A DNA stretch of 49,751 nt, from contig JABLTI010000033.1 of NCBI GenBank assembly GCA_013166835.1, positions 1 to 49,751 of the forward strand, written 5' to 3'. The stretch is from Promethearchaeati archaeon. Its GTDB lineage: Archaea; Asgardarchaeota; Heimdallarchaeia; JABLTI01. The position numbers and the translations under genes are program-made. The notes under the pieces were generated by a model. The model was not told where the DNA came from. It made no database searches and saw nothing but the letters and a program-made list of their open reading frames with translations. Below, piece after piece: positions 1 to 49,751 of this stretch; the stretch's first letter is position 1; each line of letters starts with the position of its first letter.

Positions 1-131
1 CCAACTGCTATGAGCAGCATATGCCACCATAGGATTGCTGGAACAGCAGCTAGAAAAGTGATGCCAATAATACCACCACTGCTAATGACTCCGCCGATTA
101 AGGCTCCGAGTAATATACTGCCAAAAGACAT
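1..131 (-). CDS. Membrane protein, 3'-truncated by window edge
   Basis: Translating the minus strand from the ATG at 131 gives 43 codons without a stop before the window ends, beginning MSFGSILLGALIGGVISSGG. The fragment is almost entirely hydrophobic and Gly/Ala rich, so it should form at least one membrane helix. Its style resembles the small membrane protein at 22792-23283, which starts with a similar LGALLGAIIG run, so the two may be related. The rest of the gene lies outside the window and the function is unknown. Confidence 0.5.
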   Translation of the reverse strand, partial: MSFGSILLGALIGGVISSGGIIGITFLAAVPAILWWHMLLIAV

Positions 132-173
132 AGTGTACACCGAATATCTTGAATTGTTTTAGCTCTACAAGTA

Positions 174-196
174 TTTAACATTTATTGAATGTTTAA
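174..196. promoter_or_regulatory. Imperfect inverted repeat upstream of the partial membrane gene
   Basis: TTTAACATT at 174-182 and GAATGTTTAA at 187-196 form an imperfect inverted repeat about 45 nt upstream of the start at 131. The same half-sites occur upstream of the Arf-like GTPase gene at 21114-21164. In DNA this AT-rich the match could be chance. No regulator is known for it. Confidence 0.25.
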
Positions 197-293
197 CAGC
201 TTATAGGGATATGATATTGTGGGACTCTATTATTAAAAAACCTTCTTTTTCGACATAAAGAAATAACGATAATAAAAAAAAGAGAAATTACTT

Positions 294-698
294 TTATTCA
301 ATAATTTCTAATTCTGTTTCCATAGGAATTTGTGTTTGATGGAATATAATATCAACAGCACAATTTTTCTCTGCAATATGTAATGCTTTTTCAAGTTTTA
401 CTTTTGAATCTTGAGATTTCACACAAACAGTAAGATGTATATCCGATAGATGAATATCATCTGATTTATTTGCTATAGCTTTTACCTCTAATTCTTCTAT
501 AGTGAGATGCATATGATCTGCAGTCATTTTGTATGTGGTACCTAGGCATGTCGCCAAAGCCATAACTGCCATTTCTAATGCAGTAGGAGCAGAATCTTCG
601 CCACCAAATTTAGGTGGAACATCAAGTTCAAAATAAGGATGCCTACCATCATCTACTCTGAACTTATACTTATCAATCCATTTACTTGTAATTTCCAT
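294..698 (-). CDS. OsmC/Ohr family protein
   Basis: This 134-residue protein is the usual length for the OsmC/Ohr family of thiol-dependent peroxide reductases. The two family cysteines are visible: C51 in the ATCLGTTY segment at the start of the long central helix, and C113 in NCAVD, which corresponds to the family's NCPV-type motif. These residues reduce organic hydroperoxides in characterised members; the exact substrate and thiol donor cannot be told here. The ATG at 698 is preceded by a GGAGG ribosome site, which supports the start. The gene stands alone, with a divergent membrane-protein gene 235 nt away. Confidence 0.85.
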   Translation of the reverse strand: MEITSKWIDKYKFRVDDGRHPYFELDVPPKFGGEDSAPTALEMAVMALATCLGTTYKMTADHMHLTIEELEVKAIANKSDDIHLSDIHLTVCVKSQDSKVKLEKALHIAEKNCAVDIIFHQTQIPMETELEIIE

Positions 699-933
699 AT
701 CGAGCCTCCAAGCTCTCTAAGATAATAACAACTCCATTTTTATTAATATTAATCATTTACTTTCTATTACTATCAGAATAATATTATAAAGAAAACAATG
801 AAAAACCATGTGAATTCTCTAACATTCTTAATTTTAAAATAAATTAAGATTCTTTTTTTTCAAATTTGTGCTGTTTTTTATGCATTTTCATTTAACAAAA
901 TATTTAATTTCTATGTTGTAAATAGAGAGAATT

Positions 934-1614
934 ATGACAGCTGAAGAAGTAGAATCTAAAGATAGAAGCGGCTTATATAATGCCATCGCATACACATTAA
1001 TTGTTTTTGGTCTATTATTGGTAATTGTCCCTGCTTTAATTGTACTAATTGAAAACTCATGGAATCTATCATCGATTACAATTGCAGATGTTGCTATTCT
1101 GTTTATTGTGTTATTCTTAATTGGCGCTGGTTTAGCAGTTTTAGGACTTATACTCTTAATAATTCTCATCTCCGTCGCTGCAAGCAAAAAACGCAAAATG
1201 GCTCCTAAGAAGGAGAAGAAGAAAAAGAAAGTGAAGAAAGTAAAAGAAGTCACCGAGGAAGAAGAAGAAGAAATTATGGAAGATGTCTTAGAAGAAGCTG
1301 TCGAAGATGCTTTAGAAGAGGCCATTGAAGAAGAAGTTGATGATACTGTTGATGAGGATGTAATCGAAGAGATCGCAGAAGAAATGGCTGAGGAAGTCAT
1401 TGAACTAGAACCCGAGGAGGAAGCAGTCGAAGAAGAAGTAGAGGAAGATGAACTCACAGAAGATGAAATCCTTGATGATATTGAGGAAGCATTAGAGGAT
1501 ATTGATGAAGAGGATGTAAAAGCTCACGTTGAAAAAGGTCCTGAAGAAGACATAGAAATCCCTGATATTCCAGATATTGATGAAGTCATTGAAGAAAATG
1601 AAGAAGCTGAATAA
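934..1614 (+). CDS. Two-helix membrane protein with highly acidic C-terminal tail
   Basis: The 226-residue product has a short acidic N-terminus and two membrane helices at about residues 18-41 and 50-83. A strongly basic stretch (about 84-107, mostly Lys) follows, then about 115 residues dominated by Glu and Asp in short repeats such as EEAVEDALEEA. The basic patch after the second helix suggests the tail faces the cytoplasm. The tail is probably disordered or a charged helix, and could bind basic proteins or cations. I do not recognise a family, and such compositions give poor homology signals. A long Ser-rich frame on the opposite strand is only the shadow of the GAA/GAT codons. Confidence 0.7.
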   Translation: MTAEEVESKDRSGLYNAIAYTLIVFGLLLVIVPALIVLIENSWNLSSITIADVAILFIVLFLIGAGLAVLGLILLIILISVAASKKRKMAPKKEKKKKKVKKVKEVTEEEEEEIMEDVLEEAVEDALEEAIEEEVDDTVDEDVIEEIAEEMAEEVIELEPEEEAVEEEVEEDELTEDEILDDIEEALEDIDEEDVKAHVEKGPEEDIEIPDIPDIDEVIEENEEAE

Positions 1615-1760
1615 GAAACTACTGAGACATAGGAATGAAAGCATAGTCATTAAATTACCTCTTTCCTTTTTTTATTATAAGTTACAAATTATTCAAATTA
1701 TACTAAAACTAGAAAAGTTGGATAAATATTGTATCTGTAATATACAACGTTGGTTTCCAT

Positions 1761-2303
1761 ATGAATAGTAAAAGTCCTAGTCGGTTCATTCTAAAGTCAA
1801 CAAATGAATTTGTGATATTATGGATGGTTTTAACACTAATATTCAATCTGGGATTATATCTAATAGTTCGATATCTGGTGGATCCAAGAGTACAAAATCT
1901 GAGTTTAACACCAGATAGAATTGAACTTTATTCAAAATTAGTTTGGGCTGGCTTAATTTTAATTATGTTCATTATATTCACAATAGTTTACCTATTAATT
2001 AGTGCTCCAAGATATTGGGTTGATGAGCAAGGTATCGAGATTAGAAGTATTTATCGAGCAAAGAAAAAGATTGCTTTTGATTTTGAAGAAATAACTGAAG
2101 TCGAAATCAGACAAATACCATTAATTTCAAGTGCTTTTAATTTCGGAACTCTTGTTTTTTATAAAACGGATCAAAATGAAAAGAAACGTGTTGCTTTCAG
2201 ATTTCTTGGTGTTAAATATCCAAAAGAAGTTTATCTTGAGATTATTGACAAGTTTGAGAATATAAAACAAAAAGAGATAACAGCTGAAGATTTACTCCTG
2301 TAA
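1761..2303 (+). CDS. Membrane protein with PH-like (bPH/YdbS-type) domain
   Basis: The 180-residue protein has two membrane helices (about 17-38 and 62-85). A beta-rich soluble domain of about 80 residues follows, with the pattern YWVDEQGIEIRS...KKKIAFDFEEITEVEI and then a closing helix. This layout matches bacterial PH-like membrane proteins of the YdbS/DUF304 type; that is a pattern-level assignment. A similar architecture occurs at 27808-28452 in this window. The gene converges with the exported propeller gene and overlaps it by 12 nt. The role is unknown. Confidence 0.6.
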   Translation: MNSKSPSRFILKSTNEFVILWMVLTLIFNLGLYLIVRYLVDPRVQNLSLTPDRIELYSKLVWAGLILIMFIIFTIVYLLISAPRYWVDEQGIEIRSIYRAKKKIAFDFEEITEVEIRQIPLISSAFNFGTLVFYKTDQNEKKRVAFRFLGVKYPKEVYLEIIDKFENIKQKEITAEDLLL

Positions 2304-3713
2304 ATCAGTAATTTTTCTCTTAAGTAATTTATTTCGTTTTCTTGCTCTAATTCTATCCAGAATTATCATTGGAAGTGAAATTACCGCTATCACTCCTGAA
2401 ACAATTAGAATTAATCGCCAATAATCGCCAAACGTTGGTAAGTCAAGTGATAAACGAAATTCATTTGTCCAAACACCACTGGAAAATCTAATTCTAAAAT
2501 ATAATTCATAATTTGAATGACGCAAGTCAAGCCAAAAGCAATGCAAATTACCCGCATTGTCGCATTTTATGAGTGGATCAATAGTGGGATTGTTGGCTAG
2601 TGATACTCTCTCACTTGGTTGCCAATCACTATAGCCAACTCGTTTCTGAATATCTATTCCTTGATGATAAGAATATAATTCTCTTATTTCGTAAGCTACC
2701 CACAGATTGTTATCCAAATCTAAAGCAACAGATGGTATTCTAGCATCAGATGCACCTCCAGGTGGGCGCTCTGGTGGTATATAAGGTGCTGTAAAGAGTG
2801 GATCACTCCATGTTCCAGTAAATGATTTCCTAATGGTTTGTATGTTCTGAGTTCCAAGTTCAACTCCAGGATTAATAACTGTATAATTACTCCAAAAGAT
2901 ATTGATATCATTGTATGGATCAATTATAATTTCTGGATATCGACACCTATTACTTCCGTCCGTCAGAACTTCAATTGGGTCCATTGTTCCATTCCAAAAA
3001 ATCTTACGATAAAGTATACGTTCTTGATTGAGGGGACCTTCTGACCAAACAAAATGAGCATTCCCTGAATCATCTAATACAAATTTACAATCAGTACTAT
3101 TACCACCAGTTGGACCTGTTAACTTTGTTGTATTGCTCCACATTCCAGATGTATTATTGTAAACGGAAAAAAACATTTTATACGAATCTTCAGAATTATC
3201 TCTCCAACAGAGCCAGAGATCTTCATTTGTTGTATTTCTTACTAAAACAGGATCTTGATACTCAAATGTCTCATTTAATTGAACAACATTACTGGACCAA
3301 GATTTGTTAGAATACGGTTTTTCCATCATCAAAAGGCCACTATCAGCAGCTGTACTATAAGCAAGAATTAATTGTAATTGATCCGAAGCAGCAACCAAAG
3401 TAGGTCTGCCAATAATATTCAATGTGCTATTTTCCTCTATCACAATACTTGAAGTCAAATTCCATATGAAATCAGCACCTGTTACAATATATTCAAGCGA
3501 GTTATGAATTTGTATTTGCTTATTGTAAACAACATGAATGTTATTTGTAGAATTAATAGCAACTGCATATGATTGTATTTGTGAAGTATCACCAGCATTT
3601 GGATAAAGGTTAATTTCTGATTGTAGTAAAGCATTACCAAATATAATGGAAATATTGCTGATTAATAGAAATAAAAAGAATAGGAGAAACCGTTTTTTAG
3701 TCATTCTCAACAT
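2292..3713 (-). CDS. Exported beta-propeller-like protein with C-terminal membrane anchor
   Basis: The product has an N-terminal signal sequence (MLRMTKKRFLLFFLFLLISN from the ATG at 3713). About 400 extracellular residues follow, with recurring blocks such as 'W-N/S-T-x-LT', 'DDSGNAHFVWSEG', 'DPYNDINIFWSN', 'DLDNNLWVAYE' and 'DNAGNLHCFWLD'. These D-x-x-G-N-x-H-x-x-W repeats are typical of sialidase-like or exported propeller domains. One membrane helix (about 442-463) and a basic cytoplasmic tail end the protein. A TTG start seven codons upstream is possible but has no ribosome site. The same repeat style forms the N-terminal half of the large protein at 42609-45899. It is probably a surface protein with its ligand unknown. 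Confidence 0.7.
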   Translation of the reverse strand: MLRMTKKRFLLFFLFLLISNISIIFGNALLQSEINLYPNAGDTSQIQSYAVAINSTNNIHVVYNKQIQIHNSLEYIVTGADFIWNLTSSIVIEENSTLNIIGRPTLVAASDQLQLILAYSTAADSGLLMMEKPYSNKSWSSNVVQLNETFEYQDPVLVRNTTNEDLWLCWRDNSEDSYKMFFSVYNNTSGMWSNTTKLTGPTGGNSTDCKFVLDDSGNAHFVWSEGPLNQERILYRKIFWNGTMDPIEVLTDGSNRCRYPEIIIDPYNDINIFWSNYTVINPGVELGTQNIQTIRKSFTGTWSDPLFTAPYIPPERPPGGASDARIPSVALDLDNNLWVAYEIRELYSYHQGIDIQKRVGYSDWQPSERVSLANNPTIDPLIKCDNAGNLHCFWLDLRHSNYELYFRIRFSSGVWTNEFRLSLDLPTFGDYWRLILIVSGVIAVISLPMIILDRIRARKRNKLLKRKITDLQE

Positions 3714-3931
3714 ATGCAAGAATATTAACTCCAAGATAACTTACGAATAAATAATCAAAATTACTTATAATAAACTCATTCATAAGTTCAAAAATCCCTT
3801 TTTCTTTGTTTTTGTGTCAATCAATTGAAGGTATACAAAAATGATGCCACCAAAGAAAGGTTCATAAATGGAATCCTCCCATCTGTCTATTATTCAATAA
3901 TTAATTGAATCTAATTATTAGGGTGAATAAA

Positions 3932-4843
3932 TTGAAAAAAATGTTAAAAGTTATTATACCATTAGCTTTGATTAGTCTTTTTCTCTCCACACAATTAGTA
4001 ACAGCAAATTTTGGTGTTGATATAGGTGATACTTTTACCTATGATTGTGTTGCTGCAGAAAGAACTATGACACTAGGATCAAATACTGGAACCGGTACAG
4101 GTTATACAGTAGATGGTCATGCATTTGCTGCAGGAACTTCTGTAGTGGTTGAAGTATTAGAGTTTGATGATTCGTTTTTTAATACAACTATCTACGAAAT
4201 CCAAGCTGGAAGCTATGTAGAAAATGGTTCTAGCAGTACTTTTGGATTCCAATTAGGTGGCTTATTAATGACTGTTTTTCCAATGATATTTGCATTCGTT
4301 TTTGTTGAAGAAAGCGATTGGAATCAAACAGAAGCAGAAGAAGCACCTGGAATTTTATTAGAACCTTTTGTTGAACCAGAAGCTGCTACATGGACTTTGT
4401 TTTCAGACTTCGCAGCAGAAGTACAAACTGGCACTTCATTGCTTTCTGACCCAGCTATGACTGGACTCTCAATTCAAGCTGAATACACAGATAGTGTTTC
4501 AGAATTCTTCTTTGAATCATATTTAACTGGAACTTACAATGACACATTAGACAATGGTACTCATACATATTTAATCAATTATGATGTGGATCATCATTTC
4601 CAATTTGCTTTCAACAAGGCAAATGGTGTTATGAAAGGAATGCATGTAGAAGGTACAATGGAGGGTACATCTAATAGTACTGTCATTGAGTTTTCTTACG
4701 ATATGCACACTGAACTCGCTGGTTATAATTTACCAAATTACCAATTTGCAGGCGGATTTATTCCTGGATTTGAATGGTTCTTGGTAATTCCTGCTCTAGG
4801 TCTTCTTGTTGCTTTACCAATTATAATAAGAAGGCGCAAATAG
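3932..4843 (+). CDS. Surface protein with GFIPGFE C-terminal sorting signal (paralogue A)
   Basis: This secreted protein of about 303 residues starts at TTG 3932, five nt after a GGTGA ribosome site, giving MKKMLKVIIPLALISLFLS as signal peptide. The mature part begins with an IGDTFTYD segment and carries a WNQTE motif before a VEP element. It ends in GGFIPGFEWFLVIPA, a hydrophobic helix and RRRK. That tripartite tail matches the logic of PGF-CTERM-type archaeosortase substrates: cleavage near the PGF and attachment of the protein to lipid. NQT in WNQTE is an N-glycosylation sequon. It is the first of an array with paralogues at 5631, 7988 and a decayed copy at 4984. The function of the exposed domain is unknown. 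Confidence 0.8.
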   Translation: MKKMLKVIIPLALISLFLSTQLVTANFGVDIGDTFTYDCVAAERTMTLGSNTGTGTGYTVDGHAFAAGTSVVVEVLEFDDSFFNTTIYEIQAGSYVENGSSSTFGFQLGGLLMTVFPMIFAFVFVEESDWNQTEAEEAPGILLEPFVEPEAATWTLFSDFAAEVQTGTSLLSDPAMTGLSIQAEYTDSVSEFFFESYLTGTYNDTLDNGTHTYLINYDVDHHFQFAFNKANGVMKGMHVEGTMEGTSNSTVIEFSYDMHTELAGYNLPNYQFAGGFIPGFEWFLVIPALGLLVALPIIIRRRK

Positions 4844-4856
4844 TTCTGAAAAAGAG

Positions 4857-4877
4857 TGCGTAGAAATTTTCTACGCA
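4857..4877. terminator. Terminator hairpin after paralogue A
   Basis: TGCGTAGAAA and TTTCTACGCA form a perfect inverted repeat with a one-base centre, followed on the plus strand by long T-runs to about 4902. It lies 14 nt after the stop codon. The matching hairpins at 5502-5529 and 6503-6522 keep the pairing while the bases change. Confidence 0.75.
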
Positions 4878-4893
4878 TATTTTTCCTTTTTTT

Positions 4894-4977
4894 TTATTTT
4901 TTAGATTTTTTAGGCCATTTATCAACCATTGGTCGTGTATCTGGTGTTGCTAACCAACAGATTTCTTCATTGGGATA
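4894..4977 (-). pseudogene. Duplicated 3' tail of the AstE/AspA-like deacylase gene
   Basis: Read on the minus strand this stretch encodes about 25 residues, NEEICWLATPDTRPMVDKW and then PKKSKK-stop. That is nearly identical to the C-terminus of the deacylase at 6542-7804 (NEEICWLASPDAQPMVDKW, PKKSNK-stop). Several differences are silent. There is no upstream part of the gene: at about 4978 the sequence switches to the middle of a GFIPGF-type surface-protein gene. The fragment follows a T-rich hairpin in the same order as the functional copy. It is therefore a remnant of a duplicated unit (surface gene + terminator + deacylase end). Confidence 0.85.
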
Positions 4978-4983
4978 GGAACC

Positions 4984-5489
4984 ATAACTTGGAATCAAAC
5001 AGAGATAGAAATGGGTCCTGGATTAATGGGAATATACTTCTTAGAACCTGATGCTCTTAGCGAAATATTCGCTGAGCTTTCCAATGAAACCTATGTTTCC
5101 ACTCAATTTTCAGATTCTGAATATACTTTCAATCAAATCGGTGGTCAATTTGATAATACAACTACAATTGCAGTCTTTGATTGGGTACTAGATATGGATT
5201 ATGTAAATGCAACAGAAAGCACCAATTTCGGTGGCCTCTCAGACTCAAAATTGCTTTTAATACCAATACGGGACAAGTTAAAGGCTATAATTTTGACATG
5301 GATTACAGCGGAACTGTAGGAGGAACTACACGGCAAATCACCATGAATCAAAAAGTTGAAGAAGTCGGCTATGATATAGATGGATTCGCTTTTGGTGGTG
5401 GATTCATTCCAGGTTTCGAATAGTTTATAGCTATACCAGCACTTACAATTTTAGGCGCTATTGCTGTTATTGTTAGAAGACGAAAATAA
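4984..5489 (+). pseudogene. Decayed GFIPGFE surface-protein gene
   Basis: Translation shows a clear paralogue of the proteins at 3932 and 5631 that lacks its first ~115 codons, including the signal peptide. It begins at TWNQTEIEMGPG. The frame is intact to about TNFGG (5235), then shifts by one register between about 5235 and 5255. It resumes in another frame as IAFNTNTGQVKGYNFDMDYSG and runs to GGFIPGFE. The next codon is TAG at 5421-5423, where both intact paralogues have TGG (Trp). After it the membrane helix and RRRK-stop follow normally to 5489. With a 5' truncation, a frameshift and a nonsense codon, it cannot make a sorted surface protein. Confidence 0.9.
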
Positions 5490-5501
5490 TTAATCATGAA
5501 T

Positions 5502-5529
5502 TTAGCGTAGAGAAATTAATCTACGCTAA
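5502..5529. terminator. Terminator hairpin after the decayed surface gene
   Basis: TTAGCGTAGA and TCTACGCTAA form a perfect 10-bp stem with an 8-nt loop, followed by a run of eight T. The shared GTAGA/TCTAC core shows it is homologous to the hairpins behind the two intact paralogues. Confidence 0.75.
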
Positions 5530-5630
5530 CTATTTTTTTTATATTTAATCCTATTTAATTTATAAGCGAGAAAGATTCATAAGTAAAAATTGATTTCTGT
5601 TATTATATTTAAAATTCTTAGGTGAAAGAT

Positions 5631-6488
5631 TTGAAAAAAATAATGAAAATAGGCATACCAATTCTACTTATAGTAATTATGCTTGCTCCTACCATGGTAA
5701 AAGGTAATTATAATGTGGCTGTTGGTAATTCCTTCACATATGATGTTGTTAAATCCAGTTGGGATGTAACAGCTGGTGCAAATTCAGCTTCCGCTAAAGG
5801 ATTTGCATTTGAAGAAATGAATTATGCTGAGAAAACACAGTTCATAGTTGAAGTAACTGCAGCAAGTGCTGCTGGTGTTGATTGGGATCAAACTGTAGGA
5901 TCCGTAACTTACGCTGGTAGTAATGGTGGATCTGACTTATTAGGAGTGTTCTTCTACATGTTTTATCCTTTATTATTAGCTGATATATCATCTGTCACAT
6001 GGAATCAAACAGAAATGGATTTAGGACCTGAACTATTCCCTGTATACTTTGTTGATCCACAGTTATATTCAGAATTCTTCTATGATTTCGCTAATGATAC
6101 CTATGTAACATCCTCAATATCAGATCCGGAATGGGTACTCACCACTATTGATGGAACTTTTGACAATTCTTCAGCAATAGCAGTTTTTGAATGGCATCTT
6201 GATATGACTTGGACTGATGCTGTATCCGGTCATAATTACGGCGGAACTTTTACTTTCATTTTTGCTTTTGATAAAACAACAGGTGCAACAAAAGGTTACT
6301 ATTTTGATGTGGATTATTCTGGACAAGTAGACTTTACAGCTATATCAATTAAACACACTCAAAGAGTAGAACAAGTTGGATACAATTTACCTGGTGTAGG
6401 TTTCATTCCTGGATTCGAATGGTTCTTAGTAATTCCTGCATTCGCTTTACTTGTTGGTATACCAGTTATAATTAAAAGACGGAAATAA
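5631..6488 (+). CDS. Surface protein with GFIPGFE C-terminal sorting signal (paralogue B)
   Basis: The product is about 285 residues, starting at TTG 5631 five nt after GGTGA. A GTG nine nt upstream lies within the ribosome site itself. A signal peptide (MKKIMKIGIPILLIVIMLAP) leads into VGNSFTYDVV, matching IGDTFTYD of paralogue A. TWNQTEMDLGPE and FVDP occupy the same relative position as in A. The C-terminus is GVGFIPGFEWFLVIPA, then a helix and KRRK. It is probably exported, cleaved and lipid-anchored by an archaeosortase-like enzyme, which is not in this window. The decayed copy just upstream resembles it closely, for example in the IAVF-W-LDM segment. Confidence 0.8.
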   Translation: MKKIMKIGIPILLIVIMLAPTMVKGNYNVAVGNSFTYDVVKSSWDVTAGANSASAKGFAFEEMNYAEKTQFIVEVTAASAAGVDWDQTVGSVTYAGSNGGSDLLGVFFYMFYPLLLADISSVTWNQTEMDLGPELFPVYFVDPQLYSEFFYDFANDTYVTSSISDPEWVLTTIDGTFDNSSAIAVFEWHLDMTWTDAVSGHNYGGTFTFIFAFDKTTGATKGYYFDVDYSGQVDFTAISIKHTQRVEQVGYNLPGVGFIPGFEWFLVIPAFALLVGIPVIIKRRK

Positions 6489-6502
6489 TTCAAAAAAATA
6501 GA

Positions 6503-6522
6503 GTGTAGAATAACTTCTACAC
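6503..6522. terminator. Terminator hairpin between convergent paralogue B and deacylase genes
   Basis: GTGTAGAA and TTCTACAC form an 8-bp stem with a TAAC loop, followed on the plus strand by T8-C-T8-type runs. It lies between convergent genes and is homologous to the hairpins at 4857 and 5502. Confidence 0.7.
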
Positions 6523-6541
6523 ATTTTTTTTCTTTTTTTTT

Positions 6542-7804
6542 TTATTTATTAGATTTCTTAGGCCATTTGTCAACCATAGGTTGGGCATCAGGTGAGGCTA
6601 ACCAACAAATTTCTTCATTTGGATATCTCAAAATTCCTTCATTTATCATGAAGACATACCCATCAACTTCTGTTTTAATTTCGGAATCATCTTTGATAGG
6701 TCGACCGAAAATATCTCGAGCAATAGCAACAACATCACCCTTTTTCACGAAATCTCCTTTCTTAATCTTGAGATCTATGATTGCCGATTTCTTTGTTCGA
6801 GGATGACCGATATATCTGACAGCTTCATTTTCAGCAATAACAGATACGGATGTTATTTTTTCTATACTTCCAGTCAACATTTTAGCCCATTTTAGAACAT
6901 TAAATACTCCTATTGTTGCTGCGTCAACGACTTCTGGTTCAATATCTAGATACATTCCAAGTTCCACAGTAAATGAAGGTATTCTTAGATAATTTAGTGC
7001 TGCACCTGAAGTTGATCGATGAAGTTTCTTTTGGATATATCTCGTTGGTGTTGTTTCGCGAACGATAGTTAGACCAAAAGCTCGTACCATTTCTTCTGTT
7101 CGATTGTAAAGATCTTCTGCTTTCTTCTTATCATCTTCTATATCAGGATTATACAGTACTCTATCAAGAAAACTAAATGGAATGGATTTTATGAACGCAT
7201 TATGTAAATCTAACAAATAATCAGCTGTTTCCTTTATTATCTCAAAAAGATTTTTCCAAATCAATTCTTGAACAGATGGATACAATTCCTCATTATCGAA
7301 TCTCGTCAAGGGATCTATAATATGGGATTCTTTGTCTTCTTGATCAACTGATATTTTCACTAATTTTTCAGTCTTAATGGATAATTCCTTTTCTTTTTTC
7401 TCTTCATCGACTGTTATTTCACTTGTTACTATTGTTTCTTCTTTTGGTTTTTCTTTGAATGGATTACCATCAGGAAAAAGTCTATTCGGATCTTTTCTAT
7501 CATAATATGGATATCTGGCTCTTACTCGAGAGCCTGCAGGATTTAGGGAAGGTATTGCTATTACAGTTCCTTTTAGTTCATCTAGATTTAAATTATCAAT
7601 AACTCGATGAATTACTGGAATTCCAGTGTATTCATTTCCATGAATGTTTCCAGTTAGCCACAACGTAGGACCAGATTTAGTTCCTTGGGCAATAATAACT
7701 GGTAATCTTTCAATTGTCCCTACTGGGTGTTCTAGAACTTCAAGATAATCATACACAATCTTACCTTCTACTCCTTGTATATTTCCAACTTTAATCTCCT
7801 TCAC
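6542..7804 (-). CDS. M14-family deacylase (succinylglutamate desuccinylase/aspartoacylase-like)
   Basis: This 420-residue protein carries the zinc site of the AstE/AspA branch of M14 metallopeptidases: H55 and E58 in GNIHGNEYTG, H201 in LDLHNAF, and a probable catalytic E281 in FTVELGMY. DPNRLFPDG (105-113) is also typical. The C-terminal part (about 330-415) is the beta-rich domain with KKGDFVKKGDVVAIARD, like lipoyl-domain folds. Family members hydrolyse N-acyl amino acids; the substrate here cannot be deduced. A charged insert of about 50 residues (114-165, rich in K and E) interrupts the catalytic domain and looks disordered. The last 25 codons are duplicated at 4894-4977. Confidence 0.85.
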   Translation of the reverse strand: MKEIKVGNIQGVEGKIVYDYLEVLEHPVGTIERLPVIIAQGTKSGPTLWLTGNIHGNEYTGIPVIHRVIDNLNLDELKGTVIAIPSLNPAGSRVRARYPYYDRKDPNRLFPDGNPFKEKPKEETIVTSEITVDEEKKEKELSIKTEKLVKISVDQEDKESHIIDPLTRFDNEELYPSVQELIWKNLFEIIKETADYLLDLHNAFIKSIPFSFLDRVLYNPDIEDDKKKAEDLYNRTEEMVRAFGLTIVRETTPTRYIQKKLHRSTSGAALNYLRIPSFTVELGMYLDIEPEVVDAATIGVFNVLKWAKMLTGSIEKITSVSVIAENEAVRYIGHPRTKKSAIIDLKIKKGDFVKKGDVVAIARDIFGRPIKDDSEIKTEVDGYVFMINEGILRYPNEEICWLASPDAQPMVDKWPKKSNK

Positions 7805-7987
7805 AGTTTATTACTCCTATAGTTTAATTATCTTCAAGTTTAATATTATGAAGGTACTTTCTTTTAATGGTTTCTTCAATCAGCTTTATATCTTATTAAG
7901 AGGTTTCCAAGTTAAAGCAAAATTTTAATTTCATATGAAATTATGAAATATTAGATTAAATTATACATCTAAATTTGGTGGTAATAT

Positions 7988-8914
7988 TTGAAACTTAACA
8001 TCAAAAAAATCTCATTCACACTAATTCCATTTATATTAACATTCATAATCTGTAGTTCATCCTTTACTACTAAAACACAGGCTGCATGGGGTAGCATCTC
8101 TGGTACTTCTACAGAATATTTACTTGAAAGCTCTGTCTGGATAGTGAATATTAATAATCTGGAAGCAAGTGGTGATGGAGCTCCCTTTAATGGAATTAAT
8201 ATCGATATGAATACACGATACGATGTTGATGTTTTAGATGTTGATAATGTTTGGGGAGTAGATTTTAAGGTTACAAATCATACTAATGCCAATTCAAATG
8301 GTTTTATTACAACTGACATGTTCTTCTCTCAATTCTCTAAGTTCCTTTATTATCCTGTTGAGGAGTGTAATCGCTTAGTAAATTCAGGTTTTAATAAAGA
8401 TGAAATAAATCGTGGACCACCGTTTATTCAGTGGTTTTTTGTAGAACCCGAACAAGATATTTGGGATTTCTTGGATAACCTTACAACTCTGGAATATCAT
8501 AATTCACTTCCAAATTCATTATTATTTGATGCAATTTTAGAAGCAGAATTAGAAATTGTCGATAATCAAGTAATATTTGACATGTATATGCGTGGAACAT
8601 ATGAGAATGAATCGAGTAATACTTCCATTCAATTTGATCATATGATAAAATTTGTATGGGATAAAATTACTGGTATTCTTCTTGGATATAGAATTGCTAC
8701 TTACATGTATGGACAATTCCAAGGTTATTCTATCACAGAAGATTTGCAGATAATTAATCGACAATCAGGATTCGATTTACCGAGATTTAAATTTATATCA
8801 GGTTTTATTCCTGGCTTTGAGTTTCTAATAGTGTTAATTGGTTTAGGTACGATTTTTGTTTCAAGAATATTTTATAGTAAAAAGAAACTTGTATTCGTAC
8901 CTCAACATTATTAG
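7988..8914 (+). CDS. Surface protein with GFIPGFE sorting signal (paralogue C), altered C-terminus
   Basis: The 308-residue product starts at TTG 7988, five nt after GGTGG, with the signal segment KKISFTLIPFILTFIICSS. It is more divergent than A and B but shares a GPPFIQWFFVEP element and the terminal FISGFIPGFEFLIVLIGLG helix. A and B stop right after a basic RRRK-type tail. Here the frame continues past YSKKK for eight more residues (LVFVPQHY). Those codons lie antisense to codons of the DegV gene that still fit the DegV family. The last 110 nt overlap the convergent DegV gene. The extension looks like read-through into neighbouring sequence after a deletion. Confidence 0.75.
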   Translation: MKLNIKKISFTLIPFILTFIICSSSFTTKTQAAWGSISGTSTEYLLESSVWIVNINNLEASGDGAPFNGINIDMNTRYDVDVLDVDNVWGVDFKVTNHTNANSNGFITTDMFFSQFSKFLYYPVEECNRLVNSGFNKDEINRGPPFIQWFFVEPEQDIWDFLDNLTTLEYHNSLPNSLLFDAILEAELEIVDNQVIFDMYMRGTYENESSNTSIQFDHMIKFVWDKITGILLGYRIATYMYGQFQGYSITEDLQIINRQSGFDLPRFKFISGFIPGFEFLIVLIGLGTIFVSRIFYSKKKLVFVPQHY

Positions 8915-9677
8915 CATTGTTTTGTTCAATAATTTCCTTTAATTCTTTTGCTATCTCAATATCTCGAGTGTGCCAAATGAATAATTGATCCGATATTGTA
9001 TTTTTAGCTACAAATGGTGCCATGAATTTCAAATGTTTTATGACCTCTTCTCTACCGCGTATAGTTCCACCTGATGATACAACGCCATCTTCGAAATGTA
9101 AAATCGGTTTTATATTCAAAGCTTGGCCGAATAGTTTTTTTGCCCGACCAATTCTACCTCCTCTGTAAAGATATTCCATTGTATCTACAACTACAACAAG
9201 ATTTGTTTGTGGTATGAGATTATCCAATTTAATTAATATTTCATCTTTTGTTTTCCCATTTTTTGCCATCTTTGCTGCTTCTAAAACTAATAACCCCAAG
9301 CAAATTGCTGTTACTTTTGAATCAACTATAGTTATATCCTTATTATCCACCATTGGAAGAACACTTATTGCACTCTGAATTGTTCCAGAGAGATCTTTTG
9401 AAAGAAAAATTGCTATCACTGATTTCGCTACTTTTGATGCTGCTTCAAAAGCATCCAAAAACGATTGGGGTTTTGGAATAGCCGTTGTTGGCATAACTGT
9501 ACCTTTTTCTAATCGAAAATAGAATTCTTCTTTAGTGATTTCTCCTGAATCACCATATAGTTGAAACGCTTGGGTATCAAATAATACTTGAAAAGGAACA
9601 ATAAAAATCTTATATTTATCAATCAAATCTTTTGGTAAATCACAACTACCATCTGTTACAATTGCTACATTTTGCAT
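8805..9677 (-). CDS. DegV-family fatty-acid-binding protein, C-terminus replaced
   Basis: Residues 1-263 are a good DegV protein: an N-terminal TDGSCDLP motif, PTTAIPKPQSF around 63-73, SKDLSGTIQSA around 93-103, and YLYRGGRIGRAKK around 170-181. In bacteria DegV/FakB proteins hold a fatty acid for a kinase; no partner kinase is visible here. After NNVEVRIQ (to about 8889) the expected final strand, with an HxGPG-like motif in this family, is absent. The last 27 residues (VSFYYKIFLKQK...) are simply the antisense of the surface-protein gene at 7988-8914. The gene has probably lost its true 3' end, so function is uncertain. Confidence 0.8.
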   Translation of the reverse strand: MQNVAIVTDGSCDLPKDLIDKYKIFIVPFQVLFDTQAFQLYGDSGEITKEEFYFRLEKGTVMPTTAIPKPQSFLDAFEAASKVAKSVIAIFLSKDLSGTIQSAISVLPMVDNKDITIVDSKVTAICLGLLVLEAAKMAKNGKTKDEILIKLDNLIPQTNLVVVVDTMEYLYRGGRIGRAKKLFGQALNIKPILHFEDGVVSSGGTIRGREEVIKHLKFMAPFVAKNTISDQLFIWHTRDIEIAKELKEIIEQNNANNVEVRIQVSFYYKIFLKQKSYLNQLTLLETQSQE

Positions 9678-9802
9678 TTATACATCCTCTGGAATTGCTG
9701 GAAATAGTTACAACATAGATAATCGTATTTTATAAATACGTATCAATCGAGTTTTATTAAATTTAACTCAACAAAGTTAAAATAAGGTTTTCTATAAGTT
9801 GT

Positions 9803-10702
9803 TTACCAATCAATTCCAAACTTCTTTCTAATCAATTTTAGTTTCATTTGTGCATCTTCACTTAATTCAGCTTGGGGTTTCAAGACAGTGAAACTTTTCT
9901 CAGCAGCATTAACTTTTGCGTTAATAGTTTTACTTTCAATTAACTTAGTTAATGCGAATTCTAAAGTAAAATCGTCGCAATTAAATCTAGTACAAATGCT
10001 ACCGAAAGGAATGACTTCATTATGTATTGCATATTCCAATAATTTTGGCAATTCTTCTGAAATAATCGTAATAATTTCTTTTCTTTGTTTTTCCATCTCT
10101 TTCTTCTGCATATCATCTAAAAATTGATCACGCACGACTTGAGCAGAAGAGATTTGTGATTGTTGTCTTTTATCCATTTCGTTTTGAATCAAAACATCTA
10201 TTTCTGTGATGTTCAATTGTGCACCAAGACGATTTAATGAATCCTTCGATTCTGCTTTAACAGAATCTTCAGAATCATGGACATAAGCTTTCACAAGATG
10301 TTTTATTGCTTTTTCATCACCAATTTGTGCTAAAGAATCTGCTGCAGCCATTCTTGCTTCTTTATCGGGATCTGTTTCTAATATCATAATTAATGAATTA
10401 AGAGCTTCTTTTGCTTTCAATAATCCCAGAGAATAAACAATCATCCCTCTCACAAAAGCATCTGTATCACTCAAGGCAGATATCAAGGATTGTATTGCAT
10501 TTTCATTATTTAGTTGACCTAGAGACATAGCTGCATTTGCACGCACTTTCGGTGAAATATCATTTTTAAGCACTTCAATCAAAGGATTAATTACATCTCC
10601 TTCGCCTACCCAACCAAGTGATAAGGCAGCTTGACTTCTTATTTTTTCATCTGAATCCTTTAGCTGCTTGATTGCTTCTTGGATTTCTTCCTTTTGTGAC
10701 AA
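9803..10702 (-). CDS. HEAT-repeat protein with C-terminal winged-helix-like domain
   Basis: The 299-residue protein opens with about five repeats of roughly 31 residues (5-165), such as DEKIRSQAALSLGWVGEGD and SPKVRANAAMSLGQLNNEN. These are PBS-lyase-type HEAT repeats. A charged helical linker with KKEMEKQRKE follows (about 185-210). A segment at about 212-290 (ISEELPKLLEYAIHNEVIP...TLEFALTKLIES) looks like a winged-helix/PCI-like module. It is probably a protein-protein scaffold; I do not recognise a specific orthologue. Confidence 0.7.
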   Translation of the reverse strand: MSQKEEIQEAIKQLKDSDEKIRSQAALSLGWVGEGDVINPLIEVLKNDISPKVRANAAMSLGQLNNENAIQSLISALSDTDAFVRGMIVYSLGLLKAKEALNSLIMILETDPDKEARMAAADSLAQIGDEKAIKHLVKAYVHDSEDSVKAESKDSLNRLGAQLNITEIDVLIQNEMDKRQQSQISSAQVVRDQFLDDMQKKEMEKQRKEIITIISEELPKLLEYAIHNEVIPFGSICTRFNCDDFTLEFALTKLIESKTINAKVNAAEKSFTVLKPQAELSEDAQMKLKLIRKKFGIDW

Positions 10703-10850
10703 AAAATGCCTTCCTCATCTATTATTTTTATAATCTTATCTAAACACAACATTTACTATTGTATTATTTGGTATAAATTGACAATTAGCTCAAAAAAACC
10801 TTTCGTAATTTTTTCTATAGAACTATTAGTTATTAAGAAAAAGAAAACTA

Positions 10851-10873
10851 AAGGATCTTGATAAAAGATCCTT
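10851..10873 (-). terminator. Terminator hairpin after pckA
   Basis: AAGGATCTT and AAGATCCTT form a perfect 9-bp stem with a 5-nt loop, nine nt after the pckA stop. The minus strand continues into a T-rich stretch. Confidence 0.7.
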
Positions 10874-10881
10874 ATAAAATA

Positions 10882-12528
10882 CTACTTACCAGGACAAACC
10901 TTAGCAATTCCAGGATCAACTTTCCCAGCATAAGCCTTGTCAAAATGATCGCTGAAGTCTAGAGCTAGTTTCTTTGCGCGAATATCAAATGCTTCTTTGT
11001 CTTCCCAAGTATTTTTTGGCCAGAGAACTTCATTTGGGACACCTTTGCATACTTTTGGTACATGGAGATGAAAGATTTCATCTTCTTGATACTCGACATT
11101 TTTTAATTCACCTTTAAGTGCAGCATCTACAAGTCTTCTTGTTAAGTTAATATCCATTCGTTCTCCAATTCCGTAAGGTCCACCACTCCACCCAGTATTA
11201 ACTAAATATACTTCTGTTCCATGCTTCTTCATTTTAGTGCCTAACAATTTTGCATATTCATTTGGGTTTCTTGGCATGAACGGTTCACCAAAGAATCTCG
11301 AAAAGGTTGATACTGGATCAATAATTCCTGTCTCAGTTCCAGCTAATTTGCTTGTATATCCCATTAGGAACCATAACATTGCTTGTTCTAAAGTTAATTT
11401 TGATACAGGAGGTAATATTCCATTCGCATCTGCTGTCAGGAAGAGAATTGTTTTCGGATGTTTCCCCACAGGTGGTGTTTTAATGTTAGATAAAAAGGTT
11501 AGGGGATATGAACCTCGAGAGTTTGGTGTTAGTCGATCATCAAATAAATCAAATACCCCATTTGGATACATCAAGGTATTTTCAAAAATTGCCCCATGAC
11601 TTAAGTAGTCATCATCGTGAAGCATTGCATAAAAAATTTCTGGTTCTTTATCCTGTCTTAGATTTATTAGTTTAGCATAACAACCATTTTCAAAATTAGC
11701 AATACCATTTTCACTCCATCCATGTTCATCATCGCCTAGTAAAGCTCGAGATGGATCTGCAGATAATGTTGTTTTCCCTGTCCCAGATAAACCCAATAAT
11801 AATGCAGTGTCTCCTTTTGGTCCTTCATTGGCTGAGCAATGTATAGGTAAAATACCAATCTCTGGCAGCATGTAATTCATTACTGTGAACATCAGTTTCT
11901 TTATCGAGCCACAATAAGCAGAACCTATTATTACTCCAAGTCCGCGGTCAAAATCCATAGCAACAATCATATTGCTTGTTTCGCCATTTGGTAGTTTTCT
12001 TAATTTTCCTTCGTATCTTTTTCTATCTAATTTATCGTAGGGCAAAACCACCATAGTAAAAGCATCTCCAGCAAAGAAGCTCTTTTTATCCGCATCTTTA
12101 GGAGTTGGTCTAAACATATTATATGTAAAAAGCACATGTAATGCTTTATCACTTATTGTGCGGACTTTTAGTGTATAAGAGGAATCAGCTCCAAGTGACC
12201 TATCTGAAATGTAAAGCTTTTCTTTTTCAGAAAGGAATTTTAAGGCGTCTTCCCAAGCCAAATCGAAAATTTCTTCAGATATTGATAGGCAATTTGGTGA
12301 AGTCCAATCAATATTTCCTTCACTTTCAGGTCTTCTAACGATAACAGTATCCTTCGGACTTCGACCTGTAGATTCAGGGGGTGTCCAAGTAGCTAATGCT
12401 CCATTAGCACTTTTGATTGCTTCATGATTGTCTAAAGCTTCTTGAATGAGCTTTTTTCTTTCAGGATTCACAATTTTCTTTTTATGATTACTGAGAACAG
12501 TATCAAGGTTTTCTTTCAATTTTGTCAC
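10882..12528 (-). CDS. pckA: Phosphoenolpyruvate carboxykinase (ATP)
   Basis: The 548-residue protein matches ATP-dependent PEPCK in length and motifs. The P-loop GLSGTGKTT is at about 246-254 and the metal site LLGDDEHGW at 263-271. The substrate-site segment around RRPESEGN (65-72) and the late TGWSGGPYGIGERM block are also present. It interconverts oxaloacetate + ATP with PEP + CO2 + ADP, usually for gluconeogenesis, in the cytoplasm. It is a single transcription unit: a T-rich hairpin follows and the next gene upstream is oppositely placed. Archaea often use the GTP enzyme instead, so the ATP type is worth recording. Confidence 0.95.
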   Translation of the reverse strand: MTKLKENLDTVLSNHKKKIVNPERKKLIQEALDNHEAIKSANGALATWTPPESTGRSPKDTVIVRRPESEGNIDWTSPNCLSISEEIFDLAWEDALKFLSEKEKLYISDRSLGADSSYTLKVRTISDKALHVLFTYNMFRPTPKDADKKSFFAGDAFTMVVLPYDKLDRKRYEGKLRKLPNGETSNMIVAMDFDRGLGVIIGSAYCGSIKKLMFTVMNYMLPEIGILPIHCSANEGPKGDTALLLGLSGTGKTTLSADPSRALLGDDEHGWSENGIANFENGCYAKLINLRQDKEPEIFYAMLHDDDYLSHGAIFENTLMYPNGVFDLFDDRLTPNSRGSYPLTFLSNIKTPPVGKHPKTILFLTADANGILPPVSKLTLEQAMLWFLMGYTSKLAGTETGIIDPVSTFSRFFGEPFMPRNPNEYAKLLGTKMKKHGTEVYLVNTGWSGGPYGIGERMDINLTRRLVDAALKGELKNVEYQEDEIFHLHVPKVCKGVPNEVLWPKNTWEDKEAFDIRAKKLALDFSDHFDKAYAGKVDPGIAKVCPGK

Positions 12529-12639
12529 GTATTCTACCTTCTCTCTACATCATTTCATAATAAACTACGATATTTTATAAATTGGCAAAAGAAGACTATT
12601 CATTGTTTTTAAAGTTATTTTCTATTTAAAGAATAGAAT

Positions 12640-12888
12640 TTATTGGTTTTTTTTTTCCGATTTCTTTTTGTAAATCCTCACTATATCTATGATGATATAG
12701 ATTATTAATAGAATTATTATCAGACTTGCAAGTATAATCAATATTATTGGAACTGCATTTCCACCTTTCTCAGTAATAAATAGAATAAGATTAACTATAA
12801 AGACAATTATTAGTGAAAAAATGGTTATCAAGAGATAAGACTTAGGTTTTAACTTTCTAGTTGAGATTTTATTATTTTCTTCTGCCAT
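12640..12888 (-). CDS. Small two-helix membrane protein
   Basis: Starting at the ATG at 12888 gives an 82-residue protein with a charged N-terminus (MAEENNKISTRKLKPK). Two membrane helices lie at about residues 18-39 and 46-68, with a lysine-rich tail after them. An upstream in-frame start at 12918 would add ten hydrophobic residues but has no better ribosome site. No family is recognisable. Confidence 0.55.
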   Translation of the reverse strand: MAEENNKISTRKLKPKSYLLITIFSLIIVFIVNLILFITEKGGNAVPIILIILASLIIILLIIYIIIDIVRIYKKKSEKKNQ

Positions 12889-13038
12889 TCCAAATACACT
12901 CTTTATTATAACTATCAATTTCCATTAACTTTTTATTTGTTGGTATGCGTAAAAAATTTTTTATGGTGCTGTTTTACACAATTGAGATAATATAAGCTAT
13001 TGATTTGCTTATTATACTAATTGGCAGGTTGTAAAAAA

Positions 13039-13695
13039 TTGAGTGAAGGTGTCCAAGCCACAAGAATGAATCTTATGAAACTCCGTGAGAGAAGTAAACT
13101 TGCAGAGAAAGGTCATGATTTGCTACAAGAAAAACTTGATTCATTAGTTATACGCTTTTTTGAAGTTGTAGATACAATTCGAGGTTTAAGAGAAGAAACT
13201 GCTAACTTGACCACCAAAGCTCATCAATCACTTGTTGATGCTCAAATGGCTGTTGGACCATTGCGATTAAAAGAAATCTCTTTTGCTGCTCCTGAAATCT
13301 GGCAAATAGAAGCTTATGAAAATAATGTTGCGGGAGTTATCGTACCTAAACTCGATTTAGAAAAAACTCGAGATGAATCCGAAGCGAAATTATTTTATGG
13401 TTTTGCTAGCTCAAGCTCTGAAATCGATAAAACTGTTGAGGATTATCGGAAAGCAATAGAAAAAATTGTTGTTCTTGCGGAAACATTAGCTATGTTACAG
13501 ATATTAGGACAAGCAATAACAGAAACTAAACGTCGTGTGAATGCTTTAAGATTTATTCTTATTCCTAGATTGAAAAGCCAAATTATTTTCATTGAGACAA
13601 CACTGGAAGAAAATGAAAGAGATCAATTTGCTCAACTGAAAAAAATCAAAGAAAAACTTGAGAAAAAAGCAAGAGAAAAAATGGAAAACTCCTAG
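13039..13695 (+). CDS. atpD: A/V-type ATP synthase subunit D
   Basis: The sequence EGVQATRMNLMKLRERSKLAEKG near the N-terminus is the subunit D signature (P-T-R-x-x-L-x-x-L-K-x-x-L-x-x-A-x-x-G). The 218 residues are almost all helical, ending in a lysine-rich tail, as expected for the central-stalk coiled coil that couples the A1 head to the membrane ring. I take TTG 13039 as start because it gives the usual short N-terminus; TTG at 13021 is an alternative. In many archaea this gene lies in the atp operon; here none of its neighbours is an ATPase subunit. It converges with PAN. Confidence 0.85.
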   Translation: MSEGVQATRMNLMKLRERSKLAEKGHDLLQEKLDSLVIRFFEVVDTIRGLREETANLTTKAHQSLVDAQMAVGPLRLKEISFAAPEIWQIEAYENNVAGVIVPKLDLEKTRDESEAKLFYGFASSSSEIDKTVEDYRKAIEKIVVLAETLAMLQILGQAITETKRRVNALRFILIPRLKSQIIFIETTLEENERDQFAQLKKIKEKLEKKAREKMENS

Positions 13696-13730
13696 ATTAT
13701 AATCTGTTGTAAGAAGAAAAAAGAAAAAAT

Positions 13731-13750
13731 CGATTCTATACAAAGAATCG
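13731..13750 (-). terminator. Terminator hairpin overlapping the PAN stop codon
   Basis: CGATTCT and AGAATCG form a 7-bp stem with a 6-nt loop that includes the PAN stop codon. On the minus strand it is followed by T6-C-T6-C-type runs. Confidence 0.6.
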
Positions 13751-14950
13751 TTCATTCTTTGTTGAATCTAATTTTACTTTACCCATTACTTTGTTTACTG
13801 CTTTTTTGAAATCTCCATCTGTTATGTGATCTCTAGTACCTCTTACAGCAAACATACCTGCTTCCATACAAATGTTCCTAATATCAGCACCAGATGCTCC
13901 TTCTGTCATGCCAACTAAGACATCAATATCAACTGCATCAGCAAGGGCCATTTTTCGTGTGTGAATTTTAAAGATATCTAGTCGTGCTTTACTACTTGGC
14001 ATGCCGATTTCTATTACTCTGTCAAATCTACCGGGTCTAAGTAGAGCTGGATCAAGAATATCAGGTCGATTTGTGGCTGCAACGACTCTTACATTGCCTC
14101 TGACATCAAAACCATCTAGATTACTCAAAAGCTGCATTAGTGTTCTTTGTACTTCTCTGTCACCACTTGTAGCGATGTCTAATCTTCGGGAACCAATAGC
14201 ATCTAATTCATCTATAAATAGAATTGTGGGTGATTTTTCCTCAGCAAATTCAAAAATCTCTCTAACTAATCTTGCTCCTTCTCCAATGAATTTCTGAACA
14301 AGTTCACTGCCTATGACTCGAATAAAGGTAGCATTCGTTTCATGAGCAACAGCTCTTGCCAAGAGTGTTTTTCCAGTTCCGGGAGGACCAAAAAGCATTA
14401 CACCTTTTGGTGGGGAAATGCCTACTTTTTCAAATAATTCTGGACTAGTTAATGGGAGTTCAACAGTTTCTCTTAATTCAAGGATTTGTTCTTCAAGACC
14501 ACCTACATCCTTATATGCAACTGATGGTCTATCTTCAACTTCCATAGCAGAAACCATTGGATCTTTTTGTTGAGGTAATACTTCAACAATGGCAAAATTC
14601 CTTTGATTTAAAGCAACTCTAGAATTGGGTTTTAATGTTTCTTTCTCAATTGATTTAATTACATTAACTACAAAACTTGGGCCACTTGAACTTCTAACCA
14701 CAGCTCTACCATCATCTAATGCATCAACAATAGTTCCTGTGATAAGTGGACTTCTCTTCATTTGTTCAAGATCATTTCTCATCGAAGCAATTTCTCTTTC
14801 CATACGCATGCGCTCATTTTCTATTAACTGCTTCTCAGTTTCAAGAGTTCTAATCTTTCTTTCTAAATGACGAGTATATGATAATAGATAACTTCTATCT
14901 TTTTCAGCGATGTCTTTGTCATCATCTTCTCGTTCTACTTCATGACTCAT
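13736..14950 (-). CDS. pan: Proteasome-activating nucleotidase (PAN)
   Basis: This 404-residue AAA ATPase has the full PAN layout. An N-terminal coiled coil (about 25-66) and an OB-type domain (68-128) precede the AAA module, with Walker A GPPGTGKT (188-195) and Walker B ILFIDELD (243-250). Sensor AATN (291-294) and arginine fingers in RPGRFDR (305-311) follow. PAN rings unfold substrates and feed them to the 20S proteasome. The last three residues are FFV, a variant of the HbYX motif that opens the proteasome gate, with Phe in place of Tyr. It converges with atpD, and a hairpin overlaps its stop codon. Confidence 0.95.
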   Translation of the reverse strand: MSHEVEREDDDKDIAEKDRSYLLSYTRHLERKIRTLETEKQLIENERMRMEREIASMRNDLEQMKRSPLITGTIVDALDDGRAVVRSSSGPSFVVNVIKSIEKETLKPNSRVALNQRNFAIVEVLPQQKDPMVSAMEVEDRPSVAYKDVGGLEEQILELRETVELPLTSPELFEKVGISPPKGVMLFGPPGTGKTLLARAVAHETNATFIRVIGSELVQKFIGEGARLVREIFEFAEEKSPTILFIDELDAIGSRRLDIATSGDREVQRTLMQLLSNLDGFDVRGNVRVVAATNRPDILDPALLRPGRFDRVIEIGMPSSKARLDIFKIHTRKMALADAVDIDVLVGMTEGASGADIRNICMEAGMFAVRGTRDHITDGDFKKAVNKVMGKVKLDSTKNERFFV

Positions 14951-15064
14951 AATGCTACATATCCTCTTGTTTTAACCCTATGATGGATTGTTATTACACA
15001 CAAATAAAAATATATTTGTATTGACTAATTAAGAGGCGACTTCTATTAAAATGACTACCTTTTA

Positions 15065-15580
15065 CTACTTTAATTTCAGAGATTTTATCATTCGAATGCC
15101 ATTTTTCCCTTTCTGATAGTAGTTTGGAATAGTTACAATTCTCTTGTACTCTAATTTTTCATATAAAGCAATAGCAGCATCATTTTTGTCATGAACCATT
15201 AGTTCAATTATTATATTTTGAGAATTTTCATCAATTTTTTTTGATTTAACTAATTCATGAATTATAACTTTGATTGCCTTTTCAAGTTCAACCATTAATT
15301 CATACCCTATCCTTTTATTTCTAAAATCAGGATGGACATTTACTGTTGCTATTTCATAGTTACCGATTTTATTTAAATAAGCAATAATAAAACCAACTAA
15401 TTTGCTTACTTGTACTTCATCTTCTATGGTTGCTACGAAAAATATTTCAAAATTTCGTCTCATTAAAAATAAGTAAAAGAAATTCTTATCGAATTGCTCA
15501 AGTTTATCAAAGCATAATTTCTCTATCTCAAAAACAGCATCAATATCATAAGCAGTTGCAAGACGAATTTTAGGTTTCAT
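15065..15580 (-). CDS. GNAT-family N-acetyltransferase (RimI-like)
   Basis: The 171-residue protein fits a single GNAT domain. It has an N-terminal YDIDAVFEIEKLCFD helix, the acetyl-CoA binding block NVHPDFRNKRIGYELM (about 94-109) and a closing ALYEKLEYKRI segment. RimI-type enzymes acetylate protein N-termini; this block makes that plausible, but the substrate is not shown. An insertion rich in K, I and N (about 115-135) separates the CoA block from the last strand. It lies upstream of PAN on the same strand, 114 nt away, and is probably transcribed separately. Confidence 0.8.
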   Translation of the reverse strand: MKPKIRLATAYDIDAVFEIEKLCFDKLEQFDKNFFYLFLMRRNFEIFFVATIEDEVQVSKLVGFIIAYLNKIGNYEIATVNVHPDFRNKRIGYELMVELEKAIKVIIHELVKSKKIDENSQNIIIELMVHDKNDAAIALYEKLEYKRIVTIPNYYQKGKNGIRMIKSLKLK

Positions 15581-15708
15581 TAGTTATAGATTACTGCTAC
15601 TTAAATTTTAGTTTAGCGTTTGTACTAGAAAATCTGTTTTTCCATATGATTACCAATTTCCTAATAAAAACGAAAGCTTTTTGATTCAACTAATAATCTT
15701 CTATAAAC

Positions 15709-17034
15709 ATGACTGAAACAGAACCAAGAACAAGACTTTCCTTTAGAGAAATCGATAGGAACTACTACATTGCATTTACTTCGGGCTTATTTGTTCTTTT
15801 ACTTACTATAATTCTCATAGCAGTTCTAACGAATGATAAATGGTTAGAGGTTGTTTTCTATCCGCTAATAATCTATTTCATTTTCCAACAAGTTCTTAGC
15901 GGTTTTGGTTTCATAACAGGATATATTCCTATTGCTCAAAAGATAATAAATTGGTTACAAAGAACAGCAAAGAAGAAATCTTACAGTGAAAAAGATATCA
16001 ATAAATTTGATAAGCAATTAGATGAGCTTGAACGAAAAGAAAAAAGAGAACAAAATAGAATCAAATCTATTGAAAAAGAAATTTTAAAGAAAGAAGCAAT
16101 GATTAAAGAGAAGAGAGAATCTGGTTCTTGGTCTGACAGAAAAATAAGAAGAGAAGAAGAGAGAATAGAAAAACAAATTAGAGAATTAAAACAAGAAGGA
16201 ATAAATGTTGATGATCATTACTCAAAAGAAAAACAAGAAATAAAGGATAAGAAGAGTGAAATTCGAGGAAAATTCGGAGAGAAAATGGTTCAAAAACAAG
16301 AAGAATTAGATCCTAAACGTTTCAAGCTAATTATGCTTGTTCCAATATATTTTATGATGATTTTAGGAATTATCCTTTCTTTGATATCAATAGTAAGAGC
16401 ATTTATAGTTTGGCCTGGAAATGCTACACCTGCTAGTGAATTTTTACAAACAGTTGTGAATTTTTTAGGAATTCTGGATCTTATAAATGAATACTATAAA
16501 GGAATAATTGCAGCAGTTTTTATTATAACCTTCTTTATTATTCCAGCTTGGAGATTATTTAAAAATCCTGAGAGGGATATTGCTCCTAAAATTCTTACTG
16601 GACGAAAGAGAAGAGTTTCTGATTGGTGGAAGCGTAGAATTAAGAAAGACCATCGAACACTTCTAGTTAGACAATTTGAAGATATTAGAAGATATTATTA
16701 TGACATAAAGCAGATCATAGGAAGAAGTTTACTCATCCCAATTGGCCTTTCACAGTTAATAGTTGCGCCTATTGGAGGATTATCTATAATTCTAGGAATA
16801 AAATCAGGAGTCAAAAGAGAAAGATTAGAGAAATACGAGAATTTACTGCTCATTATTGTTGCATGTGCTTTAATGGGAATACTTGTAGCAGCTTACCTTT
16901 TCTTCTATGCAAAAGAAGTTAAAACCATTCATTCAATTATCGTTATTCTTATGAAACTACTCTACATTGCATTTCTTATTTACTCATTCAGAATATTTAC
17001 CCGTTCACCACTTGCTGATGTAGAAGAATTATAA
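15709..17034 (+). CDS. Multi-pass membrane protein with central charged coiled coil
   Basis: The 441-residue product has two N-terminal membrane helices (about 22-45 and 50-72). A long, highly charged helical region follows (about 90-205, K/E/R rich, heptad-like, for example KEILKKEAMIKEKRE). Then come about five more hydrophobic helices between 207 and 430. A basic loop with RRRVSDWWKRRIKK sits between the helices near 300. The coiled coil is probably cytoplasmic. I recognise no family. It converges with the RdgB gene only 12 nt away, so the two share an end but not an operon. Confidence 0.6.
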   Translation: MTETEPRTRLSFREIDRNYYIAFTSGLFVLLLTIILIAVLTNDKWLEVVFYPLIIYFIFQQVLSGFGFITGYIPIAQKIINWLQRTAKKKSYSEKDINKFDKQLDELERKEKREQNRIKSIEKEILKKEAMIKEKRESGSWSDRKIRREEERIEKQIRELKQEGINVDDHYSKEKQEIKDKKSEIRGKFGEKMVQKQEELDPKRFKLIMLVPIYFMMILGIILSLISIVRAFIVWPGNATPASEFLQTVVNFLGILDLINEYYKGIIAAVFIITFFIIPAWRLFKNPERDIAPKILTGRKRRVSDWWKRRIKKDHRTLLVRQFEDIRRYYYDIKQIIGRSLLIPIGLSQLIVAPIGGLSIILGIKSGVKRERLEKYENLLLIIVACALMGILVAAYLFFYAKEVKTIHSIIVILMKLLYIAFLIYSFRIFTRSPLADVEEL

Positions 17035-17046
17035 CTTTCAACTCTA

Positions 17047-17616
17047 TTAAGGGGCGTTCTTTACTAGCCAAAGTGACATTTTTTCAAGTGCCCTACGAAA
17101 AGCAGAATCAACATTTTTTCTTTCTCGACCTATTTCTGCCCATGTTCGCTTCTCTCCCTTTGGGATAAAAATGCGATCAAAGTGCCAACCGTCTCCTCTA
17201 GGTTCCATGGAAATTGTTCCTTTATCCCTTTCCACAAAAATAATTGGATTTTTTTCATGATCACAATAACCAATAGCAGCAACAAAATGAGCATTTCGAT
17301 TTTCAACATTCTCGAGTAGTTTTGTAATCCCTTCTTGACCTATTGTTTCATTGACGAATTTCACTAATGCCCCTGGAAAATTCTTCAAAGATTCAATTTC
17401 TAAACCACTATCAGAAACAGCAATTGGAGTACCAACTTTCTCGTAAGCTTGTTTTACTTTGAAAGCTACAACTTCTGCTACCGAAAGTGATTGGATTTCA
17501 GTTAAATCAAGGTCAGATGTGAATTGAATATCAAACTTGTCTCCTAACATTTTTTTGATATCATATTTTTTTTCTTTGTTTTTTGTGACAAAGGTTATGG
17601 TCTTTTTTTCGGGCAT
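17047..17616 (-). CDS. rdgB: XTP/dITP pyrophosphatase (RdgB/HAM1 family)
   Basis: The 189-residue protein starts ITFVTKNKEKKYDIKKML, the family's T-x-N-x-x-K substrate-binding loop, followed by VSDSGLEIESLKNFPG (about 68-83) with the catalytic Asp. The RDKGTI and GDGWHFDRIFIP blocks and the C-terminal SFR-like 'SAFRRALEKM' complete the assignment. The enzyme hydrolyses ITP, dITP and XTP to monophosphates and keeps damaged purines out of nucleic acids. It lies 22 nt after the ABC-2 permease gene on the same strand and is probably cotranscribed with that operon, though no functional link is obvious. Confidence 0.9.
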   Translation of the reverse strand: MPEKKTITFVTKNKEKKYDIKKMLGDKFDIQFTSDLDLTEIQSLSVAEVVAFKVKQAYEKVGTPIAVSDSGLEIESLKNFPGALVKFVNETIGQEGITKLLENVENRNAHFVAAIGYCDHEKNPIIFVERDKGTISMEPRGDGWHFDRIFIPKGEKRTWAEIGRERKNVDSAFRRALEKMSLWLVKNAP

Positions 17617-17637
17617 AGTTACACCTTATTCCGAATC

Positions 17638-18789
17638 CTAATCCTTCTCCCATTTTGTAAGGAAAACACCAACTATTATTGAAGCTAGACCAATTGCACA
17701 GGCAATTCCAATATTCATCCAAGCATTACCGAAATTGTTAGTTATCATACTTGATCGTAAAGCATCTACAAGGAATGTTAAGGGCGAGAATTTGGAGAGA
17801 ATAGCAAGTGCTCTAATTCCTGAAACATCAAAGAATACTCCACTCAAAAATAACATTGGAATTGTTATTAGAAATCCAATTATTAATGAATTATTCGGGT
17901 TTCTTATTATTTGACTGAGAAGTAAACCTAAACCAGAGAAGAGAATCGACCCAACAAATACTATTGGAAGGATTAAAGCATGAAAACTACTCCAGCTGAA
18001 GCTAAAAACTATCCAAGCTGTAAAAACAGTAAGAGTTGTTGCAATAAGTGCTATAATAAATTGCCAGATGATTTCTGAACTTACGTATTCCCATCTGGTT
18101 AATGGTGTTGTAGCAAATTTTCTCAATAATTTAGCTTGTTTAAAATGAGTTTGACGATTTATTGTGCCTAACAAGCTTGTATTCATTATTATAACACCAA
18201 TTATCCCTGGAAGGAAGAAATCAATATAATTTAAATTCTCTGAGATGAAATTTTCAGTCTCAACATTTACTATTGGTTGAGTTCCATTTTGTTCTATATT
18301 GAACTTTCGCAATGCATTTGAAACAAGATGTGATACTCTGAAAGCACTTGGTGAATATGAATTAATAATTAAAGTCACATTTGAGGATTCATAAAGCGGG
18401 TTTATTGCATCTGAAGACCAATTAACTGGAATAACTAAACAAGCATACAGATCATCTCGCTGCATAATTACCTTTGGATCCTCAGAAGTTAGTATAGGTA
18501 CTGTTCTCAAAACATCAATTAAATCTAGTTTTTCAACTAAATCTTGTGAAACAGAAGTTGCATCATTATCTTGAACCCCTAGATCAAATAACAAGAGGTC
18601 TTGTTTTGCAAATATTGAACCAAATAGTAGAAGCAAGATAATGGGATAAAATAAAAACAAGAAAACAGTAAGGCGTGAACGATAGAATAATTTCACAGAG
18701 ACTTTAATGTGATTACTAATCCGTCTGAAACTATGAGCAAGGTGAAGGAAGAAGTTTCCGATTTTTTTTCCGATATTTCTTTTTGACAT
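17638..18789 (-). CDS. ABC-2 type transporter permease (second of pair)
   Basis: The ATG at 18789 follows an AAGGA ribosome site and gives about 383 residues. A longer frame from 18843 would overlap the previous gene. The layout is typical for ABC-2 permeases with an extracytoplasmic insert. It has a first helix (LTVFLFLFYPIILLLLFGSIFA), about 150 outward residues with several N-x-S/T sequons, and five or six helices at the C-terminus. A conserved RKFATTPLTRWEY loop precedes helix 3. It pairs with the homologous permease immediately upstream, so a heterodimeric channel is likely. The exported substrate is unknown. Confidence 0.85.
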   Translation of the reverse strand: MSKRNIGKKIGNFFLHLAHSFRRISNHIKVSVKLFYRSRLTVFLFLFYPIILLLLFGSIFAKQDLLLFDLGVQDNDATSVSQDLVEKLDLIDVLRTVPILTSEDPKVIMQRDDLYACLVIPVNWSSDAINPLYESSNVTLIINSYSPSAFRVSHLVSNALRKFNIEQNGTQPIVNVETENFISENLNYIDFFLPGIIGVIIMNTSLLGTINRQTHFKQAKLLRKFATTPLTRWEYVSSEIIWQFIIALIATTLTVFTAWIVFSFSWSSFHALILPIVFVGSILFSGLGLLLSQIIRNPNNSLIIGFLITIPMLFLSGVFFDVSGIRALAILSKFSPLTFLVDALRSSMITNNFGNAWMNIGIACAIGLASIIVGVFLTKWEKD

Positions 18790-18805
18790 TTTTATTCCTT
18801 CATTC

Positions 18806-19993
18806 CTAACTATCTTTTTTCCAGTTTGTAGCAAATATTCCAATTATAAAGAATCCAATTGCCAATGAAGCTGATATTAAGAAGAATCTCCACCACAATG
18901 CAGTAGCAGCTTCAAGCATAAGAAATCTCATGCCCTCTGTCAAATAATATAATGGAAATATTCTCGAGATATACTGGAGTAACTCAGGAAAAGAATCTAG
19001 AGGTATAAGAGCACCACTTAACAGAATCTGAGGTATGGTTATGAGAACAGATGCAATTATTACTCCATCAGGGCTAGAAATTACTCTAACGAGAATCATT
19101 GCAATTCCTGAGAAAATCATAGTACCAAATACAATATAAACAAGCATCAAAGGATGTAAACTACTTGCATTAAAACTATAAATCAAAGCAAATAATATTG
19201 TCAGAAGCCCGGCTAAAACAGCTATGAAAATTTGCCAAATCTGTTTTGAGATTATCCATTCAAATTTACTTGCAGGAGTCGTTGCTAATTTTAGCAATAT
19301 TCCGCTTTGTTTTTCTTCTAAATCATAGCTTAAACTTGTAAACAATGCTATTGTTGATATTGTAATCATTATAATTCCGGGAACAAGTGAATCGATGAAA
19401 CTTAACTCATTTGTATAAAGATTTTCAAGCAGCACATCATATTTGACATCTATATCCAAAAGATTGATGTTTTGTGTTGATACTACTTCTTCAACAATTT
19501 CCAAAATAATTTTTGCAGTTGCAGAAGAAGGATCAATGTAAACAGTAAGATTACTTGTTTGATTTAAACTAACTTTTACTCCCCATGTTTCGGGTATTTC
19601 TAGAAGAATTACTATATTTTCCTCTCTTATCCAATCATCTATTTGATCTACCTCTTCTTCAATTATATTTAATGTTAACCCAGGTAAATTATCTAAAGCA
19701 TTAATTAAAGCAATTGATTCAGTGCTTTTATCTAAATCATAAACATCTAAATTATAATTCGTATCAATTGTTCGACCAAACATTGCTCCGAATAGTAAAA
19801 TTAAGATTATAGGGTATACAATTGACCAGAATATAGAACTTGGGGATCTGAAATATTTTAAACTGATTCCACCTACTTGATTACTAATTCTTCGTAAACT
19901 AGAACCAAAATTAAGCATAAATTTCTTGAAGCGATTCTTGTTATCATTATTCCTTTCTTTTTGTTGGGGAACTTCATTTGATTGTTCGCTCAA
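18806..19993 (-). CDS. ABC-2 type transporter permease (first of pair)
   Basis: The 395-residue homologue of the next permease has a first helix (SSIFWSIVYPIILILLFGAMFG), an outward domain of about 150 residues and a LKLATTPASKFEW loop. Five or six C-terminal helices with LITIPQILLSGALIPLDSFP follow, the last segment being typical of drug/polysaccharide/lipid ABC-2 exporters. The gene starts 20 nt after the ATPase stop and ends 16 nt before the partner permease. That spacing argues for one transcript and one complex. Confidence 0.85.
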   Translation of the reverse strand: MSEQSNEVPQQKERNNDNKNRFKKFMLNFGSSLRRISNQVGGISLKYFRSPSSIFWSIVYPIILILLFGAMFGRTIDTNYNLDVYDLDKSTESIALINALDNLPGLTLNIIEEEVDQIDDWIREENIVILLEIPETWGVKVSLNQTSNLTVYIDPSSATAKIILEIVEEVVSTQNINLLDIDVKYDVLLENLYTNELSFIDSLVPGIIMITISTIALFTSLSYDLEEKQSGILLKLATTPASKFEWIISKQIWQIFIAVLAGLLTILFALIYSFNASSLHPLMLVYIVFGTMIFSGIAMILVRVISSPDGVIIASVLITIPQILLSGALIPLDSFPELLQYISRIFPLYYLTEGMRFLMLEAATALWWRFFLISASLAIGFFIIGIFATNWKKDS

Positions 19994-20013
19994 GATCTAC
20001 TTCTCCAAGAGTT

Positions 20014-20958
20014 TTACTTCTTGTTCAATGCCTCTCCTGTTAAAGTGATAAAGACATCATTTAATGTAGGTTTTTGAGTTATAATATCAGAATATCTGAC
20101 TTTTGCCTTATCTAGTTTCTCTAAAATTTCAAGCAAAGTAATTTCTTCACTTGAGATTATAATCTCATCATATTGAACTTCTAATGGACAAGCATTTTGT
20201 AAAATCTCTATCGCGGTTAGTCTTGCTTGGTCTGTAGGACTTCTTATTATGATTTTATTCCCACTGCTGAATCGATCTATTAGCTCGATTGGTGTTCCTA
20301 TATCTTTCAGCAATCCCTTATGTATTATCGCTACTCTATCTGCAATTGCTTGAGGTTCAATAGCATCATTTGTGGTTATAAAAATCGTTTTTCCTTCTTC
20401 ATTGAATTTTTTAATGATATCCCAGACTTCTCTTTTAGCGAATTGGTCAAGTCCGGCAGTTGGTTCATCTAGAAAAACAATCTCAGGATTATTAACAAAG
20501 GCAATTGCTAAACCAACTCGTTTCTTGAAACTAGGAGTGAGATGTTTGTATCTTGTATTTGTTTTCTCTTCTAAATTAAGAATAGAGATTATTTCTGGGG
20601 TTTCAATCATATTGTCATACATTTTCCCCCAAAACTGTATATTCTCTTTAACAGTTAAGTTATCGTAAGTACGAAATTCTTGTGGCAAAAAACCAATTAA
20701 TTTCTTTATTTCTCTCATCTCAATAGTACTTTTAATATTGAAACCCAGTATTGATATTTCACCTTCACTAGGTTTACTTAGTCCCACTAAAATCTCTATC
20801 GTTGAGGTTTTACCAGATCCATCAGGTCCTAATAATGAAAAAATTTCCCCCTTTTTAACTGTAAACGTAAGTCCTGCTATTACTTCATCTGAGCCATATG
20901 TTTTCTTTAGATTACTAATTTCTATGACATTTTCTTGGCTCAACATTTCTTCATCCAT
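20014..20958 (-). CDS. ABC transporter ATP-binding protein with degenerate signature motif
   Basis: This 314-residue ATPase of the ABC-2 exporter type has Walker A GPDGSGKT (44-51), Q-loop LPQE (92-95) and Walker B VFLDEP (161-166). Two catalytic-cycle motifs are off consensus. At the LSGGQ/LSGGM position it reads LTPSFKKR (140-147), without either glycine. The H-loop, normally TTH, is TTND with Asn at 197. A C-terminal extension of about 85 residues follows the nucleotide-binding domain. As the only ATPase in the operon it should form a homodimer, which makes the missing residues notable. It is the first gene of an operon with two permeases and RdgB. Confidence 0.85.
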   Translation of the reverse strand: MDEEMLSQENVIEISNLKKTYGSDEVIAGLTFTVKKGEIFSLLGPDGSGKTSTIEILVGLSKPSEGEISILGFNIKSTIEMREIKKLIGFLPQEFRTYDNLTVKENIQFWGKMYDNMIETPEIISILNLEEKTNTRYKHLTPSFKKRVGLAIAFVNNPEIVFLDEPTAGLDQFAKREVWDIIKKFNEEGKTIFITTNDAIEPQAIADRVAIIHKGLLKDIGTPIELIDRFSSGNKIIIRSPTDQARLTAIEILQNACPLEVQYDEIIISSEEITLLEILEKLDKAKVRYSDIITQKPTLNDVFITLTGEALNKK

Positions 20959-21113
20959 TATTTTTGTTCGATTATACGCGGGGAATTATACTTTATAATT
21001 AATTCTATAGTCTAAAAGGTACTTACTACTTGAGTTTTTTCTAAATTTATTTTTTGTGAATTTTTTAAAAAGATTTTTTCGAAATACCTCATAAGTAAGA
21101 CTTTTAACCTTTG

Positions 21114-21164
21114 GAATGTTTAATCGTATTTAACATTTAGATTACAAACTAGTATTAAACATTC
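21114..21164. promoter_or_regulatory. Perfect 11-bp inverted repeat upstream of the Arf-like GTPase gene
   Basis: GAATGTTTAAT (21114-21124) and ATTAAACATTC (21154-21164) are exact reverse complements separated by 29 bp. A partial third copy, TTTAACATT, lies between them at about 21130. The pair ends 39 nt before the GTPase start, within the region where the promoter must be, and about 155 nt from the divergent ABC operon. It may be an operator; no regulator is assigned. Confidence 0.4.
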
Positions 21165-21203
21165 AATATTTGTGAATTTTTAGGTCACTCTAAATTACTC
21201 ACA

Positions 21204-22196
21204 TTGAATGAACTACAATTGCGAGACAAACTAACTATGTCTTTCTTGAAGAAACTAATGAAATCAAGGGAATCAAAAGACGACGAGTCTGAGGATACTA
21301 AGAAAACTATTGCTATTATTGGATTAGATGGTGCTGGAAAAACTACAATTGTAGGAAGACTTCTGAAATCTGATTATGCTCTAACACGACCTACATTTGG
21401 TATTAATATAGAAATTTACAAATATCGTTCATTAGAATTTATCGTTTACGATTTAGGTGGGCAAACTCCACTTAGAGAAACTCTTTGGGAGAAATTCGTC
21501 AAAAGTGCTGATGGATTAGTGTTTGTTCTTGACTCAACAGATAGGAGACGTTTTGATCTAGCAGCAGAAGAATTCAATAATGCATTAGGATATAACGAAA
21601 ATGCCCCTGTTTTGTTTCTATCAAATAAGATTGACTTAGAGAATGCAGCATCTGCTGATGAAGTCCTTGATGTCATAGATTTTGGGAGATTTACAAGGGT
21701 ACAAAGGAAATATAGTTTTGCTAGATGTTCTGCTCTTACAGGAGAATTACTTTTTGAAAGTTGGGATTGGTTAACACTCGAATTATCAGAAGACGAGAAT
21801 CTACCAACTACTAATGTAAAGATTTATGGTGGTTTTATTTTTGATTCAGATGGAACAGAAATAGAAACCACTTTATTAGGAAAACCAAAAACACAGTCAA
21901 AACATGCTACATTATTCAAGAAAGGGACTAAAGAAATTAAAAAATACTTGCGTATGATGGAACACTATGATCGTGCTGAAACCTTAATACTGGTAGATGA
22001 AAAACAACTAGTATTAACAAAAGAAGGGCAGTTGGTTTTATCAGTTATTATCGGTGAAAATGATCCTGCTGCTAGAGCAATCCAAATTATCAAAAATTTG
22101 CACAAAAATATTGTGCGAAAATTTGAGATGGAAAAAACTGAGTGTTTGAAGCAATTACTTGAAGATAATTATCCATTAGATATTATAAAAGATTGA
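21204..22196 (+). CDS. Arf-like small GTPase with C-terminal extra domain
   Basis: All five GTPase motifs are present: GLDGAGKT (40-47), the switch-I Thr in RPTFG (about 64), DLGGQ (83-87), SNKID (140-144) and CSAL (175-178). DLGGQ with Gln, rather than DTAGQ, marks the Arf/Sar/Arl branch. The N-terminal extension of about 35 residues is charged and has no Gly2 for myristoylation; Met12 is a possible alternative start. Residues about 204-330 form a second domain beginning KIYGGFIFDSDGTEI, which looks like the opening of a longin or roadblock-type fold, with alternating strands and helices. Such fusions suggest a membrane or signalling role, but this is inferred from pattern only. Confidence 0.85.
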   Translation: MNELQLRDKLTMSFLKKLMKSRESKDDESEDTKKTIAIIGLDGAGKTTIVGRLLKSDYALTRPTFGINIEIYKYRSLEFIVYDLGGQTPLRETLWEKFVKSADGLVFVLDSTDRRRFDLAAEEFNNALGYNENAPVLFLSNKIDLENAASADEVLDVIDFGRFTRVQRKYSFARCSALTGELLFESWDWLTLELSEDENLPTTNVKIYGGFIFDSDGTEIETTLLGKPKTQSKHATLFKKGTKEIKKYLRMMEHYDRAETLILVDEKQLVLTKEGQLVLSVIIGENDPAARAIQIIKNLHKNIVRKFEMEKTECLKQLLEDNYPLDIIKD

Positions 22197-22210
22197 TAAC
22201 TTAATTTTAA

Positions 22211-22651
22211 CTATTCTTTATGTTTTTCTTGTATAATTGATGGTAAAATTTCAAGAACACCATCTATATCTTCAATTTTATCAACTATATCTGATAAATG
22301 AACACCATCTTCAGCCCAAATCTCACACAAGATCATATAATCTCCTGTGGTTGTTGAGATAGAAACAATATCCTTAATCTTCTTCAAGGATTTTATTACT
22401 TTGAGTAATTTACCAGGATTAGTATTGATGCCTACAAATGCTTCGGTATTATAACCAAATGCTATAGGATTAATCATAATAGAGAATCTTTTAATGATTC
22501 CTTTCTCGATTAATTTTGACATTCGTTGACGAACTGTTGATTCACTTCTTTTTATTTTCTGAGCGATTTGCACATTTGTTACCCTTGAATCCTTTATAAG
22601 AATGTCAATTATTTTTTTATCGATTTCGTCTATCATCCATTTTGCTTCCAC
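22211..22651 (-). CDS. Lrp/AsnC-family transcriptional regulator
   Basis: The 146-residue protein has an N-terminal helix-turn-helix (VTNVQIAQKIKRSESTVRQR, about 24-43). The IIKRFSIMINP linker and a C-terminal RAM ligand/oligomerisation domain (about 62-146) follow, with GDYMILCEIWAED. Lrp proteins form octamers and respond to amino acids; this one's ligand is not apparent. A palindrome lies over its likely promoter (22676-22699), which suggests autoregulation. It converges with the Arf-like gene (14-nt gap). Confidence 0.9.
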   Translation of the reverse strand: MEAKWMIDEIDKKIIDILIKDSRVTNVQIAQKIKRSESTVRQRMSKLIEKGIIKRFSIMINPIAFGYNTEAFVGINTNPGKLLKVIKSLKKIKDIVSISTTTGDYMILCEIWAEDGVHLSDIVDKIEDIDGVLEILPSIIQEKHKE

Positions 22652-22675
22652 AGTGCTTACATTAACATTATACGA

Positions 22676-22699
22676 TTTTCGTGTAAATTATAACGAAAA
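22676..22699 (-). promoter_or_regulatory. Candidate autoregulatory operator/promoter of the Lrp gene
   Basis: TTTTCGT (22676-22682) and ACGAAAA (22693-22699) flank ten bases that on the minus strand read as a TATA-like TATAATTTAC. The element is 25-48 nt upstream of the ATG, where an archaeal TATA box would sit for a transcript with a very short leader. Lrp proteins commonly bind symmetric AT-rich sites at their own promoters. Confidence 0.5.
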
Positions 22700-22791
22700 G
22701 CAGATAATAAGCTTACCGCTTGAAAAATATAGAAAAAGCACGTGGGAAACATTGCTTCCCATTTTAATTATACAATCTTAGATACTCATAC

Positions 22792-23283
22792 TTATCTGTA
22801 GCTTTCTTTTGGATACTCCTGATAGGTTTCTGCTTTTGATCTGCTAGGATTATTAATCGCCCCTCCAATTAATCCGGCAATAATACTAACAACACCCAGG
22901 ATTGCTGAAACAACCAATGAGACAAGTAAACCAATTGCAATTAAAATACCAATTAAAGGTGAAAGTGTTGATGGATCAAATAAACCAAAAGTTGCTATTT
23001 CAAAGACTATAGCAAATATTCCAGTACCACCTAATACGATAACAAAGACAATTACAAGTGAATTTATTACGAAAGCAAATAACGCTGTAAGAAGACCAGC
23101 TGCTGCACCTCTTCCAGGTCCTTGTGCGATTAATCCAGCAATAAAACCACCAACTAACCAACCAGCAGGGGAAATAAAAACCATATATGGAATTCTATCA
23201 GATAACCAGATAAATAGTACGAGTAGTCCAGCACCTATGATTGCGCCTAATAATGCACCTAAAAATGTTCTACCTTTACTCAT
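22792..23283 (-). CDS. Gly/Ala-rich four-helix membrane protein (DUF5518-like)
   Basis: The 163-residue product is almost wholly hydrophobic. It has about four membrane helices and small-residue motifs (LGALLGAIIGAG, GWLVGGFIAGLIAQG, GRGAAAGLLTALFAF). The GGFIAGLIA...GRGAAAG pattern resembles haloarchaeal DUF5518-type proteins, but this is a loose likeness. A short hydrophilic tail with SRSKAETYQEYPKESYR ends it. The partial gene at 1-131 begins in a similar way. The function is unknown. Confidence 0.6.
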   Translation of the reverse strand: MSKGRTFLGALLGAIIGAGLLVLFIWLSDRIPYMVFISPAGWLVGGFIAGLIAQGPGRGAAAGLLTALFAFVINSLVIVFVIVLGGTGIFAIVFEIATFGLFDPSTLSPLIGILIAIGLLVSLVVSAILGVVSIIAGLIGGAINNPSRSKAETYQEYPKESYR

Positions 23284-23388
23284 TTAAATCAACCATTTTA
23301 TTATACTAACAGTAATTACAACGAGTTGATAATAAAACATTTCTTTTTACGCAAGCTACGAACAAAATTTCTATAAATTACGCAATGT

Positions 23389-23613
23389 ATGAGTAATAAA
23401 ACAAAACGATTATTTGGATGGATAAAATTGCCCATAGACAAAGAAACTCTAAATTTTCTGGTAGAAGAAACCATTGATAATGTCCTACAAGATTCTAAAG
23501 AAAAACTGAACGAGCTAGCATATAAATATAAATTAAAAATAACAGTAAAACCTCCTATGCTAGTAGAAATTGAGCATGTAGAGAAAGGAGAAGTTATTTG
23601 GGAAATGAAGTGA
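23389..23613 (+). CDS. Small hypothetical protein
   Basis: A 74-residue soluble protein with an amphipathic helical middle (DKETLNFLVEETIDNVLQDS) and a beta-like C-terminus (KLKITVKPPMLVEIEHVE). The start ATG is preceded by no clear ribosome site, so leaderless expression is possible. No family is recognised. Its codon use looks like that of neighbouring genes, which favours a real gene over a chance frame. Confidence 0.5.
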   Translation: MSNKTKRLFGWIKLPIDKETLNFLVEETIDNVLQDSKEKLNELAYKYKLKITVKPPMLVEIEHVEKGEVIWEMK

Positions 23614-23740
23614 TCTATTAGATAATCTGAACAAGAAGAACAGAAGGAAAATAAACAAAAAAAGATTGTTTCGAAAAATATAATATCATATGCTCTCAAG
23701 TAGAAAAAAATCCACAGTTAGAAAAGTATTTGTTACTAAT

Positions 23741-23884
23741 CTAATCTGTAAACCTATTCCCGCATTCTTTGCAAACTTTTACTTTTGCATAGATTGGGTT
23801 ATGGCCAGCGTATCCCAAAACTTTTGATTTATCTTCTACTTCTTTGACATTTTCTGTTCCGCACTTAGGGCATTGGTATGGCAT
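23741..23884 (-). CDS. Small zinc-ribbon protein
   Basis: The minus strand from ATG 23884 to TAG 23741 encodes 47 residues starting MPYQCPKCGTENVKEVEDKS. It has two knuckles, CPKCG (5-9) and CKECG (38-42), spaced as in rubredoxin-like zinc ribbons, so one zinc ion should be bound by C5, C8, C38 and C41. Such tiny archaeal ribbons are common and may bind nucleic acid or a partner protein; no specific function can be given. It is divergent from the gene at 24089. Confidence 0.75.
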   Translation of the reverse strand: MPYQCPKCGTENVKEVEDKSKVLGYAGHNPIYAKVKVCKECGNRFTD

Positions 23885-24088
23885 TATGTATCACCTAATA
23901 ATATTCTACGATTGTATGTAGAGGTTTTTTACTTTTTAAGTTTGTTGTAATAAATATAACTCGATTTTATTTATCATTTTTGGTATCAACATACTACTTT
24001 ATATTTTAAAATTGAATAGAAAAACTCAACGATTTTATTGTGATTCTTTTAGAAAAGAATTTTAAATTCATACTAATTATTTCTGCTT

Positions 24089-24625
24089 ATGTCGTCTGAG
24101 GAAGAAACAAATCAGCTAACTGATGAAGTTGATACAACGGAAGAAAAAGTAGTATCAGAATATCAAGTAGATTCAGAGATGCCAGTAGAGGTTATTGAAC
24201 CACGATGTTACTGGTGTAGTAAAGCAAAACCGGAGATTAAAGAATTACTCGAGAGTAAATATCAGAAGAGAAACCAAGAAGAAATCGAATTTTTCCTAAG
24301 CTGCACACCAGAGCATGAAAACAGAACGGAAAAATTCCTAAGATTTGCAGACAAATTTTATCTAATTTATATTGCATTTATGTTCGTTGTACCAGTAATT
24401 TTACTTGCTATCGCATTTATTATTCCACAACACATTTTTTCATTTGGTTTTTCAATTTTCATATCATTGGGACTTGGATTAGCCATTTTACCATTACTAG
24501 GTAATCAATTGGTCAAGAATATTGGTCTTAAGAGAAGTAATCTCTTAGGCAGAATTCTTGGAGTTATTTTAATAATAATTGGCGTTATACTAATACTTAC
24601 ATTTGGCCTTGCATATTTTGAATGA
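24089..24625 (+). CDS. Membrane protein with N-terminal Cys-rich motif
   Basis: The 178-residue protein starts with an acidic, probably disordered segment (1-45). A region with CYWC (about 46-49) and a later SCTPEHE (about 77-83) follows, and could bind one zinc through C-x2-C and C-x4-H. Three hydrophobic segments come next (about 98-122, 126-145 and 158-176). The layout suggests a cytoplasmic zinc-binding head on a membrane anchor. No known family is recognised. The GNAT gene at 24659 begins 33 nt downstream on the same strand, so cotranscription is likely. Confidence 0.6.
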   Translation: MSSEEETNQLTDEVDTTEEKVVSEYQVDSEMPVEVIEPRCYWCSKAKPEIKELLESKYQKRNQEEIEFFLSCTPEHENRTEKFLRFADKFYLIYIAFMFVVPVILLAIAFIIPQHIFSFGFSIFISLGLGLAILPLLGNQLVKNIGLKRSNLLGRILGVILIIIGVILILTFGLAYFE

Positions 24626-24658
24626 TAATTTTGTATTGCTGTTAAAGGAAAGATCTCT

Positions 24659-25681
24659 ATGAAAATCACACGAATGACAAAGAAGCATATCCCTCAGGTT
24701 ATTGATGTTTTACGTGAAGCTTTTGATGATTGGTCTCTTAAGAGAAGAGGAAAAAAAAGAAATCGAAACCGCAAATCTGAAGCCATATTACCATATTTAG
24801 AAATCGAACCTGAAGGATGCATAATTGCTCTTGAAAAGAATAAGGTCGTTGGGGCAATTTTCTGTCATGTTTGGGGTAAATTTGGTTGGATAGGAACCTT
24901 TGGAGTTCACCCGGATTTTCAAGAAAAAGGATATGGCAAGGATTTAATGACTAAAGCTGTCGAGTATTTGGATAAAAAACGAACTGTTACTACTCTAGCT
25001 TTGGAAACTATGAATGCTAGCAGTTCAAATATTGGTCTATATAGTAAACTTGGTTTTAAACCAGCTTTTCAAACGATACGGCTCATACGACCAATTATTT
25101 TGTCTCCTTTAAAAGAAACAAATTTTGGGAAATTTGCTGAAGAAAACAATCTTGAGATAAGTTATATGTCACAAGAAGAAGATAAAGCTGATATATTTAC
25201 TAGGTGTGGTTGGTTAGCTAGTAAAATTGAGAATGGTTTAGATTATAGAACAGAAATTGAACTTGCAGAAAAGTACAATTTCGGGGAAACAATTCTTCTG
25301 AAACGAGAAGGCTTTATCATCGGTTTTGCTATTTGCAGGACATTTAGAAGATATGAAACCGAAGAAGTTGATCAGGATTTAACTGTTAAAATTTTAGTTA
25401 TTGATAAGGATGCGAAAGACCCACAATATTTGGATTATCTGTTGTTTGCTTGTGAAAAATTCGGAGAAAAATTAAATAGAACTTCTTTAAAGATGAATAT
25501 CAATTCCAGTTACTGGCTTGTTTACAAGCATTTAATAAATTCAGAATTTCGAGTTCGTTCTACAATTTTACGAATGATAAAATTTAGTGAAGATATAAAA
25601 TCCTATGATCATTATCATGAAATCCACAATATCAATCTATGTTCTGAATGGTTAATTAACTGTAATTCTTTCAGTATGTAA
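24659..25681 (+). CDS. Two-domain GNAT-family acetyltransferase
   Basis: The 340-residue protein carries a clear N-terminal GNAT domain (1-145). Its acetyl-CoA block is GVHPDFQEKGYGKDLM (about 82-97), followed by ALETMNASSSNIGLYSKLGFKP. The second half (about 165-330) is a weaker GNAT-like fold without a readable CoA loop, as in two-domain GNATs where one half is a pseudo-domain. The acceptor is unknown. A GGAAAGAT ribosome site precedes the ATG. Similar large GNAT proteins lie at 28542-29531 and 41349-42308. Confidence 0.8.
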   Translation: MKITRMTKKHIPQVIDVLREAFDDWSLKRRGKKRNRNRKSEAILPYLEIEPEGCIIALEKNKVVGAIFCHVWGKFGWIGTFGVHPDFQEKGYGKDLMTKAVEYLDKKRTVTTLALETMNASSSNIGLYSKLGFKPAFQTIRLIRPIILSPLKETNFGKFAEENNLEISYMSQEEDKADIFTRCGWLASKIENGLDYRTEIELAEKYNFGETILLKREGFIIGFAICRTFRRYETEEVDQDLTVKILVIDKDAKDPQYLDYLLFACEKFGEKLNRTSLKMNINSSYWLVYKHLINSEFRVRSTILRMIKFSEDIKSYDHYHEIHNINLCSEWLINCNSFSM

Positions 25682-25922
25682 GTAAAAAAAATAGGTCTCA
25701 CGTTTTCTGTGAGTAATGTCCAAAAAGTGTCCACATCTCAATGAAATCAATATTAAAATCATTTAAGATAGTGTTCTTATAGCTAATTTCTATAATGAAT
25801 AAAATCATCCTTTTTGTTTTTCTTCTTGTAAGTGATGTATTAACAAAATCCTCATCTTAATCTAAAGATGAAAATTTTCTATTATCAGTACCGAAAAGAC
25901 CATTTTCTTTTGCAATTAGTCA

Positions 25923-27194
25923 TCATCTTAAAAAGCGTTTTTTCTTTTTAGTAATAAGAACTAATATACTCACAAGAAATATTTCAGCTATCATCCAGTT
26001 AAATTCAATTGACACTTGATTTGTTGCTGGTCCAAAAACTTGAATTTCTACTGGATTTAAAGGATCTTGAATATTTATAATTGTGAAGGTTCTAGCTGGT
26101 TCTACAGAGAGTCTGCTATAAAATATCATTTCACCGTATAGTTTGCCCCTATCCAAACCGTCATGCAAGTTTACTTTAATTTCTGGTTGAAACTCTTTTT
26201 TATATTCCAATGTTTTATCTGCTTTCTTTTCATATATTTGAATGCTTGTCCAATCATTTAGATATACATAATCGCCTTGAAAGACAATAGAATTAACTTT
26301 AGCTATATTATTAATTTCAACTATTAGCTGAGGATTACTTCTATTGTTTATATCATATATTGCCAGATTATGTTGTGTATATTCATTAGTATGATATTTA
26401 CAATAAATTGCTGATTCATCGAAGTAGAAGTCATCTAAATCATAATCTGTGGGAAAATCCAAATCATTAATCTTCACTGGTGTAAGTGGATTTGTAATAT
26501 TATATGTGCTTATTGTGCAATTAAAATTGTCAGAATCTGCTATTAGAGCATATAGATAATTTTCGTGAAATTTATAATTACGTATAAAATCTTCTCCTTC
26601 CAATTCAAGAATCTCTTTTGAATAGTTAGTAGCCATATATGGTGCTGTTGGATTTGTACAATCTATTAAATAAATGGCTCTTTTATCGCGCATATCTAGA
26701 CTACAGAAAATGTTATCTTTATTATCTGTAAAAATCCTCATTTTCGGATTAAAGAAATGATCATCAACTACAAAGGTCATTTGTCCCTGTAATGCTATCT
26801 CACTATCATTCATTATACTTAAAATTTCTAGAGTATATTCATAAAAACCATAACTAAAATTATCGCCATGTCTTATCCCTATGATATATGAGTCTAAATT
26901 TAATAATTCTCTATATGAATGGGTGTTAAATTCTCCAATTATTTTTATATTGTTAACATCTTCGACATCCATCATTAAGATGTGATCATTATAATCGTCA
27001 AAATAAAGAACATCATCTTTCACAAAGAAATTTGGATAGTGATAAAGGGTTATTGGATTATTTGGATTATTTATAAAAAGTTCAGCATTATCGGGTAATT
27101 GTTTACAATAAATATCCCCAATTGCCATTGTAGATATTATCAAAAATACTGCCGCTAAAAAGAAAAAAGTAATTTTACTGATTGATTTCCCCAT
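25923..27194 (-). CDS. Exported LVIVD-type beta-propeller protein with C-terminal anchor
   Basis: The 423-residue product has a signal sequence (KITFFFLAAVFLIISTMAIG). About 370 extracellular residues follow in repeats of the form 'DVLYFDDYNDHILMMDVEDVNNIKIIGEF', 'AIYLIDCTNPTAPYMATNY' and 'LAIYDINNRSNPQLIVEI'. The D-x-x-N/D-P-x-x-P pattern matches LVIVD repeats, which build propellers. A C-terminal helix (about 398-416) and a KKKKRFLR tail anchor it; it lacks the FIPGF motif. It is probably a cell-surface protein with unknown ligand. Confidence 0.7.
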   Translation of the reverse strand: MGKSISKITFFFLAAVFLIISTMAIGDIYCKQLPDNAELFINNPNNPITLYHYPNFFVKDDVLYFDDYNDHILMMDVEDVNNIKIIGEFNTHSYRELLNLDSYIIGIRHGDNFSYGFYEYTLEILSIMNDSEIALQGQMTFVVDDHFFNPKMRIFTDNKDNIFCSLDMRDKRAIYLIDCTNPTAPYMATNYSKEILELEGEDFIRNYKFHENYLYALIADSDNFNCTISTYNITNPLTPVKINDLDFPTDYDLDDFYFDESAIYCKYHTNEYTQHNLAIYDINNRSNPQLIVEINNIAKVNSIVFQGDYVYLNDWTSIQIYEKKADKTLEYKKEFQPEIKVNLHDGLDRGKLYGEMIFYSRLSVEPARTFTIINIQDPLNPVEIQVFGPATNQVSIEFNWMIAEIFLVSILVLITKKKKRFLR

Positions 27195-27365
27195 GATATA
27201 TTTCCCATGTAAATTACTTCTTTAACGGATTTATTTATTTCCATAGTTTTTTAATTACACCTCAAATTCCTCAATATCTAGAAGTCCACTTTGGCAATGA
27301 TACACTTTGATGAAGTACAAGTTGGTCGGTTTAAGATTAAATCATAACTTTGAGTGGAAAAAGTA

Positions 27366-27389
27366 AAGAAACTACTAATGTAGTTTCTT
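27366..27389 (-). terminator. Terminator hairpin overlapping the stop of 27375-27713
   Basis: AAGAAACTAC and GTAGTTTCTT form a perfect 10-bp stem with a TAAT loop. The gene's stop codon lies in the hairpin, and the minus strand continues with T-rich sequence. Confidence 0.65.
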
Positions 27390-27713
27390 ATTGTATAAGT
27401 AATATAGAAAGCCTATACTAATGAGATAACTGAAAACAAAGACCAAAGTGGGAGGAATAACTGAAAATATAATCTTCAATCTTACTGTAATGCTTTCCTC
27501 ACTTGAAAGCAATTCTATGACAAAATACTTTCCTAAACCGACCATCATACAGTAGAAAATTGATATGCCATTGCGAATGCGGAATAGAAATATCTTATAA
27601 AGACCGCCAAAATTTTTTGGTTCTTGAAATTCAGTTTCGGGATTAATGTATCCTAATTTACAGAAATCTAAATCCCTATGAATTTTGTTTAAAGTCATCC
27701 AAGGTTCCAACAT
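27375..27713 (-). CDS. Small membrane protein, unknown
   Basis: The 112-residue product has a hydrophilic N-terminal third and two hydrophobic segments (about 48-68 and 82-107). The last ends with a short basic tail (YNKKLH). No family motif is visible. A strong hairpin with a T-rich flank at its stop supports a real transcription unit. Confidence 0.5.
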   Translation of the reverse strand: MLEPWMTLNKIHRDLDFCKLGYINPETEFQEPKNFGGLYKIFLFRIRNGISIFYCMMVGLGKYFVIELLSSEESITVRLKIIFSVIPPTLVFVFSYLISIGFLYYLYNKKLH

Positions 27714-27807
27714 ATTATATCAATTTTGACAGGTAGCAAAAGAACCGAGAAAACCGATTCTTATCACGAATGGTTAGTTAATTGTACAAGTTTCTCAATG
27801 TGAATAG

Positions 27808-28452
27808 TTATTCTTCTTCTACTTCAAAGTCTTTGACCTTTGGCGGAATCTTTGAGTCAATTTCATCTACAGTTAGAGGTTTTTCTGATTTACGTTGTTC
27901 TATTTCTTCTTTGGAAGATTTGGATTCAACTATGTTTAGCTCTTTACCTTGACTTTCTGAGAAGCTTGCTCTTATTAATTCTACAATATGTTCAGTTTCT
28001 TTTACTCTAAATCTAAAAAGAGCGAATAAAATGGATTCATCGTTTTTAGCAATCAATTCTAATAGAGTGAATTTTGGTATTCTTTTACCTGTGGTTACTC
28101 GAGTATTTTTCTTCTCTATCTCAATAGAGGTGATTTCTGCCCATTTGAATTCACTCCAACGGAAATACGAACGAAGACGTATTCCTTCTGGACTTAGGAC
28201 AATTGAACACAACATTATTGACACAAATGATTCAAGATAAATAATTAGAACAATACTGCCAAAAATAATCAGTGTAATTCTGAAGAATAGTGATTGATCA
28301 TTAAATACAGCACCAAATACGATAGCTATAGTTCCTACAGCTAGAAACACTAGTAGAAAAACTAATTCAGTCAGTTTTCTTTTTCTTGAATGTCTTATGA
28401 TTTTCTGATTGTCTCTTATTTCTAAAATGTTATTTATTGCTTGTTCGGTCAA
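27808..28452 (-). CDS. Membrane protein with PH-like domain and acidic tail
   Basis: The 214-residue protein has a short N-terminus with a basic patch (RHSRKRK) and two membrane helices (about 30-51 and 57-83). A beta-rich domain follows (about 85-165: VLSPEGIRLRSYFRWSEFKWAEITSIEI...), ending in a helix (ETEHIVELIRASF). This is the YdbS/DUF304 PH-like architecture also seen at 1761-2303. The extra charged tail (about 170-214) is likely disordered. It lies 90 nt from the GNAT gene upstream on the same strand. Confidence 0.6.
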   Translation of the reverse strand: MTEQAINNILEIRDNQKIIRHSRKRKLTELVFLLVFLAVGTIAIVFGAVFNDQSLFFRITLIIFGSIVLIIYLESFVSIMLCSIVLSPEGIRLRSYFRWSEFKWAEITSIEIEKKNTRVTTGKRIPKFTLLELIAKNDESILFALFRFRVKETEHIVELIRASFSESQGKELNIVESKSSKEEIEQRKSEKPLTVDEIDSKIPPKVKDFEVEEE

Positions 28453-28541
28453 TTTTATTCCTCTGGAAATTTGTTGTGGGAAAAATATTCCATCAGATAA
28501 TTGAAATTCTTTTATTTGAGTTCTTTTTAATTCTTTAGTTG

Positions 28542-29531
28542 TTAATCCAATTTTTTGAAGAAGATTTGTCTGTCTTCTGTGGAATCATGAATAACAATGT
28601 CTGAAGCCAGATTTGAGATAAGACTATCTTTGTGTTGATGTGTGAGAAATATCTGCAAGACTGATGATTTTTCTAATTTCATAGTACTCGAATTCTTATT
28701 TCCAGTATTTTTCATATGAATGATTTTTTGTTTCATAATAAATTCAAGAAGATTGAAGAACCACTTTATTCTCCAAGTACTATGTGGATCTGAAAATAAA
28801 ACAGCTGTTTGAAAGAAATCTGATGGTATAATAATCATAAGACCAGTTGATTTTTCGTTTGTTTTTATTTCAAAAGTAGGCCAATCTGGATTAAAATCTA
28901 AATCTAGAATGGAATCTTCTAAACTAATATACATTGCATCTGTTCCTGCGAGTGCTTCAACCTCCTTTGCCCACCAGAAATAAGCAAGTTTTTTGATTTC
29001 GTTTAATTTTACAAGTTTTCTAAAAGAAATTTTATCAGAAATTTCAGAATCTTGTTTGATTGTTTTTATTTTCCTCAAAAACAATCTAACTAAAGTTAAA
29101 CCAACCCCTTGAGAGTGATACTCTAATTTCTCATACATTTTAATTGCTGGTTTATTTTCAAGCAAAACAGAGAAGCAAACGAAATTCTTGTTTTTCTTTC
29201 TCGTAAAATCCTCTGTAAATTTCATTAAAATGCTTCCATATCCTTTTCTTCGATATTCCTTTTTTACTCCAACTGCATAAACAAAGAATGAGTGTTTTCT
29301 TTTCTCTAATGAAAGTGATCCTGCAACTTTTCCGTTTTCTAGTAGAATAAATCTAGATTGTCTAGCTAATTTTGAAGCAAAGTTGAAGTAAAATTTAATC
29401 TTGCTACTCCTAGATTCTTGGGCTTTCTTGAAAATAGGATCTTCTTGATGGATTTTCATATTTAGTTTGGTGAACCAATGTAATCTAATTAACGGAACTC
29501 TTTTTATTCGTATTAAGTTTGAATCCGTCAA
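28542..29531 (-). CDS. GNAT-family acetyltransferase with extra C-terminal domain
   Basis: The 329-residue protein has a GNAT core in its first half. It shows an ILLENGKVAGSLSLEKRKH strand pair, the CoA-binding GVKKEYRRKGYGSILMKF block (about 87-104), and NKPAIKMYEKLEYHSQG. The second half (about 170-329) has no readable CoA loop and may be a degenerate GNAT repeat. The substrate is unknown. It probably starts its own transcript; the next gene upstream ends 95 nt away. Confidence 0.8.
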   Translation of the reverse strand: MTDSNLIRIKRVPLIRLHWFTKLNMKIHQEDPIFKKAQESRSSKIKFYFNFASKLARQSRFILLENGKVAGSLSLEKRKHSFFVYAVGVKKEYRRKGYGSILMKFTEDFTRKKNKNFVCFSVLLENKPAIKMYEKLEYHSQGVGLTLVRLFLRKIKTIKQDSEISDKISFRKLVKLNEIKKLAYFWWAKEVEALAGTDAMYISLEDSILDLDFNPDWPTFEIKTNEKSTGLMIIIPSDFFQTAVLFSDPHSTWRIKWFFNLLEFIMKQKIIHMKNTGNKNSSTMKLEKSSVLQIFLTHQHKDSLISNLASDIVIHDSTEDRQIFFKKLD

Positions 29532-29626
29532 TTTTAATCAGACCAAATTTTAATTTATTAAATCTAAAAGAAGCATACAGCTATTTGCTGGTTATTAGCT
29601 TATTTCTAGATTCGCAAACACTGTTT

Positions 29627-30829
29627 TTAACTTGTATTCATTGCTTCCTTTATCTCTCTTAGTATAATATCGTAACCTATTTTACAACAAGTCATATCGA
29701 CATGATTTTTGTTGATAATGTATTGCTTTACTTCCTTTTCATCCATCAATGCACTTTCTACTGAAACAGCACCATCTCCTCTTAAAACCTCTGGATACCC
29801 TACTCGAGGATAGATTTCAAATATTTTATTGGGAACTAGAGTCCAATTAAACGGATAAAATAGATAGTGTTTTGGTAGATCATACCATTCATGTATCGAA
29901 CGTTTTTCTGAAACTAATTTCTTACGCAAATCCATTTTTTCTTTAGCAAGGAAAAATTTGGGGAGAAGACAAGAGGTTTCCCACCTCCAAGTATAAACAT
30001 TAGTTATGAGGGAATTCGTCCCTGCAACATTTACATATTTGATATCACTTCTGCAACCGCTTGAAGATAATTCTTTCAGAAATTTAGAACCAGGAGCCAT
30101 TTGTTTTGTAGCAATTGACTCAATTTTGCGTTCTTGACTTACGTCCCATAACTTTCTTACAGCTTTAACTCTATTCAAGAATTGCTTAGATGGTAAGCGA
30201 AACATCTCAAATGCAGAGAAAAAAGTACCAGCAAAAGGAGTTCCAAAAGTAACCAATTTTTCAACAGATGTTTTCTCTGTTATGTCTAAATATCTTTTCG
30301 AGATTAACCCACCTCGTGAGTGAGCAATGATAATTATCCTTCTATCACCATATTCGTTTATAATCGCGCTGATTATCTTAGTTAATTCCTTAACTGAAAC
30401 CCCGATATCACCAAAAGCAGATTTTTGCGAATATGTTAACCAGTCTATACCGTGTTTATCCAATATTTCAGTTGCACCTTTTGGGACAATCTGTTTTGAG
30501 AGAGACCACTCAACGGGAATGAATGGTGGAGGTGGTATTGAATGCCACCCAAAATCAACTGGTTTTGGATCATTATTATATTCTTTTACCCAACCCATGT
30601 TTCCTACATCTGGATCCAGCCAACAATACTTTGAAGCTGCAAACCCATGAATAAATAATACTAAGAAATCACCTTCGTTATCCGGATTCGCTGTTGACTC
30701 GATATCTTTCCGTTTTAAAGTCTCATTTATTGCATTTTCAGCTGCAGATATTTTTGGTGATGTTTTTTTCGAGTAATTTGGTTCTCTAATAGTGAAGATT
30801 TTTTCAGCTAATTCATCGGTAGAGACCAT
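29627..30829 (-). CDS. Alpha/beta hydrolase, lipase-like
   Basis: The 400-residue protein shows the fold's hallmarks: LVLFIHGFAASKYCW (about 57-70), with the oxyanion HG, and the nucleophile elbow IIIIAHSRGGLISKRYL with Ser171. A likely catalytic His sits in NKNHVDMTCC near the C-terminus, as in lipases and PGAP1-like esterases. A long middle segment (about 195-330), rich in Lys and aromatic residues, would form the lid. No signal peptide is visible, so it should be cytoplasmic. The substrate is probably an ester or lipid. Confidence 0.8.
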   Translation of the reverse strand: MVSTDELAEKIFTIREPNYSKKTSPKISAAENAINETLKRKDIESTANPDNEGDFLVLFIHGFAASKYCWLDPDVGNMGWVKEYNNDPKPVDFGWHSIPPPPFIPVEWSLSKQIVPKGATEILDKHGIDWLTYSQKSAFGDIGVSVKELTKIISAIINEYGDRRIIIIAHSRGGLISKRYLDITEKTSVEKLVTFGTPFAGTFFSAFEMFRLPSKQFLNRVKAVRKLWDVSQERKIESIATKQMAPGSKFLKELSSSGCRSDIKYVNVAGTNSLITNVYTWRWETSCLLPKFFLAKEKMDLRKKLVSEKRSIHEWYDLPKHYLFYPFNWTLVPNKIFEIYPRVGYPEVLRGDGAVSVESALMDEKEVKQYIINKNHVDMTCCKIGYDIILREIKEAMNTS

Positions 30830-30901
30830 TGTTTACTCTCCTATTCATTATATGATTAGGTTATAATATATCTTTTATTTGTTTAGAAACCATACTTTAC
30901 T

Positions 30902-31267
30902 TTAACATGTGAGATGCAATATTGCTGCAACTTTTGCTTTTTCTTTGATTAAATTATTTAATAAATGCATTACAACCGGTGTTTTATCCATGATTAAGAT
31001 TACTTTTGATTCTTCGAGTAATTTCTTTGACTCCTCAGGCATAGGTAAAATACCACGTTGACCTTGACCAATTACTAGTGTATCTGGTTTCTGATCTAAT
31101 AACAATTGAATTTCTAAGGGGCCAAGAACTGTATGTCCTTTGCTTATGGGTTTTGATAATTCCTTTTTTCTTTTTGTAATCGTACCATCGACATTAATAT
31201 AGATGTCATGTTTGTATTTTACCCCGTCGATAGTTATAGACCCAAATTTAGTTTTTTTAATTATCAT
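30902..31267 (-). CDS. Mth938-like domain protein
   Basis: From the ATG at 31267 the product is 121 residues, matching the Mth938/NDUFAF3-like family in length and sequence. It has KFGSITIDGVKYKHDIYI at the N-terminus, then KPDTLVIGQGQRGILPM and ESKVILIMDKTPVVMHLLN. An upstream TTG at 31372 would add 35 residues that do not resemble the family and would overlap the promoter of the divergent LplA gene. The eukaryotic relative helps assemble respiratory complex I; the archaeal role is not established. Confidence 0.8.
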   Translation of the reverse strand: MIIKKTKFGSITIDGVKYKHDIYINVDGTITKRKKELSKPISKGHTVLGPLEIQLLLDQKPDTLVIGQGQRGILPMPEESKKLLEESKVILIMDKTPVVMHLLNNLIKEKAKVAAILHLTC

Positions 31268-31380
31268 TGCAATCCAACTCAAATTCCTAATTTTTCTTAC
31301 GCTTCGTTCTATTAAAAATGAATTGGAAAAAGTTATAATGGAGCAATTAAATGGAATGAAAGATTTAAGCAAAATACTAG

Positions 31381-32499
31381 ATGATTAGAATGACTGAAGA
31401 ATGGCGTTTAATTGAATTTGATGGACTTCCAGGTAGCGAATCCCAAACAGTTTATCATACTGTGGGTTTAGCTATGGAAAGATATGATGATATTGAAAAT
31501 ACTATTATTATATGTTGGCCAGAGGATCCTGCTGTTTGTGTAGGTTATCATCAAATCATTGAAGAAGAAGTAGATACAGAATATTGTAAAAAAAATAACA
31601 TTCCTATCGTTCGAAGACCTTTAGGTGGAGGAGCAGTTTATCTTGATAGTGGGCAGCTTTTCTATCAAGTTATTGGGCGACTTGATAGTATGAAGTTGCC
31701 ACAGAATGTAGCCAAATTATATGAGAAAGTTCTCCAAGCACCCATTGAAACTTATAGAGCGATTGGGATAAATGCTGAATATGCTCCTGTAAATGATATT
31801 CAAGCTGATGGAAAGAAAATTTCTGGAAATGGTGCTGCAGAAGTTGGTGGAGGACGAATTTTAACTGGCAACCTTATTTTTGATTTCAATTTTGATGAAA
31901 TGGTGAAGATACTAAAAGTTCCTAATGAAAAATTCAGGGATAAAATAGCTTCTAGTTTAAGAGAAAGATTAGGAACAATCAAAGGATTCCTTGAAAATCC
32001 ACCAGATAAACAAGCAGTGAAGAAAATTCTCATTGAGAATTTTGAAAAAATGCTGGATGTCAACTTCAGAATTGATAATAAATTCTTACCAAAAGAGCAA
32101 GAAATAAATGATGAACTACTAAAACAGTATAGAAGCGATGAGTGGTTAAACATTCCAATTCAACGTAGAACTGAACTTATGGAAAAACGAAAAGTGAAAA
32201 TTTCCACAACCACACAGATTTATGAATCCGTTTACAAAGCTCCAGGTGGATTAATTCGTTTATTCTTTGAAGTTGAAAATGACTTCATAAAAGACATTAT
32301 CATTAGTGGCGATTTTTCTGCACACCCTATGAATACTCCAGAACTGATTGAGAATGCTCTTATTGGAAAACTTCTGAATCCAAAGCATATTTATGCCAAC
32401 GTTTCTCAAGTATTCGATTCAGAGAAAATAGACATTCCTGGAGTAACACCAGACGATTTTGTAAAAGCAATTGAATTATCAGTAAAGGACTTATTCTAA
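31381..32499 (+). CDS. lplA: Lipoate-protein ligase
   Basis: The 372-residue protein has the lipoyl-transferase core with RRPLGGGAVYLD (about 78-89), the lipoate-binding loop, and KKISGNGA (145-152), whose lysine corresponds to the catalytic one. The family's C-terminal accessory domain is also present (about 275-370: FFEVENDFIKDIIISGDF...). Thus LplA and LplB-type parts are on one chain, unlike some archaea that split them. The enzyme activates lipoate with ATP and attaches it to lipoyl domains such as glycine-cleavage H protein. It is divergent from the Mth938-like gene. Confidence 0.9.
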   Translation: MIRMTEEWRLIEFDGLPGSESQTVYHTVGLAMERYDDIENTIIICWPEDPAVCVGYHQIIEEEVDTEYCKKNNIPIVRRPLGGGAVYLDSGQLFYQVIGRLDSMKLPQNVAKLYEKVLQAPIETYRAIGINAEYAPVNDIQADGKKISGNGAAEVGGGRILTGNLIFDFNFDEMVKILKVPNEKFRDKIASSLRERLGTIKGFLENPPDKQAVKKILIENFEKMLDVNFRIDNKFLPKEQEINDELLKQYRSDEWLNIPIQRRTELMEKRKVKISTTTQIYESVYKAPGGLIRLFFEVENDFIKDIIISGDFSAHPMNTPELIENALIGKLLNPKHIYANVSQVFDSEKIDIPGVTPDDFVKAIELSVKDLF

Positions 32500-32527
32500 A
32501 AGTACTTCGTTTTTCCCCCAAAGATAG

Positions 32528-32537
32528 CTATAAATAG
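32528..32537 (+). promoter_or_regulatory. TATA box of the 32558 gene
   Basis: CTATAAATAG ends 20 nt before the ATG at 32558, the spacing expected for a leaderless archaeal transcript. It is one of the clearest TATA boxes in the window. Confidence 0.6.
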
Positions 32538-32557
32538 ACTTGTGAGTTAGTTTTGGT

Positions 32558-33007
32558 ATGAAAGCAGAATACGAACTCTCAAAAGATAGTGATGTTGAAT
32601 CTTTGTTAGTCAAAATAGCAGAAAACTTCGGTACTACAGTGAAAACACTCGAAGATGACATAACAAAAGTTATTGCAGTACCTTCAAGAATTCGAATCAT
32701 ACAAAGAGTGGATGAAACTAAATACGTCCTGAGAGTTAGAGGAGCTTCTGATGAAGATGTTTCCTTTTTAACTGGCATTTTAGGAGATCCTGTTAAAATC
32801 AGTCAAGAGAAACTCAGTTTGAATGATTTTGTTAATGAAGTTTTGAGTATTCCCGAAGCTAAGTCAAAGAGCAAAGATGAAGTCATAGATATTTTAGATC
32901 TCGATAATGAGGAATTTCAACAATACTATAAACAATTAGAACGATTTGGTAAACGAGGGCGAGGTCCTCAACCAATACTTGATGCATATGAAATTCTTAG
33001 CAAGTAA
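32558..33007 (+). CDS. Hypothetical protein
   Basis: The 149-residue soluble protein has an N-terminal alpha/beta part (SDVESLLVKIAENFGTTVKTL, then RIRIIQRVDETKYVLRVRG). A helical C-terminus follows, with VIDILDLDNEEFQQYYKQLERFG and a basic GKRGRGPQP motif. I do not recognise a family. A TATA box fits a leaderless mRNA and a hairpin terminator overlaps the stop, so it is a well-defined single-gene unit. Confidence 0.6.
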   Translation: MKAEYELSKDSDVESLLVKIAENFGTTVKTLEDDITKVIAVPSRIRIIQRVDETKYVLRVRGASDEDVSFLTGILGDPVKISQEKLSLNDFVNEVLSIPEAKSKSKDEVIDILDLDNEEFQQYYKQLERFGKRGRGPQPILDAYEILSK

Positions 33008-33015
33008 TTGCTAAG
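32996..33015 (+). terminator. Terminator hairpin overlapping the stop of the 32558 gene
   Basis: CTTAGCAA and TTGCTAAG form a perfect 8-bp stem with a GTAA loop containing the stop codon. T-rich sequence, including a run of eight T, begins about 15 nt later. Confidence 0.65.
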
Positions 33016-33046
33016 TTAATTTTCATTTATTTTTTTTACAAATACA

Positions 33047-33056
33047 TATTTAAAAA
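33047..33056 (+). promoter_or_regulatory. TATA-like box of the PLD/lamin-tail gene
   Basis: TATTTAAAAA ends 21 nt before the ATG at 33078, again fitting a leaderless transcript. Confidence 0.45.
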
Positions 33057-33077
33057 CAAAACATCTTACTAAGTATT

Positions 33078-34997
33078 ATGATAAACAGAAGGTTTCTGCT
33101 AGTTTTAACAGTCAGCTTTTTGTTGCTGCCTTTAACAACTACATGGGTGAAAAACGATAATGCGAGCGCTTATGAAAATCCTACAGATATTGCGAATTAC
33201 ACAACTGAAGCATTTACAGAAAAATTCACAGGAACAATACCTGCGAAAGCTTTTGTAGGACCCGATAATGCTTTTGCTGTTGTGAATGCTTCTATTCATG
33301 CGGCTACATCTACACTTTTTCTTGAAGTGTACACTCTTTCAAGTCAAAATCTAATTGATTCTTTAATCTATGCTAAAGTGACTAATGGAGTCGATGTAGT
33401 TGTTCTTTTAGAATTCGATCATGTTAGTGGATATGAAGATGATTACACTGAGCAAGCAGCTTATAATTTAAGTAATGCCGGAGTTGAGGTACTCTGGACA
33501 ACACCAGATTACACGTTTACTCACGCAAAATTCTGGGTTATTGATGGACAATTTACTTATGTTTATTCTGGAAACTGGGCACCATCAAGTTTACCAGCAG
33601 ATACTGATGCACGTACAAATAGAGAAATGGGTTTGATGTTTGATGATTCTGATATTGCATTCTTCTATGAAAGTATTTTTCTAGAGGATTATGCAAAAGC
33701 AACAGCTTATTCAGGAACAGACCCTGGTCATACATTGCCAAGTGAAGATTCAGGTACATATGTCCCTGTAAAAGTGAGTCCTTTAACACTTACTGAATAC
33801 ATGGAAGTCATCCCTGTTTTCTCTCCAAATAATAGTTATGCAATGCTATCATCATTGATTGATAATGCTACTACAACAATTGATGTTCAACAACAATATC
33901 TAACACATACTTGTGATTTAACTTATGACTTAATTGATGCTGCAAACAGTGGTGTAACTGTAAGAGTAATGTATCCAGAACCAACTACAGCCTCGAAAAA
34001 CGTAACAGAATTGTTATTACAAAATGGTATTGAAGTCAGATTTTCTTATAGTCTTTATAATCATAATAAATTCCTCAACGTAGATGGGGAAACGGTTTCT
34101 GTCTCAAGTATTAATTGGTCAAATGGTTCAGTCGTCGATAATCGAGAAGCTGGAGCAATTGTGAAAAATACTAACATTGCTACATATTTAGGTGATGTTT
34201 TCGAGTGGGATTGGGAGAACTATACTCATATACCTTCAGGTTTTCTTTCACTGGTTCATACATGGACTACACCAGATGGTTTAGAAACATTCAGTCTTGA
34301 TACTACTACTTATACTGATGGAATTCATCAAATTAAGGTAATTGGAAATCCAAACGTAGGAGATCCTATTATCGATGAGTATGACTTTAACATTGTGAAC
34401 TTGGATTGGTGGGGCATAGTAATCTCAGAAGTTCGTTTTGATGCTGTAACTGAAACATCTGGTGAGTTCTTTGAATTGTACAATGATTTCAGTTTCGATG
34501 TAGCTATTGGTGGATGGACAGTTTCAGATAATTTGTACACATATACTATACCTGCTGATACAATATTCCTAGCTGATGATATACTTGTCTTTGTTCGTGA
34601 TTCAGCTGTCTACACTACTGAAATGAATGATTTAGGAATCACTTCTCCCGTCTTTGATTATGTATATGATTCTCTCATACTAGGAAATACTGGTGATATA
34701 TTAGTTCTCGATGGTCCACATGGAAATGTTGACGCGGTAGTCTGGGGAACCGGAACATATACAGGAGTAACTGCATGGACAGGATCCATTGATGATACTG
34801 AAAGTTTACAAAGAGATCCTGCTAACCATGATACAGATGATTGCTCAGTTGACTTTATTGTAAGAGTTCCAAATCCAGGAACTGTCTATGTTACTGAAAC
34901 ACCTTCAGGATTTATACCAGGATTCATCTTAAGCACAACTCTCTCAGCAATAGCCGTAGTTACAATAGTTGTCATTTTCAGAAAACGCAAAAAGTAA
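33078..34997 (+). CDS. Secreted phospholipase D-like/lamin-tail protein with GFIPGF sorting signal
   Basis: The 639-residue protein begins with a signal peptide (RRFLLVLTVSFLLLPLTTT). Two PLD domains follow with complete HxK(x4)D motifs: H149/K151/D156 in THAKFWVIDG plus YSGNW, and H329/K331/D336 in NHNKFLNVDG plus SINW. Residues about 445-600 form a lamin-tail domain (IVISEVRFDA...GEFFELYND...GGWTVSD). The end is SGFIPGF, a hydrophobic helix and RKRKK, the same sorting tail as the array at 3.9-8.9 kb but without the Glu. Lamin-tail domains occur in several secreted nucleases. I infer a cell-attached extracellular nuclease or phospholipase, perhaps for scavenging nucleic acid. Confidence 0.85.
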   Translation: MINRRFLLVLTVSFLLLPLTTTWVKNDNASAYENPTDIANYTTEAFTEKFTGTIPAKAFVGPDNAFAVVNASIHAATSTLFLEVYTLSSQNLIDSLIYAKVTNGVDVVVLLEFDHVSGYEDDYTEQAAYNLSNAGVEVLWTTPDYTFTHAKFWVIDGQFTYVYSGNWAPSSLPADTDARTNREMGLMFDDSDIAFFYESIFLEDYAKATAYSGTDPGHTLPSEDSGTYVPVKVSPLTLTEYMEVIPVFSPNNSYAMLSSLIDNATTTIDVQQQYLTHTCDLTYDLIDAANSGVTVRVMYPEPTTASKNVTELLLQNGIEVRFSYSLYNHNKFLNVDGETVSVSSINWSNGSVVDNREAGAIVKNTNIATYLGDVFEWDWENYTHIPSGFLSLVHTWTTPDGLETFSLDTTTYTDGIHQIKVIGNPNVGDPIIDEYDFNIVNLDWWGIVISEVRFDAVTETSGEFFELYNDFSFDVAIGGWTVSDNLYTYTIPADTIFLADDILVFVRDSAVYTTEMNDLGITSPVFDYVYDSLILGNTGDILVLDGPHGNVDAVVWGTGTYTGVTAWTGSIDDTESLQRDPANHDTDDCSVDFIVRVPNPGTVYVTETPSGFIPGFILSTTLSAIAVVTIVVIFRKRKK

Positions 34998-35009
34998 ATC
35001 TAAACATAA

Positions 35010-35033
35010 GGGAATTTGGTTAACCCAAATCCC
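35010..35033 (+). terminator. Terminator hairpin after the PLD gene
   Basis: GGGA-A-TTTGG pairs with CCAAA-TCCC with one bulged A and a 5-nt loop, followed by a C/T-rich run. It lies 12 nt after the stop codon. Confidence 0.6.
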
Positions 35034-35069
35034 GCCTTTCTTTTCTTTTTCTAGTGGTTTTTAGAATTA

Positions 35070-35651
35070 CTATATAGGTTTACATAAACACTTTTTCATT
35101 CGCAAATCAAAGAAATTAAAAGTGTTTGCTGGTTTTATTTGCCAAACTGTATCCGCTCCTCTGCCTGTACCACCTACAGCTAGAACATCTTTATTTATTG
35201 GAATTAGTCCTGCATCTGCAGCCATAAGTACAATTTCAGCACAAACCTTTGTTCCTTGTCCAAATGTGCGGTATACTTCAGCTATTAATTCTGCAATTTG
35301 CCATGTTCCATGTTTTCTACGAATTGCTCTGTCAACTCCTGCTAAAGCATGAGTTGTTGTTAAAACTGCTATATCCTTCTTTTTTAATAATTCAAGCAAT
35401 TCTTTGTCCATTTCATGTTCGCCCGGTTTCAGAAAACCGAAAACATGTGTTACAATAACAAGTTTATCTGTGTCAGTAAAGATGTCAAGGGCTTTTGCTG
35501 CTGTGGTTCCTTTTGAAGTTGCTATGACCACTTTAGGAATTTTATATTCTTCCGAGTATTCATATGCGAGCTTCAAAGCTTTTTCTGTATTTGCTTTTCC
35601 TTTTTCTTTAAAATAAACAATGGTATCAACTTCAGACATTTTTCTGACCAA
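35070..35651 (-). CDS. Pyruvate kinase alpha/beta (C-terminal) domain-like protein
   Basis: The 193-residue protein resembles the stand-alone C-terminal domain of pyruvate kinase found in many archaea (MTH1675-like). It has KVVIATSKGTTAAKALD (about 39-55), HVFGFLKPGEHEMD, THALAGVDRAIRRK and VLAVGGTGRGADTVWQIKPA. No catalytic pyruvate kinase barrel is attached, so it is unlikely to be an enzyme of that type. It may act as a nucleotide/effector-binding protein, which is inference. Met5 is an alternative start. Confidence 0.75.
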   Translation of the reverse strand: MVRKMSEVDTIVYFKEKGKANTEKALKLAYEYSEEYKIPKVVIATSKGTTAAKALDIFTDTDKLVIVTHVFGFLKPGEHEMDKELLELLKKKDIAVLTTTHALAGVDRAIRRKHGTWQIAELIAEVYRTFGQGTKVCAEIVLMAADAGLIPINKDVLAVGGTGRGADTVWQIKPANTFNFFDLRMKKCLCKPI

Positions 35652-35735
35652 CTTTCTCTTGATAATAATTGCTTGTAAATGTTGAATACTAAACAGAGTA
35701 AAAAAGAGTTTTCATAGAAGAAAATTAATTGAATT

Positions 35736-36200
35736 CTATAAATTATCTTGCAAATGAGTAACTTCTAGGTGGGAATTTTTCATAGCTATTTTTATCTGTT
35801 TTATAATCTCATTAATTGGTATATTATTAAAATAGAGGAGATGACTTTTGCAATTGCAATCTGATGACCCAAAGTTTTTGATAATTAATGATTTTTCTTG
35901 AAAGGTTCCTGTGATTTGATCAACTACCTTGCACTCAATTTTATGATCTGATAGTATTTCCCCATAAGCTATGATTTTCACAAAGTTATCATTTTACAGA
36001 TAATCTATGTGCCAAAAAATCTTCTTTTCTTGCTTGATATGACGAGTAATCCTTTTCTCCAAACCTCCAGGTCCAAAAGCTGATCCAACATAGATATAAT
36101 TACCTTGTTGAAACAACTTGCATCCTAGCGCACCAATTGTCAAACTGATATCTTGTTGTATAAATAAAAAAAGAAGATAGGTTCCCCTATTTTCAGACAA
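35736..36200 (-). pseudogene. GIY-YIG/DUF123 family gene interrupted by an in-frame TAA
   Basis: The reading frame starts at TTG 36200, four nt after a GGTGG ribosome site. It encodes RGTYLL and YIYVGSAFGPGGLEKR, the GIY and YIG parts of the DUF123 group of GIY-YIG proteins, and HIDYL. A TAA then stops it at 35994-35996. The same frame continues without a shift into NDNFVKIIAYGEI and on to IIKNFGSSDCNCKSHLLYF, which is the family's normal C-terminus. Joined, the length fits a full DUF123 protein. A single TTA-to-TAA change would explain it. It is either a young pseudogene, a sequencing error or two translated halves. Confidence 0.85.
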
Positions 36201-36235
36201 GTTTCCACCCTTTCTTAGATGTGTTAATCAATTGA

Positions 36236-37342
36236 TTATTTCCAGAGGAATCGAGGTACTTCATAGAGGAATTCGCAGCCATCTTTCCTAGCTACTACAT
36301 CATCTTCTATTCTCACACCAAATTCACCTTCAATGTAGATTCCCGGTTCAATAGTATGACACATTCCTTCCTTTAGGAGGAGTTTATTCCCATTCACCAT
36401 GTAGGGGGCTTCATGACCTTCAATTCCGATTCCATGACCTAATCTGTGTGTGAAATATTTGCCAAATCCCTCTTTTGTGATGACTTCACGGGCAGCTATG
36501 TCAACATCTTCACACTTTACTCCTTCCTTTGAAGCTTCGAATGCAGCTCTATTTGATCTGTAAACAATGTCATAGACTTTCTTGAATTTCTCACTTGGTT
36601 CTCCAATAACTGAAGTTATTGTAATATCACCCATGTAGCCTTTGTACCAAGGTCCTGCATCAATTAGCAAAACATCATTTTTCTCAATTGTTCGTCCAGT
36701 TGGAGAGCCATGAGGTAATGCAGAATTTGGTCCAGATTGAACAAGTCCAAAGGCAGGTCTCCCATACTTTGATAATTCTTCTGAAATTAGTTTAGATACA
36801 TCTGTTTCGGTCATGCCTGGAGTTACTTGTTCAAAAGTTTTGATAATGGCATCTGAAGCAATTTTTGTAGCTTCTTGCATTAATTTAATTTCCCCTTCTG
36901 ATTTTATTATCCGAGCAGCTTGCACTACTTTTGTAGCATTGACAAATTTCGCTTTGGGCAGATTTTTTTGTATTCTTAGAAACCAATCAAACCAGAGTTT
37001 ATTGTCAAGAGAAATTTGTTTATTTTCTAGATTAAGATCAGTTGCTATTTTCCCTAATAATTTGAACGGATCTTCATCTTCTTCCCACGATTGAATTGTT
37101 CCGAATTGTACTCCTTTTTTTATTCTGCTTTTTTCAAAACTGGGACAAATAAAAATTGGATCACTATCTTTTTGGAGAATTACACAAGTTAATCTCTCAC
37201 TCGCATGAGCCATTAATCCTGTTGCATAAAACAAATCAACACCTGGAAAAAGGATTAGCCCATCTGATCCTATGGAACCCATTAGTTCTTTTAATCTCTT
37301 TTGACGTTCTTCTAACATTTTTTTCATCTCAAAATATTGCAA
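36236..37342 (-). CDS. pepQ: Xaa-Pro aminopeptidase (M24B)
   Basis: The 368-residue protein has the creatinase-type N-domain and a pita-bread C-domain with all five metal ligands readable. They are the two Asp in LLIDAGPWYKGYMGDITIT, His in HRLGHGIGIEGHE, Glu in EPGIYI, and Glu in VRIEDDVV. Such enzymes release the N-terminal residue before proline or cleave Xaa-Pro dipeptides, usually with Mn or Co; length and motifs do not separate the two. It ends 35 nt before the DUF123 gene and may be cotranscribed with it. Confidence 0.88.
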   Translation of the reverse strand: MQYFEMKKMLEERQKRLKELMGSIGSDGLILFPGVDLFYATGLMAHASERLTCVILQKDSDPIFICPSFEKSRIKKGVQFGTIQSWEEDEDPFKLLGKIATDLNLENKQISLDNKLWFDWFLRIQKNLPKAKFVNATKVVQAARIIKSEGEIKLMQEATKIASDAIIKTFEQVTPGMTETDVSKLISEELSKYGRPAFGLVQSGPNSALPHGSPTGRTIEKNDVLLIDAGPWYKGYMGDITITSVIGEPSEKFKKVYDIVYRSNRAAFEASKEGVKCEDVDIAAREVITKEGFGKYFTHRLGHGIGIEGHEAPYMVNGNKLLLKEGMCHTIEPGIYIEGEFGVRIEDDVVARKDGCEFLYEVPRFLWK

Positions 37343-37397
37343 GAACTACAATGACCTATTCTTAATTAAAGTTACTTTCAATTTAAGCCACGTAGAT

Positions 37398-38324
37398 TTA
37401 AGAAATAGAGTTGATTGCTTCTTCTAAAGCTCTAATAAAATTTGGTGATAATTCGTTTTGCTCATTTATAGCATTCTTAAAAGTAAATCCAGAGCGATGC
37501 TTATGTCCTCCTCCACCAAATTTTGCTGCGATTGCAGCAACATCACAATTATCACTTCTTAAACCAATTCTGAAATTTGTCGTGTCAATTGCTACAAGTA
37601 TATCTTCCTTACAGATTTCTGATAGATGTTTTGTGACTTTACCTCGAGGTAGTAAAGCTGATTCGGCAATGGCAATTGTCTTTCCTGAAAGATTTAACAC
37701 TTTCAAGGTATCACGAATTCTATCTCTCTCAGCTTCAAATATTTTGTATGCTTCTAAATACTCTTGAAAAAATTCTTTATCCTCAAATTTACCATCAATG
37801 AACAAATCTCTTATTCTTACTAAATCTTTCATTGACATTCTATGGAAATCAATAAGCGTATAGAAAATAGTAGTAAGTCGGTCATGAATATCGTAATCAC
37901 CGTTGTGACCTATTTCAGCGATCTTTTTTGATATCTCATCATTAGGCATGAAACGTCTTTGAACTAAGATTGATGCAGAAACTTCTGTATCATGAATGAA
38001 TTCATCCATTACCTCGAGTAATAATCCTTTGATTTCTTCAGATGCATTATGATGATCTATCCAAATTTTACGAGCCTTTAACTTCCTTAAAGGTTCGATT
38101 ATTTTCTGTATTATTCTACTGTTTACCCCGATATCGCTAATGATTAACACATTAGGTTTTTCGGCAATGGCTTTTTCAAAAACCTCTTCAAAATTATAAT
38201 AATCAGCTAAAAATCCAATTGGTTCTATCTTTAACTCCCGAAAGTATCTAAAGATAATTGCTTGTGCACCTATACCATCTGGATCGATTTGATGAGATAT
38301 TGAAACAACCTTAATTTTTGCCAT
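37398..38324 (-). CDS. DHH-family phosphoesterase
   Basis: The 308-residue protein has the DHH catalytic set: HQIDPDG (11-17), ISDIG with D64, and the DHH triad in WIDHHNAS (90-92). The C-terminal DHHA1 substrate loop is FGGGGHKHRSGF (about 269-280). Relatives hydrolyse short oligoribonucleotides (NrnA-like), pAp or cyclic dinucleotide products; the archaeal enzyme's substrate cannot be fixed. It is divergent from the aIF6 cluster. Confidence 0.85.
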   Translation of the reverse strand: MAKIKVVSISHQIDPDGIGAQAIIFRYFRELKIEPIGFLADYYNFEEVFEKAIAEKPNVLIISDIGVNSRIIQKIIEPLRKLKARKIWIDHHNASEEIKGLLLEVMDEFIHDTEVSASILVQRRFMPNDEISKKIAEIGHNGDYDIHDRLTTIFYTLIDFHRMSMKDLVRIRDLFIDGKFEDKEFFQEYLEAYKIFEAERDRIRDTLKVLNLSGKTIAIAESALLPRGKVTKHLSEICKEDILVAIDTTNFRIGLRSDNCDVAAIAAKFGGGGHKHRSGFTFKNAINEQNELSPNFIRALEEAINSIS

Positions 38325-38420
38325 AGTAATAATTGAAAAATTTCACTCTTTTTAATTTTCTCTATTCGTAAAAAAATAAAATTCCGTGTCTCAAGAACAA
38401 TACTCGTTCTTTAACAATAA

Positions 38421-38428
38421 TTTAAATA
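38421..38428 (+). promoter_or_regulatory. TATA box of the eif6 - rpl18a - pfdA - ftsY cluster
   Basis: TTTAAATA lies about 105 nt before the eif6 start. Transcription from about 25 nt downstream would leave an ~80-nt leader, unlike the leaderless genes nearby. No convincing riboswitch fold was seen in the leader. Confidence 0.45.
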
Positions 38429-38533
38429 GGTAATTCTAGTCGAGGCGAATTAACAAAAGCTGCAAATAGTTGAAGAAATCTATGATTCTCTAACAGATTT
38501 CCAACACAAACAGCCTTTAATGGTGTGTTTAAG

Positions 38534-39208
38534 ATGAATATTATTAGAACTAGTGTAATGGGTTTGAGTTCACTAGGAGCATTTGGTGTAGCAACAGAAA
38601 AATTTGCCATTATTTCAGAAATGTGGACAAATAAAGCAGTTGAAGCTATTACTAAAGCTCTTGAAGTACCAATCACTAAACTCAACATCGGTGATACTTC
38701 TCTAGTTGGTATTCTAACTGCAGCAAACTCAAATGGAATTTTACTTCCTCATATTTTCTCTCAAAGAGAAATGGAGAAACTGGAAGAAACTTATGGTGAT
38801 TCCATAAACATTGGAGTCGTTGACAGCAAAATCACTTGCTTAGGCAATTGCATTGTAACTAACGATAACGGTGCTATTATCCATGAGAATTTTGAACCAA
38901 AAGCTGTCTCAGTAATTAAGGATATTCTTGATGTTGAAGTAGAAAAAGGTAATATCATAAAATCTAATCTAGTCGGATCCCATGCCTTAGCGACTAATAA
39001 AGGACTTTTAGTTCATCCTCTTACTACTGAAATGGAAATAACTTGGTTAAGTGAAAGACTAGGTGTTCCTGTAAATGTAGGAACAATAAATCGTGGTGTA
39101 CCTTATGTTAGTGTTGGTTGTTTTGCTAATACAAAAGGAGCAATTGCTGGTAAAGAGACAACTGGTCCGGAATTACAAAGGCTCTATCAAACGCTCAGAG
39201 GAATGTAA
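38534..39208 (+). CDS. eif6: Translation initiation factor 6 (aIF6)
   Basis: The 224-residue product matches aIF6 in length and in its five similar repeats, for example GVATEKFAIISE, GILTAANSNGILLPH and GNCIVTNDNGAIIHENF. aIF6 binds the large ribosomal subunit and stops premature joining with the small one. The ATG at 38534 is preceded eight nt upstream by GGTG; a GTG at 38525 falls in that ribosome site and would add MFK. It heads the archaeal cluster eif6 - rpl18a - pfdA - ftsY. Confidence 0.95.
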   Translation: MNIIRTSVMGLSSLGAFGVATEKFAIISEMWTNKAVEAITKALEVPITKLNIGDTSLVGILTAANSNGILLPHIFSQREMEKLEETYGDSINIGVVDSKITCLGNCIVTNDNGAIIHENFEPKAVSVIKDILDVEVEKGNIIKSNLVGSHALATNKGLLVHPLTTEMEITWLSERLGVPVNVGTINRGVPYVSVGCFANTKGAIAGKETTGPELQRLYQTLRGM

Positions 39209-39288
39209 AAGCATTAATCATTATATCCAAAAATAATAAAAACCCAAGCAAATCTGTTCAAGCAGTTCAATATAAGAGAGTTGTTACA

Positions 39289-39549
39289 ATGTCAAAAGAT
39301 GTCCAAGTTAAAAATTTCAGAATAACTTTCTTGAGAAAACCACTGAAGAATAAAATCAAATACGAAGTTGATGTTCGAGCTCTCACAAAAGAAGATGCTC
39401 TTCATCAAGCTTACTCAAGAATTGGCAGCAAACATAAAGCTCCACGACAATTATTGCAAGTGAAATCAATAAAAGAAATTTCTGCACATGATATTAAGAA
39501 TAATATCCTTAAAGAAATTGCCACAGATGATGATGTGAAAATTCATTAA
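39289..39549 (+). CDS. rpl18a: Ribosomal protein eL20 (L18Ae/LX)
   Basis: The 86-residue basic protein begins VKNFRITFLRK and contains EDALHQAYSRIGSKHK, both typical of archaeal LX/L18Ae, a protein of the large ribosomal subunit. It follows eif6 at 80 nt and precedes pfdA at 66 nt, the standard archaeal order. A slightly extended acidic C-terminus (DDDVKIH) is the only variation seen. Confidence 0.92.
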   Translation: MSKDVQVKNFRITFLRKPLKNKIKYEVDVRALTKEDALHQAYSRIGSKHKAPRQLLQVKSIKEISAHDIKNNILKEIATDDDVKIH

Positions 39550-39615
39550 ACGTATTAATAAAAGTCAATCATACATCTGTTATGACCAATTTAGAATAGC
39601 AATGTGGTGAAGTAT

Positions 39616-40080
39616 ATGAGTGAAGATCAATTAAGAAAGGAATTCCAACAAATTAGTAATGAAATTCAAAGATATGATGAGTACGGCAAACAGCTTCAAG
39701 TACAAATTGAAACTTTGCAAAACTACTTGGTAGACCTTAATAGATCTAAATCAACCCTAACAGGTTTAAAAGACGAAAAAAATATTGATGAAACCCTCAT
39801 CCAAGTGGGTTCAGGAATCATGATGAGAGTCAAACCTCTAGACGTTGAAAAGGTCCTTTATAGTGTTGGTGCTGGAGTTGTAGTTAAGAAACCAATTGAT
39901 GCAGCTGTTAAAGGTGTTGAAGAAAGAATCGATGAAGTTGAAAAAGAAAGATTAGCATTAGCAGATCAATTAAACAGGATTATCGAGAGTATTGGAAACC
40001 TTGAACGCAAAGCTCAGTCAATTTATAGACAATTACAAGGACCATCTCAACCCCAATATGATCCAAGTCTTGTTAGTTAA
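39616..40080 (+). CDS. pfdA: Prefoldin subunit alpha
   Basis: The 154-residue protein has the prefoldin alpha pattern. A long N-terminal helix (EDQLRKEFQQISNEIQRYDE) is followed by two beta hairpins (ETLIQVGSGIMMRVKPL, VEKVLYSVGAGVVVKKP) and a second long helix (about 104-145). Two alpha and four beta subunits form the hexamer that hands unfolded proteins to the thermosome. The ATG at 39616 follows GGTGA by five nt; upstream GTG codons fall in the ribosome site. It sits in the conserved cluster between rpl18a and ftsY. Confidence 0.92.
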   Translation: MSEDQLRKEFQQISNEIQRYDEYGKQLQVQIETLQNYLVDLNRSKSTLTGLKDEKNIDETLIQVGSGIMMRVKPLDVEKVLYSVGAGVVVKKPIDAAVKGVEERIDEVEKERLALADQLNRIIESIGNLERKAQSIYRQLQGPSQPQYDPSLVS

Positions 40081-40207
40081 TCTTGCAGTATTAACGATTA
40101 TATTATTTCTTTTACTACTATTCCATTGAAATGGAATAAGAACAACAATATATTTGAATAACACCAATAGACAGCTAAGAACTGAACTAAGAAGGAGCTA
40201 AGGAATC

Positions 40208-41122
40208 TTGTTTAAAAAATTAAAATCTGGTATAGGATCTGCAGTAGAAAAGCTCACTCAAAAGGAATTAACTGAAAAAAATCTTGAGAAGCCATTATAC
40301 GACCTACAATTAGCATTAATTGGAAATAATGTTGCAGTTCCTATTGCTGAAAAAATTACCAAAGAAGTTGAACAAGCATTAGCTACTACTAAAGTTGGGA
40401 GATTAACTTCTAGGAAGAAAATTACTTATGATGCTTTAAGAAAAGCAATAATTGATATTTTAGAATCTCCGGAAGAAGAAATTGATTTATTGGGAATGAT
40501 CAAAGGGAATAAGAAAAATGGGGTAACAACTGTACTTGCGATTTTTGGTCCAAATGGAGCAGGAAAAACAACCACTATCGCTAAACTAACCCAACTTCTA
40601 ATAGACAACAATTTAACAGTAGTGATAGGTGCTGGGGATACATTTCGAGCAGGAGCTATTGATCAAATTAGTAAGCATTGCGATAAATTAGGTGTGCGAA
40701 TAATCAAACAAGATTATGGTTCAGATCCAGCAGCAGTAATCTATGATACAATTCAACATGCTAAAGCAAAAGGCATTGATGTAGTAATTGCTGATACTGC
40801 TGGAAGATTACAAACTAACAAAAATCTCATGCGTGAACTTGAAAAAATCGTGAGAGTAGCAGAACCAGATTTGAATATTTTTGTAGCAGATGCCCTCACA
40901 GGAAATGATGCTGCTTATCAAGCAGAGGAATATGATCGAATGGTAGGAATTGATGCCATTATTTTAACGAAGGTAGATGCAGACCCGAAGGGAGGGGCTG
41001 CTTTATCAGTTGTTTATGCAGCTAAGGCTCCAATCATTTACATTGGTGTTGGTCAGAAATATTCTGATTTTAAACCATTTGATTCCGCATGGTTCGCTGA
41101 AGCGATTATACCTGAAAAATAG
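40208..41122 (+). CDS. ftsY: Signal recognition particle receptor FtsY
   Basis: The 304-residue GTPase has an N domain (about 1-85) and a G domain with GPNGAGKTTT (114-123), DTAGRLQTN and TKVDADPKGGA. A C-terminal DSAWF amphipathic segment ends it. FtsY docks ribosome-SRP complexes at the membrane. The acidic A domain of many bacterial FtsY proteins is missing, as is normal in archaea; the basic N-terminal helix probably binds the membrane. TTG 40208 is accepted because AAGGAG lies 9-14 nt upstream. The next gene begins 22 nt after it. Confidence 0.95.
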   Translation: MFKKLKSGIGSAVEKLTQKELTEKNLEKPLYDLQLALIGNNVAVPIAEKITKEVEQALATTKVGRLTSRKKITYDALRKAIIDILESPEEEIDLLGMIKGNKKNGVTTVLAIFGPNGAGKTTTIAKLTQLLIDNNLTVVIGAGDTFRAGAIDQISKHCDKLGVRIIKQDYGSDPAAVIYDTIQHAKAKGIDVVIADTAGRLQTNKNLMRELEKIVRVAEPDLNIFVADALTGNDAAYQAEEYDRMVGIDAIILTKVDADPKGGAALSVVYAAKAPIIYIGVGQKYSDFKPFDSAWFAEAIIPEK

Positions 41123-41144
41123 AAATAAATTAGGAATGAAAAAA

Positions 41145-41342
41145 ATGCCAGTAATAACTGTTGAAGGACCACCAAGAAGTGTGGAACAAAAGAAAGAATT
41201 AGTAAAACTACTTACAGATGCATTAAAGAAAGCATATGGATATTCTGAGGATTTTGCCCATATTGTTGTTGTAATAAAGGAAAATCCCCCAGAGAATATT
41301 GGTTCTAATGGTAAATTATTATCAGAGATGAAGGAATCTTGA
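41145..41342 (+). CDS. 4-oxalocrotonate tautomerase family protein
   Basis: Starting at ATG 41145 gives 65 residues beginning MPVITVEGPP. After loss of Met this leaves the N-terminal proline that acts as the general base in 4-OT enzymes. A start nine nt upstream (MKKMP) would bury the proline, so the shorter form is preferred. The second-strand pattern FAHIVVVIKENPPENIG fits the family. Natural substrates of archaeal copies are unknown. It follows ftsY at 22 nt and is probably on the same transcript. Confidence 0.85.
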   Translation: MPVITVEGPPRSVEQKKELVKLLTDALKKAYGYSEDFAHIVVVIKENPPENIGSNGKLLSEMKES

Positions 41343-41348
41343 AGGATT

Positions 41349-42308
41349 TCATTTCTCTGATTTCCACGTATAACTAATCTGAGTCCAATCTTTCACATAG
41401 CCTTCTGACAAGTAAAGGTTCATTGCAGGAATATTTTTTAAATTGACATTCAAACTTGAACTCTTGTAGCCTTCATGGGTCAGTGTTGATTTTATGTGAT
41501 GTATAATTTTCCTTCCGATTCCTTTACATCTGTAGCTGGAGTGAACACCCATAATCCATAATTGACCATTTTTCTCACCATGTGATTCACGAACTATGGA
41601 AAATGCAATGAGTTTGTTATTAGATAAAACTCCTATTGAAGCAGGTTCAATTATGGGAAAATTATCTGCTAAAATTACGTCTTTAAAATAATCGAACATT
41701 TCATCATCAGTCTTATCAGATAACCATAAATCTTTAGATTCTCTAAAAGTCTCGAGAAAACACTGATAGAATTTACTCGAATCTATTTGACTGATTGGAA
41801 TTACTTCAAAGTTTTCAAAGCGTTCAGTAACCTTAGTTTTTTGTGCTAGTTCTTGTCTCATATGACAATTTCGATCAATCAATGACATCCCAATTGCTTG
41901 ATAATCTACTTTCTTCTTGTCTTCATATTCCTTGAAACTTAGTTCAACTCGTGTTAATCCTTTTGATATTCCATATTCAATAGCTTTTGTTACCAGGTTT
42001 TTAGATATTGAAAGATTATTTCTATATTCTTCCAAAATTATTGGATGACCATTTAAAGCCCAAGGATTTATTTCAGCCTCAGTTGCAGTCATTTGTACAA
42101 AGAAAACCCAACCTATGATTTTCTTATTTACTTTTGCAATTATAGCAGTAGGGGAATATTTCAAATCTAAATTTTTAAACCAATTCACTAATCGATCCAC
42201 TTGAAGACTAGGTCTTTCTTTTTTCCAAATGGAAATTGTGAATTCCGCTAATTCCTGAAGAAGTTCTTCAACCCATTCTTGTATTGTTATGTTGACAGTT
42301 TCAGCCAT
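41349..42308 (-). CDS. GNAT-family acetyltransferase (two-domain)
   Basis: The 319-residue protein has a degenerate first half with IIGWVFFVQMTATEAEINPWAL and a complete GNAT domain in the second half. The acetyl-CoA block is GVHSSYRCKGIGRKIIHH (about 258-275), followed by NVNLKNIPAMNLYLSEGYV. This is the reverse of the protein at 24659, where the first half carries the CoA block. It converges with the 4-OT gene (6-nt gap). The 300-nt stretch after its start contains no gene or strong signal I can support. Confidence 0.8.
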   Translation of the reverse strand: MAETVNITIQEWVEELLQELAEFTISIWKKERPSLQVDRLVNWFKNLDLKYSPTAIIAKVNKKIIGWVFFVQMTATEAEINPWALNGHPIILEEYRNNLSISKNLVTKAIEYGISKGLTRVELSFKEYEDKKKVDYQAIGMSLIDRNCHMRQELAQKTKVTERFENFEVIPISQIDSSKFYQCFLETFRESKDLWLSDKTDDEMFDYFKDVILADNFPIIEPASIGVLSNNKLIAFSIVRESHGEKNGQLWIMGVHSSYRCKGIGRKIIHHIKSTLTHEGYKSSSLNVNLKNIPAMNLYLSEGYVKDWTQISYTWKSEK

Positions 42309-42608
42309 ATTATCAATCCTCCAAAAGGAAGTACAGAAGGTAGTGAGTTAATTGTAAAGGGCATGTGAATTATTGTGTTTTACAAAGAAAATCATCCATT
42401 AGGATTACACCAATTAACTATCTACAAAATGAAATTCAAAAGATATTTCTTTCGGAGATAGTCACAAGATGATTGTTTTTGTTGCAAGAACGAATTCGGG
42501 AAACTACACTTAACATAAACACCTTCAACTTACCTCCAGATTTTGTAAGAAAAAAATAAAGAGATGATACTAATAAATCTATTCGTAAAACATCGAATTC
42601 ATTAAAAC

Positions 42609-45600
42609 CTATTCTTGATTTTCAGCTTCTTGGTTTTCATGATTGATCATGAAAGCATCACTTTTCTTTTTGCGCCAGCGTATACCTTCACGTACCCATT
42701 TCACCTCATCTTCTCGAGATAATTTAGAGAGGAAAAATGGAGCAATGTAGTAAACGAGTATACAACTTATTATTGAACCAAAAATAATGAGGATATAACG
42801 TATAATGATATTATTCTTGTTATCAGTAGGATCCAAAGGATCGGTTTCGTCAAGTAATTCTTGACCATCGTCAATACCATCAGAATCACTATCAGCAAGT
42901 AGAGGATTAGTGCCTAAAATGATTTCATCACCATCGTTAACACGATCATCGTCTGTATCTGGATCATGAGGGAGAGTATTATAAACGAATAATTCATTAT
43001 AATCAGAAATTCCGTCTTGATCCGTGTCTGCTATATTAGCAAGAGTATAATAGATAGCAATCTCCTCAAAATCTGTGAGCCCATCCAAATCAGTGTCATT
43101 TACTAAAGGATTTGCTTTATGGAGAAACTCTTCAACATTAGAAATGCCATCATTATCAGCATCTAATGCAGAATCATCTATTACTGGATCAAAACCATAA
43201 AGCCATTCGAAATAATCATCCATTCCATCAAAATCTGTGTCGATTAAAGTGGGATCAGAGCCATAGTCCAATTCTACATTGTCATCTACAAGGTCTTCAT
43301 CTGTATCTTTTTTAGCTGGATGAGTGTTATAAATGTAAACCTCATCCCCATCAGAGAGACTATCTCCATCGGAATCAACTATATGAGGATCAGAACCATA
43401 GACATGAATTTCAAGATAATCATTCAAATCATCATAATCAGTATCAGGATTTGTGGCATTGGTATGTAATACTATGATTTCATCATAGTCGCTTAAACCT
43501 TCTCCATCGGTGTCATACAAGATGGGGTTTGATCCATAAACAAGCTCTTCATTATCCCAGAGTTTATCTCCATCCGTATCGGTATTTTTAGGATCAGTCC
43601 ACAGTAAGAACTCTTCGTAATTGGTCAGCGTATCACCGTCGAGATCTATGAGGGCATCTGAAGCATTAAGAGGATCTAGATGCATATAGTATTCATACCC
43701 ATCTGACATCAAATCATCATCTGTATCATTATCAAGAGGATTGCAATTAATTGTTATATCAGTTTTGTCAGATAGTAAATCACCATCCGTATCCCATAAT
43801 GTTGGATTAGTAAAAACAAAGCCTGTTGCATTAGCTGCAGGATTAGCAGGAGCATATATTCCATAAACTTCCACCCCATCCATATAACCATCTTTGTCTG
43901 TGTCAAATACTGCGGGGTTTGTTCCCCACACCATCACTTCCTGGTAATCATCAAGGCCATCGCCCTCGTAATCAACTTGTCCGGGATGCAGATTCCATTG
44001 GTATTCATAAAGGTTGATTAATCCTTCTCCATCTGGATCTAAGGCGGAATCATTAACATTAATATCTAAATAATCCCGATAGAGATATTCATACGCATCA
44101 GACATTGTATCATTATCCGAATCCCCTGAATTTGGATCAGAACTTAAATCATTGATCTCTAAACCATCGTCTAACGTATCCCCATCCGTATCAGTATTCA
44201 TTGGATTTGTTAGATGTATAATAACCTCATCATAATCACTCACAAAGTCATCATCAGAATCATTATCGTTTGGATATGTGTTTGCTAGGAACTCATCAAT
44301 GTTCAATAAAGAATCGTTGTCTAGATCCCCTAGGGAATCATCTGAATATGGATCTAATCCATAATGAAATTCATATCCATCCAACATTCCATCTGCATCC
44401 TCATCAGGATTGAACGGATCAAAACCATTGGCAATTTCCTCTCCATCTAGCATTTGGTCATCATCGGTGTCAGGATCAAATGGATCGGTACCATATATTC
44501 CTCTTTCTTCATAATTCATTAATCCATCTTCATCAGCATCATTCCATCCTTTTCGATAGTAAATTGTTCTAACATTATCTACTTGATCCACCCAAGCCAT
44601 ATGGATATTCCCATCTGAATCTACAGTTAAATCAGGATATTGTGAATAACCATGAACTGGATTCAGTAATACGTCGCCAGACCAAGCATTAGTTGTTGGA
44701 GAAAAAGTCTTCATATACAATCCTGCAGTAGTTCCTCCAATGTATTGAACCCAATTCCAGAGTAGAATCATTCTACCAAAACTATCAACTACACCAGTTA
44801 TGTGACAATTTTGAGCTGCTTTCGTGGAAACTGCTATTAGATCCGTTGCATCTCCAGAGGTAAGTTTTTGATACATAATGGAATATTCATCTTCACCAGT
44901 AGGAACATTGTATATCAAGTGAAGGCTTCCATCTTCTGAACTAAATATACTTGGTTTAGGAACATAATATATATTTGAGGGGATTTCAAATATTTGGCGG
45001 AATCCCGTCCAAGTGAATGGTGCTGTTGCATTCTCTTTCCAATACAAATCATATTGGATAAAGTATAATCGCTCGTAGTAGTTTATCCGATAAGAGTATA
45101 CACTTCCTTGGTAGAAAAATGATCTTTCTTGTCCCCCAACATTTGCTATATGAAAGTTATAATTAGAAGTAGATAAAGAATAAGAATAAGACTCATCAAA
45201 AGCTTGACTACTCCAGGTATTGGATTCTTCATTATATTTTGAATAAAAGAAGTCAATATCATATAGACTTGTGGAAGCAACATAGACAACCTTTGGCTTA
45301 CTCTCATTAGTAAGTTGTAATCGAGGATTTTCACCGTAACCTACAATCGAGGGAGTATTCCAAGTTTCGTTCTCATACATTCGATATTTTATGCTTGCAT
45401 CATGAAGCCAAACTAAATGTATGCGACCTTCTGGATCGGTTTTTACATCCATTAAACCAAAGTATTCACTTGCGGTATCACCAATTATGACCCTATCACT
45501 CCATACACCTGTCAGATTATTTTTCACATTATGAAATAGTACCCACTCATCATTATATCGTCCAGACCAAAACACATGAACATTTTCTTCTTTGTCAAGT

Positions 45601-45899
45601 GCGATTTTAATATCATTTAAGGGATTATCTGGTTCTATTACCTCAGAATCTTCCCAACCATAGGATCCGAGAAGTTCATAATCAGGAGTTAAGTATGTAC
45701 CAAAGTTATTGTCTCTTCCAGCAGTTTCACTAAAATAATTTCCTCCATCCCAATCATTTGGTGTTTCAGATCCATCTTCTAGTTTTACAATTTCAATTAT
45801 TGCTTGAGAGGATACATTAGTGTCTGTGAGTAATGTGCCAACAAATATGAAATTTAATAAAAGAATACCGAAGAGAAGTTTTTTGGACCATTTTAACAT
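42609..45899 (-). CDS. Large surface protein with beta-propeller and 24 calcium-type (TSP3-like) repeats
   Basis: The 1096-residue protein has a signal peptide (SKKLLFGILLLNFIFVGTLLT) and a propeller-like half (about 60-450) with recurring 'D-x-x-G-x-x-H-x-x-W' blocks such as DKEENVHVFWSGR. From about 455 to 1016 I count 24 units with D-x-D-x-D-G-like cores (DTDDDQMLD, DTDKDGYMD, DSDSDGIDD and others). These loops bind calcium in thrombospondin type 3 repeats. A membrane helix (about 1035-1057) and a basic then acidic tail close it. It lacks the FIPGF sorting motif. Adhesion or a stiff calcium-loaded stalk is a reasonable guess. The propeller half resembles the protein at 2292-3713. Confidence 0.85.
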   Translation of the reverse strand: MLKWSKKLLFGILLLNFIFVGTLLTDTNVSSQAIIEIVKLEDGSETPNDWDGGNYFSETAGRDNNFGTYLTPDYELLGSYGWEDSEVIEPDNPLNDIKIALDKEENVHVFWSGRYNDEWVLFHNVKNNLTGVWSDRVIIGDTASEYFGLMDVKTDPEGRIHLVWLHDASIKYRMYENETWNTPSIVGYGENPRLQLTNESKPKVVYVASTSLYDIDFFYSKYNEESNTWSSQAFDESYSYSLSTSNYNFHIANVGGQERSFFYQGSVYSYRINYYERLYFIQYDLYWKENATAPFTWTGFRQIFEIPSNIYYVPKPSIFSSEDGSLHLIYNVPTGEDEYSIMYQKLTSGDATDLIAVSTKAAQNCHITGVVDSFGRMILLWNWVQYIGGTTAGLYMKTFSPTTNAWSGDVLLNPVHGYSQYPDLTVDSDGNIHMAWVDQVDNVRTIYYRKGWNDADEDGLMNYEERGIYGTDPFDPDTDDDQMLDGEEIANGFDPFNPDEDADGMLDGYEFHYGLDPYSDDSLGDLDNDSLLNIDEFLANTYPNDNDSDDDFVSDYDEVIIHLTNPMNTDTDGDTLDDGLEINDLSSDPNSGDSDNDTMSDAYEYLYRDYLDINVNDSALDPDGEGLINLYEYQWNLHPGQVDYEGDGLDDYQEVMVWGTNPAVFDTDKDGYMDGVEVYGIYAPANPAANATGFVFTNPTLWDTDGDLLSDKTDITINCNPLDNDTDDDLMSDGYEYYMHLDPLNASDALIDLDGDTLTNYEEFLLWTDPKNTDTDGDKLWDNEELVYGSNPILYDTDGEGLSDYDEIIVLHTNATNPDTDYDDLNDYLEIHVYGSDPHIVDSDGDSLSDGDEVYIYNTHPAKKDTDEDLVDDNVELDYGSDPTLIDTDFDGMDDYFEWLYGFDPVIDDSALDADNDGISNVEEFLHKANPLVNDTDLDGLTDFEEIAIYYTLANIADTDQDGISDYNELFVYNTLPHDPDTDDDRVNDGDEIILGTNPLLADSDSDGIDDGQELLDETDPLDPTDNKNNIIIRYILIIFGSIISCILVYYIAPFFLSKLSREDEVKWVREGIRWRKKKSDAFMINHENQEAENQE

Positions 45900-46278
45900 T
45901 AATAATGCATCTCTAAATCCTTTTTTATTACTCCTTTATATTTTCTTTTGAAGATTTAAATATTTTAGAATCTTTGGATTGCTCTTTCTTATAATTATAA
46001 GAATCACCTCTTAAAAGTTTTTCACTTCAGAATGTTTTCTGAAAAAAAGGTAATAACAAAAAACGACTAAAATTCGTAAATACTTGAGAAAAATTGCTCT
46101 GGAATCATTTTCAAGTTGAGTCGAACATTTTATTAGTTACTTTACAGTGTGAAAAACAAAACCCGAGATTATCTTTTCCTCGGTCGACAGAAGTGAAAAG
46201 AGCTCAAGTAACAGCAGATTTTAAAATAGGAACTTTATCTGCTGTATACGAGAAATAAAATGGAACGAGGAATAAAAA
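45900..46278. other. Intergenic region between divergent surface-protein and argF genes
   Basis: No gene is visible in these 379 bases. They hold the promoters of both flanking genes. A CCGAG/CTCGG hairpin with an 11-nt loop lies at about 46163-46183, and the argF inverted repeat at 46211-46245. I see no further structure. Confidence 0.6.
46211..46245 (+). promoter_or_regulatory. Inverted repeat bracketing the argF TATA-like box
   Basis: ACAGCAGAT (46211-46219) and ATCTGCTGT (46237-46245) are exact reverse complements. The 17 bases between them begin TTTTAAAATA, a TATA-like box. Transcription would start near 46250, leaving a short leader with GAGG about eight nt before the argF ATG. The geometry suggests an operator that competes with TBP. 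No arginine repressor is encoded nearby. Confidence 0.5.
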
Positions 46279-47220
46279 ATGAACCTAAAAGGGCGTCATT
46301 TACTTACTCTTTTTGATTATACCCCTGAAGAGATTATTTATTTTCTAGATCTTGGGGATGAACTCAAAAAGGAATTTAATAAACATGGGGGTCATCCTAA
46401 TCGAAAACCCCTTAAAAAGAGTCTAGGGATGATGTTTGAGAAAACATCAACAAGAACCAGAGTTTCCTTTGAAACTGGCATCTGGGAGCTTGGAGGGCAA
46501 CCTCTTTTCTTGAGTTTCCGTGACACTCAACTAGTTGGGACTGGTGAAACCACATCTGACACTAGTCAAGTTCTTTCTAGATATCTAGGAGGAATAATGG
46601 CTCGTGTATATAAGCACAAAACTCTTACAGATCTCGCTGAACACTCATCTATTCCTATTATTAACGGATTATGTGACCTTTATCATCCTTGTCAAATTCT
46701 AGCTGATCTTCAGACGATTCGTGAGCATAAAGGAAAGCTCAAAGGCTTGAAGCTAGTGTATGTTGGAGATGGCAATAATGTTGCACAATCACTTATGATT
46801 GGTTGTACTAAAATGGGCATGGATGTAACAATTATTTGTCCTGATGATTACCAACCAGATTCTGAGATAACCAAAAGAGTAGCAAAAATTGCTGAGAAAA
46901 TGGGCACTAAACTAGAAATAACTAAAGATGTTCCAACTGGAGTCAAAGATGCAGATGTTATTTATACAGACACTTGGATTTCCATGGGTGATGAAGCTCA
47001 AAAAGAAATTCGCCTAAAGGCTTTCAAAGAATATACTGTTGATAAGAAATTGATGAGTTATGCAAAGAATGATGCAATTTTCTTACATTGTCTCCCAGCA
47101 CATCGCGGTTACGAAGTGACTGATGAAGTCATTGATAGTAAACAAAGTGTTGTTTTCGATGAAGCTGAAAATCGAAAACACTCTCAAAAAGCAGTTATGC
47201 TTGCCTTAATGAGTGATTAA
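46279..47220 (+). CDS. argF: Ornithine carbamoyltransferase
   Basis: The 313-residue protein has STRTR (57-61), the carbamoyl-phosphate loop, and HPCQ (136-139). FLHCLPAHRG near the C-terminus holds the ornithine-binding Cys that separates OTC from aspartate transcarbamoylase. It makes citrulline from ornithine and carbamoyl phosphate in arginine synthesis, or runs in reverse in arginine catabolism. No other arg genes are beside it, so it looks like an isolated unit. A hairpin follows its stop. Confidence 0.95.
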   Translation: MNLKGRHLLTLFDYTPEEIIYFLDLGDELKKEFNKHGGHPNRKPLKKSLGMMFEKTSTRTRVSFETGIWELGGQPLFLSFRDTQLVGTGETTSDTSQVLSRYLGGIMARVYKHKTLTDLAEHSSIPIINGLCDLYHPCQILADLQTIREHKGKLKGLKLVYVGDGNNVAQSLMIGCTKMGMDVTIICPDDYQPDSEITKRVAKIAEKMGTKLEITKDVPTGVKDADVIYTDTWISMGDEAQKEIRLKAFKEYTVDKKLMSYAKNDAIFLHCLPAHRGYEVTDEVIDSKQSVVFDEAENRKHSQKAVMLALMSD

Positions 47221-47230
47221 ACAAAAGATT

Positions 47231-47245
47231 GAGGGATTTTCCCTC
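47231..47245 (+). terminator. Terminator hairpin after argF
   Basis: GAGGGA and TCCCTC form a 6-bp stem with a TTT loop, followed by TTATTTTTCTTATTT. It lies ten nt after the argF stop and separates it from dtdA. Confidence 0.65.
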
Positions 47246-47285
47246 TTATTTTTCTTATTTAAAATTAAGTGGATTGGTCATCGGA

Positions 47286-48140
47286 ATGAAACTAGAAAAC
47301 CCAGTAATATTAACTACAAACCAAAATGTCTGTGGAATTAATATCAGGAATGCATTACTTGATAATTGGGATTATGTAGAAACCGAAGAAGTTTTTGATG
47401 GAACGCCAATTTATCAGTTCAAGCACATTCGATTAGTTTATTCCGAAAAGGATGTTATCAATGCAAATCATTGCGATGAGTTGAATGCTGATTTACTTTT
47501 ATATGGTTCTCGTCACAAAAGTGAAGCTAACAAACCTAGTTTATTAACACATGTAACTGGCAACCTTTCAGAAGACAACAGTCACGGTGGCAATCCTTTG
47601 GAACTGGCATATGCTTCTACTCGAGCAATAAGAGAATCCTATCTTGGATTGCTAAATGAAAAGGAAGCGCTGGGTTTAGTTGATTTTGATGTAACTGTTG
47701 AAGCAACACATCATGGTCCTACATCTATGAAAACACCACTCGTTTTTATTGAAGTAGGGAGCACCGAAATCGAATATAAAAATGAGAAAGCAATATTAGC
47801 AGTAGCGAAAACTATAATGAATATTTGTCTTAATGAGAATGAGGATGCAATTAGACCTAGTATTTGCTTTGGTGGCGGACATTATGCAACGAGATTCGAT
47901 GAATTAATGGAAATAACACCAGTTGCAGTTGGGCACATTTTACCAAAATATCGTAAATCAAATTTAACAACACAAATAGTTGAACAAATGATTGAAAAAA
48001 CTGTTGAAAAAGTGAAATGGGCAATTATAGATAGAAGTAGCTTAAATGCAGAACAAATTCAAATAATTAAAGATGGGTGCTCAAAATTTGGAGCAGAGAT
48101 CGTGAAAGCGAGAGATGTTAAATATGGGAAAATCACTTAA
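47286..48140 (+). CDS. dtdA: D-aminoacyl-tRNA deacylase (DtdA/GEK1 type)
   Basis: The 284-residue product from ATG 47286 carries the archaeal/plant DtdA signatures: SLLTHVTGN, EATHHGPTSMKTPLVFIEVGSTE (about 140-162), CFGGGHYATRFDELM and VGHILPKY. It frees tRNA from wrongly attached D-amino acids. A start at 47229 would begin inside the argF terminator hairpin and add residues unlike the family, so it is rejected. The gene converges with the ParB-like gene and overlaps it by 8 nt. Confidence 0.92.
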   Translation: MKLENPVILTTNQNVCGINIRNALLDNWDYVETEEVFDGTPIYQFKHIRLVYSEKDVINANHCDELNADLLLYGSRHKSEANKPSLLTHVTGNLSEDNSHGGNPLELAYASTRAIRESYLGLLNEKEALGLVDFDVTVEATHHGPTSMKTPLVFIEVGSTEIEYKNEKAILAVAKTIMNICLNENEDAIRPSICFGGGHYATRFDELMEITPVAVGHILPKYRKSNLTTQIVEQMIEKTVEKVKWAIIDRSSLNAEQIQIIKDGCSKFGAEIVKARDVKYGKIT

Positions 48141-48549
48141 TTGTATTTTTACTTCTCTTTTCTTCCATTTGTTTTTTTAGTTGATTACATCGTTCATACC
48201 AAAGTATTTCGTAATCCTTGTGACTAATTACTCGAGAACTCAAGCCTGCAATTGTATAGATCTCATCTTGTTTACACCAATCAACACAAACTTCATACAT
48301 TTCCCAATCTAAATCTTCAGTTTCCCATTCTACTCTAACTTCTTGCCATCCTAATAGATGTGCTGCATAGGCTCTCGTATGACCATCCGAGTAAACGATA
48401 TCTGTTCCTAGTTTCTTTACAGGAATTATCTCAAGACTTTCTTTTTTGTTAGAATTAAGTTTTTCTTGAATTTTTGCTAGTTTCCTCTTGCTAATGTATA
48501 ATTGACTTGGTTGTATATCTTTTAAATTCATATGAAAAATAGAATTCAT
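48133..48549 (-). CDS. ParB/sulfiredoxin-fold protein
   Basis: The 138-residue protein shows the ParB N-terminal pattern: MNLKDIQPSQLYISKRKLAKI, then IIPVKKLGTDIVYSDGHTRAYAAHLLGW (about 41-69). The central DGHTRAYAA corresponds to the G-x-x-R-x-x-A nucleotide-binding box. The usual ParB helix-turn-helix and dimer domains are absent, so it is unlikely to segregate chromosomes. It begins 18 nt after the beta-CASP nuclease gene and an AAGGAG site lies in that gap, so the two are probably cotranscribed. Confidence 0.7.
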   Translation of the reverse strand: MNSIFHMNLKDIQPSQLYISKRKLAKIQEKLNSNKKESLEIIPVKKLGTDIVYSDGHTRAYAAHLLGWQEVRVEWETEDLDWEMYEVCVDWCKQDEIYTIAGLSSRVISHKDYEILWYERCNQLKKQMEEKRSKNTIK

Positions 48550-48567
48550 TTTCTGAAATTGCTCCTT

Positions 48568-49704
48568 TTAATCCGCAAAGTAATCATCCAGAGTAGTTTT
48601 TTTCTTAGCATCTTTATTGGATGGTTTATTCTTTATTGTTGTTATCGGGATTTGCTTTTTATTTTGCTTTTTTATTTCTGGTTTTTTAGATATTTTTTGT
48701 AGGCTTTGTTCTTCCTTTTTCCTTAAAGGAATTGCTGGGATGTTTAATTCATTGGTTATGGCTTTTGCTAATTTTTCTTCGAGACCATACATTGTGAATA
48801 TAAGTTCTGGAGATACTTCTTTGATATACTCAATTAATTCATGATAGTTTGCATGTGATGAAAGTGGGAAAGCGGCATCGTAATCCTTGTATATGAACCT
48901 AGAAGCCATTCCGGTCACAATCGCACTGCGATAATTGATATGTTCTTTGATGAAATATGGCACTATTTTTTTCTCTCGAGGTTGTATGATAATAGCTTCA
49001 CCATCACGTAATATTTCGCGCCCTTCTTCTGATTTAGAATCAAAGTAGTCTAGTTGAATTCCGTGTTTTTGATAAACATCACTTACGGAGGTTACTTCTC
49101 CATGAGTTACAACTCTAAGGTTGGTGAGATTGTTATACATCTTAATTAGTTCTTGGGCTGAACCTAGTTTACCTGCTGAAAATACGACATTTCGTTTCTC
49201 TTTTATAACATCAGCAGACCATTTCAGGATTTCCATAGAAATTTCTTCTCGAGATGGAAAAACTAGTTCCGGAGAACCAAAAGTTGCTTCTATAACAAGT
49301 ATATCCGCATCAATTTTTGCAACAGGTTCTTTTATTGTTAATTGTCCTCTTCCACCGATATCACTTGTAAATAAAATTATTTTATCATTGTAATTAATAG
49401 AAACAGAAGCTGAACCTAAGACATGACCAGATGAAACCAATCTCACATCTAAAGCAGGTATATCATGGTCAAAAGCAATTTTTTCATTAAATTGTGTAGG
49501 TTGAAAAGTTATTGGTCCAGTAGGTTTTTTCTGACAAAAGAATAAATCAATAGTTTCTTGTGTTGCTCGGGTTTTTGGATTAGAATACATGAAAGCAAAA
49601 TGATCAGAATGAGCATGGGTTACAATTGTTTGAGCATTTAGAGGAATTTTCGAGCTTTTACCATCAATTAACAATTTTTGATTATCTGGAAAATCGAATT
49701 GCAA
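48568..49704 (-). CDS. Beta-CASP metallo-beta-lactamase nuclease with C-terminal PIP-like peptide
   Basis: The protein of at least 378 residues has the MBL motif THAHSDH (29-35), then SSGHVLGSA, FTSDIGG, the beta-CASP motif A Glu in ILVIEATFG, and motif B His in PLSSHANYHEL. This places it among SNM1/Artemis- or exonuclease-like beta-CASP enzymes, not CPSF-type proteins with KH domains. A lysine-rich linker (about 335-368) leads to KTTLDDYFAD at the very end, close to the PCNA-interacting consensus Q-x-x-h-x-x-a-a. The annotated start is TTG 49704, but the frame is open to 49734 and FYYRNGLQF upstream looks native; ATA at 49731 follows GGTGG. It probably acts on DNA ends or repair intermediates. 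Confidence 0.8.
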   Translation of the reverse strand: MQFDFPDNQKLLIDGKSSKIPLNAQTIVTHAHSDHFAFMYSNPKTRATQETIDLFFCQKKPTGPITFQPTQFNEKIAFDHDIPALDVRLVSSGHVLGSASVSINYNDKIILFTSDIGGRGQLTIKEPVAKIDADILVIEATFGSPELVFPSREEISMEILKWSADVIKEKRNVVFSAGKLGSAQELIKMYNNLTNLRVVTHGEVTSVSDVYQKHGIQLDYFDSKSEEGREILRDGEAIIIQPREKKIVPYFIKEHINYRSAIVTGMASRFIYKDYDAAFPLSSHANYHELIEYIKEVSPELIFTMYGLEEKLAKAITNELNIPAIPLRKKEEQSLQKISKKPEIKKQNKKQIPITTIKNKPSNKDAKKKTTLDDYFAD

Positions 49705-49751
49705 GCCATTTCGATAATAGAATTTGTATATGGTTTACCCACCTTCAGTTA

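Follow-up and report, generated by a model that had tools for sequence, protein, structure and literature searches.

We report that a beta-CASP nuclease encoded near the end of an Asgard archaeal contig belongs to a family that is probably tethered to the replication sliding clamp through its extreme C-terminus, by a peptide that fits whichever clamp the host has, and that the ParB-like protein encoded next to it is likely an independent neighbor. The window, meaning the whole stretch of DNA that was analyzed, covers 49,751 nucleotides of a Heimdall-type Promethearchaeati archaeon (contig JABLTI010000033.1). The broader proposal is that a single beta-CASP family carries out end processing while attached to the clamp, in archaea as well as in bacteria, and that its attachment peptide switches between PIP and beta-clamp type depending on which clamp the host has, even for Asgard copies on the bacterial side of the tree; we hold this proposal to be about evenly balanced. 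If true, the family would be a general replication-coupled processing nuclease that lies outside the described ligase/Lhr operon and has been overlooked until now. The clients of the clamp are a small set of enzymes whose position in replication and repair is defined, and matching peptides in two domains of life would allow sequence alone to assign this family a location at the clamp and a likely class of substrate. Because the peptide changes from PIP to beta-clamp type between hosts, the family comes with a natural control, and short peptides would suffice for an easy test of the claim.

In the mechanism that we propose, Heimdall-type and several other archaea would use a PIP-like peptide on a flexible lysine-rich linker, docking in the hydrophobic pocket of PCNA through Leu at position 4 and an aromatic pair at positions 7-8. 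In Myxococcota, Chloroflexota and Verrucomicrobiota a beta-clamp-type peptide occupies the place of the PIP. The tether would position the metal-dependent enzyme behind the fork at DNA ends, gaps, flaps or RNA-DNA junctions, which the clamp-held nuclease would trim ahead of ligation. In some Verrucomicrobiota an ATP-dependent DNA ligase directly follows the nuclease in one protein. The analysis establishes the genes, the motifs and their distribution, the predicted folds and the ligase fusion; from these we infer clamp binding, polarity, DNA preference and end trimming, and likewise the role of the ParB-like neighbor.

The two genes and their parts are arranged in the window as follows:
48568-49704, minus strand: beta-CASP nuclease read from a TTG start, 378 aa
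48568..49731, minus strand: the nuclease read from an ATA start, 387 aa
48571..48720, minus strand: C-terminal extension of the nuclease, 50 aa past the core, consisting of the lysine-rich linker and the terminal peptide
48577..48600, minus strand: PIP-like octapeptide KTTLDDYF, followed by AD and the stop; a short helix in the model
48550-48567: intergenic gap of 18 nt, with the ParB-like gene downstream of the nuclease gene
48133-48549, minus strand: ParB-like gene, 138 aa

The first-pass annotation had located both genes and the 18-nt gap correctly, and the nuclease tail indeed reads KKTTLDDYFAD. The gene probably starts at the ATA at 49731, 27 nt upstream of the TTG and behind AAGGTGG, since both the N-terminus encoded from there and the ribosome-binding-like sequence recur in the seven genomes of this archaeon's genus. 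Conserved non-standard start codons are rare. ATA TAC AAA TTC follows a GGTGG-containing sequence at similar spacing in six of the seven genomes, the seventh (L073) having ATT, and at least three of the genomes contain no in-frame ATG, GTG or TTG between the preceding stop and the ATA site. The start of contig C7 (G000:C7:2-97, L003) contains the nuclease gene's 5′ end a second time, at 97 % protein identity, before running on into an ADP-forming acetyl-CoA synthetase; C7 thus probably continues this chromosome, perhaps with sequence from a near-identical strain. Further into the window, at 42609-45899 on the minus strand, lies a secreted-looking protein of 1096 aa with a C-terminal membrane segment and many D-x-D-x-D-G-type repeats that, by eye, look calcium-binding and thrombospondin type-3-like.

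The nuclease is a metallo-beta-lactamase/beta-CASP protein with an RMMBL domain over the Pfam cut-off. Among NCBIfam models the best match is TIGR04122, the ligase-associated DNA damage response exonuclease; the score of 130.8 bits falls short of the 325 that the curated cut-off demands. The ligands of motifs 1-4 and motif B (D14, H30, H32, D34, H35, H94, D115 and H284) are present in 35/35 aligned sequences, and residue 139 of motif A is Glu, with Asp in 3 of the 35. The predicted structure has a mean pLDDT of 85 and is ordered to about residue 328; residues 330-370 are disordered (pLDDT <50, the linker mostly at 34-42), and a short helix at 372-375 falls inside the terminal peptide.

The best structure matches of the model are archaeal CPSF and the TTHA0252 RNA nucleases (Z 30-31), and because these nearest structures are RNA enzymes, RNA has to be considered as a possible substrate. 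The clamp tether could then be real while the enzyme acts at the fork as an RNA nuclease that removes primers or R-loop RNA, comparable to the use of PCNA by RNase H2. The neighborhood adds to this case: the nuclease gene adjoins a NusG-like gene in families f3 and f5, with ribosomal L11 nearby in f3. However, motif C contains no fixed His, being Tyr306 in the window nuclease and Y, H, F, C, T or L among aligned relatives, and the fusion to DNA ligase in Verrucomicrobiota also speaks against an RNA nuclease, which we consider unlikely. Motif C is His in RNA-type beta-CASP members and Val in DNA-type members (PMC3095777). We retain a clamp-tethered enzyme that may prefer DNA as the better reading.

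By reading of their sequences, the recurring Asgard neighbors of the nuclease are ribosomal L11, a NusG/Spt5-like protein and ADP-forming acetyl-CoA synthetase, and those in f11 and f25 are a glycine hydroxymethyltransferase-like protein and a CBS-domain protein, with the PolD large subunit three genes away. A conserved repair operon was looked for in Asgard and not found in these neighborhoods, which counts against the proposed role of the nuclease. In a non-exhaustive scan of the inspected Asgard neighbors, we recognized neither a ligase nor an Lhr-like helicase.

Evidence for the peptide begins in the genus, where the nuclease ends in TLDD[FY]F plus 2-4 residues in all seven genomes that have the gene. 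Mean pairwise identity within the genus is 27 % in the linker (residues 329-366, minimum 2 %), 71 % in the core and 72 % over residues 369-375 (KTTLDDY). Set against the PIP consensus Q-x-x-h-x-x-a-a, h4 and a7-a8 are present in 7/7, and position 1 is occupied by K, V, E or D, which means that the textbook Gln of the PIP is not kept. The suggestion of the first-pass annotation that this end resembles a PCNA-binding peptide is borne out, as the peptide is kept behind a divergent, predicted-disordered linker, recurs across many Asgard homologues and is matched by beta-clamp motifs in bacteria. The peptide does not vary freely among orthologues, although position 1 departs from Gln. The genome's own second nuclease copy (contig C197) ends in GQSTLDNFF, and PCNA is encoded in the same genome.

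On a wider scale, we counted three patterns, which like the beta-clamp pattern were chosen after inspecting the tails, in 76 distinct Asgard sequences that form a subset of the nuclease matches. The loose anchor (Leu/Ile/Met at position 4, an aromatic at 7 and a hydrophobic at 8) is found in 45/76 against a shuffled mean of 3.5. By family it occurs in 7/7 sequences of f1, 21/22 of f3, 7/7 of f5 and 8/8 of f11, and in 0/14 of f28, all 14 of which end at the core and have no tail; the remaining Asgard families have ends like QQTLDVYT- or QKTLHQFC-. Of the PIP patterns that limit position 1, the relaxed form (relaxed at position 8) matches 48/76 and the strict form 28/76; when the set is reduced to its 63 distinct tails, the relaxed form matches 43, while shuffled tails give 2.1 on average. 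In these and the beta-clamp counts, any sequence extending more than 60 residues past the core was searched over its first 24 residues, of which 4 belong to the core. Two f1 tails (L071 and L073) score as none in these counts because their position 1 is E or D. As a background, the last 16 residues of 478 neighboring Asgard proteins match the anchor in 39 cases, the relaxed pattern in 15 and the strict in 7, while the 60 nuclease frames of the same loci match in 30, 28 and 22. FEN1, a known PCNA client that served as positive control in Asgard genomes, matches the relaxed pattern in 27/29 and the strict in 19/29 (29 of 30 loci were read, and the two misses probably reflect a wrong open frame). 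Judged by the shuffles, the lineage breakdown and the background of neighboring proteins, the PIP-like peptide is above chance at the level of sequence.

In other archaea the picture is thinner. The relaxed PIP occurs in 13 of 67 rows counted as archaeal in the named-genome set, some of them Asgard, and in 2/30 Thermoproteota, the latter being the best 30 matches from an evenly drawn search. Bathyarchaeota and other Thermoproteota have degenerate ends such as QRTLSDDY or QSSLF. The peptide is thus common in several Asgard lineages and patchy in other archaea, and this patchiness, like the tailless f28 sequences, counts against the tether reading. Four Bathyarchaeota proteins (L128, L144, L145 and L148) carry about 75-80 extra C-terminal residues that by eye look like a small winged helix, in place of a clamp peptide.

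Bacterial homologues end in QLELF, QMELW, QLDLF, QLTLPL, QLALAL or QLEMPL. The beta-clamp consensus is a pentapeptide of the QLxLF type or a hexapeptide of the QLxLxL type. QL(S/D)LF is given in PMC3504372. The motif is present in 37/40 Myxococcota proteins outside the TIGR04122 cut-off (36/39 distinct tails, against a shuffled mean of 0.9 and maximum of 4), in 11/16 from Chloroflexota, 18/28 from Verrucomicrobiota and 9/13 from named bacteria, and in 18 of 1839 other bacterial open frames taken as background. It is found in 0/30 Myxococcota proteins over the TIGR04122 cut-off and is absent from the Verrucomicrobiota rows of the TIGR04122 clade (L325-L331). The PIP pattern, conversely, matches 0/40 Myxococcota, 0/16 Chloroflexota, 0/28 Verrucomicrobiota and 1/13 named bacteria, and this single case (L181) is equally readable as QPTLW. 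Only 2/76 Asgard sequences match the beta-clamp pattern; these two are probably f11 tails, QLELL and QLDLM, that fit the PIP pattern as well.

These counts bear on the reading in which the C-terminal hydrophobic peptide serves dimerization or some other partner and its clamp likeness is coincidental. Short motifs are easily met, as the 39 of 478 neighboring proteins with the loosest anchor illustrate, and the Gln at position 1 is often absent. Coincidence is nevertheless hard to reconcile with bacterial homologues that show a different and equally clamp-specific motif at the same place, the two patterns hardly overlapping, and we regard it as distinctly unlikely. Attachment to the clamp remains our preferred role for the peptide.

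A link to ligation comes from Verrucomicrobiota, where ATP-dependent DNA ligase domains lie downstream in the same chain in all three scanned proteins (L310, L314 and L192; in L192 the ligase N-terminal domain alone, as the frame ends early). The junctions between nuclease and ligase in these three carry motifs of the QLEFGL-, QLEMPL- or QLSLDL- type. Verrucomicrobiota L305-L314 and L319 are single open frames of about 750-1090 aa, in which a long further stretch comes after the nuclease. Beside standalone bacterial copies, no separate DNA ligase was recognized by eye at 13 named loci, the sole ligase there being the L192 fusion.

A tree of 85 cores separates an archaeal from a bacterial side (split 100/99). 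Three Asgard paralogues, L074 (the window genome's own), L124 and L087, group with the bacterial side without falling among the bacterial rows themselves, and two of the three have a canonical PIP (QSTLDNFF and QTILDSYF). The type of peptide therefore tracks the clamp of the host and not the position of the nuclease in the tree. The TIGR04122 clade, also on the bacterial side, branches from within bacterial rows that carry the clamp motif (97/91 and 98/93), which suggests that this clade lost it; the tree is unrooted, and the branch leading to the clade is long. A plasmid search matched three haloarchaeal 'hypothetical proteins', and a phage search gave no matches.

The ParB-like protein has no Pfam or NCBIfam match. 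Among 23 relatives, 4 match ParBc_2 weakly, with E 0.034 at best, and a PDB sequence search with the alignment of the protein returned nothing relevant. Its predicted structure (pLDDT 91) matches ParB, Noc, SbnI, SerK and sulfiredoxin structures, including 5x0k (Z 8.1), 2rii (Z 7.9), 5uje (Z 7.6), SerK folds (Z 8.0-8.1) and ParB 6sdk (Foldseek E 2.8e-05, VIA-align Z 7.1). The ParB/sulfiredoxin fold named by the first-pass annotation is therefore right, and is invisible by sequence. ParB's DNA-binding part is absent, as had also been noted: past the fold there are just helices at 82-94 and 100-106 and a long helix at 110-136. DGHTR (residues 55-59), Cys88, Cys92 and Cys121 are invariant in 23/23 sequences. 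ParB partition proteins share the N-terminal ParB/Srx fold, but the ParB-like protein lacks their HTH and C-terminal dimerization domain; it is set apart from SerK/SbnI, sulfiredoxin and ParB by its 138 aa, the DGHTR motif and the three invariant cysteines.

The earlier proposal that nuclease and ParB-like protein function as a pair would make them a nucleotide-regulated complex, and ParB folds do bind nucleotides (PMC12704722). The two genes are adjacent and on the same strand, roughly 9-22 nt apart (gaps that depend on start calls), in 7/7 genomes of the genus with both genes, so the adjacency extends beyond one genome. It does not extend beyond the genus: it is seen in 0/22 other Asgard genomes with both genes, and the one case with both on a single contig (G184) has them about 1.5 Mb apart. 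The distributions also differ, with the ParB-like gene in 50/227 Asgard genomes (E up to 0.001) and the nuclease in 102/227 (E up to 1e-20), and the ParB-like gene keeps other neighbors elsewhere. By reading of their sequences, the f28 neighbors (L055, L057, L059, L061 and L064, with the ParB-like gene at position ~1500, or 574 in L057) comprise genes resembling TusA, DsrE and cysteine desulfurase, although some loci lack one or more of the three, and those in f19 are a phosphoesterase and a Ras-like GTPase. Because the adjacency is confined to the genus, as a recent local arrangement would give, we reject a functional pair as a general rule and find a nucleotide-regulated complex highly improbable. 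SerK, SbnI and Srx are ATP-using enzymes of the ParB fold that have no HTH (PMC12704722). Given this and the other neighbors elsewhere, we think it most likely that the ParB-like protein is a small enzyme of the SerK/sulfiredoxin kind that depends on a nucleotide and works independently of the nuclease, perhaps in sulfur or amino-acid metabolism. The f28 neighbors and the three invariant cysteines hint at a sulfur-relay role for the family. The ParB-like neighbor is dispensable for explaining the nuclease, and a false lead is thereby removed.

Clients of PCNA with a C-terminal PIP have already been described in archaea, among them NucS (PMC4929162) and the PHP-domain protein Pab0431 (PMC3820547). 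The portions of the literature on archaeal PCNA clients that we searched contain no beta-CASP client, and in the open-access literature searched we found no report of a clamp motif or peptide in this beta-CASP family, where such peptides appear new. FEN1, NucS and Pab0431 share with the nuclease a PIP at the extreme C-terminus, but their catalytic folds are unrelated. SNM1A is a beta-CASP nuclease with a PIP box that acts in DNA repair; it belongs to the eukaryotic SNM1/Pso2 branch. aCPSF1 (KH-beta-CASP) and TTHA0252/CPSF-73 have the MBL/beta-CASP fold and metal ligands in common with the nuclease, which at ~380 aa is too short for KH domains, has no fixed His in motif C and ends in a clamp peptide. 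The TIGR04122 exonuclease (Xnuc_lig_assoc) is homologous across the core, at the score given above, but the window nuclease falls under its cut-off and the sampled Myxococcota proteins of TIGR04122 type have no clamp motif. A clamp tether would also distinguish the family from the ligase-associated exonuclease, the enzyme on whose model its members score.
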